Shown piece after piece: positions 1-64,000 of a stretch of 64,000 bases of DNA. Within the stretch, counting starts at the first letter, position 1. Each line of letters starts with the position of its first letter. The DNA comes from Purpureocillium takamizusanense. Lineage: Eukaryota > Ascomycota > Sordariomycetes > Hypocreales > Ophiocordycipitaceae. Made by a program: the position numbers and the translations under genes. The notes under the pieces are model-generated. The model saw only the letters and a list, made by a program, of their open reading frames with translations, was not told where the DNA came from and did not search any database. The stretch is from positions 2,294,001 through 2,358,000 of the forward strand of contig NC_063075.1 in NCBI RefSeq assembly GCF_022605165.1, read 5' to 3'.

Positions 1-2105
1 GCATCCACGCGTCTTGGTGTGTGGCGCGCAATGTTTCAATCGCAGCCACTCACTGCCTGGGGCGTCTGGTGTAAGTCGGAGCAGGAAAAGACAAAAAGCA
101 CCACTTTTTTGGTCTCCCCCATGGCTTACGCGTTACAAGGGCGGGCTCCTACGGGAGAACGATAGAGATGGAGAACGAAGTTGGGCACACCGGGGCTTGC
201 GGCATTGAAGCAGCCAGCAGCCATTGAGACGGACGACTCGAGGGAGATACTAACGTTAGCACTCACACCACAAGGCACTGTAAATTATGGTTATCACAGT
301 CGCCGCTTGGCATGACCCTCCCGGTGGAGAAGGAGAAAAGGAGACGGCGGGCTCTAGCCTCTGGGCATGAACGGTCAGACACGGGCATCGAGTTCCCAAT
401 GTCCGGCATCGACACTGCCATCCGAGGAGGAGGAGCAGCAGCAGCAGCCAAGAGAGACGGTCCCTGAACCGGGCCCCGGCAGTGACACCACACACCGTCG
501 ACGCCTCTGCACATGCCCTCTGCTCATGCGGCAAGGATTCTCTTAATTAGTGGGCGTGCTGGGTGGGGGTGGGTGGTGCATGTGTGTGTGTGTGGCTAGT
601 AACCAACTAACTAACTAACGTACGTACAGAGGCCAGGGCGCGGCGTTAAGATCGGGGACCCCGATCGACAGCCGTTGAAACGCTGCTATTTCGGTAGAGA
701 CCACTAGTGTTCCGATTGAGCTGCTGGCACTTGGTCTGTGGCGTCTCGAGGTGCTTGCGTCTTGGCCAAGCTGGCTGCGTTTGAAGAGAAATGCCCCGAT
801 TGGACACGGGTGCCTCCTTTATTGCCCTTTAACGTTCGTTGCATTTGATGTTGGGCGACGAAGGCCAAGAAATGTTTAGAAAACAGCAGCCGTCATGTCA
901 TGGTAGCACAATGGGCAATCTACGTATATTGTAGTCGACAAAAGACTGTCAGTCTGCTGCCCAACACGGATTCGGAAACCCGGCTCGTACGATTGGAGAG
1001 TCAGGTCCCCGGTCCCATATTGAGAAGATTTAAAAAAAAACAAAATGAGAGAGCATCGGACACTGGTCGTGGCAGTAGCCAAACACACCACGGCAACGGA
1101 GCTCGTGGCTGCCAGTCATCAATCGCACGATAAATGTGAGTGAGCAGCTGGAGACGCCAGGGCAACTGGAGACTTCGAGCGAGCACGGCCCGCCCCCTGT
1201 GCGCCTCCTCCCCTTGTTGACTTTCTGACCCTGACGAGGCATGATGATGATTTGTGACCCGCTTCGGGCCTCAAAAAAGTCTAAACCGATTGAACCCTTC
1301 CCACTCGCCCGACCCCCCTCCCTGTACTGTGTGAGGCATGCCACGTCTGGTCCCGGGACAAGGGAGGCATGGGAGAGGGGCGGAGGGTCCGGCAGCCGCT
1401 CTTATCTCTTGGTCCGCAACTTCAAAGCTCCGGGAGGATTTTCTGGTGAAGCCGTTGATCGTCGCGCACCACCCAGCAGCTAAACACCCCCCGTCTGTCC
1501 GTCCGGCGCGCGCGCGCCTGGCACCTCTCGGCGCAGTCGGCGCGATCCACTCCCGTGAGACATGGACGACGCCCGGAGCCTCCTTGGCGCCGGAGGCTCG
1601 AGGACAACCTTGAACACATACGCTCGCAGGCAGCCAGGCCCCCCGGGAGGATGGATGTATGGATGGTGGGGAGGGGAAGAGAAAGACAAGCCCTGCACGG
1701 TGAAGTCAAACGGCATGGATCAGTGTCGCCTCCTTGCCGCGTAGAGCTTTTCCCTGACGACTGGAGCCCGTGTCCTTGACGAAGGGGGGGCGTGGCATCA
1801 ACGGTTCCTCCATTCATTGATAAGTGGGCATGCCTGCCAGAAGGTTGAATTGTTTATGCCCTCGATTCCCATGTCTCCTCTCCGTTCCTTTGCCGACATA
1901 TCTGCTGCCGCCTCGGGTTCAAAGTACGGCCTCAATGTTGATGCTTTTATATTTGAGCGCATAATCTCGACAAGAGAATATAAAAAGGAGAAGGAAAACG
2001 AACTCTTGATACCCACAAGCCTCGCGCGTGGCCCTGCTCTCTTTCTCTCTTCGCCCGCCCTGCATCGTGAGTTGAGTTTGAGGCCTCACCAGCCCCAATC
2101 CCATC
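1..2105. other. Intergenic region upstream of the TDT transporter
   Basis: No convincing coding region is visible; the open frames here are short, overlap on both strands and show no family motif. The stretch holds small simple repeats (a CAG/GCA run near 437-451, a GT run near 578-592, a GC run near 1506-1517). Its right end carries a TATA-like element and is presumably the promoter and 5' UTR of the transporter at 2106. Confidence 0.6.
1979..1988 (+). promoter_or_regulatory. TATA-like element of the TDT transporter
   Basis: The sequence TATAAAAAGG lies about 120 bp upstream of the ATG at 2106. Position and match to the TATA consensus are seen directly; its use as a core promoter is inferred. 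Confidence 0.45.
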
Positions 2106-3632
2106 ATGTATGCCAACGGCCTCCCTCGGAACCCCTCGCAGCGATCGCAGGCCTCGCAGGACTGGACCGACTCGAACCAGTCGACGCGGAGGAACTCGGC
2201 CGAGTCACGAAGGTCCCTGCACGCCGGGCAAGACTGGGCGCCCCTTGGCCGAGGCGTCATGTCCAGCAGTAACAACATCAACAACAACAACAACAACAAT
2301 GGCAGCTACAAAAACACCAACGACATGGCCGACAAGTACGGCCGGTCAGACAACGAAAAGGTCTCGAGGGCCCCCGGTTACGACGCCGAGGTGCCCGGCT
2401 TCCACGACTCTCACGTCGGCCAGCAACATCAGCATGAGCAGCAACAGCAACAACAACAACATCAAGACGACCATCACGGGCACGACCATGCGGGCTCGCA
2501 GGTCGACATCTACGACCCCAACCGCCCCAAGCTGGGCTTCAAGCAGCGCCTGCACCACTTCACCTGGGCGTGGTACACGCTGCCCATGAGCACGGGCGGC
2601 CTCTCGCTGCTCATCTTTGCGCAGCCGCACCAGTTCCCCGGCCTGCGCTCCATCGGCCTCGCCGTCTACATCATCAACATCCTCATCTTCACGGCCGTGA
2701 CGGCGCTCATGGCGGCGCGCTTCATGCTGCACCCGGGCGACATGGCCGCGTCGGTCAAGCACCCGCGCGAGGGCTTCTTCTTGCCCACCTTCTTCCTGGC
2801 CGTGGCGACGCTCATCACCAGCACGAACCGGTACGCCATCCCCCCCAACGACGTCGGGCTCGTCTGGGCCATCCAGGGCGCATTTTGGGCCTACGTCGTG
2901 GCCACGCTGCTGCTCGCCATCGGCCAGTATAGCTTCGTCTTCGCCGCCCACAGCTTCACCCTCAACACCATGATGCCCACCTGGATCCTGCCCATCTTCC
3001 CCATCATGCTCTCCGGCACCATCGCCTCCGTCATCGCCGCCACCCAGCCCGAGATCGTCGCCGTGCCCATCATCGTCGCCGGGTTGACGTGCCAGGGCCT
3101 GGGCTTCTCCGTCGCCCTCATGATGTACGCGCACATGGTCGGCCGCCTCATGCAGGCCGGCCTGCCCAACCGCGAGCACCGTCCCGGCTTGTTCATGTGC
3201 GTCGGCCCGCCTGCGTTCACGGCTCTGGCCGTCATCGGCATGGCCAGCGGGCTGCCCAAGAACGTGGACCCGGACATGGACGGGCGTATGTTCGACCAGG
3301 GCATCATCCGCACCATCGCCCTCATGAGTGCCATCTTTCTCTGGGCCCTGAGCCTCTGGTGGTTCGGCATTGCCTTCGTCGCCGTCATCCAGTCTCCCCC
3401 AAAGTATTTTCACCTGGGCTGGTGGGCCATGGTCTTCCCCAACACGGGCTTCATCCTGGCCACCATCACCATCGGCAACGAGTTGGGTAATGAGGGCGTA
3501 AAATGGGTGGCGACGGGAATGAGCATCCTGCTCCTAATCGTATATTTCTTCGTCTTCTACAGCCAGGTCCGGGCCATCCTATCGCAGGACATCATGTATC
3601 CCGGTCGGGACGAAGACGTCGAGGACCATTGA
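2106..3632 (+). CDS. Malic-acid/C4-dicarboxylate transporter, TDT family (Mae1/TehA/SLAC1-like)
   Basis: Single-exon gene for 508 residues. The C-terminal two thirds (about residues 145-490) is a chain of about ten hydrophobic segments beginning with the family entry motif FTWAWYTLPMSTGG, typical of fungal malate permeases of the tellurite-resistance/dicarboxylate transporter family; a plasma-membrane carrier for malate or related dicarboxylates is the likely role. The first ~145 residues are hydrophilic and low-complexity, with an Asn run near 57-65 and a Gln/His-rich run near 107-122, followed by a His/Asp cluster; fission yeast Mae1 has a much shorter tail. The start is the first ATG of the frame and has a TATA-like element about 120 bp upstream. 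The family could also include sulfite exporters (Ssu1-like), so the substrate is not certain. Confidence 0.88.
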   Translation: MYANGLPRNPSQRSQASQDWTDSNQSTRRNSAESRRSLHAGQDWAPLGRGVMSSSNNINNNNNNNGSYKNTNDMADKYGRSDNEKVSRAPGYDAEVPGFHDSHVGQQHQHEQQQQQQQHQDDHHGHDHAGSQVDIYDPNRPKLGFKQRLHHFTWAWYTLPMSTGGLSLLIFAQPHQFPGLRSIGLAVYIINILIFTAVTALMAARFMLHPGDMAASVKHPREGFFLPTFFLAVATLITSTNRYAIPPNDVGLVWAIQGAFWAYVVATLLLAIGQYSFVFAAHSFTLNTMMPTWILPIFPIMLSGTIASVIAATQPEIVAVPIIVAGLTCQGLGFSVALMMYAHMVGRLMQAGLPNREHRPGLFMCVGPPAFTALAVIGMASGLPKNVDPDMDGRMFDQGIIRTIALMSAIFLWALSLWWFGIAFVAVIQSPPKYFHLGWWAMVFPNTGFILATITIGNELGNEGVKWVATGMSILLLIVYFFVFYSQVRAILSQDIMYPGRDEDVEDH

Positions 3633-4368
3633 TCTGCTACAGCCAAGAAAACAACCAGTATAGGCAATCAGTGCCTTTGCGGACCTGCGTGTGCATTTTG
3701 CTCATCATCACTTCTCTCACATTTTTACTCGCCTCGGGGCCAGCTGGCGGGTCCTTTCTCTGCACAGTCTTTTATTACCCTTTGTCTTTGGCCAGCGGCA
3801 TTGAGATTGACCCGAGCATCAAAAAGAACCGGGCAACACACGGCGTTTGCGGATGGATGCTCTATCTACATCGAGAGCTAAAAGAAATCGGAATGCCAGG
3901 ATTCCTGTGTGTCTGGCTTATAGTTTCATACCTCGTTTGATCGACGCTATTACATGGCAATTATATTTGGCACTTTTGCCCCATGTCCACGCTCTGCTCT
4001 CTGTGTGCTTTGATAGCAATGATGACGCCACAGTGCAATGTTGCTCTCAATGTGACGACTCACGGATGGTTGCTGTAAACGCGGCCAACTTTGCGGTCAA
4101 AATGTGGAGTTGCTGATGGCTTTAAAAAAGAGTCCTGGGCTTACCTTTTATCAGTTTTATTCGCCGTGTATTTGTAGCGTTGACGCAGTATTGGTACGCC
4201 TCTTCTTCCTACTAGGAGTTGAGCCCCTGATGACTCCATCTTGAGGCGACGAACCACCTGCATCCGTTTTACAGACCAGACCATCCAAGGACGGCATACG
4301 TTTGCTACTACACATTGCACCCGGTCTCTCCTATCTACCGGCCAACAACTCAGTTCATCGCCCGCACC
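3633..4368. other. Intergenic region
   Basis: Presumed 3' UTR of the TDT transporter and promoter of the flavin-reductase-like gene. The sequence is more AT-rich than the flanking coding DNA. No gene or repeat of note is seen. Confidence 0.5.
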
Positions 4369-5112
4369 ATGACGCAGACTCACTCCGTCATCTCCCCCGC
4401 CATCCTCTACTGGGGCACCCCCGTCGTGCTCGTCTCGTCGGAAAACGAAGACGGCACGCACAACCTCTGCGCCATCTCGTCCGCCTTTTGGCTCGGCCAC
4501 CGCTGCGTGCTCGGCTTCGGCGCCGGCAGCAAGACGCCGCAGAACATCCTCCGCACGGGTCAGTGCGTCGTCTGCCTGCCCGACGACGCCATGGTCGGGC
4601 CCGTCAACGCCCTCGCGTCCACCACCGGCTCCGAGACGCCCTCGCCCTCCAAGCTCGCACGCGGGTACCGCTTCGTCAGGGACAAGTGGTCCTGTGCGGG
4701 CGTCACGCCGCAGCCCGCGGACCTCGTGCGCCCCGCGCGCGTGCGCGAGTGCCCCGTCCAGATGGAGTGCGCCCTCGCGAGCAGCCACCCCCTCATGGAG
4801 GACGTGCCGGATCGCAGAGGCGTGCTGGTGGCCGTGGAGCTGCAGGTGCTTCGCGTGCACGTCCGTGACGAGCTGCGCATGGAGGGCCATGCCAATCGCA
4901 TCGACCCGGACAGGTGGCGGCCGATGATCATGTCGTTCCAGGAACTGTATGGCTTGTCTAAAGGCAAGGCAGGGACGAGCGACTTGGCACGCATAGATGA
5001 GGAGATGTACAGGATCCCGATGCGCAGCAGTTTGGTCAAGATGCCGGTAAATTCCGAAGAAGAGATGGCCGACGCAAGGCACAAGGCAGCTCGACCGAAC
5101 GGGAATGTGTGA
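4369..5112 (+). CDS. Flavin-reductase-like / FMN-binding split-barrel protein
   Basis: Single-exon gene for 247 residues. The start at 4369 is preferred over an in-frame ATG at 4315 because it has a CACC context and begins directly at the domain. The N-terminal half (ILYWGTPVVLVSSENEDG, then NLCAISSAFWLGHRCVLGFG and KTPQNILRTGQCVVCLP) matches the pattern of flavin-reductase-like domains that bind FMN in a split barrel: a strand giving a Val/Ser-rich edge, then a segment with a Ser cluster, then a TxxNI..T helix. In the family such proteins act as flavin reductases or FMN-dependent oxidoreductases; the substrate here is unknown. The C-terminal quarter is hydrophilic. It converges with the polyol dehydrogenase, with 161 bp between stop codons. 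No signal peptide is visible. Confidence 0.8.
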   Translation: MTQTHSVISPAILYWGTPVVLVSSENEDGTHNLCAISSAFWLGHRCVLGFGAGSKTPQNILRTGQCVVCLPDDAMVGPVNALASTTGSETPSPSKLARGYRFVRDKWSCAGVTPQPADLVRPARVRECPVQMECALASSHPLMEDVPDRRGVLVAVELQVLRVHVRDELRMEGHANRIDPDRWRPMIMSFQELYGLSKGKAGTSDLARIDEEMYRIPMRSSLVKMPVNSEEEMADARHKAARPNGNV

Positions 5113-5273
5113 CAATTTCCCCAAGTACATGTAAGGAAGCAAGCGCATGATGCTTGCTGCGTATCTCGCACGATATAGCCCTAGAGATACACGTCCGACT
5201 CGTTGCAGATGTTTTAGGTAGATGGAATAGATACATGTCATTATACATGTATGTACCGTTTGATGATTACAGA

Positions 5274-6694
5274 TTAACCGCCCAGCGGTGACGTTTTATC
5301 ATCCACAATCTGCACCTTGATCACAGGGTCCCCTCCAGCAGGCCTCGTCTTGCCGCCCACCAGCGTCATCGCCTCCACGGCCTCCTCCAGCCTGAAGCGG
5401 TGCGTCACCATCATGTCGAGCTTTTCGGCGTCTATCAGACCGCCCTCGATGGCGCGAATGGCGGCGGGCCACGTGTCGTGGTAGCGGTTGATGAATAGCA
5501 GCTTGATCTCGGCGAGCGACATGTGCATAAAGGGCACGTTGTCGATGGTGATGCGCGGCGACACGCCCACCACGTTGACGGTGCCGCCGCGGCGCGCAGT
5601 GTAGCCCGCCGTCGCGATGCTCGATTCGACGCCCGTGCACTCGAGCACCACCTGCGGCATGGGATACTCATCCACTGCTTCATCCTCACCTTGATCCTCA
5701 CCATGGCTCTCACACTCACTCCCCTCCCTGGCCGCGGCCGCAAACAGCCGCCGTATTTTCCTCGCCGACTGCTCCGGCGAGTCCCCCTTCTCTATGCGGT
5801 ACGTTAGGCACCGCGGCTCGAACCGCCGCGCAAAAGCCAGCCTGCCCTCATCGAGATCCGTGATGACGATGGGATGCGCGCCCGAGGCCCGCGCCACGGC
5901 CATGGTCAGCAGGCCGATAGGCCCCGCGCCGAAGACGGCGGCCGGCGCGCCGAGTGTGACGGGGCTGGTGCGCAGCGCGTGCATGGCCACGGACAGCGGC
6001 TCGACCAGCGCGGCCGTCTGGTAGCTCACGCCCCGGGGCAGGCGGTGGGCGTGGCTCGCCGGGTGCGTCTTGAAGCGTCGCGCCGTGCCAGGGTGCGGGA
6101 AGACGCCGGCGAAGGCCACGTCCTGGCAGAGGTTGTAGCGGCCGTCGACGCAGAGGAAGCATTTGCCGCAGGAGACGCCGGGCTCGATGGCTACGCGGTC
6201 GCCTGTGAAGGGGGGTGGCGGAATGGAGTCGTTAGCTTGGAAAATGATGCTTGTTGTCACTTACACCACGAGAAAAGGGGAGGTAGAGGAGGGGATGCGT
6301 CTCCATCGCCATTTTTCGTTCGCACCATCGACCCTCGGTCTCCACCATCCGCTTTTGGGGTGACGTGCGACTCACCTGCTTTCAAGTGCGAGACGTTTGC
6401 TCCCACAGCCACCACCTCAGCGGCGCCCTCGTGGCCGAGGATGCAGTCACCCTCGACGGTGATGTCGCCGATGCGACCGTGGTGCCAAAAGTGTATGTCG
6501 GAGCCGCAGATGCCCGTCGCGCGCACGTGCAGAAGCACCTCGTCCGGCCTGGGGTCCACCATGGGCGCATCTTCCATCTTGATGCGGCCGTCCTTGGTCA
6601 CAACGAGCGATGGGTTCGCCATGTCGTCGGCGGCGGCGACAGCGGCGCTGCCGGGGCCGGCGTCCGGCGCCGTGACGATCGCGGTCGGAGCCAT
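5274..6694 (-). CDS. Zinc-dependent polyol dehydrogenase, L-arabinitol 4-/xylitol dehydrogenase type
   Basis: Two exons, complement(5274..6202, 6376..6694), with a 173-nt intron (GTGAGT..CACAG) joining LKAG to DRVAIEPG; 415 residues. This is a medium-chain alcohol dehydrogenase: catalytic zinc site in ATGICGSDIHFW and GHEGAAEV, structural four-cysteine lobe in CGKCFLCVDGRYNLC, Rossmann motif GAGPIGLLTM, and an acidic strand end (VITDLDEGRL) expected for NAD(H). The order FPHPGTARRF..LVEPLSVAMHAL resembles fungal L-arabinitol 4-dehydrogenases more than plain sorbitol dehydrogenases. These enzymes oxidise L-arabinitol, xylitol or sorbitol to the ketose in cytosolic pentose/polyol catabolism. 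Odd points: an N-terminal Ala-rich tail of about 25 residues, and an acidic insert (residues about 252-275, rich in Glu/Asp) before the conserved VVLECTGVES. It is transcribed away from the sugar transporter at 8142. Substrate is not certain. Confidence 0.87.
6203..6375 (-). other. Intron of the polyol dehydrogenase gene
   Basis: The donor GTGAGT follows the codon split AAA GCA G, and the acceptor TTCACAG precedes GC GAC CGC. Joining restores the family sequence KAGDRVAIEP, which spans the junction. Confidence 0.88.
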
Positions 6695-6758
6695 GCCAAC
6701 CGTGGGGAGGCTCGTCTGTGGAGGAGGGAGGGGGGAGGAAACTAGACGGGTACTTTTT

Positions 6759-6760
<2 letters not shown>

Positions 6761-6796
<36 letters not shown>
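6761..6796. repeat. (GT)18 microsatellite
   Basis: A perfect GT dinucleotide run of 36 bases, about 65 bp upstream of the polyol dehydrogenase start codon, so probably in its 5' UTR or promoter. Confidence 0.97.
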
Positions 6797-6797
<1 letters not shown>

Positions 6798-6919
6798 GTA
6801 AGTCCTTGGTACTCGTATAGTATACTGTCTGTCCAACGCTTTCGCTCTTGACTCTCTCTGTCTCGTCTTGCGGATGAGGGGGGAACCAACAACAAAGCCG
6901 TCAAGTTGGCACCTCCCGT

Positions 6920-6926
6920 CTTTATA
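6920..6926 (-). promoter_or_regulatory. TATA-like element of the polyol dehydrogenase
   Basis: TATAAAG on the minus strand, about 226 bp upstream of the start codon at 6694. Match is seen; function is inferred. Confidence 0.35.
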
Positions 6927-8141
6927 TCCGTCCGGGGCAAGAACGACTCGGCGATGCTCGATATGGCTATCCGGTCCTCCCACCAGCCCAGCGACTCTTG
7001 CCCCGTCTAAGGAAGCCGCAGGATCTCGTTTTTCGCCCAGCTCGGTTCAGGCTGAAGAGCGGGCGGGCCAACCCCGACCGACGATGAGAGCCAAGGACTT
7101 CCCCAACAGGCAATCCCTTCGACGCCAATCGCGCGTCCCCCCCCCTTTTCCCCCTCTCTGCATCTGTTTCTCGGTTCTCGGGGAGCAGGAGCCAGCCGGC
7201 AGGTCGGTCACGCTGCGGACCCCTTCCCCTCCCGCCCCCCCTCACTCTTCGGCCTGTCATCGCACGAAGCATGCCAAGGGCGGCAGGTCTCGCCAGGTGG
7301 CACGGGCGCCGGCCCCTGGCTTCAGCGGCCGCAGGTCGGTGGCGCCGGCCGCGTCGGCGGCGCTGGGGGCGGGTGAGAGAGGGGGGGGGGGAAGGAATGG
7401 GCGTGGCGTGGCGACTGCCCGTATTACGAGGTGCCCCAAACGGGCAAGGCGAAGCGCCTCATCAGTCGGCGCGTCTATCTATCTGTGCCGTCTCGTCTCG
7501 TCCAGGAATTGAGAATGAGACCACGATGTCCTGCCGGTATCGCTGCCGTGGGTGGCACGACATGATGCAAGGGCATGCATGGTAGAGCACGGCAACAAGA
7601 GCGAGGGCAGAGCTCCGACTCGCGGATGCACATTGCGATTACACACATCGGCCGTGTAATGCAAAGGCGCTTGGATTGGAGCAAACGCCGTCGTGGGAGA
7701 GGGGATTTCACTACCCCGTGGGGAAAGTTGCATCGGCCGCCAGAAACGGCAATGGGGTTGATACACATCAATGTGCGCGAAGACGACTCAACAGTGAGTT
7801 CATAAAATAAGCTTGCGCTTGCGTCTTCAAGGCTGTTTGGTTTGTCCTTGTGCGCTTTTCAATGGCTCTTTCTAGAGAAATTGCTCTCTCTCTCTCTCTC
7901 TCTGCAGCCTGACCAGAGGTGAGACGGAATACTCTGCTTCCTCCATTTACACGCAGGCTCATTAGGCATCGATACCGATACCACCAAATATCCACCTTTA
8001 TCTGTATTTGCATGTCCATTGATCACGTAAGTATATGTATATTCAATGAGCCTCAGAAGCTTTGACAGGCTGAGAGCCAAGTCCGTTCACTTATCAAGGT
8101 GCTGGGCAACGTACATAGAACCGACCCCCCTTCCCCTTATC

Positions 8142-9883
8142 ATGCGCACCTGGCTCGGCCGCGGCCGGTCCCTGCAGGCCGGCATCACCACCTGCTGCCT
8201 CGTCGCCTTTGTCCTCTTTGGCTACGACCAGGGCGTCTTCAGCGGCATCCTGCAAAATGCCGACTGGCTCGACCGGTTCCACTACCCGTCCGACACCAAG
8301 ACGGGCATTATTGTTTCGTGCTACAACCTCGGCTGCCTGACGGGGTGCATAGGTGAGAGAGAGAGAGGTTTCTTCTTATCAAGTATATATTACGCACGTG
8401 TCCTGTGTACACACACACACATACATGTGCTATATATACACACATGTTGCGCAATGCCCGTCATCACCCCTATAGTCGCTAACCACCACCGCCCACATCA
8501 GTCAACTTCTGCATCGGCGAGCGCCTCGGCCGCCGCCGCACCATCTGGCTCGCCATGGGCGTCGTCATCCTCGGCGCCACCCTCCAGGCCTCGGCCTACA
8601 GCGTCGCGCACCTCGTCCTCGGCCGCGTCGTCACCGGCGTCGGCACCGGCATCAAGACGTCCACCGTGCCGCCCTACCAGGCCGAGCTGTGCGACCGCCA
8701 GTCCCGCGGGCGCCTCGTCTCCGCCGAGGTGCTCTTCGTCGGCGTCGGCATCGTCCTCGCCTACTGGTTCGACTTTGGCATGAGCTTCGTCGGCGGCGGC
8801 GGCGTCGGCTGGCGCCTGCCCCTCGCCTTCCAGGTCGTCTTCGCGCTCGGCATCGTCGCCCTCGTCTTCGCCCTGCCAGAGTCCCCGCGCTGGCTCTTCA
8901 ACCACGGCCGCGAGGACGAGGCCGTCGCCGTGCTCTGCGCCGTGCACGACCGCGCGCCCGACGACGACTACATCGAGTCGGAGCGCCGGGCGATCCTCGA
9001 CGCCATCGCTCTCGAGAGACGCGCGGCGGCGGCGGCGGACGACGACGACGAATCCTCGTCGGGCCTTGCAGCAGCAGCGTTCGCCGGCGTCTTCCGCCGC
9101 GACGAGGTGCGCACCGGCCACCGCGTCCTGCTCGCCTGGGGCATGCAGTTCATGAACCAGGTGGGCGGCATCAACCTCGTCGTCTACTACATCCCCTCGG
9201 TGCTGGTGCAAAACGTCGGCATGGATCCGCAGCTCGCACAGATCCTCGGCGGCTGCATCAACATGATGTTCATGATCGGCTCGCTGCTCCCGACCTTTGC
9301 GCTCGACCGCATGGGTCGCCGCAAGACCATGATGTGGGGGTCGCTCGGCCTCGGGCTCAGCATGCTCATGATCGCGGCCCTCCTCTCGCAGGCCTCCCCC
9401 GGGAACACCTCGCCGCGCGCCCACGCCTTCGCCTCCGCGTCCGTCGCCTTCTTCTTCACCTACATGCTCGTCTTCGGCGGCAGCGTCAACTGCGTCCCCT
9501 GGGTGTACGTGGCCGAGATCCTGCCCCTCGCGGCGCGCACCCGCGGGGCCGCCATCGGCGTCAGCTCCAACTGGCTGTGGAACTTCGCCATCGTCATGAT
9601 CACGCCCATCATCATCAACAGGCTGCAGTGGAAGGCCTACCTCATCTTCACCGCCACCAACCTGCTCTTTGTGCCGACCGTCTACTTCTTCTACCCGGAG
9701 ACGAGCAACATCCAGCTCGAGGACATTGACCACGTCTTCTCGCAGGGCGGCAACCCCGTGGCCGTGGCGCGGAAGCTGCAGAGGGACATGCGCCGCAGGG
9801 AGCGAGACGCCGGGCCGTCGGAGGTGGGCCAGGTGGAGAAGTCGCGAGCAGGCGTTGAGATGCACGAGGATTTATCGCGCTGA
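8142..9883 (+). CDS. MFS sugar transporter (hexose/polyol permease type)
   Basis: Two exons, 8142..8352 and 8502..9883, with a 149-nt intron (GTGAGA..CATCAG); 530 residues. The junction restores GCIVNFCIGERLGRRRT, the conserved loop between transmembrane helices 2 and 3. Sugar-porter signatures are present: GYDQGVFSG in helix 1, RVVTGVGTGI with VPPYQAEL, PESPRWLFNHGRE, a QQ-like region as QFMNQVGGINLVVYY, DRMGRRK, and a C-terminal PET motif (FFYPETSNIQLEDID). Twelve membrane segments are expected, with an acidic, Ala-rich central loop (about residues 285-310). It probably imports hexose, pentose, polyol or a disaccharide at the plasma membrane. The start at 8142 is chosen by homology of the opening; an in-frame ATG exists at 8046. 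It is divergent from the polyol dehydrogenase, which suggests, but does not prove, co-regulation. The intron contains GA and AC microsatellites. Confidence 0.9.
8353..8501 (+). other. Intron of the MFS sugar transporter
   Basis: Donor GTGAGA after TGC ATA G, acceptor ACATCAG before TC AAC TTC. The intron contains a GA-rich run at its start and an AC/AT-rich run near 8410-8445. Confidence 0.88.
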
Positions 9884-11271
9884 GAAAGAAGGTGCCGTCG
9901 TGCGTTTCTGACCCCTTTAACCAGGGTTGCCTAGTCCGAGATTGCCTCGCGGCTTTCATATGTAGATATGAAAGCAGCTGTTCACTGTCGGCAGGCGCGG
10001 TGACTCCTCAGTTGGGCGCTTTCCCGATGCGACGGTCTCCATACCATTGCCGAGATACACGCTATAGAGCACTATAGACTGGGTCGGGGGTTGGTAGCCC
10101 CGTGAAGTCATCATGATTGCGCACGGGGGTGAGCACTAGCACAGTCAGGTATCCACGTCGACGAGCCGCACCTAGACGACTCACACCCGGCCAATGCCTC
10201 AAACAGTGAAGCTAAAGGAGTCATCCAAGTTGAAAGAGGCCCTGTGTAGGAACCCACAAGAAATTTGCTATTGTAAGCCCGTGGCTATCAAGTATGGAGC
10301 GTCGGCAAGGCCCATCGAGCGCAAGTTGTTTCGGCCCGGCAGTTAGCACACTATCTCAATGTGCCAACTGCGCCGCACACCGCTCGATATAGAGCCATCT
10401 ACTTGATCCGGAGTTCGGCACGGCCCACACGGAGACCGGTGGCGGTCGCAGCCGCAGCCCGGACATACATTGTACATAAGCCTCACGCCACGCTCCTGAC
10501 GTCCGCATAGGGTGCGTGCCGAGCGGCCGGGATATGCACCGCCATTTCGGACGGAGCCCGCACCTCAAGTCACGGATACACGTTGCAACGCAGCCGACGG
10601 GCAGTATGAGGCGCGTCACTGTCGTCGCGGATGCTCCGGCAACGCTCATCGCCTCTCGGCGTTCGACCCCGTGTAGGTGCCCATCATGAGACCACGGCCT
10701 CGCCCACGTTCCATGCAGGAAGCGCTGACATTTGGATGTAATGTCAAACAGGTATAGGCCGCGCCAGAGGCTCAGCCTCTTTCCGACCAGTGATGATGGG
10801 TCCGAGGACACATTATAGCAGCGAGGCTTCCCTCGCAGTTACCCCAAGCCTTATCTCCGACGTACAAAGACGCCTGGTATTGTCTTGTCACTAGCATATG
10901 AAAGAATCCGGCATCAACCGTGGCATGACGTTGGGGCTCGTCGCCGTCGGAGCTTGAGTGGATGCCGGCCTTCGAGAATGTCCGGCACCTCGCGTTTCGG
11001 CTGCTCCATCGCGCCGTTTCCAGATGCCGGTCGCTGCCTGCGTGGGTAGCGTGCGGGCTTAAGAGAGCTATCTAGGTCACCACCATTGTCTCTTGGCTCC
11101 GGACGGCGAGTGCCTCTTGCTGTTTAGTGCTGACCCTATGATGTCGTATAAGAGGTGATCGTCGCCTCCTTGATAGCATAGTCTTGACAGTCGCGCATCA
11201 CCAACATCGGGCTGTCAAACTCACTGCATCTTTTTACAACTCTCTTCGACCAACGCATTCACACTTGAACA
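9884..11271. other. Intergenic region upstream of the aldolase
   Basis: About 1.4 kb without a supported gene. A 151-residue minus-strand frame at 10356-10811 has no recognisable motif and is treated as chance. The right end is the promoter of the aldolase gene with a TATA-like site at 11147. Confidence 0.5.
11147..11154 (+). promoter_or_regulatory. TATA-like element of the HpcH/HpaI aldolase
   Basis: TATAAGAG lies about 120 bp upstream of the ATG at 11272. Function as a core promoter is inferred from position. Confidence 0.4.
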
Positions 11272-12418
11272 ATGGCCTTTACTGGTAGTCGCGAGGGCAT
11301 GGCCGCCTACGCCGGCCCGACGCTGTTCCAGCCTCACCGCGCGCGCGACGCCATCCGCGATGCTCACAAGAAGAAGATCGGCCCCATCATGTGTTACTAC
11401 GCCGGACTGAGCAGTGTCCCCATCACACGCTTCCTCGCGCCAATGAACTTTGACGCCGTGTGGATCGATTGGGAGCACTCTTCGTGCAATGTCGAGACGA
11501 TGACGACCATGGTGCACGAAGCCATCTTCATGAGCCAGGGGCGGACGATCCCTTGGGTGCGCGTGCCCGGACACGATCACGCAGCCATTGGCTACGCGCT
11601 GGACGCGGGCGCAAGCATCGTCGTCCCCCAGGTAAGGTGCCCTGCTCAGGATCATGGTTGTCGTGTTTGAGGGAAGAGATGACCAACGGGCAAACGCATG
11701 GTGTAGGTCGATACGGTGGAGCAGGCCAAGCACGTCGTGTCGGCGGCCAAGTTCGGCACCAAGCAAAACGGCACACGATCTGCACCGCCGTTCCGGCTGA
11801 TCCCGTACCTGACAGACATGGCGTACGACTCGCGCAACGACGTGCACAAGTGTCTCAACGACCAGGCGGCCATCATGATTCAGATTGAGTCGCTCGAAGG
11901 TGGGTTCTCTCTTCCGCGGTTGTGCTCTCCAGTGGAGTCAGGAGGATGACGCAGGAGTCAAGAGTCGATACTCTACTGACCATACATACACAGGCATCAA
12001 TAACCTCGACGCCATTCTGACCGAGGTGCCTGACATTGATATCGTGTGGCTGGGCAGCCTCGACGCGCGGGTGAGCATGAACTTCAAGGCGGCGTTTGGC
12101 GACCCGTGGGACGAGCCCGAGTGGGTGGCGGCGCGGGACACGTTCTTTGAGGTGATTGACAAGCACGACAAGCCGTACGGCGGCTTTGCCTTTGTGACGC
12201 CGCCGTGGGGCACGCCCGAGGCGTTTGCGAAGGCGTCGGAGCGCATGGCGTTTTGCGCCATGTCGGCGGACGTGATGCACCTGATGAACCTGTCCAACGA
12301 CCTGCAGGTGGCCAAGGAGGAGATAGCCAAGAGCCGCGGGGCGAATGGCGACGACAAGGACGTCGTCGTCGGCAAGGGCAAGGAGGAGGCGAACGGCTCG
12401 AGCAACGGCAGCGGCTAG
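11272..12418 (+). CDS. HpcH/HpaI-family aldolase (2-keto-3-deoxy acid aldolase type)
   Basis: Three exons, 11272..11631, 11707..11899, 11994..12418; introns of 75 nt (GTAAGG..GTGTAG) and 94 nt (GTGGGT..ACACAG); 325 residues. The family TIM barrel is recognisable: FDAVWIDWEHSS (catalytic His after the acidic strand), PWVRVPGHD (conserved Arg), ALDAGASIVVPQVDTVEQA, AIMIQIESLEG (metal-binding Glu) and IVWLGSLDARVSM (metal-binding Asp). In bacteria these divalent-metal enzymes reversibly cleave 2-keto-3-deoxy sugar acids or 4-hydroxy-2-oxo acids to pyruvate plus an aldehyde. The length is somewhat above the ~255-residue bacterial norm because of N- and C-terminal extensions; the last ~35 residues are Lys/Asp/Ser/Gly-rich and probably disordered. 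The start is the first ATG of the frame with a TATA-like site upstream. The exact substrate is unknown. Confidence 0.87.
11632..11706 (+). other. Intron 1 of the aldolase gene
   Basis: Phase-0 intron, donor GTAAGG after CCC CAG and acceptor GTGTAG before GTC GAT. Joining gives VVPQVDTVEQA, continuous with the family. Confidence 0.88.
11900..11993 (+). other. Intron 2 of the aldolase gene
   Basis: Phase-1 intron, donor GTGGGT after GAA G and acceptor ACACAG before GC ATC AAT. Joining gives IESLEGINNLD. Confidence 0.87.
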
Positions 12419-15385
12419 TCGGGAGCGCGAGAGTCCGAGGCCACGATTGGCATGATGGAGTAATGAATTGCATGGTCTAGCGAGGACAACCTGTTGCTAT
12501 ATCAAGGCTGATGTCAATGCGTGCGCGCGTGTGTGTGTGGAGAGTGAGTTTGGCACGTCGCGCGGCTCGAGTGCCTGCCTGATCGGCAGCTGACGGGGGA
12601 GAGGCGGGCGCGCACCGTGGTGGCGTTGAGGGGCAGAGTTGGCGGAGCTGGCGCGCCTAGCCTGCAGTGACGATAGGTAAATTAAGTGACGATGAGGGCG
12701 GTGCAGGTAGATAAGGTTGATGGATGCCTTGAGTTGTTACGAAGTGCGCAGGACCTTACGGAAGACCATCATACCTTAGTACCTACCTCTACTGCACAGT
12801 GGGTGTAGGAGGTGGGTAGTACCTGCCTTATACTCGGCCTCGTGGCAGACGCAAGAGCAAATGAATAGAGAGAGTCACACACTGCAAAGATGGCAAGTTC
12901 CAATGCATCTCGACGCTGGTGGTGGGAACACAGAGCAAGGTCTTAACTTTCAATTGATTTCTCGGCTTGAATGTTTCATTCGCTTGACCAGGAATCGGTC
13001 GAGGGCAGCGTATCAGCACATGGCCCCTACTGATCTCAGGGCACGACCGGACGCAGTACGCACGCTGGCGTCGCGCCGAGTGGTCCATTTATCAATTGTG
13101 TATAAACCTTAGTAGGTTGGTTGCACGGCACAGGGCTCCAGCTCCAGCTGGCCAAACTCCACCGACCTGGGGGAACACAGCAGGGGCACTGCAGTTCGAG
13201 TCTAAGGTGGTGGGACCCGAGGGGCCTTGGGACGGTAATCCTCCACGCGATTGCGCCTCTTCAGCGGGACCCCAGGCGCTGCTGGTCTGGGCTGGGCTGG
13301 GCCGGGTGGTCCATGGTCGCTCCGTCGGCCGGCCGTCCGGGGCGGTGGGGGGAGGGAGAGGGGTTTGATGGGCTGGATGCAACCCCATTGACTTCAATGA
13401 TTTGGGGGAGGCTCCAGCAGCGCCTGCCTCCACCCGCGCCGCCACCATTACCATCCATCCCAAACCCCTCGACTGGGTTGACAGCCGGCCAAGCAAGTCG
13501 TCCCCTTCCCTCCTCCGCCTTTCAACCGTCAACCCGAACTGTGGCGTCGTCGACGGTGGACCAGGCACCCCGCGGTGTCGCCGGTGATTGGAGAGACGGC
13601 TTGGTGAGCAGGCGGCTCTCCTGCACAGAAAGCAAGAAACGCCCACGCAGCGCGGCATCGGCGACGGGGTCTAGATGCACCCCAGAACGAAATGACAAGC
13701 CATCAGTCGGAGAGGCGGGATACGCGCGCTCCCACTGTTGGCAGAGACGAGGAGGGCCTTGTTGCTCTTTGGCCCTGTCTGGTGTCTGCATGGCTGGCCC
13801 GGGGGGGGGGGGGCGGGGGCCAAGGGGACGTGCATCTGAAGATGGGATGGGATTTGCTACTTGGTTGGGATGCCTGCACAAACGCGGGACCGCCAGCCGC
13901 GCGAGGAGTGAGCACGCAGGCAGGCTGGCAGCGAACTGAGTCCCTATGATGGTCATGTTCAGCTTCTGACGACGGACGACACGGCCCGCATTCCCCTATC
14001 TAAGGCTTAAGAAAGCAAGATAAGGTGATATTCAGTTGGTGTACCGTATAATACTGTACGAGGACTGTAATACTCTCGTCAAAGAGGCTCGATCCGGCCA
14101 GAGCGTCCCCGACTCCAGCTCCGCACGCGGGCCGTTGCCCATCCACTCTCTCCATGCTCTGCCCTCCCCCTCCTGCTCCAACCCGTCCTCCAACCCCCTC
14201 CCCCAGCAGCAGTCACAAAACGACAAAATGACCCCTACCGACGCTCCCGCTGGATCGTCGTCAGAGGCTGTTGGCTAGAGCGCGGTCCGCACGCAGCCAT
14301 CCCATCCCATCCCATCCCTCCCCCGAACCATCAGCCAATCTCCATCGCTGCCGCCCACCGCGCGATCCCGTTGACATCTCCCAAGGGACCCCCCAAGCCA
14401 AGGCGGAGGGGGGGATGGGGTCCCGTTCCTGGTCTGGGGGAGGAGCAGGGCTAATGAGCAACGCTATCGCTACTATCTTTCCGCCGCACTCTTCGCGTGT
14501 GCCAACAATGGGGGCAATCAATCAACGGGCGTTAGCCCTTCGTATGGAGACCCCCAAAACGGCGCAGCTCCGGCCAGACGGCCGCGAACGAACGAACGAG
14601 GGAATGAGGAGAGGCCCACCGCACGTGAGTCAAGGCACGCGAGCAGCACAAGGTGGCTTCCCCCCCCCCCCCCCCCCCCACCCATGCCCATGTACATAGG
14701 TACAAAGTAACTAGCCATGCCATGAAGGTAGTTAGGTAGACACAGGGCAGGGCTCCATGGCAGGAGTCGCGAGGAGCAACCGCAGGCAAGCAGGGTCCGC
14801 GATTACGATACGAGCCACGGGTGTGGAGGAAGAAGAAGACGAGGAGGGCAGTAAGCTTAGCGCGCCTTGCCGCCCAGGCACCCGACACAGACGGATGATG
14901 GATGGGATGGGCGGGAACCGATTATGCTTTAAGACGGTGCTGGGTCCCGACTCCCGACCCCGGAGTCACATCGTCGGGGTCCTTGTCGCTTGGCGGTTTT
15001 TTCCCTTTCCTCACATCTCCCTGTCCTGTCCATGGCCGTTGGACGTGTCTCCTGTCGTGCTTGACAACCGAAACTGCCATTGTGCGCGCGAGGGTTTGCC
15101 AACCTCAAGCGAATAATTGTGCACACACGTTCCTCGCGCGTATTTCACGCCCGCCGCGCGGCGCAACTCCTTGCGCCTTCCGGATCGTCGGGTCGCTCGA
15201 TAGCTCCTGCCTCCTGCCTCCTGCGCGATCCTTCCTCCTGGGTTCCCGCCCACTACGACAGCCGTCGCGAAAAAAAAAAAACCTCCAAGAATAAAGAGGA
15301 CCTCATCGACTTCTTTTCTCCTCCTCTCTTCACCTCCAACCACACCACTGCCAGCCAGCAGCATTCCTGCGCCCGCCCGCCCGCC
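12419..15385. other. Gene-poor intergenic region
   Basis: Almost 3 kb without a supported gene. It holds a G run (13801-13813), a CCCAT pentamer run (about 14297-14318), a 20-base C run (14660-14679), and AG/GA-rich stretches. Long open frames such as 13121-13939 (+) have no recognisable domain and overlap equal-length frames on the other strand. The last few hundred bases are the likely promoter and 5' UTR of the permease at 15386. Confidence 0.5.
14660..14679. repeat. Poly-C run
   Basis: Twenty consecutive cytosines, about 700 bp upstream of the APC permease. Such runs are prone to length error in assembly. Confidence 0.95.
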
Positions 15386-17065
15386 ATGGACAGCGAACGC
15401 CGCGCCTCCGCCAGCGCGGCCGCCGACCAGGCCCTCGCCTCACTCGGCTACAAGGCCGAGCTGCCGCGCAACCTCAGCATGCTGAGTATCCTCGGCCTCT
15501 CCTTCGCCATCATGGCGGTGCCCTACGGTCTCTCGACCACCATGTACATTACCCTCACCGATGGCCAGGCCGTCTCCGTCATCTGGGGTTGGGTCCTCGT
15601 CTCCCTCATCTCCATCTGCATCGCCGCCTCGCTCGCTGAGATCTGCGCCGTCTTCCCCACAGCCGGCGGCGTCTACTACTGGAGCGCCATGCTCTCGTCG
15701 CGCCGCTGGGCACCCCTCGTCAGCTTCGTCGACGGCTGGCTTACCCTCGTCGGCAACTGGACCGTCACCCTGTCCATCAACTTTGGCGGCGCCCAGCTCA
15801 TCCTGAGCGCCATCTCCATCTTTAACGAGGACTACGTCGCAAACGCCTGGCAGACGGTCCTGTGCTTCTGGGCCGTCATGCTCGTCTGCGCCCTCGTCAA
15901 CGCCTTTGGCTCCCGCTACCTCGACCTCATCAACAAGATTTGCATCTACTGGACCGCCGCCTCCGTCCTCGTCATCCTCGTCGTCCTGCTCGCCATGTGC
16001 AAGGACCGCCGCGACGCCGGCTTCGTCTTTGGCCACTACGACGCCTCGGCCAGCGGCTGGCCCACCGGCTGGTCCTTTTTCGTCGGCCTCTTGCAGCGTG
16101 AGTACCCTGTGCCTTGCCGGATAGCAAATGACTCTGTGTGTGGGTTGGCACACTCGCTGACATGAGACGCAGCCGCCTACGTCCTCACTGGCTACGGCAT
16201 GGTCGCCGCCATGTGCGAAGAGGTCCAGAACCCCGAGCGCGAGGTCCCCAAGGCCATCGTCCTCTCTGTCGTCGCCGCCGGCATCACGGGTATCCTTTAC
16301 CTCGTGCCCCTGCTTTTCGTCCTCCCCGACATCCAGATGCTCCTATCCGTCGCAAACTCCCAGCCCATCGGCCTGCTCTTCAAGACCGTCACCGGCTCCG
16401 CTGCCGGCGGCTTTGGCCTCCTCTTCCTCATTCTCGGCATCCTCATGTTTGCCGGCATCGGCGCCCTGACCGCCGCCTCGCGTTGCACCTACGCTTTCGC
16501 CCGCGACGGCGCCATCCCCGGCTACAAACTCTGGAGCCGTGTCAACAAGTCCCTTGACATGCCCCTCTGGGCACTCACCCTCTCCACAGTCGTCGACTGC
16601 GTCCTCGGCTGCATCTACTTTGGCTCCCCGGCCGCCTTCAACTCCTTCACCGGCGTCGCCACCATCTGCCTCTCCGCGTCCTACGGTGTCCCGGTTCTCG
16701 TCAACCTCGTCCGCCACCGCGAGCCCGTCCGCAACTCGCCTTACCCACTCGGTCGGTTCGGCACCTTCATCAACATCACCTGCGTCGTCTGGATTATCTT
16801 CTCCGTCGTCATCTTCTGCATGCCCGTCTCCATCCCCGTCGACGCCGGCACTATGAACTACGCCTCGGTCGTCTTCGCCGGCTTTGCCGCCATCGCCTTC
16901 GTCTGGTACTTTGCCTACGCCCGGAAGAACTTTACAGGCCCGCCCATCCTTCGCGGCGACGCCAGCGATCCGGGCGTCATGGTCGGCCAGAAGCTCGGCG
17001 GCATCGCCAGCAATGGCCTCACTGACTCAGAGCAGGGCGTGACGGTTGAGAAGCTGGCCAACTGA
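15386..17065 (+). CDS. APC-family amino-acid/choline/GABA permease
   Basis: Two exons, 15386..16097 and 16173..17065, with a 75-nt intron (GTGAGT..GACGCAG); 534 residues. The protein is a chain of about twelve hydrophobic segments. Characteristic pieces are LSMLSILGLSFAIMAVPYGLS near the first helix, SLAEICAVFPTAGGVYYWSA, GYGMVAAMCEEVQNPEREVP with the helix 6-7 glutamate loop, and AASRCTYAFARDGAIPG. These fit the fungal Hnm1/Uga4-like branch of the amino acid-polyamine-choline superfamily, which imports choline, GABA or amino acids. The start is set by a short soluble N-terminus (MDSERRASASAAADQALASL) with CGCC before the ATG; in-frame sequence further upstream has no domain content. The C-terminal tail is short and soluble. 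Substrate cannot be told from the sequence alone. Confidence 0.9.
16098..16172 (+). other. Intron of the APC permease gene
   Basis: Phase-1 intron, donor GTGAGT after TTG CAG C, acceptor ACGCAG before CC GCC TAC. Joining gives GLLQPAYVLTGYGM, the conserved helix 6 start. Confidence 0.88.
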
Positions 17066-17568
17066 CGTCGTGGTCGGCCGCACAAGGTACATAGGACCGT
17101 ATAATGTTGGATTTATAGCGCTCTTGAATATAGCGTTGGCTTGATCGTACGAGACTAAGATCCGTTGCTTGTGTTTTGTCTTGTTATCTCGTCTTTTTCG
17201 TCTGACAGGCCCTCGTGACTCCCGCTCATCGAAGTCGACAGTCCATGACTAATCTTCCTCTATTTGCCACCAGCCGCACACCATAGCACACGGCACACCT
17301 GCTGCGGATTTCAAACGGAAAGACTTCAGTTAGACCCTAATCCTAACCGTGGCCATTTGACGCCGGGTTACATACTGGCTACCTTCATCTTCATTTCGCA
17401 AGCATAGGCGGGCACATGGCCGCAAGTAAGATGGCCAGTTGGATTCCCCTGTCTTCCGCTCGTGAGGGGTATATATATGCATTCCATCAGCATCGCCGTA
17501 TATACAAGAAAAAAATGAGGATTTTTAACGCCCGGCCCTTGTTCTACTATTCGCCCTCCAAGCCTGCT
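17066..17568. other. Intergenic region between converging genes
   Basis: Presumed 3' UTRs of the permease (plus) and of the Rrb1-like gene (minus). Nothing else is seen. Confidence 0.5.
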
Positions 17569-19133
17569 TTAAACGCTGATGGTGCGGAAGACGCTAAACT
17601 CCTCACCCGTGGCCACCAGGCTGCCCGTGATCTGGGGGTGCCAGTGCACCTCCTTGACGCCCTTGAGGTAGTGCACGAAGAGCAGCTGGGGGGGCACGTC
17701 CTTGACGCCGGCCGTGTCCTTGCTCTCCTCGTCGTCGAGCTCGACGGCCAGGTCCCACAGCGTGACGGTGTTGTCGCCGGCGGCGACGGCCATGATGGAG
17801 TCGTCGGTGGGGTGCCACTCGACGCTCGTGATCTGCTCCTTGTGGAAGGAGAAGCTCGCCAGCGCCTGGGGCTTGTCCTGGCTCGACTTCCACTGGCGCA
17901 GGTCCCAGACGGCCCAGGTGCCGTCGTCAGCGCCCGAGGCGAGCAGGTGCGTCGTCTGCCGCGACCACGACATGACGTTGACGTCGTGGTCGGAGACGTG
18001 CATCGTGATGGCCGGCTTGCGCGACTTGGAGCGCACGTCCCAGATGCGGACGGAGCCGTCGCTCGAGGCCGACGCGAACACCGACTGCTCCGACGGCGAC
18101 CACTGTATCTCCTCGACGCTGCTGGTGTGGCCCTGGAACGGTCGGTTGTCCGTCACCCAGCCGCCGCCGTCGGTGCGCGTCGTCACGTAGATGAGGCCGT
18201 CGTTGTCGCCCGTGAGCAGCTTGCCGCCGGGCACGGTCGGGGACCAGTCGACCGCGTAGCCTTCCGCCTTGTGCGCCCGGATGGTCGAGATGGGCTTGTT
18301 CTGCTGCGCCGAGATGGTCGTCCCCGGCGTGTCAAACGACGCCAGGTGAGGCGTGACGTCGTGGATGAAGACGTTTGACGACTCGGTCATGGTGGCCGTC
18401 AGGGTCGTGGGCGGTCTCCCCAGCTCACTGCTGGGGATCTGGTGCGCTCGGATGCGGTTCGTCGTCGAGCTGAGGGGGATCGACCGGCTCTCCAAGATCG
18501 GGTCGGCGTCCTCGTCGTCATCGTCCTCGTCGTCTGAGTCTTCCTCCACCTTCTCCATGCGGCTCAGGCCGCTGAACTTGTTGACCATGAGCTGGTTGTC
18601 CGACGCCTTGGCGTAGTCGGCCTGGGTGCCCGCAACCGTGTACATGGTCGCCGGGTACGCCTTGCGGTTGTCGCCGAGGGAGTCGCGGACGATGTCGAAG
18701 GAGAGGCACGGCCAGGGCGTGCTGAGGTTGTGAAGCATCTCGTAGGTAGTCAGGTCAGGCGCCAGGGTCTGGCCTGGCTCGAGCTTGCTGCGGCCGACGA
18801 TGAATGTGCCTTGGTCCACGTCCATTGCTGCTGCGAAAAGTCGTCAGTCGCCGTCCTTGTCCAATCGCGACCCAATGGCGCCGCAAGTCGTCCCCCAATC
18901 GAGCGACACGGGCCTCGGAACAAGAGCGCCTTACCTGCTTTCTCGTCGGCTTCTCTCTCAGCGTCCGGCCTGCCATCGACACCCGCCTCGAAGATTTCAT
19001 CCTCGCTCTCGAACTCGTCCTCGAACTCGTCCTCAAACTCGCCCATCTCCTTGTCATCAATGTCCATCTGCTCGGGCCGGTCGCCGCCCTTGAGGGGGGC
19101 ATCGCCCTCGGTGTCGGCGGTGCGCTTCGACAT
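17569..19133 (-). CDS. RRB1: Ribosome-assembly WD40 chaperone, Rrb1/GRWD1-like
   Basis: Two exons, complement(17569..18830, 18935..19133), 104-nt intron; 486 residues, near the yeast Rrb1 length of about 511. The N-terminus (about 1-66) is very acidic with a Met-Asp-Ile-Asp-Asp and repeated FEDEFE segments. Residues about 68-115 carry the histone-binding-like N-terminal helix found in Rrb1, Msi1 and Asf-type WD proteins (LAPDLTTYEMLHNLSTPWPC), followed by SFDIVRD, an acidic loop, and WD40 repeats from about residue 190 to the end (FQGHTSSVEEIQWSP.., ASASSDGSVRIWDVRS, LASGADDGTWAVWDLRQ, AVAAGDNTVTLWDLAVE). In yeast Rrb1 chaperones ribosomal protein uL3 for 60S assembly in the nucleus. The intron acceptor is a tandem CAGCAG, so two in-frame proteins differing by one Ala are possible. 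Confidence 0.92.
18831..18934 (-). other. Intron of the Rrb1-like gene with tandem NAGNAG acceptor
   Basis: Donor GTAAGG after AAA GCA G. The 3' end reads TTCGCAGCAG followed by CAATGG: use of the first AG gives exon 2 from 18830, use of the second gives 18827; both keep the frame. Confidence 0.85.
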
Positions 19134-21627
19134 GGCAGACTCGTGTCTCTGGCGGTTCACTTGCCGTTGTAGAGGAGGATTTGTCGTCTGCACGTGCCGC
19201 GCCAGCAAGCTGTAGGGTGAGAGTGTCGAGCAGCAGATAGAGAGTGTCGTAGCGCAACAAGGCCGAACAATTTTTTGGCGGCCCCTCCATCAAAAAATTC
19301 CAGGGCCGGCCAGGGACCAGGCGAGCCACCAACCCCGCCAAAGCAGCGGACGCTGCGTGGCTTGCGATGTAGTTTCTGTGGCTGGAATGTGGCGGTGCAC
19401 CTTGCGCTTGTAACACCACCGACGACGTGGAGGAGCCTCCGTCTCGGTCTTGTTATGTTCTTGGATCTTGCGATACGTGTGGTGCATGATGCTCGATTTT
19501 CTTTTTCAAGGGTCTTCTTGATTGACCTTTCTGGATTTACCATTATTGTCGAGCATGCTCGGCCGCTTTCCAGCGTGACCGTCACCACTTATAGCCAAGC
19601 AAGGCCCCCACACCACACAGTATTCCGAGCTTGAGCTCGGAAATCATGTTTGATGCCTGCATAAACCACAGGATATTCGGCAGTCGGCATGGCAATGCAC
19701 TGAAAGCTCCCAGGGTATCAATTCCCCACGACCACAATGACGTCGAGCCCTCCTCCCTCTGATTGTATCATGCCCAATCACCTGACATGTTCTTTCCTGC
19801 CCAGGGGCGTGGTTGGGAGGCCGGCACCACTCGGCTTCAGCACACTATTTTTGCCCGATTTATTCATGCCGAAGCGCCGTCGCTCTAAGCGTTGCTCGCA
19901 GTTGTCGTCGAAAAGCCAGCGGCAGTCCGTATGACGTAACCTCCGAAAACGATGTATAAATGATTCAATCTGCCCTGGGTCGTCCTTAGCGCTTACAACC
20001 TACCGCGGGTGATGTCGCTCACGACTCTCCCCAGATGTGCAACTGGAATCATGAAGGCCGGCAGTCTTGAGCCGAAGCACAGTATACGCAGCAAGCAATG
20101 CCATATATGGTACCGGTCGAAGCCCAGTGTGATGAGCCGCTCTGGCCGAATCTTCAACATCCCTCGCGGAGGTTTACGACGTCATTCGTGCCGCCCGTGC
20201 CGGATCATCACATCACATCCTCACGAACAAGGCTCGTAGCTACCGTCCCAAGGACTAAATTTGACTGAGCATCTCGTCGCGAACCTGCCAAATATTACAC
20301 AGTTCAAGACGACGCCCCTAAGGTTGCTCCCGAGATGACTACCAAGAAGGCGACCCCCGAGGCTACCGATAATCCAACGCCGCCGCCTTCGGCATCCGAG
20401 AAGACGCCCCGCGCCGACAGTGGGCGGGAGCGGTGCTCCGCCGTCGTAGGTGGCATCACAGCGTCATGTAAACGACATCGATGCATGTGTGGCGGGACCA
20501 GGGCAGGAGCCGAGAGTCTGTGTCTTGTAGACGGCAAGACTCGACGAGGTCGTTGGCGGCCCATGCAATCTTTGCCCCGTCTTCTTGAGCCTGTGGTTTC
20601 CAGCCGCTCTTCGCTCTACAGGCTATACAGCGTTAGAGGACGTGGCCTGACATACTGAACGGTAGTCGTTGTAGCAAAAAGCGGAACTGCGAGCCCCAAG
20701 GCTCGTCATGTCTCTATAAGAGCACCGTCTCCCGACCCTTTGGTAGCCTCATCCTGTCTTAGGTAACGTGGAAGGTTAGTAGTTGCTGTAGCAGTGGCGC
20801 TGGTCCTCGTTGGTCGACACCACTGAAGACCATGTGCGCCCAGCTGGTGGCTGCAGCTAATAATAATCCCAGACAGTCACCTAAGCATTGAAATGCTCGC
20901 TACCTCTCTCACTGATGGATGACTGCCCAAAAAAATCACGTCACCGCAGCCCGCGACAAACACGCCGCCACCGCCGCCGCCCCGCCCCCTTCCTCAACTC
21001 GGCAACTACAGGCTCTCGGCGCCGGTTTGTCAGCGGTAGGTATGGCATCACCGCCGCCCGGAAACGGGTCTCGGCCGTCCGCCTCGGCACAGCGGGCCAA
21101 TTTGTCAGTCGCCATGTCATTCCAGATTGAGGTATGGCTTTACTGCGCAGGTACTGAAGCAGAGTAAACCATATAAATGTGAGCCCGCCTGCCTGTGTCG
21201 CGACCGATCGCTGCGTCAACTCCGCATATATCTTGTCCCTAGACAGCATCGCACAGCGAGCCCCGCGATTGAGAACGCCCCCCATCTGCTATTTTACTCC
21301 CGCCAGGTCCGCGATCGGCCAAAAACAGCGCAGCACTTAACTATTTCACTGCTATATACGACCTACCTGTATCTAGCACCTACAGCTCTCCGCGCCACCG
21401 TCAAATCCGCTGGCCCACAGCTCTTAATTTGGCCCAGGCGTCGCATTCTTCACAACCTCAGCCCCTCCACATCAACCAAAAAAATATCCACGACCTCCCC
21501 TTCTGCCCCGCGCCGTCTGCTCGTCCGTCGAACACACACACACACACCACCACCACCACCACCACCACCACCACACGCACCGAAGCAGACAAAAAGGCAT
21601 CGCCAACCACCGCCCACCGCCCTCACC
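19134..21627. other. Divergent intergenic region between the Rrb1-like and thioredoxin genes
   Basis: About 2.5 kb. Two neighbouring open segments without a good start (about 20118-20249 and 20272-20658, plus strand) have protein-like composition but are separated by stops; they are discussed as a possible relic. From 21533 to 21574 a CA run passes into a CCA run just before the thioredoxin ATG. No intact gene is supported. Confidence 0.45.
21533..21574. repeat. (CA)n-(CCA)n compound microsatellite
   Basis: A CA run followed directly by CCA trinucleotides, ending about 54 bp before the thioredoxin start codon, so most likely in its 5' UTR. Confidence 0.9.
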
Positions 21628-21996
21628 ATGTCTGTCATCGAGATCAAGACCAAGTCGGATTTCGACACCCTCATCAAGAAGACCCCCTTCGTCGCCGTCC
21701 AGGCCCACGCCACCTGGTGCGGCCCCTGCAAGGCCATCTCCCCCATGTTCAACAAGCACGCCGCCTCCCTCGCCATCGAAAACACCTACGCCTTCGCCCG
21801 CTTCGACACCGACGAGGTCCCCGACCTCGCCCAAGAGTTCGGCATCCGCTCCATCCCCGCCTTCTTCCTCTTCGAGAACGGCGAGAAGACCTCCAACCTC
21901 TCCGGCGCCAACCCCCCGGCCCTCAAGAAGGCCGTCGAGTCCCTCTCCGAAAAGGCAAAGGCTGAGGGCGGCAAGGTGAGCGGCAGCGACGCCTGA
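21628..21996 (+). CDS. Thioredoxin
   Basis: Single-exon reading for 122 residues. The active site is ATWCGPCKAISP at residues 28-39 with the redox pair WCGPC; the fold continues through FARFDTDEVPDLAQEFGIRSIPAFFLFENGE, containing the cis-proline turn (SIPAFF). The start at 21628 has a CTCACC context and gives the typical cytosolic thioredoxin N-terminus (MSVIEIKTKSDFDTLIKK). The C-terminus is about 15 residues longer than the shortest fungal thioredoxins and ends in a Lys/Gly/Ser-rich tail. It reduces protein disulfides, using thioredoxin reductase and NADPH. No targeting peptide is visible, although the frame is open far upstream without motifs. Confidence 0.93.
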   Translation: MSVIEIKTKSDFDTLIKKTPFVAVQAHATWCGPCKAISPMFNKHAASLAIENTYAFARFDTDEVPDLAQEFGIRSIPAFFLFENGEKTSNLSGANPPALKKAVESLSEKAKAEGGKVSGSDA

Positions 21997-22729
21997 AAAG
22001 TGGCACGGATGAATGGATGGATGGATGACTTTTTTGCATTCACTTCAAAATCTACCATTACCACCACCATCACCACCATCACCACCATCACCCCTGCCTG
22101 TCTCTCTCGTTCCGTCGAGTACGCGCCCGCGAACCCCCTTCTGACATGTTGTCTCGTTCCGTCTGCAATAGATCTCGACCAACGAGGAATTTTAAGCTCC
22201 AACCATGGCACTGCGATGCGAGACTTCGAGACATTGGATAGATAGGCCAATGCAAAGTACATAAAGGGGCGTCTTTGAAGCGAAGTGGCCGAATACCTGA
22301 GGGCAGCTCGCAAGCTGCCATGATGGCGTTGGACGCGCATTCGATGGACGCTGTCGGTATACCCGCGTCCATGGAGAGATTCTGGTGTAACGACCCAAGA
22401 CAAGGGGAGAAACCAATACAAGTCACAAGCAGGCTTTTATACCTCTCCTGCGCTATTTGTTACACGTTGTTTCCACAAGAGATGTGTGTTGCCTTGTCAC
22501 CTTTGTGTGTCCCCGCCGTGACATACGCCGAATTTGTTGCCTACAGTAAACAGTCGCCCGCTCTATGCAGCCTCAAACTCCAAACTGGGTTTTGTGTTTC
22601 CAACCATCAGGCCGTGCCATCCGGCATGGAAGCTCGTTCCCCAAGTCTCGCTTGCTCTCCGTCTCCCTCCCTCGCTGTCCGTCTCCCATCGATAATCGTG
22701 GGCGAAAGCAATGCTCACCGCGTTGGGTA
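21997..22729. other. Intergenic region between converging genes
   Basis: Presumed 3' UTRs of thioredoxin and the WDR44-like gene. It includes an imperfect ACC/ATC repeat near 22056-22092. No gene is seen. Confidence 0.5.
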
Positions 22730-25700
22730 TCATGTATTCGTGCCGCACTGGTTGCAAACTTGCACGGTCCGCTCTCTCCCGTGTCGTTTGGTCTCGAAGC
22801 TGTGGCCACCACAGCCTCGGCACGCTCCTCTGTCGCTGTCGTTTGATTCTGCTGCACTTAGCTCCGCCACACCCGAATCTGTGCGCTTCTTACTGCTTAA
22901 CAATTCGTCTCCCACTTCCGGAGATTCATCGATGTTCTCAGCTATCGATTCAGATTCGTTAAGCCTCGCTTTCGCCTTCAAAAGCGGGCCTGTGGATCGT
23001 CGTCTGCTCGCATCATCTGTCACTTTCAGACGGTGACCGTCATTGACGCCCAAGCTCCTCCGCGCTGACGGTTTGGCTGTTCTAGGGCTGGCACCCTCGC
23101 TCTCCGTCCTAGCGTGAGGCACGGCAGGATGCGATCCCGTTACCGTGGCAGGACTGTTGAAGGTTGTCGAATAGCGCAGACCAGAGAGCGTGGGCAGGCT
23201 AGGCTTCCAGCGCCCTAGATTCCAGAAGCTCCCGTCTCCCTTTGCATCTTGGGCTTCCGGGTCTGGCGAGCTAATCAAACTGAAGCTCGGCGTCGGCGGA
23301 ACCGCTGGCTCGTCTTCGTCCTTCCGTGACCGCAACGAAGCCATGCTTGTCTGCACATTGCTTGTGGGACTCCCTGGGTGTTGCGCACGAAGGATTGGGC
23401 TAGAGGCATACGGTTTCCTCCGGGCTTCGGATGCTAGATTTGCGGCGGACGCGTTGAGGGGGGAGCGATTCGCTTTGATTGGTGACATAGACCGCTCGCT
23501 CCTAATCGTTGCCGCGGGCGTGCTCCCCCTGCCTTCAATGTCCTGGCGCCAGCTCATAATTCGGTCACTCGCCGGCTGTACCTGTGGTGGGTTGTGTCCC
23601 AGGTTCAGAGATCCGCGTCGAGAGTTCACCCGGCTGCCAGCGCTCGTCTTGGTGATGATGCTAGAGCTGCGCCCAACGCCAGTCAGCTTGCCAGAGAACT
23701 TGGACCCCGTCTCCCAGGTGTTCTGTTGTCGCTTGACGAATGCGCAATCCTGCCGAAATACTTTGATGGTTCCGGTCCGATCGGTGGTGACGATAATGTT
23801 GCCGTCCATGTGCTTCGAACGCTCGATGTAGGCCGGTGTCTCCTCAGGCTTCTTGGAATTTTGTGGATGGTCTGAGCTGCCTGTTTCAGACAGTCGAGTC
23901 TGACTCGCCGATGTCTCTTCGAAGCTCAGAAGTTGGACCGGCGGCGGGTTGCACAGGTCGTAGATGGGATCGCCCGACGCGCTCAACAGTTGTTTGCTCT
24001 TGACGGGCGCCATTAGGGCGGTAGTCACCACCTCGGGATGTGCATCGAAACACTCGTATGGCTGCTTGTCCTTCAGCTCTGCCTCCGGATTGCTTGCCGA
24101 CCAAATGTATGCCCGCCGATCCTCGCTTCCGGATATGACATACTTGCCATCATCACTAAAGCGCGCGTGGATCTGACTCGATTGGTTCTCGAGACCGCGA
24201 AACTTGACCTCCAACATGCGTGTCTTGAGGCTGTATATCCGCACACGCGAGTCGTTGGAACTGATGAGCACTTTGACGTCACCGCCCTCGGACCCATCGG
24301 CAGCTTTGACAGTCCTGATGCCCGTGATCTTGCTTCCCTTGGCATTCTTGCCCCTCGACGACCGTACATGAATGTGAAACAGAAGCTTGAGGCCTTCCGT
24401 CTCATAAAATAAGCACAGACCGCTCAAAAGCCCGCAAATTGCTGTTTTGCCATTGGGAGAAAACGCCACGGCCGTGATGAACTCATGAGCCTGGACCGAG
24501 AAGGCAACGGCCTTGTCTGGGATGCTCCATAGTCGCAGTTGAGCGTCAAGAGAGCCTGCTAGGAAGAATCGATCGTCTGTAGGGTGAAAGGCGATTGACG
24601 TGACCAAGTCGTTGTGCTTGAAGGTGCATAGACACTCTTGGCGGCTCATGTGCCACAGCTTGACCGTTTTGTCCATCGACGAGGATAGGAGAAAGCTGTT
24701 CTTGCTCCAGCTTAGAGCCAGGACCTCTCCCGTATGGCCCACAAACTCCCGTGTCGGCTTGCTCTGGAACACAGGAGCACTCAGCTTTTCTCCGTCGCCT
24801 TTGCTCTGGGTCTCCTCTTCTTCCTCGTGGGCCTGGCGTTCCTCAGGTGTCGAAATCACCGAAAACACTCGAACCGTCTGGTCCTTACCCGCGACAGCCA
24901 AGTACCGCCCGTCCACGCTGAACTCGGCCGCCCAAATAGCGTCCCCACCCTTGAGAATCTTGTTACCCACGACCGTGGCTGGGGCTCTGGCCTGAGGCTC
25001 TCCGTCGGATGACTGCTTGCTGCCGAGCAGCTCTTGTGCTAGGAACATGTGGTTGAAATCACGGCCCTTTTTGTTGTGAGGCTTGACCCGGATATAACGT
25101 GGGGGTTCCTTGTACAAGGGGATGAAGCCAACGCCCGCTCCACGGATCGATGTCACGGCACGTGCGTTGCTACCATCGGTGCGAGGGTCGCCCATTTCCG
25201 AGTCTGAGTCTGGTAATTCATCGTCTTTTCTCCATGTCCCTCGCATTCCCAGGCGGCTCAGAAACGACGGACCCTTCCTACACAGACTTCAGGTTAGCGA
25301 CTTATACGAGCGGGGGCATCAGGCGGCAAGCGTACCTTCGCTCCTTGTTAAGATCCAACGTCCCATAGGACGACTTTGTCGGGGTATCATGTAGGCTATC
25401 CAGCGTCGGGCTCTCCGGTCTGTTGGTTGGATTACGCAAACGCTGAGCTATTGAAGGTTCGGTATTGCTAGTGGTTCGAAGATATATTTGCTGCATGCCG
25501 ACAGTACTGTCAGTCTTTGGCAGAACAACACAAGCGCATCAAGCTGACGCGTCGGTGACAGCGTTGGAGCCGAGGTTGACGAACCGTGCTCAAAGGATCC
25601 AGGCCGACATTAGCTGGCGGCGTCGTTGACAAGGCCTTTGACAGGCCTTTAGCACCATCCTTGTCCCTAACATTTTGTGACGTGTTGCTTCGGGACAGTA

Positions 25701-25961
25701 ACGTCGCGGTGGACCGGCGACTAAGCGCCGAAGATTGGCCATTTAAGGTGTTGCTGGGACCTATTCTCGCAGCCTCGTCAGTCGCGACAATGCGGACGGC
25801 CGCGCGTGCGATGAATACGAGTCCAGGCATGACCTACCTGTAGACGGGATCTCGGATGCGCCGGCCTGGTTGGCACCCGGTATGGGCACCCCTTCACCGT
25901 CGTTGGTTGAGCTGCGTGTGCCATCGCTCGAGAGCGCAAGCGAGGGCAATTGGGTGGACAT
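22730..25961 (-). CDS. WDR44-like WD40 protein with C-terminal zinc ribbon
   Basis: Four exons, complement(22730..25277, 25336..25490, 25585..25760, 25838..25961); 1000 residues in this model. The large last exon carries WD40 repeats at about residues 260-590 (GGDAIWAAEFSVDGRYLAVA, FVGHTGEVLALSWSKNSFLL, SSMDKTVKLWHMSRQ, SLDAQLRLWSIPD, SEDRRAYIWSAS). The arrangement and the lead-in PRYIRVKPHNKKGRDFNHMF match the WDR44/yeast YMR102C (Dgr2) group, whose human member binds Rab11; the fungal role is poorly known. A Ser-rich region follows, and the C-terminus has CRGC-x18-CNQC, a zinc-ribbon pattern. The N-terminal exons are Ser/Thr-rich and were assigned from open frames and splice sites: ST/GPSNTLNGQ, DPLST/QIYLRT and ERR/KGPSFLSRLG. 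The 25585 donor (GTTCGT) is weak, so the N-terminus is less sure than the WD part. Confidence 0.82.
25278..25335 (-). other. Intron 3 of the WDR44-like gene
   Basis: Donor GTACGC after GAG CGA AG and acceptor TGTGTAG before G AAG GGT. Joining gives NKERRKGPSFLSRLG, in frame. Confidence 0.8.
25491..25584 (-). other. Intron 2 of the WDR44-like gene (tentative)
   Basis: Phase-0 model, weak donor GTTCGT after AGC ACG and acceptor GCATGCAG before CAA ATA. It joins GLDPLST to QIYLRTTSN. Confidence 0.6.
25761..25837 (-). other. Intron 1 of the WDR44-like gene (tentative)
   Basis: Donor GTAGGT after ACA G, acceptor GAGAATAG before GT CCC. It joins the opening exon ending SEIPST to GPSNTLNGQSS. Confidence 0.6.
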
Positions 25962-28900
25962 TTCCCATGCTGCAGGGCTGCTGCGGGTGGAAAGCCAGAG
26001 TCTACCGGGAGGCGAGCACCTCGACTGGTCGCCACGGGGGAGCTGAGATGGGAATGGCAGGTCACGTCAGGTCACGCCAGGCCCTGGCAGCGGACAGCGG
26101 GTGGTTCCGTCGTTGTCGTAGGGCGGGCGACGGAGGTGGTCGGAGGGGCTGTCGGAAGCGTCGCCTAATTGTAGGAATCGGCAAGCTCGCGCCGTCGCGC
26201 AGACACGGAGCGGAGAGCGATGCGACGTGCGATGTTGGATGCGCCGTGGATGTGGTCGGGAGAGTCGTCTGGCGGGACCCCGGACGTTCCGTCGAGCAAT
26301 ACGGTAACAAAACGCGACCGTGCTTCGCCGCAGCTTGCGAAATGGGCTGGCTGGACAGTGGGCGGGTGGACAGAGGAGCGCAAGAAGTCCGAAAGGGCTG
26401 ACCCGTCGTCCGGCTAGGGCCCGTCACGCGCGCTGCTGCTGGGCCTCGTTTGCCCAAAGCGCAAACCGGGCACAGCTGGACTAACTTAGTATGTAGTAAT
26501 GAAGGCGGCTCCTCGGGTCGCCGCCTCCCGCAGTGGCTGCAGCGCGCTGGCGATGATGGATGTGCCGGCCGGGACGAGGGAGTCGAATTGCTTGCGCGGC
26601 GGCGTCAAGGTTCCCTGACGAAAGCAAGGGTTGGGTGGCGCCGCAAGTGATATCATGCATCCGAACAAGGTGCCAACACCCGCCCGTGGATCTGCTATAG
26701 GGCTGGGCCGACTGTGGAGAGGATAATAATGACGGGAGGAGTAAAGTGCAACGCCCCAAGCGTTTGGCTGGTCGTCTGGTCAGGCACACAGCGGCATGCC
26801 CAGGTAATGCGTCGTCGACAGATGACAATGCGCGCCGGGGAGGGAGGGGGCAGCCGGCGTGGCAAGGGGATGATGGATGGATGTCGTCGATCTGGGCGGA
26901 CAATCCGGAGGTTCCCAATTCCACTGGGAACCCGTCTGTTCACCTACGCCGGGCGAGGGGTGGGACGTTCCATCGCCGCCGCCGCCACGGATCCCACCTT
27001 CTCGGCAGCCAGGGACAAGGGAGGTAGTAGGCATTCAATGCGACACCACCCAATCAATGACTGGCACTGCTGCGGAGGCTTCCGTCCATCCATGGGGTGG
27101 AGGAATCGGCGGCCAGTGCAGTGGAGGAGTGGAATGGATCACGGATGCTCGCGCTGTTGCAGACTTGCATTGCTACTACTGCAAGTAGTACCTCTATTTC
27201 GGGGCACAACGTACTGTAGAGTATACTAGTACTACCTAGTAGTACTAATAGTACCCGTTACTGTCTAACTTGTACTTTGATCCTCCTGCACGGCGCGCTG
27301 CTGCGTTGTGATGCGAGTGCGATGGCAGGCCAAGCAAGGGCGATGAGGCAGGCACCAGAGTGGCTGGCGGCGGCTGCCTTGGCTTACAAGTTGCGTCCCC
27401 GTTTGGCTTGGGCCCGTTCGTTCAGCCCGGCACTTCTTGGCGCACCGTTGGGAAAGCGCGACGATCAAAGGCGGACATGATGATTGGGGGAAGTGGCAGC
27501 AGTAGTCATCGATCCGGCGATCAGGCTTCCGGTCGTTCCTTCTCTTGTGACGCTCCATCAGGCAGCACCTCATGATCACCGGCGCCCCAAAAAGGCGCGT
27601 CCAAAAGGCACGTCCAAAAAAGACGCTGGCAACGGGGCCTCGGATGCTACACGCAACGAGGGACAGCAAGGCCTCATTATCCAGCAACAAGACATGGCAC
27701 AGACCACACACACATCCCATACCTAAACGCTTGGCACGCGCAGTGGGCCACCACGCCTGCCTCGACACCGTTCCGTGCCTTGCAGCGTCGTGGAGAAAAC
27801 AAGGATGACGGGGCTCTACTCGCATTATTGTGACGGACCCTCGGTCCTCGCCCGATCCTTCCTCGCTGCCCCTCGCCGTCACAGTGATGATGATACCGTT
27901 GTACTGGTATGCGTTACATGGATAAGAGGACTCGTCAGCTGTCCGTCGAGCCGCCCTGTGTGCTGACGTTGGCCTTGACGCGCCAAATCCTCCTCCCCAC
28001 CCTGCCAACTTGGGCGACGACGCATGCGTGTGTCTTCTTGAAAATCCCGATGCGGCGTGCCACGCGAGCACCGAAATGGCATGGGCCGACTCGTACTCGG
28101 AAGCAAGCACACATGAATGAGGTCAGCGACAGCCAGCGCCAGCCGAGGCGTCAAACACTACATCGCACGTGGCCGGCATTCGCGAGAATGATGCCAGGGG
28201 GAAACACATTGGCAAGCGGATGGCCTTCTGTACATACGAGCAAGGGGCAGCCATCTCGGCGATGCAGGCACATTGAGAGCTTCACAGCTCCACGCAATAC
28301 TCCATGCGTACTACGTACTGACAATAATAAGGGCGATTGGCAAATTGCCCAACGGCTCCCCCCTTTGGAATCGCGATTTTTCCCCGCCTTGTCCATGCCT
28401 CGTTGCGGGCCACGAAATTGTCTGGACTCGCATTGGCTTTCTCCAGGTTGCTGGGGCCGGAGGTCGGTGTCCGTGACAAGTCCGCTGGCCGAGGGACAAA
28501 GGCTAGTAGTTACTGGAAGTCCGAGTTACGCGTATTTTGGCTGCCCTGTGTTCCGTGCTTTTTCTTCGTCCAGTGGCGGATGCAGACGTCTGTCTCTCAT
28601 CGGTCACCCACGGGCCAACTCTAATCATCCCTGTAGTAAGACCTCCGGGGGGTTCATGCGTCTCACTCTCAGGCGTCTGTGAGCAGGCACGCCCCCCCCC
28701 CCCTTGTCGATGAGACGAAGGCCTGGACACGCGCCTTTGCCGATACCTGAGTTCACGATGCTGTCTTGGCTGGGGTTCAGCTCGCGCTTCAAGGTTGACA
28801 GTCTCCAATGTCAACACTTCGCCTCTCCTTCCAGCGCCGCCCAATACTGCGGGCTGGCCTCCAAGTTTGCATTCGTTTCACCGCAACGTTAAATCCATCC

Positions 28901-29319
28901 AAGCTGCGGCACCGAACGCAGCGCTGAGCACCCAGTAGTAGCACTGGATCCAGGGCAGCGGGGTCCACCGACACCCTGCCAGGCTCAGTGCGCAATGCAC
29001 TAACAGTATGCTACTGTCAAAGCTGCAACCAAATAATAGTGCGAAGTTTCCGTCACCAGCCATTGTCGGCGGCTCACGCGCCACAGCGCCACCCCCACCA
29101 CAAAAGATTGGGCGGCAACCATCCATGGCATCGTCACCGCATGCTTCGCCTGGAGGCAAACCTTCCTGGAGGGGGCATCCTATATCAACAACTCCCTCGA
29201 CTGCTGGACGGACGAGGGGATTCATCCCTTAACTTTTTTCTGCAAATTCTTTCTCGCGCAGCAGACGTGTTGCGACTCATCAACTCCCACTCGCGACATC
29301 ACATTTGCGACTGCCCAAC
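25962..29319. other. Gene-poor divergent region between the WDR44-like gene and Dom34
   Basis: About 3.4 kb. It has several long open frames on both strands (for example 27265-28110 minus and 27909-28682 plus) that overlap each other and show no recognisable domain, intron pattern or start context. A short C run is at 28691-28702. I see no gene here; the ends are promoters of the two flanking genes. Confidence 0.45.
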
Positions 29320-30613
29320 ATGAAGCTCCTCGCCCGGCGGATCCTGCCGGACATGGAGGAGGAGCAGCTCTCACTACTCCCAGAGGACCCTGAGGATATG
29401 GTAAGCCCGCCCTGTCGTTAGCTTCAGTTATGTTCATTGCGGCTCGCTGACAACTCACTAGTGGCATGCATACAACCTCATCGTCGTTGGCGACATCGTC
29501 AGCGCGCACGCCGTTCGCAAGATCGCCATCCCGAATGGCGGCACCGGGTCCTCGGCCTCGGAGCGCGTCCACACCGACCTGACTCTGCGAGTAAAGTCGA
29601 CCTTTTTCGACCCGGCCGTATCATCACTCCGCGTCTCTGGCGTCGTCGTCAGCGAGAACGAATACGTGCCTCGCGGCTCCCATCACACACTCGACCTCGA
29701 GGTCAGCCGCTCGTTTTCCATTGTCAAGCCCAATGGCTGGGATTCGGTCGCGAAAACAACGCTATCCCAGGCGCTCTCTGATGACAGAAACGGTGCCATG
29801 GCCGCTGTCGTCATGCAGGAGGGCTTGGCCAACATCTGCCTCATCACGCAGTTCCGCACCGTATTGAAGACCAAGGTCGAGAGCGTGGTCCCGAAGAAGC
29901 GTGACAAGGTTTCGGATCAGGACGCCGGCATGAAGCGCTTCTTCGATAAGACGCTCAACTCGCTCGTCCGTGCCCTCGACTTCTCCGACACCCGCCCGCT
30001 GCTCCTCGCTAGCCCTGGATTCACCGCCAGCGACTTCAAGGACTACATGACGAAACAAGGCCGCGACAAGTCAGACAAGGTGCTCAGCGCAATCGCCAAG
30101 AATGCGACGGTAATTCACACCAACTCAGGGCATCTGCACAGCCTCAACGAAGTTCTCAAGAGCCCCGAGGTCCTTGCCAAGATGCGAGACATGGTGTATG
30201 CCAAGGAGACGCAGTACATGGATCAGTTCTTTGACATGCTCAAGCTCGATGATGGACGGGCGTGGTACGGCGCAAGGGCGGTCGAGAAGGCCGTAGCCGA
30301 CGGCGCCGTCGGGCCCGGCGGCGGTGTGCTCCTCGTCAACAACTCCCTGTTTCGAAGTGACGACTTGGAGACGCGGAAGAAGTACGTCGGACTGGTGGAC
30401 AAGGTGCAGTTGGACGGAGGTGAGGCGCGGATACTGAGCAGCGATCATGAAAGCGGCCAGAGGTTAAAGCTCATGGGCGACATTGCGGCGACTCTAAATT
30501 ACCCCATGCTTGATCTCGACGACGATGAAGAAGAGGAGGAGGAGGTTCAGGTGGTGCGGGATAACGGAAACAGACATGAGGAGGACGACGACATGCTAGA
30601 CAGCGTGATTTAA
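29320..30613 (+). CDS. DOM34: Translation surveillance factor Dom34/Pelota
   Basis: Two exons, 29320..29400 and 29462..30613, with a 61-nt phase-0 intron (GTAAGC..CACTAG); 410 residues. The first exon (MKLLARRILPDMEEEQLSLL) joins WHAYNLIVVGDIVSAHAVRK to form the eRF1-like N-terminal SRL domain of Pelota, with the typical low-specificity RNA-binding fold including DLTLRVKSTFFDPAVSSLRVSG. A central domain contains the ALDFSDTRPLLLASPGFT and KNATVIHTNSGHLHSL segments, and a C-terminal L30e-like domain precedes an acidic tail (Asp/Glu-rich, residues about 380-400) characteristic of the family. With the GTPase Hbs1 it splits stalled ribosomes in no-go and non-stop mRNA decay in the cytosol. The first-exon ATG was chosen because it opens the conserved N-terminus. 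Confidence 0.93.
29401..29461 (+). other. Intron of the Dom34 gene
   Basis: Phase-0 intron with donor GTAAGC immediately after an ATG codon and acceptor CACTAG before TGG CAT GCA. The joined product reads PEDMWHAYNLI, which matches the family. Confidence 0.92.
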
Positions 30614-30763
30614 AACAAGATAACGTCAAAAACCGGGTCTGCGTTATCCAGACCCCCTGATTTCGTTGTGACCGCAGTTACCCATCCTCGGTAGTTTTAG
30701 AATCCCGTATGACACCAAATTCAACCTAAGTACAGTCCGCCCAGCTCGAGACTGCCATCTACT

Positions 30764-31003
30764 CTACAATTTCAAGACCTTCCGCCTCTGCCTAATGTTA
30801 CACATCTCACAGCGATCTATATCCGTAATCACATCATCGTATCCTAGGCCCAATGGGCATCCAGGCGGCCGGTATTTTGGATCGGCGCGCGCCTTTGTCT
30901 GCTGCTCCCGGACCTCTTTACAAGGTCTCTCTTGCATTTGCGCCATGAAGCGGGTACGGTCGCAGTTTCTGCAATGGTAAAAGTAACGACGTGCGGTACA
31001 CAT
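30764..31003 (-). CDS. Small cysteine-pattern protein, tandem family member 1
   Basis: Single-exon gene for 79 residues. Cysteines sit at 2, 11, 14, 28, 49, 65 and 68, with pairs CRNC and CEMC and the middle Cys in GCPLG. This is the same layout as the genes at 31610 and 32621: MCT, C-x2-C at 11/14, a lone Cys at 28, CPxG, then C-x2-C. Paired CxxC motifs are what one expects from a small zinc-binding protein, but no known function is assigned. It is basic, with no signal peptide or membrane segment, so it is probably intracellular. A TATA-like site (GTATAAAAGAG) is about 190 bp upstream. The stop is just 150 bp from the Dom34 stop on the other strand. The chance-ORF risk is offset by the shared pattern with its two neighbours. 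Confidence 0.72.
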   Translation of the reverse strand: MCTARRYFYHCRNCDRTRFMAQMQERPCKEVREQQTKARADPKYRPPGCPLGLGYDDVITDIDRCEMCNIRQRRKVLKL

Positions 31004-31609
31004 TGATCGGCTGTGATACCTTTTTTTTTTTCTTTGTTCGGCTTTTTGGTTTGCTCTTCAATGTGAGTCTGGGTCAATGCAGAGAGGAGGAAGAGAGACG
31101 ACGCGACGCTTTGGAGTCAATGTTGAAAGGAGGCAGGCCTTGCTGTGGAGGCAGGATTAAAAACATTATGTTTGGCAGGAGAAAGGAATTCTCTTTTATA
31201 CAAAAGTAGGTGCTTCTGAGTGAAGCAGTTTCCTTGATGGACAGGTAGCGAGATTCGGAACGCGTTCGGTCATGGCCCGTCTGGCGTGAACGAACCGACC
31301 TATGTGTTGAGTCGTTCAGGCCGAGTGCGTCCAGCGTGTTATTGATGTTATCGGTACCGTATGCACCACCAAATATAGGCAAGAGAGTTCGCTGCCGTGT
31401 CCACTAGCTGCTGCTGTTATGTACTACGCACAGCTCTATCAGCCGAGTCCATCCCAGACTTCTTCATACATCAACCCCATACCGCTGCGTCTTCAACACG
31501 AACACCATCGCTCCACCTTCTCGGACGGCCAACCAACATACACACAGCTCAGGAAACAACCAGAATACTCTCAGACAGCAAAAGGCTCAGCTTCTGCAGC
31601 GAGGGCTCA
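31004..31609. other. Spacer between tandem family members 1 and 2
   Basis: Contains the TATA-like element of member 1 at 31191-31201 and a T run at 31020-31031. A 102-residue minus-strand frame (31074-31382) lacks the family pattern and is not called. Confidence 0.5.
31191..31201 (-). promoter_or_regulatory. TATA-like element of small Cys protein 1
   Basis: GTATAAAAGAG on the minus strand, about 190 bp upstream of the ATG at 31003. Function inferred from match and position. Confidence 0.45.
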
Positions 31610-31861
31610 CTACAGGCGGTCCCCCGCACGTCTGTTATCGCAGCGAGCGCAGGTGGGCATCCAAAACACAGTCTCGTTTTCGAATGTCTGGCCGTTGGGG
31701 CACGTAACTTCGACGGGCCCCGAGCCGCTGGCCAGTTCCTCCGCATGGGCTACGACCTGTGCCTCGAGGTACGCGGCGCAGCGCCGAGGGGGCCATTGCC
31801 CGCAAAAGAACATGGATTTGCAGTGCGTGCACTCCTTGAACTTGAGAACTACGGTGCACAT
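31610..31861 (-). CDS. Small cysteine-pattern protein, tandem family member 2
   Basis: Single-exon gene for 83 residues starting MCTVVLKFKECTHCKSMFFC. Cysteines at 2, 11, 14, 28, 54, 71 and 74 follow the same layout as its neighbours, with an extra Cys at 20. The middle element is CPNG and the closing pair is CARC. An ATG nine bases upstream (31870) would add Met-Ile-Asn; the MCT start is preferred because all three paralogues begin with it. No signal peptide or membrane helix is visible. The gene has a TATA-like box about 165 bp upstream. The protein is diverged from its neighbours except at Cys, Pro and Gly, so duplication is old or selection acts only on the metal-site residues. Function is unknown; a zinc-binding role is inferred. 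Confidence 0.75.
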   Translation of the reverse strand: MCTVVLKFKECTHCKSMFFCGQWPPRRCAAYLEAQVVAHAEELASGSGPVEVTCPNGQTFENETVFWMPTCARCDNRRAGDRL

Positions 31862-32620
31862 GTTGATCAAGTCAGGGGCTTGGAAAAGCTGTTTCTTCGG
31901 AGGTTAAGTATTCGGCCCACGCTCTCAAGTTCAAACTTGGCGGTCGGTATAAGCGGCAGTTGTTTGGCATAAACTTGGAGCTCAAAGGCAGGCAGTAGTA
32001 ACCACTGGTGAGTGAGACCCCTTTTTATAGTTTTTGCTTTGGGGGCAAGCTCATTCTTGTTCTCTTTGATGGCTCGCGGCTGGATTCACACAAAGTTCCA
32101 GTTGTTTTGATCACAATGGCCGTATGCAACGCGATAAGCGGGATCGTGTAAGTGGAGGAGCGCGGGCTGTGGTCGGGTGTCATGCCCGTCCAGTACAGAG
32201 ACAAGATCAATTTGGACAATTCGACTGTACCGATCGAAGGCGTGGGCGTTCCAATGCTTAGTGGCTCCTGTCTGCACCAGCAAATTGCCAATTCCTGTTG
32301 ATATGGTTAGTGTTGTCCTTCGACCTCGAAGCCTCGCGCTGCGCGTAGATCATCATGAGGGCTATCTCACAATATATGTGTCTGATTTGATAGCTCACGG
32401 TGCTTCTATATGCCCAAATCATTGCGCAAGTTCCTGTTTGAGCGTCGTCGCATTGAAGGCTTGGAGCGCAACCACACCAAATTAGGGAGTACGGAGACAG
32501 ACAGATGATAGGTTTCTCGCAGCACCAGACAAGACAACAGGTCTCCAAGATACACAACGGATGTTTGGTGAATACCATGTACGCAACCGCAATCGCCAAT
32601 CTCAAATAGCTAGGTCTGCG
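31862..32620. other. Spacer between tandem family members 2 and 3
   Basis: Contains the TATA-like element of member 2 at 32021-32030. No further family copy or other gene is recognised. Confidence 0.5.
32021..32030 (-). promoter_or_regulatory. TATA-like element of small Cys protein 2
   Basis: CTATAAAAAG on the minus strand, about 165 bp upstream of the ATG at 31861. It is followed by GGGGTCTCA, and a GTCTCA also follows the equivalent box of member 3. Confidence 0.5.
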
Positions 32621-32872
32621 CTAGGTCTGCGACTTTCCCTCGTCACCCGTCTTCTCCCTACGATTCTCAACGCAGGCCTCGCAAGCATCCACATGTTGGA
32701 TGTCGGACTTTACGTGTCTGAGACCAGTCGGACATGCCACTCTCATGCCTCGTGCCGGCAGTGTGGCCACTGCGTTGAGAAAGTCGTCGCATCGGAACGG
32801 GGCGCTGCGCGACACGGGGCGTCTGCTCCGGCATGTCCGGCACCTCTCGTGGCCGTGGACGATGGTACACAT
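32621..32872 (-). CDS. Small cysteine-pattern protein, tandem family member 3
   Basis: Single-exon gene for 83 residues, starting MCTIVHGHERCRTCRSR. Cysteines at 2, 11, 14, 28, 47, 64 and 67 fit the array pattern, with CPTG in the middle and CEAC at the end. The frame is open 30 codons farther upstream to an ATG at 32962, but the MCT start is chosen by comparison with the two paralogues and by a TATA-like element about 160 bp before it. The protein is basic and soluble-looking, with no secretion signal. It lies next to an aldo-keto reductase on the other strand, with 772 bp between the two start codons. Function is unknown. Confidence 0.73.
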   Translation of the reverse strand: MCTIVHGHERCRTCRSRRPVSRSAPFRCDDFLNAVATLPARGMRVACPTGLRHVKSDIQHVDACEACVENRREKTGDEGKSQT

Positions 32873-33644
32873 TGCTTCTCGGGCCTTGTCGTTAGACAGC
32901 TTGCGGTGCGAGCGGTCTCTCGTCAAGTGTCTGGGTCTGGGCGATTTCAGTCTCGAGAACATGAAGCGTCTGCAGAGGGAAGGAAGGTCAAGGGAGCAGT
33001 CAGGGTTCTTCTAGAGCTGAGACACGCCCTTATAGTCCAAGGAACAACTGATTGAATCACAACTCATGATTCGAGCAACCAATCCGTCCCACCGGAGCGT
33101 TCGAGAAGGAGCAGCACGGGTAGACGGAAGCCGTTGCCGGAAACCCATGTGCGATCTGGGTTCCTTCAGTCCGAAGCAGCGAGCAGCATCGTCGACTATT
33201 CACAGTCCGTCGACGCAATGCGCATGCCTACTACGTGCAACCGTCGTCGTGTAATTCCATGCACCCGCCTTCGCTCACACAATGGCGTTTCAACAAGATC
33301 CTGTTCCCACACTCGTTACACAAACAAAGAAACCAACAATTGGTCGTCGTGCTTGACCAGGTTAGGCGGCCCTTAGAGCCGACCAACTCCGGGCCACACC
33401 GCTAACTCCACGAGGCGTAAATCCGGGGCTTCCATCGCTCGAGTGACCCCGCCGTTTGTTTGGCTTTCGCGACTAAAGCACAGCAGTAGCACTTCAATGA
33501 CGGAACTCGTCGCGCGCGTTGCATCACAGTCGCCACGCCGTATACCCCCAGCATAAGTCGCCATAAATTCGTCCGTCCTCGGTCTTGAATTCGTCTGGAC
33601 CTGTCACCCACATACTCAACAGCATCTTCATGCTCGCACGAAGA
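32873..33644. other. Divergent intergenic region between small Cys protein 3 and the aldo-keto reductase
   Basis: Holds the TATA-like box of small Cys protein 3 at 33027-33036 and the promoter of the aldo-keto reductase. No other feature seen. Confidence 0.5.
33027..33036 (-). promoter_or_regulatory. TATA-like element of small Cys protein 3
   Basis: CTATAAGGG on the minus strand, about 160 bp upstream of the ATG at 32872, followed by CGTGTCTCA, resembling the layout upstream of member 2. Confidence 0.45.
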
Positions 33645-34710
33645 ATGGCGTCCAAGCTCAGTCTAAGCTCTACGGTGAAGCTCAACTCCGGGTATGAGCT
33701 CCCCTTGCTGGGGTTTGGTGTAAGCCGTCATCCGAAATCGCGGGAGAGGCGCCGCTAATGGCTGTGCCGCAGGTATACCAAACGTGAGTCGTCAGCCTTT
33801 TGAGAGACGGCGTGTCACCCGCCCGCAGCTGACCATATCTGACAGACCCAAGGAGCAGGCAACTGAAGTGTGCAAGGAGGCCTTGAAGATTGGCTACCGT
33901 CACGTCTGTCCTCACCACCAGCCTTGGAAAATATGTAGAGAATTAACTTCTGACCGGCGCGCGCTTTAGATCGACTCGGCGTCAGCCTATCGCAACCAGG
34001 GGCCCTCAGCCGCCTCCATCCCGGCCTTGGGCATCGCGCGCTCCGACATCTTCTTCACCACAAAGGTGCCGGTGCGCCAGTACCCGCTCGGGTACGACAA
34101 CACGCACAAGCTCGTCGACATTGCGCTCTCCGAGACGGGGCTCGACTACCTCGACCTGGTGCTCATCCACTCGCCGTACGGCGGGCCCGAGAACCGCAAG
34201 GGCGCGTGGCGCGCGCTCGTCGAGGCCGTCGAGGCCGGCAAGGTGCGCTCCATCGGCGTGTCCAACTACGGCGTGCACCACCTCGACGAGCTCGAGGCCT
34301 ACATCGGCGAGCTCGAGGCCCAGCGCGGGGGCAAGGGCAAGGGCGGCGTCATCTCCGTCGGGCAGTGGGAGGTGCACCCGTGGCTCGCCCGCCCGGACAT
34401 CGTGCAGTGGTGCCGGGCCCGCAACGTCGCCGTCGAGGCCTACTGCCCCATCGTGCGCGGCGAGCGCCTCGGCGAGCCCAAGGTCGTCGCCCTGGCCCAA
34501 AAGTACGGCAAGACGCCGGCGCAGGTGCTGCTGCGCTGGAGCCTGCAGAGGGGGCTCGTGCCGCTCGTCAAGAGCGTGACGCCGTCGCGCATCGCCGAGA
34601 ACGCGGGCCTGTTCGACTTTGAGTTGACTGACGCTGAGGTCGAGGACCTGGCGACCAAGGACTACAGCCCGTGTGCGTGGGATCCCACCGTGGAGCCGCT
34701 GGAGAAGTGA
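33645..34710 (+). CDS. Aldo-keto reductase with an 11-nt microexon
   Basis: Four exons, 33645..33719, 33773..33783, 33846..33903, 33970..34710; 294 residues. Exon 2 is only 11 nt (GTA TAC CAA AC) and restores the conserved VYQT after LPLLGFG. The assembled sequence shows the whole catalytic tetrad: Asp and Tyr in HIDSASAYRNQ, Lys in FFTTKVPV, His in VLIHSPYGG. Also present are GAWRALVEAVEAGKVRSIGVSNYGVHHL, the family helix and strand, and the NADPH-binding C-terminal KSVTPSRIAENAGLFDFELT. Such enzymes reduce aldehydes and ketones with NADPH in the cytosol. The donor of exon 3 (GTCTGT) is non-ideal. An in-frame ATG at 33630 would add five residues. At 294 residues it is slightly short, missing part of the usual helix after the Tyr. 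The physiological substrate is unknown. Confidence 0.84.
33720..33772 (+). other. Intron 1 of the aldo-keto reductase
   Basis: Phase-0 intron, donor GTAAGC after TTT GGT and acceptor GCCGCAG before GTA TAC. Confidence 0.82.
33784..33845 (+). other. Intron 2 of the aldo-keto reductase
   Basis: Phase-2 intron following the 11-nt microexon, donor GTGAGT and acceptor CTGACAG before A CCC AAG. Joining gives VYQTPKEQATEVC. Confidence 0.82.
33904..33969 (+). other. Intron 3 of the aldo-keto reductase
   Basis: Phase-0 intron, donor GTCTGT after CGT CAC and acceptor GCTTTAG before ATC GAC. Joining gives the catalytic segment GYRHIDSASAY. Confidence 0.8.
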
Positions 34711-35158
34711 TGGAACAGCACGAAGTAGTACAACGATCCTCCGGCTTCTAGCACTTTTAGATGGGGGCACACCCACGCTGCCGGCTGGGCGGGCTGGGCT
34801 ATATCAGGCCACACGGCAGCTAGACCGGACGGAACAATACATCCATCGTACCATTGGTGTCTCTGAGTGGTTGGGTCAGTGAGACTCGTACCGAAGGATA
34901 GTGAGTGATGCCAGAGCGTGGCCCGTCCTCAGCGAGCTGCTGGTCGGCACCCGATTGTCACGTGATTGCGCTCCTCTCTCGCGTCTCACGTCCGGACAGC
35001 GGAAGCCCCTCCACGTGCCCACCCCATCCTCTGTCCACCAGGTCGCGTCACCACAACACCCCCGGTTGACTTCCCATCCAAAGCCTTTGAGCCCGCGGCT
35101 CGCTCACCATTGCAGGGTCCCCAATGTTCTCTCCGGTCATTGCCCGGCCAAGCACACG
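34711..35158. other. Short intergenic region
   Basis: 3' UTR of the aldo-keto reductase and promoter/5' UTR of the coiled-coil protein. The frame of the latter is open back to 34901, but nothing supports it as coding. Confidence 0.5.
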
Positions 35159-36697
35159 ATGCCGGTGCAGAGGACCTTTACCGTCCTGCAGCCCCTCGGG
35201 GGTGGACATCCTCCAGACGCGCCTCCCCCACGACCGATGACATCCAAGCAGGTCCGCGCCGCACACAAAGCGGCCACCCGAATGCCCAAAATGTCCCGCG
35301 CCGAGCGCATTCGCCAAGAAAAGGAAGAGCAGGAGCGCATCCGCAAGGAACTCGACAAGGAGCGAGCAAGCTCGCGGGCCCGCGCCGCCCGACAGCGGAA
35401 ACGCGACAAGGAGGAGACGGAGCGGCAGGCCAAGAGGCGCAACGGCCTGCCGCTCGTCACCGTCCGGCCCAGCCAGGACACGATTTCCAAATTCGTGAGG
35501 GGCAATGGCACTGCTAAGAAGAGGGACGCCGTGGGCGAGCCTGTGTTAGCCGACTGTGGTCCAACTGTGCAACATGGGGACCCAAGCAACGAAGCCGCCA
35601 GCCCCGTCGTGGAAGAAACAGCTAAGAACTCAGTCGAGCCCAGAACAGAGACCAAGGAGCAGGAACTGGACCTGATACCCGAAGAGGACGAGCTGGACCT
35701 GGAGATGCTGGATCACCTCGAAAATATGACGCGAGTGCCGCTGACAACTGTCGCCGAGACTGTCACAGCCCGACAACCTACGCACCACGAAGTCGACCTT
35801 GGGTTGCGACCAAACACACTGACAAAGCCACTACAAGAGAATCTAGAGCCGGTCCGGCCACCAGACCACAGTATGCCGGCAAAGCAATCGTCGGCAAGGC
35901 ACCCGCCGGCATCGCCGTCTCCAACTCCGTCGCCACCTCGACAGCAACCACCACTCAGCACGCAGGCTATCCTTTGCAACTACGACGATTTCTTCCCCTC
36001 TCCATCACAGCAAGAGCGAGAGCTGTTGGAAGACGACTTTATAAACACGCCAACTACCCGCCACCCTTGCCAGCGCCCAGATGAGGTCACCAATAGTGCT
36101 GCCCGTGTCGAAGTCGCCGACCTCGCGCGCGCGACATCCTCGTCCACAACGCCCGCGCCAAAACGCTTCTTCTCCGCCTCCGGATCCAACGAACTCTACT
36201 CACTCGCCCTACACCGCAACCGCCGTGATGCGGCCCTCGACAGCATCCGTCGACGTGAGCGCGAAAGCACTACTACTCCTGAGACGCATCGCCATCAGCC
36301 ACCACCACCACCTCGACCCTCTCGGCCACCCCAACCAGGCTATGCCCTTCGCACGGCTCATCAACCACTTCAGGGAAATCCCAAGCCCTCAAGGGCTGGT
36401 CGGCCTGCATCATCAGCATCATCATCACAGCAACGACACCGACCCCTGCAACTCAGTCGCCCTCTGGCGGCCGCCCAAACGATCAAGACAATCAAGGCGA
36501 CCAAGACGCCGCCGCAGCACGATGGCAAGGAAAACGCGGCACCAAACAACAGCAGCAACAACGGCGCCTATTACGCACATGGCAACGACAAGATTATTAT
36601 CGGTACCCCGTCGGCAGGTCCCCCCACCGCCTCACAGGAGACGGATTACGGCGGGGGCGACTGGGTCGACGAGATCGCTCTGGAGCTTACGATCTGA
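35159..36697 (+). CDS. Fungal-specific charged coiled-coil protein with PIP-box-like motif
   Basis: Single-exon gene for 512 residues of unknown function. Residues about 45-95 form a long Arg/Glu/Lys-rich helix, likely coiled coil and nuclear-localising (AARQRKRDKEETERQAKRR). At about 103-115 is RPSQDTISKFVRG, which has the spacing of a degenerate PCNA-interacting motif (Q-x-x-I-x-x-F-V instead of two aromatics). An acidic stretch follows (near 165-185). A second well-defined element in the middle, YDDFFPSPSQQERELLEDDF, stands out from the Pro/Ser/Thr-rich background and reads as a short conserved motif. The C-terminal third is Gln/His/Pro-rich and disordered, and the end is GGDWVDEIALELTI. 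The start at 35159 follows a CACG context and begins an uninterrupted charged protein. A nuclear DNA-repair or chromatin role is only a guess. Confidence 0.72.
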   Translation: MPVQRTFTVLQPLGGGHPPDAPPPRPMTSKQVRAAHKAATRMPKMSRAERIRQEKEEQERIRKELDKERASSRARAARQRKRDKEETERQAKRRNGLPLVTVRPSQDTISKFVRGNGTAKKRDAVGEPVLADCGPTVQHGDPSNEAASPVVEETAKNSVEPRTETKEQELDLIPEEDELDLEMLDHLENMTRVPLTTVAETVTARQPTHHEVDLGLRPNTLTKPLQENLEPVRPPDHSMPAKQSSARHPPASPSPTPSPPRQQPPLSTQAILCNYDDFFPSPSQQERELLEDDFINTPTTRHPCQRPDEVTNSAARVEVADLARATSSSTTPAPKRFFSASGSNELYSLALHRNRRDAALDSIRRRERESTTTPETHRHQPPPPPRPSRPPQPGYALRTAHQPLQGNPKPSRAGRPASSASSSQQRHRPLQLSRPLAAAQTIKTIKATKTPPQHDGKENAAPNNSSNNGAYYAHGNDKIIIGTPSAGPPTASQETDYGGGDWVDEIALELTI

Positions 36698-37700
36698 CAC
36701 ATGACTTTGTGCTTTCTTCTTCATTGAGCATGAATTTTGGTGATTGTTGCGTAGTGGGGAGGAAGGGCGAAGGCAGGTGCGGAAAAGATCCATGCATTGT
36801 GACGAGGCACGCAGCGTTTGTCTTTTATCCTTTTTTGTCCTTTCCTTTATTTACTCTTTTTGCGTGTGTGCGTGGTGGCGTCTTCACGGGAATTGCAAGC
36901 ATTAGTACGACTCTCAGAGGCTTGGTCGGCGTTCCTATGGCACCAGAGAGGATGACGCCCTCATCAACCGAACGGACGTCTCTGATGGTGGAAACACGAG
37001 GGGAGGAGGACGAGGACTTTGACAGGGCACAAACGAATCAAGGGAGCAGGCAGGCATAACGCATATCATGTAACGAGGCAATATCACTCACCGTATACCA
37101 CCGCCATTCACCGTCACAGTCACGAGCCGATCGATGCAAACGCCCTCGCACCGATACGTGACTTGCAAGCCACGGCCCGTTGAAGAAGGCTGTATTTTCG
37201 AGGAAATGTGGTTGCCACGTACATGAGGTACGGGACGCACATGGCAGCCAAACCTCCGTAGCCGGTCCACAAGGAATTCACAAGGCGAATCACAGGCCAG
37301 GCCACCGGTCATTAAGACTGACGTCTTCCATTCGTGTCCCTTTCCTGATCCATATCGTAGGGTGCAATCAAAGGCACGGTCGCTGCCCAAAAGGCTACCG
37401 GCCCTGCCCTGCCCTGCTCATCCTGTGAAGAGGGGCTCTGGAAAGAATCCCTCCCCCGTCCGCCTTGCATCCAGCGGCGAACAAATATACTGTATAAACC
37501 GCAGCGCAATGCTTTCCGCCCGCCGAAAACGCCGCCCATGTGTAAACCTTGCCCCTGCCCCAGCCTGTCCGGTTCGCCAGAATCCATAGAAGATGTCGCC
37601 TCCATGCTCCGCGCACAAAATGGGACAAACACGCTCGCAATCATTAAAAGGGCCGTCGCGCGCTCGAACCCTACATCTTCCCATCTCGTGCCGTCGTTCG
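36698..37700. other. Intergenic region between converging genes
   Basis: About 1 kb containing the 3' UTRs of the coiled-coil protein and of the RING protein. No gene or tRNA is recognised. Confidence 0.5.
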
Positions 37701-39076
37701 TTACAGGAAGATGCCTATCCACTCCGTCTTGTTTGCCGCCTTGGTCTCGCAGCCAGGCACCGCACATTTCAGGTCACTACCGGTGCTACTCCCTTGCTTC
37801 GTGCCGTAGTTGCGGAAGCCAACGCCCTGAGATGCCTTGGTCGGCCTTCGGTTTTCGAAACAGTCCGCGCAGTAAACCTGTATTCATACGCATTAGCTTC
37901 GTTTGTTACTCGTCAATGTTTGAAGACCTTGATGGGACTAACATGTCCGCACTTCTTCAGGGCCCAGAAGTGATGTTCGCCCGGGACCCGCTTGCGTTTC
38001 TTGCCGGCGGTCGTGGTGGCACTCTCCGCGGCCGTTTCCGTTGGGTCGTAGGCTAGTTCCTCTTCGCAGGCGGGGCAGACCACCACCCTCTCTTCTGTAT
38101 CTTCTGTAGCGGCGCACGTGTCGCGCGTGAAGCCTGGGCGGGTAGGCGGCACGTCTTCCATGGGAGGCTTCGGACTGGGTTCTCTGGTAGTGAACGCACT
38201 GAGGCTGTCGATTGTCGTCGGGTTGTAACCACTTCTCAGGAGCTCTGCACTGAAAAGAGTGTCAACCATATGCCGAACGCCGCTGCGGAAAGTCGTCAAT
38301 AAGTTGTTAGGGGTCGCATTGTCTACGAACTGGAGGTGAATCGTCGAGAGATGGGGATCATGGTCATGGTCGTGGTCGTGGTGGTCGGCCACGGACCCGC
38401 GCTGGTGTTGACGTCCATGGCGGTGCGAATTACGCGCCCGAAATGGACGAGGAGGCTCTAGCCGCCGGCCCTCTCTCGGGCTATCGTCCGTCAGGTCTAT
38501 GACGGCGCCAGGGCCGACAAAGGTGCTATCGCTTCTTGACAGCCGCGGTGGCGAAGGCCTCTGGGAGTTTGTCCTTCTAGGGTTCCTGCCGGGCAGACTG
38601 GGCGCGGGTGGCGGTAGTCGTCTCTCCTGCACCGGAGAGTCGGGCTCGTTGGTCAGGTCGATGACCGTCGGCGCTTGTGACCGAGGCAGCGGTGGAGGCG
38701 GCGGGCGATCCCACCGGGTGCTTCGCCGCGCAGGCGGAGGTTCGTCCCATCGGGAGGAGTCTCGAGAACGGTCGCTCCGCCGGCTCGACAGTATCTCTGC
38801 CGGGGTGACGGGTCTCAAGGGATTCAGCAGGCTCGCAATCTGAGTCGCCGAATTCGGGTTGGTGATTTCTATTATATCCAAGTCGTCGTCGTCGACAAAT
38901 AATGACCCTCCGTCCCCGGGGCGCGCCATCATGGAAAGTCGATGCTGCTCTGCTGCTATGCCAAACGGTGACGCGGTGCTATGCGGAGGTTGAAGAGGCG
39001 AAATAGGGCCGTGGCCCGGCAGGGAGAAGGAGGAGGGCTGCGGGCGGCTTTGCAAGGTCGAGCCGTTCCGCCGCAC
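37701..39076 (-). CDS. RING-finger protein with two SUMO-interaction-like motifs
   Basis: Two exons, complement(37701..37877, 37943..39076), with a 65-nt phase-0 intron (GTTAGT..ATACAG) inside the RING; 436 residues. Without the second exon the frame ends just after CGHV, so the exon was found by completing the finger: CPACEEEL, then about 35 residues, CGH, VYCADCFENRR, and CAVPGC near the end. Two VIDLT segments (about residues 140 and 193, the second followed by acidic residues) look like SUMO-interaction motifs, and an IIEI patch lies near residue 68. SIMs plus a C-terminal RING suggest a SUMO-targeted ubiquitin ligase, in the manner of fission yeast Rfp1/Slx8, acting in nuclear genome stability. 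A run of HD repeats is at about 235-243. The start is the first ATG of the frame; a second at MMARPG is possible. Confidence 0.82.
37878..37942 (-). other. Intron of the RING protein gene
   Basis: Donor GTTAGT after TGC GGA CAT, acceptor GAATACAG before GTT TAC TGC. The join creates CGHVYCADC, completing the RING cysteines. Confidence 0.87.
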
Positions 39077-40144
39077 TTGCCAGCCGAAGGCGTATGCGTA
39101 GAGATGGGTAAATGTAGGCTTGCACCGGGTCTGCCGCGTCTTTCACTGGGAGGAGGGAGTGTGGCGGCTCGGAGGAAATGCGAAGTCTCTGAATCGGCAC
39201 CGTTCAGTGTCGTATGTTCGAACAAGGAGGTGGGCCTGGGCGAGAAACCGCGGGCAGGTCGTTGGCTGGCTGCAGGGAAGGCCCGCCGAGACTTATATGT
39301 CTGTGTATACTGTCGATGACGCTGCTGCGGGCTGATGGAATGGTGCTCGAATGTCGGGAGGAGGCACCCTGGGTCCAGGCGGCAGGCAGACGTGCTCGCG
39401 TGGACGGGGGGGAGGGATCGAGGTCGGTGGTGAAGAGTTGAGGTTAAGTCCGAGGGCGGCGAATTGGTGGAGTGCGTGATGTGAAGGAGAGGCGCCCCCC
39501 GGGAGGCGAGGAAGGCGTGTTAGTGTGTGCGTGTGCGGTCACAAACCCAGGCGCCGTCCGTTGGCCGCCGGCTGCAGGTACCGCGTTAGCAGCCATTTGC
39601 CCCTCTGCCGTGGTAGTGGCGCCGCCGACATTGAGGTCGTAACGGTGCGGGAAAGTTGTTGTTGGCGCCTGCCGGGCTGACGCGACCCACCAAACTTTCA
39701 GCGTGTTGCGCTGCCCGAGAAGCCCTCCACTGGCGGGCCTGACTCAGGCATCCATTCCAGGCTGTTGCGGCTTCGTCTCCCAGGCACCTTGAACCCTGGG
39801 GGCATGGAGGGTGGTACCATGGACGAAAGCCTCAGCCATCATGGCCGTTTCATTGCCTTCCAGTTCTTTGGCGGCTCTTCAGCGCTGAGGTACCCCCACT
39901 ATCGCCTTCACCGCCGTGAATGGAAGCTCGCTTAAGAAGACACCGTCTGCCGCGGTTCACTGCCGTGGATCCCGCAGAGCTTGCATATCAATTTGTCCCA
40001 GCCTGGCCCTTGAACAAGCCGCCCGAATATACTTGTACAGCCGGCCACCGCAGGCGGCGCAAAATTGGAAAACATCTGGTTGCTGCAGCCTCGCAACGAA
40101 AAACAGTCCCTCTCCCAGTCCGTACTCCAAAGGTCTCCCTTCTT
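39077..40144. other. Intergenic region upstream of the RING gene
   Basis: About 1 kb with promoter of the RING gene and 3' UTR of PRP19. No recognisable gene. Confidence 0.5.
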
Positions 40145-41848
40145 CTATGCCTTGGCGCCAAATACGCTCACAACACCCTCGCCGTTGACGGCCACGAGCT
40201 TCTTCGCCGATGCCGCCCACCGAACCGCCACTGCCGGAACCGAGTTCCGGAACGGTTCGCTCCATTTCTTGCTCGACTTTGCGTATTGCTGGATCGTGAT
40301 GCCGGACGCGCCGCCCGTCGCCAGGTACTGGCCCGTATAGTCCCAGGCTAGCGACTGCACCGGCCCGCCCACCTCCAGCACCTTGGCCGTAGCCGCGTCC
40401 CCCTCTTTCCGCAGGTCGAAGACGGTTACTGTCGTCTGGCCCTTGGCCGTGGCCGCCAGCCAGAACCCGTTCTCGGAGAAAGCCAGTGCTTGGACCGGGG
40501 CACCCAGCTTGAACGCCGCGGCCTGTTCGAGCGTCTTGGTCATGAATAGCTTGATGTCGCCCGTCACGGTGCCCGCCGCGAAGAGGTGGCCATCAGGGTG
40601 GAAGGCGCACGTCGTCAGAGCTTCCATGTGTCAGCAACCAAATCGATCCGAACCAAGGTCCTGCCCAAGGGCACAACTTACAAGCGTCCGTGTATGCGCG
40701 GCTAACCCGCTTCATCGTCTCCGTGTCGTAAAGGACGACAGCCTTGTCCGTACCGACGGAACCTAGAATCTGGCCGCCAGGGTGGGCGCTCAGTGCCGTC
40801 GCAGGGCCGGCATGTTCTGACAAGGCGGCAACCTCGTTACCGGCCTCGTACGCCTTGACGCTGCCCTTGCTCGTGGCGAAGAACAGCTTGACACCGGACC
40901 ACAGCGTGTCGGTGACGGGCTCATTAACAGCCACCTGCAGCTCCAGAGTGTCGGCTTGAACAGAGTATATAGCAGCCTCGCCGTTAAGGCCGCCCAGGGC
41001 AGCGTAGTCGCCCTCAAGGCTAAGTGACGTAGCCTGCGACAAGGGGAGGGAGTTGGACGCTTCGCTCTCGAATGCGGAAATCTCGTCGGCCGTGACCCAA
41101 CCCTGGGGCACCGGGCGCTTCTTGCGACCCTTTGACAGACTGGAGAAAGTCAGCATATGCCAGTACCGCGGCGCGAGGGTCTGCTTCAGACCTTTGATGC
41201 GTCTCGTCCACGCGCTCAGCCAGATCCTCGGGAAGCGCCTCGACGCTATCCACCGCCATCTCGTCGCCATTCGTCGCGCCGTCGGTGACGGCCACCTTGC
41301 TCAACGCGTCGCGCGCCTCGTCCCGCTCCCGAGTCAGCCGCGCGACGACACGGACGGCGGCATCGTGCTGGTACAGCGCGGTCGCGAGCTCCTCGCGCGT
41401 GCGCGCCAGCTGCTCCTTGAGGTTGTACGTCTCGAGCGCCAGGGTATCCCATTCGTTCTGGAACGTGGCCAGCAGGGCGGGGATCGAGGTGAGGGTGGGA
41501 GGGCGCGGCCGGACTATGGCAGAGGACTTGATGGGTAGCAGGTCCTCGGCAGTGAGGGCCTCGCCTGTGCTGGGTTCTGTGCCATTCTCGTTGACATACT
41601 GCTCGATGAGACGCTTCTCGTACACGACGCCTAGGCAAAGGAAACTGTCTGTCAGCAACGTGCATGCCGTGCGCATAGCATGAGGCATTCGACTGGGGGG
41701 CGGGACGAGAGGGCGCGAGGTGAGCATACCCGACTTCTTGGACACGACGGGCTCCTGGGGAGCCTCGCCCGAAACTGCAAGCGGCTTCTAGTCAGCAACA
41801 ACGAGCGCACGTGTGTCTTTAGAAGCTTTGCTTACTTCCGCAAAGCAT
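40145..41848 (-). CDS. PRP19: Pre-mRNA-processing factor 19 (Prp19), U-box ubiquitin ligase
   Basis: Five exons, complement(40145..40620, 40682..41139, 41192..41630, 41730..41774, 41836..41848); 476 residues, close to other filamentous-fungal Prp19 proteins. The first coding exon is only 13 nt (ATG CTT TGC GGA A), opening MLCGISGEAPQEPVV, the U-box start. The U-box covers about 1-55 (YEKRLIEQYVNENG..PSTGEALTAEDLLPIK), a tetramerising coiled coil follows at about 60-140 (FQNEWDTLALETYNLKEQLA), then the linker SLSKGRKKRPVPQGWVT and WD40 repeats to the end (HAGPATALSAHPGGQILGSV, TTCAFHPDGHLFAAGTVTGD, LAWDYTGQYLATGGASG). Prp19 is the core of the NineTeen complex that activates the spliceosome and ligates ubiquitin in the nucleus. 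The donor after exon 3 (GTCTGA) is weak. It is divergent from the OHCU decarboxylase, 673 bp apart. Confidence 0.93.
40621..40681 (-). other. Intron 4 of PRP19
   Basis: Phase-1 intron, donor GTAAGT after GAC GCT T, acceptor ATGGAAG before CT CTG ACG. Joining gives YTDASLTTCAFHPDG. Confidence 0.82.
41140..41191 (-). other. Intron 3 of PRP19
   Basis: Phase-2 intron with weak donor GTCTGA after CAT CAA AG and acceptor TCTCCAG before T CTG TCA. Joining gives DETHQSLSKGRKKRP, conserved in fungi. Confidence 0.82.
41631..41729 (-). other. Intron 2 of PRP19
   Basis: Phase-1 intron, donor GTATGC after AAG TCG G, acceptor TTTGCCTAG before GC GTC GTG. Confidence 0.87.
41775..41835 (-). other. Intron 1 of PRP19
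   Basis: Phase-1 intron, donor GTAAGC after ATG CTT TGC GGA A, acceptor CTTGCAG before TT TCG GGC. It leaves a 13-nt first coding exon. Confidence 0.87.
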
Positions 41849-42521
41849 GGCGACTGGGTCTGCGAGCTTGCTGTGCTTCCAATGCCGGCTGGGAAGGGCG
41901 TGGTCGCGATGCTTTCGTGTCGTGTCGTGGTTGTGCTCGTTGCCTGCGAAGCTCGGTCGCGATCTTGTTTGCGTACAATGCCAGCGCTGCCAGCCAGCCA
42001 GCGGCACCTTCGCTCCGGTTGAGATTTTCCGTGACGCGGTGCACGGACCACATCGAACCCGGCCGGTCAAGCTGCGAAAAGGGACCCACTTGGCACACCA
42101 CCAGAGGAGCTGTGGGAACTGGTGGTGAATGGGTGGGTGGTCAGCGTCACGTGCTGATAAGGCTCTGCTTGCCTGCCATCTGCTTCTGTTAGTGACGTCG
42201 AGGCTTATCGTCCCACAGCGGGGGACGCCGGCGAGCACCGCCGTCGACGGCCAACCTTCGCGCTCCTCCGCCTGTCTGGTGTCTCCCGGGGAGGCGGCCC
42301 GGGCCATCCATACATGATGGGTGGAAAGCGGGCATGGGCAAGTGCCCTCTGCTTCGGACAACTGCAATTGTCGTCTTTGGGACAAGTGTCACTCACTCAC
42401 TCACTCGCATCCGAAGTCCATTTCAACTCTGGCCATCGCCCCTTAACCCCTGAGCCTACTACATACCACTAAGGCCTAGACGTCTTCCTCAACCTTTCGC
42501 CGACCGCCTCCTCCCGCAGCC
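41849..42521. other. Divergent promoter region, PRP19 and OHCU decarboxylase
   Basis: A 673-bp stretch between the start codons of two divergent genes. No other gene is seen. Confidence 0.5.
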
Positions 42522-43179
42522 ATGACCGCCGCCGCCGCCGCCAGCAGCAGCAGCAGCAACAGCCCGCAGCTCCCTCACATCCGCGACCTGCACTCCTTCT
42601 CAGACCTCGAGCAGACGCAGGTCCTCGACCTCCTCTTCGAGCCCAGCCCAGCCATCCACGCGACGCTCGTCCCCGTCATCCGCACCGCCCACTACCAGTC
42701 CTACCCGGAGCTCATCGACGCATGCCAGATCCAGCTGCTCTCCCTCGCCGCCGGCTCCGGCTCCGAGCCCGGCCCCCCGGCCCTGCTCTCCGTCCTCGGC
42801 TCCCACCCGCGCCTCGGCGCCAAAAAGGTCGACTCGGCCCAGTCCGTCGCTGAGCAGGCCAACCTCCAGGGCGAGGGCGAGGAGCTCGCCCGCCTCAACG
42901 ACGAGTACGAGCGCCGCTTCCCCGGCCTGCGCTACGTCGTCTTCGTCAACGGCAGGGGCCGGCCCGAGATCATGCGGGACATGAGGACGCGCATCGACCG
43001 CGGCGACTATTCCAAGGAGGTTGCCGCGGCGCTTCAGGTTGGTGGTTCCATAGTGTCGCGCGCCCGCGTGTGCTTGAGTCGGCGGCATCGAGTGCTAACG
43101 TGTGGGCCAGGCCATGTGCGATATTGCCAAGGATAGAGCGTCTAAGTTGCCCGTACAGCCGTCAAGAGCGAATATCTAG
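42522..43179 (+). CDS. OHCU decarboxylase-like protein (uric acid catabolism)
   Basis: Two exons, 42522..43037 and 43111..43179, with a 73-nt phase-0 intron (GTTGGT..GGCCAG); 194 residues. The alpha-helical fold of 2-oxo-4-hydroxy-4-carboxy-5-ureidoimidazoline decarboxylase is recognisable: LHSFSDLEQTQVLDLLFEPS at the N-terminus, HPRLGAKK with the conserved His and Gly, SVAEQANL, LNDEYERRFPGLRYVVFVNGR with the conserved Glu/Arg, and a closing helix. The enzyme converts the unstable OHCU intermediate to S-allantoin after urate oxidase, in purine breakdown; in animals it is peroxisomal. The protein ends in SRANI rather than a clear SKL-type signal, so peroxisomal targeting is uncertain. The last exon (AMCDIAKDRASKLPVQPSRANI, shown only in part by position) continues the conserved C-terminal helix. 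It converges with the hypothetical gene at 43509. Confidence 0.84.
43038..43110 (+). other. Intron of the OHCU decarboxylase gene
   Basis: Phase-0 intron, donor GTTGGT after CTT CAG, acceptor GGGCCAG before GCC ATG TGC. Confidence 0.85.
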
Positions 43180-43508
43180 ATGATCAGAGGCTATGACAAT
43201 CCCCCCCCCCTCTTCTCTCTCGCTTAGACTCAGCTGTCGTAGTCTCACCCCGTCACAAAGGGGCAGGCCTATATGCCATCAGAAAGCGTGTGCATAGGTA
43301 GGCGATGAGCCCGGAAGTATATAGATAAATAGACATCATTTCCGCTTGGTCGTCAAGATTGCTCCCACCATGTATAGTCTACCATTTCCCAACAAAAAGA
43401 AATAGACCCTATCATGGGCCCCCAACTCCGTCCGCTTCCTCCTGCCGCTCACGAAAATCATCACGCGAGCGAGCTTCAGGGAAAGGGGGGGCCAACCACA
43501 CACAGCTC
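43180..43508. other. Short intergenic region between converging genes
   Basis: 3' UTRs only; a C run occurs at about 43201-43210. Nothing else is seen. Confidence 0.5.
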
Positions 43509-45281
43509 CTACGTCAACAGCCACGCGAGGTCGTCGTTTGGGTCCAGCCCCCTCTCCGCCAGCCGGTCCGCTCCCTCGGGGGACAGGCCCTCAGCCGTCC
43601 TGCCAAAGAGGATCCCAAAGTCGCAGTACACGTCGTCGGGCTCCTCGGCGAGCCCATCATCGGTCGCCCCCTCGTCCGAGTGCAGGAACCCGAAGCTGTC
43701 CGCGCCACCGGCGGCCTCTTCGGCGACGTGTTGTTTCCTCGGCGACAGGGGCGGCAACGGTGAGCGCCGAGGCTCCGTAGCGCTTCGGGGGAACGGCTCG
43801 GCGTCCTTGTCGCGCGGGAACATCTTCAGGGGCGGAAGCTGACGCTGCGGCGATCCCGACGGCGGCGGCGATTGCGGCTGCGGCAACAGCATCCTCAGCT
43901 TTGTCGGGGCTCGGGAGGAGTGTCCCGGGTGAGGCAGCTCTGCCCGCTTCGTCACGGCTCGTCGCAAGGGTGCCGGGCCGGGGGGGCTCGCTGCTCCGAC
44001 CGAAGAAGGGCCTTGCGCCGTGAGCTTAGGCCCCGACGAGGGCCTCGTCTTGTCCGGATGCCAGCTCGACTGTGCCAAGCCGCCCATGCCCCCTTGCGCG
44101 GCCTCCGCCTTTCCCACCCTCAGGACCCCCGAGCCCCTGAGCCCGAGCCGTTTCCTCATCCTATTCATGATGGAGTAGCGCAGAAACGTCGACGTCGAGG
44201 GAAGAGACGCCATCGGGGCGTCCGCGTTCCCTCCACCGCCCTTTTTCGCCTGCGTCGTCGCCGCGCCCCCGCCGCCGCCAGTCTGCTGCTGCTGCTGCAG
44301 CCCGCCTCCCACCAGAGCCCTGTTGGCGACGGCCGTCGTCGCGACCCGGCGCATCGACCCGTAGCGGCAGTGCACGTGCGACGCCGGCTCCGAGTACGGC
44401 CGCGACAGCCTGCTCGTCACGAGATCGCGGCGCAGGCGGCGCTTCTTGGAGCTCAGGCCCGCCGTGTTGGGCCCGTCGACGTCGAGCCGGCTGCGCCGCC
44501 GCTTGACGCCGCCCGTGTGGGGGTTCAGCAGTGCCGCGATGGGCATGAAGGACGGGGCCGACGACGCCGCTCGCCTCGGAAGCGGCGGGGAGGGCGTGCC
44601 CATGGAGCGCGAGGGTTTCGATATCGCCGTGGTCCCGGTAGCGGCTGCGGTCGGCCGGCCAGGGAGGGGGCGTCGTGGCCGGCCATGATGCGTCTCATCA
44701 TGGAGGCGAGCTGGTGGCGGCGCGGACGAGTGTCTCCTAGGAATAACAGGACTGTATGTGGATATCCTGTTCTGCATCGTCTCGGCTTGCGTCTTTGAGG
44801 TCTCCGTAGCGTCACGGCCTGCTTTAGGCGATGCCGGTTGCTGCTGCTGCTGAGGCCTCGGGCGATCCCCGTCGTCGTCCACGCATCTCGGCCTCCGCGC
44901 CGTCGGGTTCGCCGCACCGCCTCCCATGGGAGCGTTTCCAGCTCCACGTAATGCCTCCGGCAGCAGCTCAACCGCCGCCGCCGCCCCTCCCGGGCCTCTC
45001 GAGGTCCTTTGCCGCGCCCATTGCTCAAGATGGTCTCTCGACTGCTGCTGCTTCTGCTGGGGCGTCCGTTCGACTTCGAGGGCCATGTCCATGGGAAGGA
45101 CCCGGGGTGCTCGCCTGTGTCGTACACTCTGGTTCCGTCGTGCGTCGCCGGTATCGTCGTTCTTCGTATGGCTATGGTAGTCCAAAGTAAGTCGGAGTTT
45201 CGGCCCCGTCGTTGTGGTCGAAGCAGCGGACGATGATAGATCGGTGGCACCCAAAGGACATGTACGTCTGGACAAGGTCAC
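43509..45281 (-). CDS. Fungal-specific basic low-complexity hypothetical protein
   Basis: Single-exon frame for 590 residues, function unknown. The N-terminal ~165 residues are Gln/Arg/Pro-rich and unremarkable; an internal ATG at 44777 (opening MQNRISTYSPVIPRRHSS) would give a 422-residue protein and may be the true start. A basic block reads KRRRSRLDVDGPNTAG then LSSKKRRLRRDLVTSRLSRP, a bipartite nuclear-localisation pattern and the most conserved-looking part. It is followed by PYSEPASHVHCRY and FLRYSIMNRMRKRLGLRG. A Pro/Ser-rich region precedes the acidic end containing CDFGILFGRT and NDDLAWLLT. Short Gln and Gly runs are scattered. A nuclear role is plausible from the basic block; no domain is recognised. 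Its upstream side is the 6-kb repeat-rich gap, unusually long for this window. Confidence 0.6.
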   Translation of the reverse strand: MTLSRRTCPLGATDLSSSAASTTTTGPKLRLTLDYHSHTKNDDTGDARRNQSVRHRRAPRVLPMDMALEVERTPQQKQQQSRDHLEQWARQRTSRGPGGAAAAVELLPEALRGAGNAPMGGGAANPTARRPRCVDDDGDRPRPQQQQQPASPKAGRDATETSKTQAETMQNRISTYSPVIPRRHSSAPPPARLHDETHHGRPRRPLPGRPTAAATGTTAISKPSRSMGTPSPPLPRRAASSAPSFMPIAALLNPHTGGVKRRRSRLDVDGPNTAGLSSKKRRLRRDLVTSRLSRPYSEPASHVHCRYGSMRRVATTAVANRALVGGGLQQQQQTGGGGGAATTQAKKGGGGNADAPMASLPSTSTFLRYSIMNRMRKRLGLRGSGVLRVGKAEAAQGGMGGLAQSSWHPDKTRPSSGPKLTAQGPSSVGAASPPGPAPLRRAVTKRAELPHPGHSSRAPTKLRMLLPQPQSPPPSGSPQRQLPPLKMFPRDKDAEPFPRSATEPRRSPLPPLSPRKQHVAEEAAGGADSFGFLHSDEGATDDGLAEEPDDVYCDFGILFGRTAEGLSPEGADRLAERGLDPNDDLAWLLT

Positions 45282-45671
45282 ACCGCCGTCGTCTTCCGTC
45301 TAACATAAGCTCCGTAGTTTTGGTATCCGCAGAGTCCACGCGGCACGTATTGTATTTTTTTCGTGGTCCAGGGCCCAGAACCTCGTTACGTGGGAGGCAA
45401 AGGCCGGGTCGGGCAGGACCACCGGCTCCCAATATATATAAAGGGCCCGACTCTGGGGGGCGGCCTGCCGCACAAGGTGGGCGTCAACGACGGGCGTCCC
45501 CAGTATTGGCGTTGGCGTTGGCACACCACGCTGCACGCACGCGCACACTCACACGCACACTCACGCACACACACACACAGACACACACACACCTACGTAC
45601 ATGCACACAGACATGCACACCGGGGCGGCGGCGGCGGTGGCGGTTCTGGGCCAGGATACCTGGGTCTGGTC

Positions 45672-45701
45672 CGGCATGGCATGGCATGGCATGGCATGGC
45701 A
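45672..45701. repeat. (GGCAT)n pentamer repeat
   Basis: Six head-to-tail copies of a GGCAT-type pentamer. Confidence 0.9.
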
Positions 45702-46279
45702 CGGCGGATGGGGAATTGGGATGGAGGGGGGGCCGTGATGGATTGGCATCGGACAAGGATGGCCAGGGACAGGGGACAAGGGGGGGCATTGGCGTGGGCG
45801 AGTTGGCGGACATGGACATGGATGCTACTTGGAGCAGGCATGGGCACCTGCATGAAGCGCGTTGGTGATCCCTGTCGGCTGCTGCTGCTGCTGTTGCACG
45901 CCCGCCCGCCTGCCGCCGCACGTTTTTATTTCCTTCTTTCCAGACCCCCCCCCCCCCCTCCTCTGTCAACTCTGTTCCTTATTTCCATCAACGACGAGCG
46001 AGCACGGGATGCAACGCGGCCCGCACCAATCCATGTATGCCCGCCGCCGCCGCCGCCGCCCCTCTCTCTCTCTGTCTTGGTTCAAGCTGGCACACTGGGA
46101 GCCAAGCCCTTGGTCTTGGTCCTTGGCTTGAGTCTTGCTCGTCAGCCTACTAACTAACCGCCCACTGGGGTCTCCGCCCCTGCTTTGGTGCTCGGAAGGA
46201 CGAGCAGGTACGAAGCACCTTGTACGTACCTAGTTATTAGCGGTGCTGATATTCGGACGAAGCCGTTTGTTCCACCACC

Positions 46280-46310
46280 CCTCCTCCTCCTCCTCCTCCT
46301 CCTCCTCCTC
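46280..46310. repeat. (CTC)n trinucleotide repeat
   Basis: A run of CTC/CCT trinucleotides of about ten units. Confidence 0.9.
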
Positions 46311-46581
46311 GGCCCCTTGTGGTGCATGACTGAGAAAGAGGCACCATTGCCGCCGCCAACCAACGGCGGCGGCGGCAGCAGCAGCATCAACAGCAACCGG
46401 TGAACGGGAGGTGCAACAATCCCACCGGCGGCAGCAGCAGCACACTCAGCGGCCGCAACAAGATGAACCATTGGCGGCAACGGGGTGTTTGAGTGGTGGC
46501 GGCGGCGGGCGGCAGCGACGGCGGCCAACGGTGGAGGAGGAGGAGGAGCGGATGATGGGATGGATGGATGGAGGGGGGCTT

Positions 46582-46602
46582 GGGGGGGGGGGGGGGGGGG
46601 GG
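46582..46602. repeat. Poly-G run
   Basis: Twenty-one consecutive guanines, the longest homopolymer in the window; prone to assembly error. Confidence 0.95.
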
Positions 46603-46882
46603 CCAAGGGCAGAGGCGAACCGGGGTTTGCAGAGACGCAGGGGTCAACAGCGGGCGAAACGCGCAGATGACATCAAATCAAACATCAGAGACACGAGCAA
46701 GAACAGACAGAACAGACACGGACAGTAGCAGCAGCCGCAGCCGGCCCCCTACCTGCAACCCTAGCCTACCTACAGTACACCCCGGCCCCTGCCCATGAAT
46801 TATGCCCTGGTCCGATGGCTGCGGGCAGGGATGCCGGAGAGATGAACCGTCTGTGGTCTTCCGACCGAGCGGTAGTTGGTGC

Positions 46883-46886
<4 letters not shown>

Positions 46887-46918
<32 letters not shown>
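46887..46918. repeat. (GCTT)8 tetramer repeat
   Basis: Eight tandem GCTT units. Confidence 0.93.
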
Positions 46919-47359
46919 CGTCTTCCTGCTGCTAGCTACTGCTGCTGCCGCCACTGCAAGCACCGCAAAAGGTACAGTAGTACTACCTAAGGTACTGCCC
47001 GCTTCAACGGCGATGACGATCAAAGGGGGGGGTTGACTCTGTCTGATTCCTGGTGCACGCCGCCCGGCCTACCGGCGCCACCACCACCCACCACCCACAA
47101 CCACGCCCCCGGGCGAGACATGGAGTGCTCCGTGGTGGCGGTCCAGGGGTGTTTTGCCGTGGGCAGCGCGGGGGGGCTCTGCGGCTGCGCATCGTTCTTT
47201 TGTTGACGACCCGTGGTGGTGGTGGTGTGCGGCGCCGCCGACGCCGCCCGGGTTGCCGTTTTGGGGACCGCGGAGGAGAGGAACTCGACAGCGAAAAAAG
47301 ACGAGGGCAGTCACAAGAAAACGAAGAAAGAGAGAAGAAGAATGGCGATGATGCTTCGG

Positions 47360-47382
47360 GCTCTCTCTCTCTCTCTCTCTCG
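47360..47382. repeat. (CT)n dinucleotide repeat
   Basis: A perfect CT run of about eleven units. Confidence 0.93.
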
Positions 47383-47983
47383 TAAATGGGACTCTCGGTG
47401 TGTGGGGATATAGGAGGGCGTGCGGATGGCAAGAAAACGCATACACATGAGGTAGGTAGTAGTCATGTACACCCTGACTGTACGCTGCATATACCTACAG
47501 TACAGTACGCGCATAGGCCCCCGTAATGTGTGAGTGACTGATGAATGATGAAATGCGTGACTGAGTGGGTGGGTGAGTGAGCGAACGCATGCGTGTCCGT
47601 GTGCACTGCATCGGTGTCACGTCTGCCATCGTGTACGACTCGGTTCGTGCAACCACAGACGCAGCCGCCGTCATGCATATAACTCAGTACCTACCTACCT
47701 ACATACATAGGTACGTCTGCACTACGTACCAGGTAGTTACCATGCATGCATTGTACATGCATTCATGATGGGGTTGGTGGCACGGAGAAAGTGTCGAGCA
47801 GGGCAGCAGCACATAACGGCAGCAGCAGGCAGGGCCCAGCAGGTGCTCTGTGCTGCAGCAGCTGCAGCAGTCCTGTCTGTGCCTCATCCTCAACCCTCTC
47901 CATCTTCCTCTCTACGTATACATATGCGCCCAACACGTTGCGAGCGTGCTGTCATGTCATGTCATGTCCATGCCATGTCATGC

Positions 47984-48013
47984 AACCGTAACCGTAACCG
48001 TAACCGTAACCGT
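47984..48013. repeat. (AACCGT)5 hexamer repeat
   Basis: Five perfect AACCGT units followed by a partial one. It is not the fungal telomere repeat (TTAGGG/CCCTAA). Confidence 0.93.
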
Positions 48014-49678
48014 AAACCACAAAAGCCGCAGACAGGGCCCGTCCCGTCCGTCCGTCGGTTCATCGGTCTGTCCCATCACCTACGTACATACATAGTCTTA
48101 CCTGCCCCGTCTGTCTCTAGGTCTGTGTCACCACCACCAATGGTATCACCATCACCACCCAGCCAGCGCAGCCAAGCAGCAGCATGATGCCGCGTAACTC
48201 GCCCCTTGCCGCCCAGAGCCCGCACCGGCACCCAGCACGGCCGCATGCGCTGCAGAGCCATGACACGACGGGACCACCGCCGCAGCAGGAGCAGCAGCAG
48301 GCAAGGGGGCTGGTGGCACAGCACGGCAAAGCGCATGCAGAGACCATGGGGAATGTATGTACTACAAAGTAATATAAGTCGATTACTAACTACTAAACTT
48401 GCCACTTCTACTACGACTCGGTATGTACGAAGCATGTAGGTGGTGGGCTACACGGCAGCAGCATCGCAACAGTAGTAGTACGTAGCTGTTTCTTATATTA
48501 TACCCAGTTACTTCATAATACAACACCACTAGCACCAGCACCAGCGCACCAGCACCAGCACCAGCACCCACCACCGCGGTACTCCTCCTCCTCCTCCGGA
48601 TCGGCTCGTCCGTGTCCCACACGCGCGCACGCACGCCATCAAACCTTGTCGCGCCCAGCAAGCGGGCCGAGCCCCGTAAGTCAAATCCAAAATTGGCGCC
48701 TGATGTGAGTCCCATCATCCTCCAACGTCTTTCTCTCTCCACTCCTCTCTCCACCACTACTAATGATGAACCCCCCCCCCCCCCGGCCGCCGCCGCCGCT
48801 GCCCTCCTTCTCCTCCAGGGGGGTGAGGACTCTGAGGAGACCCTTGATCAATGCCTCGGCCTTCTCACTCACACTCACGGTTCACTCATCATGCACTCAC
48901 TCACTCACTCAAACCCCCCTCCCTCATCCCCGTGTTGGTTTTGCCACCCGCCGCGGTGGCGGGCCATCTGGAAACCCAGGCCCACGCACCGCCCTACCAT
49001 ATTTGTGCTACGTACTTACGCAATGCAAAGATAGGCCGGTGTATGATACTGTGCCTTGTACTCCGTATTTGTATTTGTGTTTCTTCGTGTCTGGATATTT
49101 CCCCTCCCTCCCATCAACTGTCCCGTCCCCATGCGTCGTCGTGTCGCCGAACAGATCAGCAGACAGAACAATAGACGGAGCGGTCGTAGTACGTAGGCCT
49201 TGTTGGCGGCGCGGTGCAGTACGCAACCTCCTCCAACAACCCTCCGACCCCCGATCCCCGCCAATAAGTAAATACATACTAACCCACACAAGACGCACAA
49301 TGCGGCCTATCGGCATCTCCAGAAACAAAGGGGAGAGGGGGCGCTCGATGGAGAGGGAGCTTGAAGAGGGCGGGGCCCAAGGAAAAAGGAAAAGGAAAAC
49401 CCCGCCGGACCAAGAAAATCCTCACCTCCTCTTGCTCTTCCAAGCATCAAAGTCCCCCCTTCATCGTCATCACCATCCACCATCCACCATCCATCAGGAC
49501 CATCACCCATCACCCACCAACATCATCACCACCGCCCGCCCACGCGCGCGCGCCTCCTCCGCCGCAAGCCACCTTCTCGGCAATCCACCGAGTCTCAGCG
49601 CGCCCGCGCGCCACCTCATGCGTCGTGCGTGCCCTTGTTTGTTGCCCTTGTTTTCCTAGCTCCCCCTTTCCTTGTTGA

Positions 49679-49703
49679 TGGGGCTGGGCTGGGCTGGGCT
49701 GGG
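49679..49703. repeat. (GGGCT)n pentamer repeat
   Basis: About five tandem GGGCT units, ending in a degenerate GGGCC unit. Confidence 0.9.
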
Positions 49704-51280
49704 CCGGGCTTGACCTGGCTGGTGGTTGTGTTGTGTGGTGTGGTGGTGGTACAGTAGTGATGCTGATGAATGAATGGTGGTGATTGACGGTGGCGGTCGT
49801 TGGTTCGTGCCGCCTGCATCCAGATTGATGGCTTGCTTTGCTGGCCGAGCCTGAATGTCATCATCAGCATCCTCTGTATCATCATCACCCTCATCATCCT
49901 CATCATCATCACACACACACTCTCTGTCTCTTACACACCCACGCACTCTCACTCACACACACTCATATATACGAAGTATACTACCTTGAGTTACTACGCA
50001 CATTGTGTACACCAGCTCCGTCAATCCTAATAAACCACATCCATGGACGGACGGGCCCCCCTCCCCCCTCCCTCCATCCAACAACACGCAGCTCGTGACC
50101 TCCACCATCACCACACCCCTGCACCGCGCCAGTCTCCAATGCCACACCACCAACCATGAGCCTCATCGCCGCCCAGAGCGACAACACCGACCTCACTCAA
50201 CACCACCACACACACCACACAGAACACCTACCGCGCTGTGAACGCACACACGCACACCACCGGATAGCGTCGGCGACCCGCGCGCACCGGCGCCCGCTGC
50301 CTGTCTCCCGTCGCCGCGTTGTACCGAGCAGTGTCTCTCTCTCAGCCGGCAACTGCTGTCAGCTACTCCTTACTGATGGTGCCGGAATCCCGTGATGATG
50401 AATTCTGATGCTCATGCTGCTGTGCTACATATGTACTGTACATTCTGCGACCCTCCCCCCTCCCCCCTCCCCCCCCCCTAGTCGAGGACATCTGCATTTG
50501 CATCTCCCATCCGCACCTGCATCTGCATCAACCTCTGCGCCTGCGCCTGCGTCTGCGCCTGCGTCTGCCGTCGGCATCTATCCCTCTTCCCTGCTGGCCC
50601 CGGGCCGTTCAGAGACTCGCGTGCTTCCCCATCTTTGCCTGCCAGCGCATACATGCCACCTACGTAGTAATACTACCTCATACACCATCTCCCCCCCTGG
50701 GCAGGCAGCCATCGGGGAACGCGGGACGCTCTTCGCGGAGCCTCTCGACCGCGACGCCTCCTGTGTAGCCAGCCAGGTGGGAGAGCTGAAGGAGGGCCAT
50801 GTGCGGTTCGTCGGCATGCCCGTCCATTGTCATCACAAAAACGTCGCTCCAGTGGCTGTCAAGCTACCCAACGGCTCGCTTGCACCGACGTGTGGCTGTC
50901 TGAACTGGACACTCATGACACAGCAGGCGGCCAACATGCCCGTATTTACGGGCTGAAGCCGTCTGTACGAGCCAAAACACCCCACGCAGCCCGTCGCCTG
51001 CAAGATCAAGATGCGTCCATGTTGCTTCCTGCATCCCCCATTATTACTCTTCTCGTTTTCAGCCCCCAATGTTGCCGTGTACTGGACAAAACATTGTATG
51101 CCGACCCTCCGCCTGTGTATCTGCACACTTCAGCTACCCCTGCGCCCTGCCACTGGGGAGTCGTACTTCGTACAGTACATCGTAACCAGTACGTACCACC
51201 TCCCATGAAAGACTCTCGTCGTCGTCGTCGTCGTCCCACTCCAGCTGGCAGCGTGTCGACAGCGTAGCGGCCATCAGATT

Positions 51281-53527
51281 TCACGCTTGTGCGACACGCC
51301 TGTTGCCAGCTGCTACCGTCTTGACATCAAATATCTCATTGCGCCACCCACCCCTCTCGTACTCCAGCACCCGCTGCGGTGCGTCCCGTCCCTCGTCATC
51401 CCACAGCTTGACGAGGCTGCCCGGTGCATAACGCCCCCGGAACACGTCTCGCCCTGGGCGCACACCGACCCTCGCGTCCAGGTCCGGGTCCGGTGCGGGG
51501 GTGAGCCGAGCAGCGACAGCTCGAACAAAGGTCCAAAGGTCGTTAGGGTTGGCAATACGCGTAGCGCGCAGCCGCTCCCGCGCAAACACCAGCTCCCGGT
51601 TCAATGTCCGTAGGCCCTGCTCGATGGCAGCCGCCACCTTCACCTCTAGCGCCTTCCTCACTATGGGCCTGATCAGTGGCTTGAGTAGCCACGCCAACCA
51701 CGAGAACTTGGAGTCGCTGAGCTTGTAGTTCAGGTGATGGACCTCCACCTTGACGCTTCGCAGCGAGACTAGCTCTTCGATTCGATTCCGCCCAATCTCA
51801 ATATCCAGTGTGATGTCGATGCCGCGCTCGTCCAGGTGGAAGCTGACAAGCCCTTGGTCCATGATCCTCAGCAGCCCAGAGTGCAGCTTTACCCAGTAAC
51901 CCAGGTCGTCGGCCGCAATCGACAAGCCAGAGACTTTCACCCGCACCACCGAGGCCATCGATGATGTCGTTCGAAACAGACCCTTTTGCACCGCAAAGTC
52001 GTTTTGCGTTGAGATCTGAAGCCGATAAGGTAGAAATGAGCTGTGATTGATCGTGCGTCCAGGTTCAAGAATCAGGTTCTCCAATAGCAGGTCCACGGCC
52101 GGCGTAGACACCTCGAGACGCGGGATGGGCACATATTGAATGGCCTGTATGACGAGCGGGACGAACGTGTTGATCGAGTCCTGGACCAAATCGTCATTTT
52201 TGTAGCTGCCTTTGGGCGAAAGCAGAGCCGTGATCCTCTTTGAGATGCGTAGCAACTTTTGCATGTCCTCGTCCTCAGTGACGGCGCGAAGAGCCAGGCG
52301 AAGATGGGTGAGTAGCTCGTCCACACTGTCTGCTATGGAGGATCTCGATGTGGTCTCCTTAGACTTTTCTTTCAAATCGTTAAAGCGCTGCTCAGCATTG
52401 TCGAAGAAATCAGGGTCAGTGAGCATGTCCTGCACCAAAGTGGCAATCTCCTGCACCATCTTCTCAAAGTTGGGGTCGGATCGGCCTGCCTCAACGACCT
52501 TGTCAAATGACTCTTCTACTTGCTTCCAGCGCTCCTGGCTCCCCAAAGACGTCAAGAAATGCCAAAAGTTGCAGACGGCAAGGTCGGCATCCTCATTCGT
52601 GCCCACATCCTCTTCGACTGCCTGAACGGTATCGGAGGCGAGACGAGCGTAGGCTGTGAGATAGCGCTGGAGAAGCAGTGCCAGAGTCGATACGGATTCA
52701 GAGTAGTCGCGGCGTTTCCTCAGCTGCACGACAGTCTGCCTCAAACGATGGACGAGTGCTTTGCCCTCGGTCCCTGTGACATGCTCGGACAGGCTGTGGC
52801 CTGCCTCACTGGCGACCTCTGCCGCGCCGCTGGAGACGACCTGCGCGACCTCCTGCACTTGGTCCTCAAGGTCTTTATCCGACGGCACGGGGTGTGTGCT
52901 CCCATCCTGGGCGTTGAGGGCTTCGGTGGCTTCGGCGGCGGGCGCCAGCTGCTTACCGGCCTCCTTGGAGACGTCTGCCAAGGTGAAGGCGGTATCGCGA
53001 AAGACCTCCTTTCCAACAGTGCCAAGGTCGTCTAGGAAGATGCGAAAATCCGAGTTTGTAAGCAGCAGCGATCCAACGGTGCGCAGGCTTGCCAGCGTGG
53101 CGGACGCGTCGGCCTTGGCCTTGGAGGCAGCGGTCTTGACTCCCAGATCGCGGGTGTCAATGTCTAGCCTCGCTTTGCTGAGGTACCAGATGAAATCCTG
53201 GATCTGGTCCTTGCTGTTCTTGTGCTGCAGGACCTTGATGAACTGGGTGAGCCAAAGCTTTGTGGAGGAGATGAGAGCACGTCCAGAGCTGCTCAGCTCT
53301 TGGGACTCCGGGTTGAGGATGTCGGCCGAGAGCAGGCTTCGCAGTTGCACAACAACTTGCTCATTCGACGGCATGTATCCTTGGGACATGGCCCGTAGCA
53401 TCTGGTACGTGTGGAGCTTCTCATGAAGTCGAGCCTCGCGCGCTGTCTCATCATTGTATCGCGGCAGGAGAGGCTCGCGCTCGCCATCGTGGCGATGCGA
53501 CGGGACAAAGCCAAACCACGTCAACAT
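51281..53527 (-). CDS. HAM1-like (BPI/LBP-related) protein
   Basis: Single-exon gene for 748 residues. It resembles the fungal proteins with a HAM1-like N-terminal and C-terminal domain: an N-terminal helical region with LHTYQMLRAMSQGYMPSNEQ, LRSLLSADILNPESQELSSS and TRDLGVKTAA, then helical segments to about residue 430, and a C-terminal half from about 450 (NTFVPLVIQAIQYVPIPRLEVSTP, VRVKVSGLSIAADDLGYWVKLHSG) whose beta-rich pattern is like bactericidal/permeability-increasing (BPI) lipid-binding modules. The family has been linked to hyphal behaviour in Neurospora-type fungi, but the biochemical role is unclear; lipid transfer is a family-based guess. No signal peptide is visible. A helix around residues 640-665 (LKPLIRPIVRKALEVKVAAAI) is amphipathic. 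Confidence 0.8.
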   Translation of the reverse strand: MLTWFGFVPSHRHDGEREPLLPRYNDETAREARLHEKLHTYQMLRAMSQGYMPSNEQVVVQLRSLLSADILNPESQELSSSGRALISSTKLWLTQFIKVLQHKNSKDQIQDFIWYLSKARLDIDTRDLGVKTAASKAKADASATLASLRTVGSLLLTNSDFRIFLDDLGTVGKEVFRDTAFTLADVSKEAGKQLAPAAEATEALNAQDGSTHPVPSDKDLEDQVQEVAQVVSSGAAEVASEAGHSLSEHVTGTEGKALVHRLRQTVVQLRKRRDYSESVSTLALLLQRYLTAYARLASDTVQAVEEDVGTNEDADLAVCNFWHFLTSLGSQERWKQVEESFDKVVEAGRSDPNFEKMVQEIATLVQDMLTDPDFFDNAEQRFNDLKEKSKETTSRSSIADSVDELLTHLRLALRAVTEDEDMQKLLRISKRITALLSPKGSYKNDDLVQDSINTFVPLVIQAIQYVPIPRLEVSTPAVDLLLENLILEPGRTINHSSFLPYRLQISTQNDFAVQKGLFRTTSSMASVVRVKVSGLSIAADDLGYWVKLHSGLLRIMDQGLVSFHLDERGIDITLDIEIGRNRIEELVSLRSVKVEVHHLNYKLSDSKFSWLAWLLKPLIRPIVRKALEVKVAAAIEQGLRTLNRELVFARERLRATRIANPNDLWTFVRAVAARLTPAPDPDLDARVGVRPGRDVFRGRYAPGSLVKLWDDEGRDAPQRVLEYERGGWRNEIFDVKTVAAGNRRVAQA

Positions 53528-54808
53528 GGCGACGGTTCGACCACTACACGGGCAGAAATGAGGTGATTGAATAGTCTACCACCTCGTGATGCATGAATGC
53601 CTCATATTGATATAGCAGACGGGAGTAGAGGAAGTTGAACAAGACAATTAGGCAGGGCAAGGCAAGGCAAGGCAAGGCAGGCAGGAAGCAGCGTGAGGAA
53701 TGCGCATTGCTGGTGGTTGCTGCCCCGAGGCGCAATCATGACGTCGAAACCGTTAGTTATTAGTCTTCCCTGCGGCAGGCAGGTGCAACCCACGCGCTAG
53801 TTACTGCTGCACGAGAGCCGGAGCGTTTCCCCCGGCCGTCGCTGGAACCCGGCGACGAGAAAAGGGTAATTTCGTCTTTCCACATCTTTCCTGGCTCCGA
53901 ACTGAACCGCGGATTTTCATTTAATAAGGTATATGCTGCTTACACCTCGGGAATCTTGATCCAAGTCTATGGCCGTCCTGAGGGCCAAAGCGCAGGAGCA
54001 ATTCGAGATCCAAGACTCGCCCCTCGTCGATTCGGTAGCACCCAACAGCAAGCAACAAACGGGGCAGCTCCGAATTCTGAACAACGTACAGTATACATGA
54101 CAACAATTAGCTCCATCGTCCAATGTAGGCCACTGCTTGCATGCGGCCGCCCTGCTGCACATCTGCCGGGCTTGCAGATGGGCAAGGTTGGAACTACCTA
54201 ACCTTACGACGGTGTAGCAGCTGGTGTCGGCGCCCGTGCCACTGTATACTGTACCTAAGGTAGCAAGCTTCAACGCTCACGGCATAGGTACCCTGCGTTG
54301 CACCATTATCCCTGGACAGCTCCTCAACCGCCAGAAAAGCCTTGTCCGTTGTCGAATGCGCGTACGCGACATGCAATGGGTGCACAGATGCTGACAGGGC
54401 TCTCGGAAGACTTTGCCCATCACGTATTTTTCGGCATTATTTGGAAGTACCTTATGGCTGGCCGAGGCGCGACGCTCATGCGGGGATTTGCCGAGGTCCG
54501 CCGCGACGACCCTATTATTAGGCGGATGCCGACGCCAACCTAATAACTACCTAGTACTCACCTACCGCTGGCTTCGTGGTAGCGGAAACATCAAGGTAAC
54601 CGACCACAGCGTACGAGGTAAGGCACTGCCAATCACACACTTTGCCAGGTTACGTACTCACTCACCGTGTCTCAGTCACAGATGTCGGACAAGCCTTACC
54701 CAAGTGAACGACACCGTTCCATCGCCGAAAGTTGGTGCGTGTCTCCTAACGCTTTCTCGTGCCCCGTTTCTCATTTCTGACCCCTAGCACAGGATCGAGC
54801 AACGCGAC
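53528..54808. other. Divergent intergenic region
   Basis: Promoters of the HAM1-like gene (minus) and acyl-CoA thioesterase (plus). It includes a GGCAA pentamer run at about 53651-53681. No gene is seen. Confidence 0.5.
53651..53681. repeat. (GGCAA)n pentamer repeat
   Basis: About five tandem GGCAA units. Confidence 0.88.
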
Positions 54809-55997
54809 ATGGCCGCGCAGCCGCAGGATTTTCCACGCCGGAGCTTCCAGGAGGCGCTTGCGTTGACGCCTCTCCCTGCTAGCCAGGATGCCCACGGCCG
54901 TGTCGTCAAGCGGTACATGAGTCGGCAGCCCGCTTGGAAGCCCGGTGATGAGCTCCCCTGGGACGCAGTGTTCTCATCCCTGGACGGGCCGCGCCCCAGG
55001 TATGGCAGCGCGGGAGTCTTTGGCGGACACGTCTATGCCCAGGCGCCCTTGTGTGCCGCGAGAGCCGTCGAGGAGGAGGAGCAGCAGCAGCTGGGCGTCA
55101 TCAGCAGCAGCTCCCAGGGGAAGCTGGGTATTCACGTGAGTTAGATTTACCTTACTGGGCATTCTACTTATCTAAATCCTTGATCAGTCTATTCAGGGCG
55201 TCTTCACGGCACCTGGTCTTAAAGACCGGCCCTTCGTCTACGAGGTCGCACCGCTGTCCAACGGACGCTCGTTCTCCGCCCGCACCGTCAACGCGCGTCA
55301 GACGAAGGAGCCTTCAAAAGAGCCGCTCGGCCCCTTCCCGGCGTCTGATGCCGACCTTCCTCTCAAGGATGTTTGCTTCAGCTGCATCACCACATTCAAG
55401 CGATCCCACCCTATGGTAGATGATATTCAACCAACGCAGTCTGCCCAAGAAATCTACGCCGACATCCTCTCAGCTCGAGCTCCTCATGAATGGGACACCA
55501 GTCCGCAGAGCGATGTAGACTTCATCAAGGACCTATTCCCGAACGCTGGCCACGGGGGTTTTCCGATACTTGACATGCACAAGGTCGACATGACCGAGTT
55601 CAACGCCGGAAAGCCGATTCCCGAGCGCCGCGAGCTCATCTACTACCGTCTCATGAAGCCCCTCGACGAGGACGACGTCAACGCCCACATCGTCTGCCAC
55701 GCATACGAGGCGGACCGGAACGGGCTCATCATGTGCGGCAACCATCTGGGATACGGCTACAACCTCGGCGCTGTGGCAAGCCTGACCTATTCATTTTACG
55801 TGCACGTCAACCCGGAGGAGATGGTGCTCGACACCGAACGGTGGTGGCTCCAAGAGGTCTCATGGCCTAGAGTCAATGCAGGGAGGTGCATGATGGAGAG
55901 TAGGCTTTGGAGCCCCGAGGGGAGGCACATTGCGAGCGGATACCAGGACGGCATCATACAGCCTGACAAGTCCTCGGGGGGTTACGGCAAGCTCTAG
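54809..55997 (+). CDS. Acyl-CoA thioesterase II (TesB/Acot8-like double hotdog)
   Basis: Two exons, 54809..55135 and 55188..55997, with a 52-nt phase-0 intron (GTGAGT..GATCAG); 378 residues. The first exon has RYMSRQPAWKPGDELPWD and GVFGGHVYAQAPLCAARAVE, a hotdog helix; the second begins SIQGVFTAPGLKDRPFVYEVAPLSNGRSFSARTVNARQ, which is the standard thioesterase II signature. The second hotdog contains HLGYGYNLGAVASLTYSFYVHV and ends with RWWLQEVSWPRVNAGRCMMESRLWSPEGRHIAS. These enzymes hydrolyse acyl-CoA to free fatty acid and CoA, often in peroxisomes; this protein ends in GGYGKL, not a consensus SKL. The acceptor at 55187 is chosen over one nine bases downstream because it keeps SIQ in the family sequence. 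The start is the first ATG of the frame. Confidence 0.9.
55136..55187 (+). other. Intron of the acyl-CoA thioesterase gene
   Basis: Phase-0 intron. Two acceptors are possible: TGATCAG at 55187 or ATTCAG at 55196; both keep the frame, the first is preferred from family sequence. Confidence 0.8.
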
Positions 55998-56558
55998 GCG
56001 TGAGACGTGACGGCATACCTCGCCGCAACATGGGTGTATATAGACTGTAGAGATGTCGAGGATCATGTATGCGACATGCGACCATAGACTTGATAGACAG
56101 AGTTTCGAAGCTCATAACCATTCACCCGAGCTGGGGAAGAAAGCTGGTCCTGCCTGAAAGCCGACAACGTTTGGCTGCCGTGGTTTATGTGCTCGCCTGC
56201 ATCGTCGTCAGACGCTGAAACACCAGCATCATTTCCGCCAATTCGCAGAACGGTGAAAATGAGCACTACCTTTGATCGCCAGAAAGTAATAATGTAGGCA
56301 TCACTTAGCCAACTCGACATTACTGCGCAGGGTTATAGGAGCAGCTTGCAGAAACATCAGGCGATTGAGCTCGGCAAACTCAGGAAGCTCTGCATCACGT
56401 GATGACATCGACTCCACCATGATTGGTCAATTCCCCCTGCACGACTGGATCTGCTCATCCAACCTCAACTCAGTCCACCAGCCCATCCTCACAAATCCCT
56501 CCACGTCAACGTCCACGCCTCTCTCAACCCAGCCCGGACCGCATCTCACGCCGACGCC
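55998..56558. other. Short intergenic region
   Basis: 3' UTR of the thioesterase and promoter of COX4. Nothing else is seen. Confidence 0.5.
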
Positions 56559-57411
56559 ATGCTCCTGCAACGCACCGTCATTGCCGCGGCCCGCCGCGCC
56601 GCCGTCGCTCCCGCCGTCACCCGCAGCTTCGCGACCTCCTTCGTCCGCCGTACGCAATTTGCCCCATCCCGACCGATGCCCGATTGACCCGTGCCAGCTG
56701 TCGGCTAACGTCAGCTCAACCTTCAGGCGAGGCCACCAAGTCTGGCCCCTCCAGCCCCAACGCGCAGGCTGCTTCTCTCGCCGGCACCGCACAGAAGAAG
56801 GTTGGCGAATACAAGACGTTCAACGGTGCGTCGCGACCGTTCCGGACCCCGCGAGCTAACCTCGGCCGAGCCGGGAAAGCAAGGAAGTGGCATCCAGCTG
56901 ACGAGCATTATCAATCTACAGAGGTCAAGACCGAGGACGACCTCTTCGGCCCCGGCGCAGCCCCGGGCACCGTCCCCACCGATCTCGAGCAGGCCACCGG
57001 TCTTGAGCGTCTGGAGATTCTCGGCAAGATGGAGGGCGTCGACATCTTCGACATGCGCCCCCTCGACGCCAGCCGCAAGGGCACAATGGAGAGCCCCATC
57101 CTCGTCCGCTCCGCCGGCGATGAGCAGTTTGCCGGCTGCACTGGCTACCCTGCCGACTCCCACGTCGTCACCTGGCTCGGCGTATGTCCATCGTTGCGCT
57201 CGACGTCATGAGAGAGGACCGTGCTGACTATGCCCACCTACAGCTGAGCCGCGAGCGCCCCATCGAGCGATGCCCCGAGTGCGGCAGCGTCTACAAGATG
57301 GAGTATGTCGGCCCGCAGGACGACCACCACCATGACCACCACCACGGCCCCGAGATCGAGGAGCCCAAGACGTTTGCCGACTACATCAAGCCCGAGTACC
57401 GCTACCAATAA
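56559..57411 (+). CDS. COX4: Cytochrome c oxidase subunit 4 (Cox4, mammalian Vb type)
   Basis: Four exons, 56559..56649, 56727..56825, 56922..57181, 57244..57411; 205 residues. The first exon is a mitochondrial presequence (MLLQRTVIAAARRAAVAPAV, then SFATSFVRR), Arg/Ala-rich with no acids. The mature part has EVKTEDDLFGPGAAPGTVPTD, LERLEILGKMEGVDIFDMRP, a conserved GxxxxPxxxxS segment and SRERPIERCPECGSVY, whose CPEC pair belongs to the zinc site, together with an upstream Cys in FAGCTGY. Cox4 is a nuclear-encoded subunit of complex IV bound on the matrix side. The C-terminus (His/Asp-rich, then KTFADYIKPEYRYQ) is typical of fungi. All introns have GT..AG ends and restore the reading frame. 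Confidence 0.93.
56650..56726 (+). other. Intron 1 of COX4
   Basis: Phase-1 intron, donor GTACGC after CGC C, acceptor CCTTCAG before GC GAG GCC. Confidence 0.88.
56826..56921 (+). other. Intron 2 of COX4
   Basis: Phase-1 intron, donor GTGCGT after TTC AAC G, acceptor TCTACAG before AG GTC AAG. Confidence 0.88.
57182..57243 (+). other. Intron 3 of COX4
   Basis: Phase-0 intron, donor GTATGT after CTC GGC, acceptor CCTACAG before CTG AGC CGC. Confidence 0.88.
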
Positions 57412-57891
57412 ATGCGCCACCAGAAAAGGGGTGTTGGGGACGAGGCGTTTTGTATTACGCGACGAGGAGGTGTAGTCATAGATGGACGGCGATGATGCTA
57501 CCGGGGAGAGAGCGGGTATGTAGATTACGGTGAATATTTTTATTTGTCAATTCACACACAAGGTATGGGAGACGACGTCGCTTTAGCTAGCAGCATTTGC
57601 TGCATTGTGAGCATCAAGCTGCGTGCTTTCGTACTTGGCATCTCCTTGCCCAAGATTGCTTCGTTAGCAAACCTTGAGCTGTGACACGTTCTGTCGCCAC
57701 CCCTTGACGTGAGACTGCAGTCGGCGGACTGTCTTGACACCAAAGTTGGAACGTGCCGTGAGCGGCACACACGACGGCGAGTCGCGCAGGTTGCAGGACT
57801 GTTAAGCACATGTGCGGCATCGTCGGAGCTCGCACAGATGTCAGAATGCCGGCTGTGGCTTGCGGGTAGAGCCTGGCCAAGGTCGGGTCGC
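57412..57891. other. Intergenic region between converging genes
   Basis: 3' UTRs of COX4 (plus) and of the DUF4604 gene (minus). No gene is recognised. Confidence 0.5.
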
Positions 57892-58467
57892 TCATCCTTC
57901 GTCCTCGTCGAAGCTAAGCTTGATCTTCTTGACCTTCTTCTTGGCCTTCTTCTCAGCCGTCCTCTCGGGCTCTCTGCCGTCCTTGCTATCCGCCCGCCGC
58001 GTATCTTTGACCGGCGGCTCATCCTCGTCGTCGGCCTTGCTGTCGCCAACCACCTTGCCCACCTTGCGCTTCCGTCCGCCAAACGCAAACTTGGCGTCCC
58101 CGTCCTGCTTTCCGGCCTTGCCAGCCGCGCGCTCGGAGTCGGCGCCCTTGGATGCGCCGTCGTTGCAAGCGTCCCCGTCGTCATTGTCATCGTCGGCAGC
58201 GGGGTCCGCCGCATCACGCTCCCTGACCTCGCCGTCCTTGCCCACCACGACGTTCATGGCGTTGCCATGCTCGTCGACGATGAGGGGCGCGTCCTCGGCC
58301 TCCTCGCTGCTCGAGCGCTTCTTGGCGGAGCGCCGCTGGTTCGCGAGGATGGGGTCCGGTCCCGGCCCGCCGCCGCCGCCACCGCCGGCCTGGGCGCGGA
58401 GGGCGGCGAGGAATGGGGGCAGGGACGAGTTGTAGGACAGGTTCTTGGAGGTGACCTTCTGAGACAT
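57892..58467 (-). CDS. DUF4604-domain protein (KIAA1143-like)
   Basis: Single-exon gene for 191 residues. The N-terminus MSQKVTSKNLSYNSSLPPFL matches the opening helix of DUF4604 proteins, and the C-terminus is a basic run (KKAKKKVKKIKLSFDEDEG) with the LSFDED ending typical of the family. Between them lie a Gly/Pro run (residues about 27-37), the PLIVDEHGNAMNVVV segment and a highly acidic, Ser/Asp-rich linker. The start at 58467 is preferred over the in-frame ATG 39 bases upstream because it gives the conserved opening. Function is unknown; the charged, low-complexity make-up suggests a nuclear protein. It is divergent from the mannosyltransferase gene. Confidence 0.82.
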   Translation of the reverse strand: MSQKVTSKNLSYNSSLPPFLAALRAQAGGGGGGGPGPDPILANQRRSAKKRSSSEEAEDAPLIVDEHGNAMNVVVGKDGEVRERDAADPAADDDNDDGDACNDGASKGADSERAAGKAGKQDGDAKFAFGGRKRKVGKVVGDSKADDEDEPPVKDTRRADSKDGREPERTAEKKAKKKVKKIKLSFDEDEG

Positions 58468-60215
58468 GCTGGCGGGCGACGCGACGTGGTGCCGCGCGGT
58501 GCGCAATGCTCCGGTGAAATGAGGAAGGAGAGAGGCCGCGCCGGGGGGGGGAGGGGGAAGAGGGGATGGGATGAGAAATGACTTCGTATGAATAGTATAC
58601 TACTCGCTGGCTCGGTGTGTGTGATGTAGTATGTTGCTTGATGAGGTGCGGTGAGGCGTTGTGATGCGGCATGCCACGCTACGTTCTTAGTACCCTGCTA
58701 GGCATGTCGGCGGCACCCGCAACCCACCTGCACCGAGGGACCTTGAATCACTACTAATTGAGCGCACGCGCGCCACGGCGATGCCGGGAGGCTGAGCCGG
58801 AGGATAGATGTGGGTGGTTTGACCGGCCGCCAAACTCTTGGCTCCCAAGGCGAAGGGTAACTACTAGGTACAGTGCAGTGCAGTGCGCTCCGACGCGGTA
58901 ATCAAGGTCTGTCTACTCCGTACAAGTATGGGACTTCCCTTGCCTCAATGTGAGCGCAACCGGTGGCGCTGCCCGCCAGCGGACCCAGCGGACGCAAGCA
59001 GGGAGTGGCAGCGCCAGGATGCCAGGGAAGAAAAAAAAGCTTGCCTCGCCGTGCATTGTCTCGGATCACTGCGCGGTCCGTGATTGGCCTCCGCCGGGTG
59101 GATCCGGCCCCATCTAGGCGTCGCTCCAACGGCCGGCGGGTGCTTTTTTGCCATGGATCGCTGTAAAGCATTGTACCTTCAGGGCCATGCACTGCAGTAT
59201 TCTGACAGCGGCACGTCTCTGTACTGTTGCGCATTAGCTCGTATTGTGGTGTACCTACCTCGTACCTTGGCTGTGGTACGGCAGAGCTCGCGGTTGCCGT
59301 ACCTGCCAGTTCCCTGTCTTGCAGTGCCTTGCCCGCTAGTGCCGCTCTCGCCTTACTCGTACGTGGCCACAGCGGGTGCGAAGCCTGGAACATTGCCCTG
59401 AGCAGCCATCGTCCAGGCGGACAACCCCCCCCCCCCCCCCCTTTGAAGCGCCACCGAATTCAATTCCTGCAGGTGCTGTACCGTACCTTACCTCGCCAAC
59501 CAGGAGGAAACCTTGGAAGGGTGGACGAACAGCCCGGGACCCGCAACCGCCCATCCATCTTTCGACGCCCCCCAGTTGCTCGTCAAGCCGCGCGGTGCGT
59601 CAGTCTCTCTCACTCTCTCCCTCCTCCTGCTTCCTCAACCTCCCTCCTCGTACCGCATCAACAACCTCCCCCCCCTTATCGCCCAACGCGCTCCCGGTTG
59701 CTACGTCTCGCGGGCAACCCCGAACCATCTGGTTGCGCGACGCCGGCAAGCCATTGACGGCCCCCCGTGGCATCGCTGCCCGCCCGGCCCCCTGGACGGA
59801 CCGCCTGGCCTGAGCGACGCGCTCCGTGCCGCAGTCCCATCGCCTCGCCCGCTGGGGATTCGTAGTCCCTGCCGCTCGTTCACCTCGCGCGACGACGATC
59901 GATCCCATCGAATTCTACCCATCTCTTTCTTTTGCTCCCCATTTCTCGCGAGATTGAGGACGCCAGGCCATCCGCACGTCTGGTCGTGCTTCGGCGCCTT
60001 GGGTTTTTGGGACGCGCATAGTCGGCTCTGGCCCGGGTTTTTTTTTTCTAATATCCTTTGCCCCCTGATTGTAATAATCTCGTCTCGCATCCCGTCCAAC
60101 AACCCCAGACCCGCCCCGACGCGACCCAAAAACTGCCGTCAAAGCCATTTCATCGTCTTCCTTGGTTCTTGACTTTATCTCTCGCTCCTGCCACCGAGGC
60201 GGGTTCGTCGACACC
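58468..60215. other. Divergent intergenic region between DUF4604 and GT15 genes
   Basis: About 1.75 kb. Repeats include a C run at about 59425-59442 and a G run near 58543-58550. The open frames around 59227-60172 (+) have no recognisable motif; the last part is the likely 5' UTR and promoter of the mannosyltransferase. Confidence 0.5.
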
Positions 60216-61963
60216 ATGGATTTGATCCGGCGGGCGTCCAGGATGGCCTCATCGGCCCAGCCGTTGCGGCTACCGACACTCGACAACGAAAAGCGAGCAC
60301 CATCGAAGCGAAAGGGCCTTGCATCGCAGCTTGCCTTTTTCCGCCGGCCTCTGCGTCTGCGCGGCAACTCGACCGTCTCCGTACCGCTCGGCGTTGTCAT
60401 CGTCTTCCCGCTTCTCGTCATCATCTTGATTCTCGTTTTGTTCGTGAGGCACCCGAGCTCGCCTGGCAGGATACTCATGCCTGCCGGTGCGCCCCCGGCG
60501 ATCCGGTTCGTACTGCCCGAGCCCCTCCCTGCTTGTTTGATGTGTGAGCGCCTGCTTACTCGATTGCCTCGAATAGGAAAATCAGCGAGAAGCACGACAA
60601 GGTCTTCGTGACTGGTTGCCTCGACCCCGATACCAGCAAGCCCCGCGCCAACGCCGCATTCGTCGTCCTCGCCAGAAACAAGGAGCTGGATGGCGTCATT
60701 CAGTCCATCAAGTCGGTCGAGCGCCACTTCAACCGCTGGTATCACTACCCGTACGTTTTTCTCAACGACGGCGACTTCGACGATCACTTCAAGGAGGTCG
60801 TTCGAAACTACACATCTGCCAACGTCGAGTTCGGCAAGGTTGGACCCGACATGTGGGGCTTCCCTGATTGGATTGATCCCAAGGTTGCCAAGGAGGGCAT
60901 CGCCAAGCAGGGAGACGCAGCCGTCATGTACGGTGGGCTGGAAAGTTACCATGCCATGTGCCGCTTCTACTCCGGGTCAGTTTTTTCCTCGGGTTTACCA
61001 CTCAATGAGTTTACGCTGACTCTTCCCAGCTTCTTCTACAACCATGAGCTTCTGCTCAAGTACGATTGGTACTGGCGCGTCGAGCCCGAGATTACCTACT
61101 TTTGCGACATTACCTAGTAAGTGGAGCATCGTGGCTTTCAGACAGCTCAAGCCGTATCTGACCTTGTCCTAGCGATCCGTTCCTGAAGATGATCGAGAAC
61201 AACAAGACGTACGGCTTTACCATTGCTGTCAAAGAACTTCGAGAAACCGTCCCCAACATCTTCCGGTACGCGTCGGCCTATAAGCGACTCAATAACATCA
61301 CTTCTCAGGGACTGTGGGAGATGTTTGTCGAGCCGCAGGACCCCAAGAAGGAGGAGAACAAGGACCCCAATCTCCCCGAGGAAGTCCTACAGAACGACCC
61401 GAACAGGCACGCCGCACCGCCCATCGACCCCGAGGCTATGGAGGGCGAAAAGTACAACATGTGTCACTTCTGGTCCAACTTTGAGATTGCGCGACTCGAC
61501 TGGTTCCGCAGCAAGGAGTACAATGACTTCTTCGAGATGATGGATCGGAGCGGCGGCTTCTGGATGGAACGAGTAAGTCTCGGACCAGCAGCAAGCTATT
61601 GCAGTGGCTAACAGATTACAGTGGGGTGATGCTCCAATCCACTCCCTCGCCGCCGGCGCTCTTCTCGGCCCCAAGGACATCCACTACTTCCGAGACTTTG
61701 GCTACAGGCACACAACCATCCAGCATTGCCCAGCAAACGCTCCCGCGCGACAGCTCCCGCGCAAGCCATACCTCGAGATGACGACGCTCGACGAGAAGAA
61801 GCGCATCGAGGAGGACCAGTACTGGGAGAACTACGATGAGCCCAAGGAGAACGGTGTCGGCTGCCGCTGCAGGTGTGACACTGACATTGTGGATGTCGAA
61901 GGCAAGGAGGGCTCATGCTTAGCGGAATGGGTCGATGTTGCGGGCGGCTGGGCAAGCCCCTAA
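60216..61963 (+). CDS. Alpha-1,2-mannosyltransferase, KRE2/KTR family (GT15)
   Basis: Five exons, 60216..60505, 60577..60975, 61030..61116, 61173..61572, 61622..61963; 505 residues. It is a type II Golgi membrane protein: a short basic cytosolic tail, a membrane span at about residues 55-78 (VPLGVVIVFPLLVIILILVL), a stem, and a catalytic domain starting near RANAAFVVLARNKEL. GT15 landmarks are HYPYVFLNDGDFDDHF, MYGGLESYHAMCRFYSGFFY, YDWYWRVEPEITYFCDITYD (active-site Glu region), CHFWSNFEIARLDWFRSKEY and FWMERWGDAPIHSLAAGALL. The enzyme adds alpha-1,2-mannose from GDP-mannose to N- and O-glycans of cell-wall and secreted proteins. All junctions restore conserved sequence, including an 87-nt third exon. 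The exon-1 donor (GTTCGT) is weak. Confidence 0.92.
60506..60576 (+). other. Intron 1 of the GT15 gene
   Basis: Phase-2 intron, weak donor GTTCGT after ATC CG, acceptor GAATAG before G AAA ATC. Confidence 0.82.
60976..61029 (+). other. Intron 2 of the GT15 gene
   Basis: Phase-2 intron, donor GTCAGT after TCC GG, acceptor TTCCCAG before C TTC TTC. Joining gives FYSGFFYNHE. Confidence 0.86.
61117..61172 (+). other. Intron 3 of the GT15 gene
   Basis: Phase-2 intron, donor GTAAGT after ACC TA, acceptor GTCCTAG before C GAT CCG. Joining gives CDITYDPFLK. Confidence 0.88.
61573..61621 (+). other. Intron 4 of the GT15 gene
   Basis: Phase-0 intron of 49 nt, donor GTAAGT after GAA CGA, acceptor GATTACAG before TGG GGT. 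Joining gives FWMERWGDAP. Confidence 0.88.
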
Positions 61964-62860
61964 GCACAGAACAGTCCGTGAGGCGAACGCAGACACTCGC
62001 AACACGGCGCCGCGCCCGTACCCAAGCGAAGGACGGTGCGCCGGGGTTTGCTACCAGCAACCCCGCGTACGGTCTGTCGACGCAGCATCGGCAAGAACTT
62101 TTGACGCCGCTTGAGCGGACTGGAGAGGTCAATGGAGGGCTTGAACAGGGGCGGAACACACAGATCTATACGCAGCGACGTCATCAAACGGGATTGGGGA
62201 AAGGCGTTGGGCTTTTACACGCAGACAGCCACAGGCATGAATGGCCCGGCCGACAGCGCGGCGCCTCATCTAGGATAGGGATGGACTGCGAGACATGATT
62301 TACGCATCAGGCTTTTTGCGGACAGGTAGGTGGCCGGGCCTACCCTGTGTCTGATAGAGAGGGGGCGCATTTGTCTGAACCGCAGCGAGAGTTTGGGGTG
62401 TTTTTGACTGTTGACGCATGGGGCGCGGCTCTTGTGCATTTTGGATTAGCGAACAGTCCTAATTACTGTACGTGATTTCTACAGACATGAGGGCGTGCGG
62501 CCCGTTTGTGAGTTCTTAACGAAGGGGGCACGCCTCATCGATTGATTAGTCTTGGCCCTAGAACTTCTGTGCCAATTCGTAGTCCAGTAGCATCATTCAA
62601 CCCTCAAGACCAAAACAAGAACCACTTTTGGTCTAATTGTCAGAATTGGATCCATGTAGCGAACTCATGGATGCGTACTCTGCGCAACAAGCCGTTGTCG
62701 CCCTACGGTCAATCCTCCGGCCAGCGCCGTGGTGGCCTGAGGCAAAATTTGTGGGCCCAACTCCGTATCTCCAAGTGCGTCCTCGATCCTCATAGCCTCA
62801 CCCCAAAAAAAACCAGGAGCCATCCATCCACCAGACTATCGCGACACCCATTGCGCCGCC
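61964..62860. other. Intergenic region
   Basis: About 900 bp: 3' UTR of the GT15 gene and promoter of the mitochondrial ribosomal gene. No gene is recognised. Confidence 0.5.
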
Positions 62861-63824
62861 ATGCCGCCCCGATTGCTACCGCCCAGCACAGCCGCGTGCT
62901 GCAGGGTCAGCGCGCGCTCTCCCATCACCTCGCTGACGGCTTGCCTCGCAGGCATGACGCTACAGCAGACGCGGCAGGCCTCGATCGTCGGCAGCCTTAC
63001 CTACAACAAGGGCGCCAAACACCCGAAGAAGCGCGTGGGCCGCGGCCCTTCGTCCGGCCACGGCAAGACGTCGGGTCGTGGCCACAAGGGCCAGAGGCAG
63101 CACGGCAAGGTGAACCCGTGGTTCCAGGGCGGCCAAACGCCGCTGGTGGTGAAGCACGGCACGATGGGGTTCACGAACTTGTGAGAATCTCCAGAGCATG
63201 CGGCAATGGGCTTGATGGGATCCAAGATGCTGACAAAGGGGCGGGAATAACAGCCGAGCACCGAAAATGGCGGAAGTGAACCTCGATAAGATCCAGGACT
63301 GGATCAACCAGGGCAGACTCGACCCGACGAAGCAAATCACACCAAAGGAGCTGATCGAGAGCAAGCTGGTCGGCAGCGTCAAGGACGGCGTTAAGATCCT
63401 GTCGCGCGGCTCCGAATGCCTGAAGCAGCCCATCGACGTGATGGTGTCACGCGCGTCGGAGGGGGCCATCGCCGCCATCGAGGCCGCGGGCGGCAAGGTG
63501 GTGACGAGGTACTACACCAAGCTGGCCATTCGGCGGCTGCTGACGGGCGAGTCGGTCAACACGGACCGGCCACTGCCCGTGGGCAAGGAGCATGTCGCGG
63601 GCGTGCTGGAGGCGGCGCGCAAGGCCCCGTTCCGGTACCGGCTGCCGGACCCGACGAGTCGTCGGGACATTGAGTACTACCGCGACCCAGCGCACAGGGG
63701 CTATCTGAGCCACCAGCTGGCGCCCGGCGAGTCGCCGAGTCTGTACTTCAAGGTGCCTGGGGAGCGCAAGATCAAGAGCGAGGCCAAGGTGGAGAAGAAA
63801 GCGGTGGAGGAGACGCTGTGGTGA
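62861..63824 (+). CDS. MRPL10: Mitochondrial ribosomal protein uL15m (MRPL10-like)
   Basis: Two exons, 62861..63180 and 63254..63824, with a 73-nt phase-2 intron (GTGAGA..AACAG); 296 residues. The N-terminus is a mitochondrial presequence rich in Arg and Ser. The L15 signature follows: the glycine/basic stretch [20 protein letters not shown], which contacts rRNA, then the WFQGGQTPL loop. The second exon continues with [40 protein letters not shown] and the conserved core [20 protein letters not shown]. The C-terminal ~80 residues form a mitochondrial extension. It is a structural component of the mitochondrial large subunit. The junction [13 protein letters not shown] is the best-fitting one; the ATG at 63267 is internal, not the start. 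Conserved housekeeping gene with no unusual feature. Confidence 0.92.
63181..63253 (+). other. Intron of the uL15m gene
   Basis: Phase-2 intron, donor GTGAGA after AAC TT, acceptor GAATAACAG before C CGA GCA. Both joined frames agree with the family. Confidence 0.87.
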
Positions 63825-64000
63825 GGGAGACGTGGGGACGTCGGAGATTGGGCGGCAAGGGCCGAGACGGCTCTGTGTATTACTTTGATGGGCCGTGTAG
63901 ACGGCCACGAATGCGGACGATGAAGATACATTGTACAATGACACTGAGCTTGATCAGGATAGATGACATACGGGCAGCCTTGCTGCTGACCTAAATTACC

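Follow-up and report, generated by a model that had tools for sequence, protein, structure and literature searches.

Three short genes on the minus strand

What are the three short open reading frames that follow one another on the minus strand of this part of the Purpureocillium takamizusanense genome, and do they belong together? We analysed them within a stretch of 64,000 nucleotides, the window (C8:2294001-2358000). C8a (P0001; 30764..31003) encodes 79 residues with seven Cys and a basic tail, C8b (P0002; 31610..31861) encodes 83 residues with the same seven Cys and an additional, non-conserved one (C20), and C8c (P0003; 32621..32872) encodes 83 residues with seven Cys. All three lie on the minus strand, and the coordinates include the stop codons. 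Lengths and Cys positions given in a first-pass annotation of this DNA agree with the ORF translations: Cys 2, 11, 14 and 28 are common to the trio, followed by Cys 49, 54 or 47 and by the pairs 65 and 68, 71 and 74, or 64 and 67, respectively. Invariant among the three proteins are M1, C2, T3, C11, C14 and C28, one Ala, C-P-x-G and C-x2-C. The search pattern proposed in that annotation, with a last gap of x(14,16), matches none of them; the gap after CPxG is 12-13 residues, and x(12,13) matches all three.

That the likeness is not a product of chance had also been claimed, and simulations support this. A six-frame translation of the window contains the correctly spaced Cys motif three times, versus not once in 100 order-3 Markov windows. 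Looser parts of the motif are less rare by chance. For MC-x5,14-C-x2-C, three matches compare with 0.56 expected per window by chance, and for the Cys series without the Met-Cys start, three compare with 0.19.

In 19 of the 20 intact family members described below, the ATG of Met-Cys is the first in-frame ATG after the upstream stop. The exception is C8c, whose frame is open upstream and contains one in-frame ATG at 32962, 30 codons 5' of MCT, so that its start is the least certain of the three. Since the stretch 5' of C8c out-scores the gene itself in codon use (0.090 vs 0.005), a longer form of this protein may exist. The motif GATCA is found on the minus strand directly 5' of the C8a start codon (31004-31008) and two bases 5' of that of C8b (31864-31868); both occurrences may be chance.

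The array sits between a Dom34/Pelota homologue and an aldo/keto reductase gene, with no functional link apparent. The C-terminal part of the former (29666-30613, plus strand) was recognised by its eRF1 domains in Pfam, with dom34 as best PDB match. Of the latter, one exon (34027-34710, plus strand) was identified with Pfam, and by eye more exons may start at about 33646, upstream. WD40-repeat frames are located on the minus strand at 17572-18825 and 22733-25246. The window contains no tRNA according to ARAGORN and gave no Rfam hit at the gathering threshold. Two open frames on the plus strand (31419-31904 and 32561-33052) are longer than the second and third gene and run antisense over them.

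A multigene family with a conserved cysteine layout

We searched the window's own genome (35.57 Mb, 14 contigs) with 12 family proteins, namely the window trio plus nine further members; the last query gave no additional locus. Pattern and profile scans of the retrieved stretches supplemented the protein queries. This revealed at least 26 family loci, spread over 7 contigs; of these, 20 are intact and 6 damaged or variant. All of these figures are minimum values, since only the best candidates are scored in the search and the profile covered the retrieved stretches of the genome. Single-sequence matches linked all three window proteins to loci elsewhere: C8a to C2:615499 (E 0.0025) and C4:2730773 (E 0.010), C8b to C2:615511 (E 2.6e-4), C5:599384 (E 8.6e-4) and C5:602198 (E 0.0025), and C8c to C5:602940 (E 2.5e-5).

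The loci form arrays on C5, C12 and C8, pairs on C4 and C2, and singles elsewhere. The array on C5 (596832-603182) comprises nine loci on one strand, of which six are intact, one is truncated (C5b) and two are relics; start-to-start spacing is 0.55-0.81 kb, with one exception of 1.25 kb. Six loci lie on C12 (917907 to 926749), five intact and one without C14 (C12d). By eye, frames near the C5 array (L016 9102-9671, minus strand) and near the C12 array (L045 4225-5064, plus strand) look like Zn2Cys6 transcription-factor genes. The window trio makes up the three loci of C8. C2 carries three loci (615499, which is the damaged C2a, as well as 3996957 and 3997560), C4 two, both intact, C10 one and C1 two (2361602, intact, and 5493363, a relic).

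The set of 20 intact members excludes C5b, C2a, C12d and three relics. C2a (C2:615499-615738; L018 9499-9738) has kept its seven Cys but carries ACG in place of the ATG start, and its best matches are C8b and C8a of the window. The ORF of C12d is complete but has no C14, and that of C5b stops short of the final C-x2-C. The relics are, weakest first, C5:601387 (E 0.005 among 3273 frames), C5:598051 (3e-4) and C1:5493363 (6e-9). Two further candidates, C9:2032175 and C1:5220905, were rejected, as the Cys layout was absent by eye.

Membership of the trio was also evident from profiles. Among the 1283 stop-to-stop frames of at least 30 residues in the window, a profile of 17 members from outside the window ranked the trio first (C8c E 5.3e-14, C8a 5.2e-11, C8b 3e-9); the fourth-ranked frame had an E-value of 0.16 and the best reversed frame 0.11. 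With profiles from which the respective contig had been left out, each of the 17 other intact members scored E 1.1e-5 or better (database size 1000). We conclude from these comparisons that the trio is one small array of an unnamed multigene protein family.

The 20 intact members share the layout Met-Cys-x8-Cys-x2-Cys-x12,14-Cys-x15,25-Cys-x14,18-Cys-x2-Cys, with x4 replacing x2 after Cys11 in C4a, C4b, C10a and C1a. The Met1-Cys2 start and the x8 gap to Cys11 are invariant; beyond the last Cys, tail length is free (3-26 residues). The first-pass annotation had described shared Cys positions and strong divergence outside Cys, Pro and Gly. Kept Cys and divergence elsewhere hold for the whole family: Met1 and the seven Cys are identical across the 20 intact members, although the Cys layout itself enters into what we call intact (the full set is present in 20 of the 22 Met-Cys ORFs, the exceptions being C12d and C5b), and mean pairwise identity is 23% overall and 14% without the shared Cys and Met. 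Even the closest intact pair is only 44.2% identical. A separate alignment (A3) comprised 19 of the 20 intact members, all but the later-found C12e. Several members were first spotted via the Met-Cys pattern; a profile scan of 3273 frames, which is independent of Met-Cys, revealed no intact member lacking it. The MCT start, by contrast, is a feature of the window trio and not of the family, as T follows in 5 of the 20 intact members.

After these positions, conservation is highest for a Pro located three alignment columns ahead of the fourth Cys (15 of 20) and for a Gly located three columns behind the fifth (14 of 20); there is no conserved His. In the alignment behind these counts, columns 8, 21, 22, 34 and 62 are 80-95% hydrophobic, which points to a fold, as in a folded core, rather than to a metal buffer.

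Searches against known families

The earlier statement that the family is not a recognised one stood up to our searches. Across 19 of the 20 intact members (all but C12e), every listed Pfam match was below the family cut-off; NCBIfam, searched with the three window proteins, gave nothing above cut-off, and no credible chain match was obtained in the PDB. Pfam and NCBIfam hits of single members, among them those to the SPT23/MGA2 DNA-binding family (0.0075), zf-HC3 (0.012), HypA (0.085) and Sprouty (0.14) were rejected, and so was MYND for P0002 (Pfam E 0.34, 11.5 bits versus a cut-off of 22.7). We attribute these matches to chance because no Pfam family was found on more than two of the 19 members and all were below cut-off. 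One PDB profile match, to the monooxygenase SorC (E 0.24, profile positions 7-42), was likewise rejected.

In a collection of 5.8 billion proteins, three queries yielded nothing at E 10 or better among 3, 1 and 351 candidates, a result with little bearing on species range. A scan of prokaryote genomes with one member gave pattern matches in 53 stretches and no relative. None of the titles and abstract openings listed in literature searches describes such a family. Short ascomycete hypothetical proteins with a Met-Cys start and C-x2-C pairs presumably exist, and may represent the wider family.

Coding evidence and selection

Are the frames genes at all? They might be relics, or frames open by chance that could be the antisense of the plus-strand ORFs 31419-31904 and 32561-33052. 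Codon bias is weak, and 6 of the 26 family loci are damaged or variant. The codon scores of the trio are below those of the five ORFs used for training, whose own scores come from the same training set; for each window gene, its own frame has the top codon score of the six. The two plus-strand ORFs score -0.067 and -0.139 versus -0.022 and 0.005 for the underlying minus-strand frames, and neither has a Pfam match at E 0.01. In addition, when the 20 intact members are aligned, both TGC and TGT are present at every one of the seven Cys, hence it is the amino acid that has been kept rather than the DNA. A purine at -3 precedes the start in 18 of 20 members versus 55% of the 2069 ATGs in the window (binomial 8e-4). 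Together with the profile E-values, the kept Cys and the start context make relics or chance frames a very improbable explanation.

Selection was analysed by counting in ten pairs and with a codon model in four of them (outside Cys and on all codons, eight fits; the all-codon fit of C12c/C12f hit a boundary and was left out). Outside Cys, omega of the four close pairs was 0.40 (the C4 pair), 1.03, 0.74 and 0.16. For the pairs with 0.40 and 0.16 it was below 1 (2dlnL 4.3 and 14.2), whereas 1.03 and 0.74 were not distinguishable from 1; the latter two pairs are what chance frames or relics could also give. Counting revealed pS clearly above pN in two of the ten pairs.

Positive selection was considered for two pairs and rejected as not clear. 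In the C4 pair, pN was 0.34 versus a pS of 0.29 (0.38 versus 0.30 outside Cys), and in C8b/C8c, outside Cys only, 0.62 versus 0.56; among 500 resamplings, those with pS no higher than pN made up 86.8% and 71.2%, respectively. The C4 count is biased by the high GC3 of both genes (0.88 and 0.93), and the codon model outside Cys gave the omega of 0.40 for this pair.

Probable birth and death of family members

The first-pass annotation had spoken of three tandem genes. That they are related stands, and the statement can be extended, since they are one array among at least 26 loci. However, they do not form one clade in our tree, which is weakly supported (one of 17 inner branches well supported, many long branches). 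Bootstrap support for the trio as a group was 0% (200 trees), and the window label was no more clustered than shuffled labels (500 of 500 as low). C8b was placed with C2b and C8a on the C4/C12 side, and C8c shared a fork with members from C5 and elsewhere. Five C12 members came together in 67% of the bootstrap trees and the two C4 members in 80%; members from C5 and from C2 formed no clades either. A single local tandem expansion as the origin of the trio is therefore unsupported by this weak tree, and its members need not be tandem copies of one another. The damaged copies (C5b, C2a, C12d and the three relics) show loss beside gain. Tree and damaged copies point to a long-standing birth-and-death process within the arrays and not to a recent burst.

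Proposed nature of the proteins

What might such proteins do? We consider it fairly probable that the trio and its family are intracellular binding modules that are folded by a metal, probably zinc, and evolve by birth and death. The seven Cys would hold a small metal-site fold, for which the Cys spacing suggests zinc. Cys2, Cys11, Cys14 and Cys28 may form a first lobe, and the last three Cys with one other ligand a second. Made and kept inside the cell, the protein would serve as a scaffold from which variable loops and a tail that is basic in most members may contact a partner, either protein or nucleic acid. The family may then diversify by duplication and loss and by drift at almost all positions outside the scaffold. 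Seven is an odd number of Cys for zinc sites, which counts against this explanation, as does the lack of a conserved His.

In a narrower form of it, the partner would be nucleic acid and the module might, for example, help in transcription or silencing; the basic tail would then be a nuclear signal or take part in binding. The pI exceeds 8 in 16 of the 20 intact members, the tail is net positive in 16 of 20, and the tails of C4a, C4b, C12a, C12b, C12c and C12f are rich in K and R. But tail charge is zero or negative in four members (C8c, C5c, C5g and C12e), and none of the DNA-binding patterns tested fits, so we regard this narrower reading as possible and rather doubtful.

Alternatively, the Cys might bind an iron-sulfur cluster, or the protein might act in redox reactions or as a metal buffer in place of a zinc scaffold. 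Seven Cys with two paired positions suit several metals, and nothing in our data discriminates among them. However, Cys accounts for 7.6-11.5% of residues and two C-x-C motifs occur in none of the 23 family sequences analysed, unlike in metallothioneins with their repeated C-x-C, and the kept hydrophobic columns speak for a fold and against a buffer. We judge this alternative unlikely as a whole; as the metal site, iron-sulfur is less likely than zinc.

A further possibility is that the Cys form disulfides and that the proteins leave the cell without a signal peptide and act outside it as antagonists or in the manner of effectors. Small size, a Cys pattern, clustering and divergence are seen in many secreted fungal proteins, and the family resembles the small cysteine-rich ones among them in size, clustering and divergence outside Cys. 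It differs from them in its Met-Cys start and in the lack of a signal-like N-terminus by hydropathy. In the 23 sequences, the mean hydropathy of the first 25 residues lies between -1.62 and 0.23, and that of any 15-residue stretch is at most 1.03; both values are plain hydropathy and not the output of a signal-peptide predictor. Read in the same way, they accord with the absence of a signal peptide noted in the first-pass annotation. The odd Cys number also speaks against disulfides, as do the C-x2-C pairs, which are typical of metal sites. Export in a disulfide-bonded form thus appears improbable, and intracellular metal-held modules remain our preferred reading.

For the metal site itself, one variant would account for the odd number. 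The start Met is usually removed before Cys. If this happened here, Cys2 would become N-terminal, and its free amine and its thiol might both bind metal. The amine would then be the eighth ligand, giving two four-ligand zinc sites from seven Cys. It would also explain why no residue separates Met from Cys2 in the intact members, and why Cys2-x8-Cys11 is fixed beside a free tail of 3-26 residues. We offer this variant as a long shot. Whether or not it holds, the fixed Met-Cys start raises a testable question on N-terminal cysteine chemistry.

The family adds a sizeable group, nameless in the libraries searched, with at least 26 loci in one genome of 35.6 Mb, and it enlarges the set of short fungal ORFs usually annotated as hypothetical. 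Since only Met and seven Cys are fixed in its intact members, it may provide a natural test of the minimal sequence that a metal-held fold requires.

Comparison with known cysteine proteins

How does the layout compare with known cysteine proteins? The fungal Zn2Cys6 domain is likewise small, Cys-patterned and mostly basic, but its spacing (C-x2-C-x6-C-x5,16-C-x2-C-x6,9-C) fits none of the 23 family sequences. The same is true for the RING, MYND, LIM, GATA and C2H2 spacings (0 of 23 each). The CCCH finger pattern (C-x4,15-C-x4,6-C-x3-H) is not a family trait, as it matched one of the 23 sequences (C5a alone). Of the motifs of twin-cysteine mitochondrial proteins, twin CX9C was found in none of them and twin CX3C in one (C2b alone).

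Zinc ribbons and treble clefs, a class of small zinc domains, also bear comparison. The family differs from these by the Cys right after Met, by two more single Cys and by C-x4-C in four members; its Pfam matches stay below cut-off, and the PDB offered no credible one. In common with zinc ribbons and treble clefs it has hydrophobic positions after the first Cys pair and, in 16 of the 20 intact members, two C-x2-C pairs that lie 46-56 residues apart.
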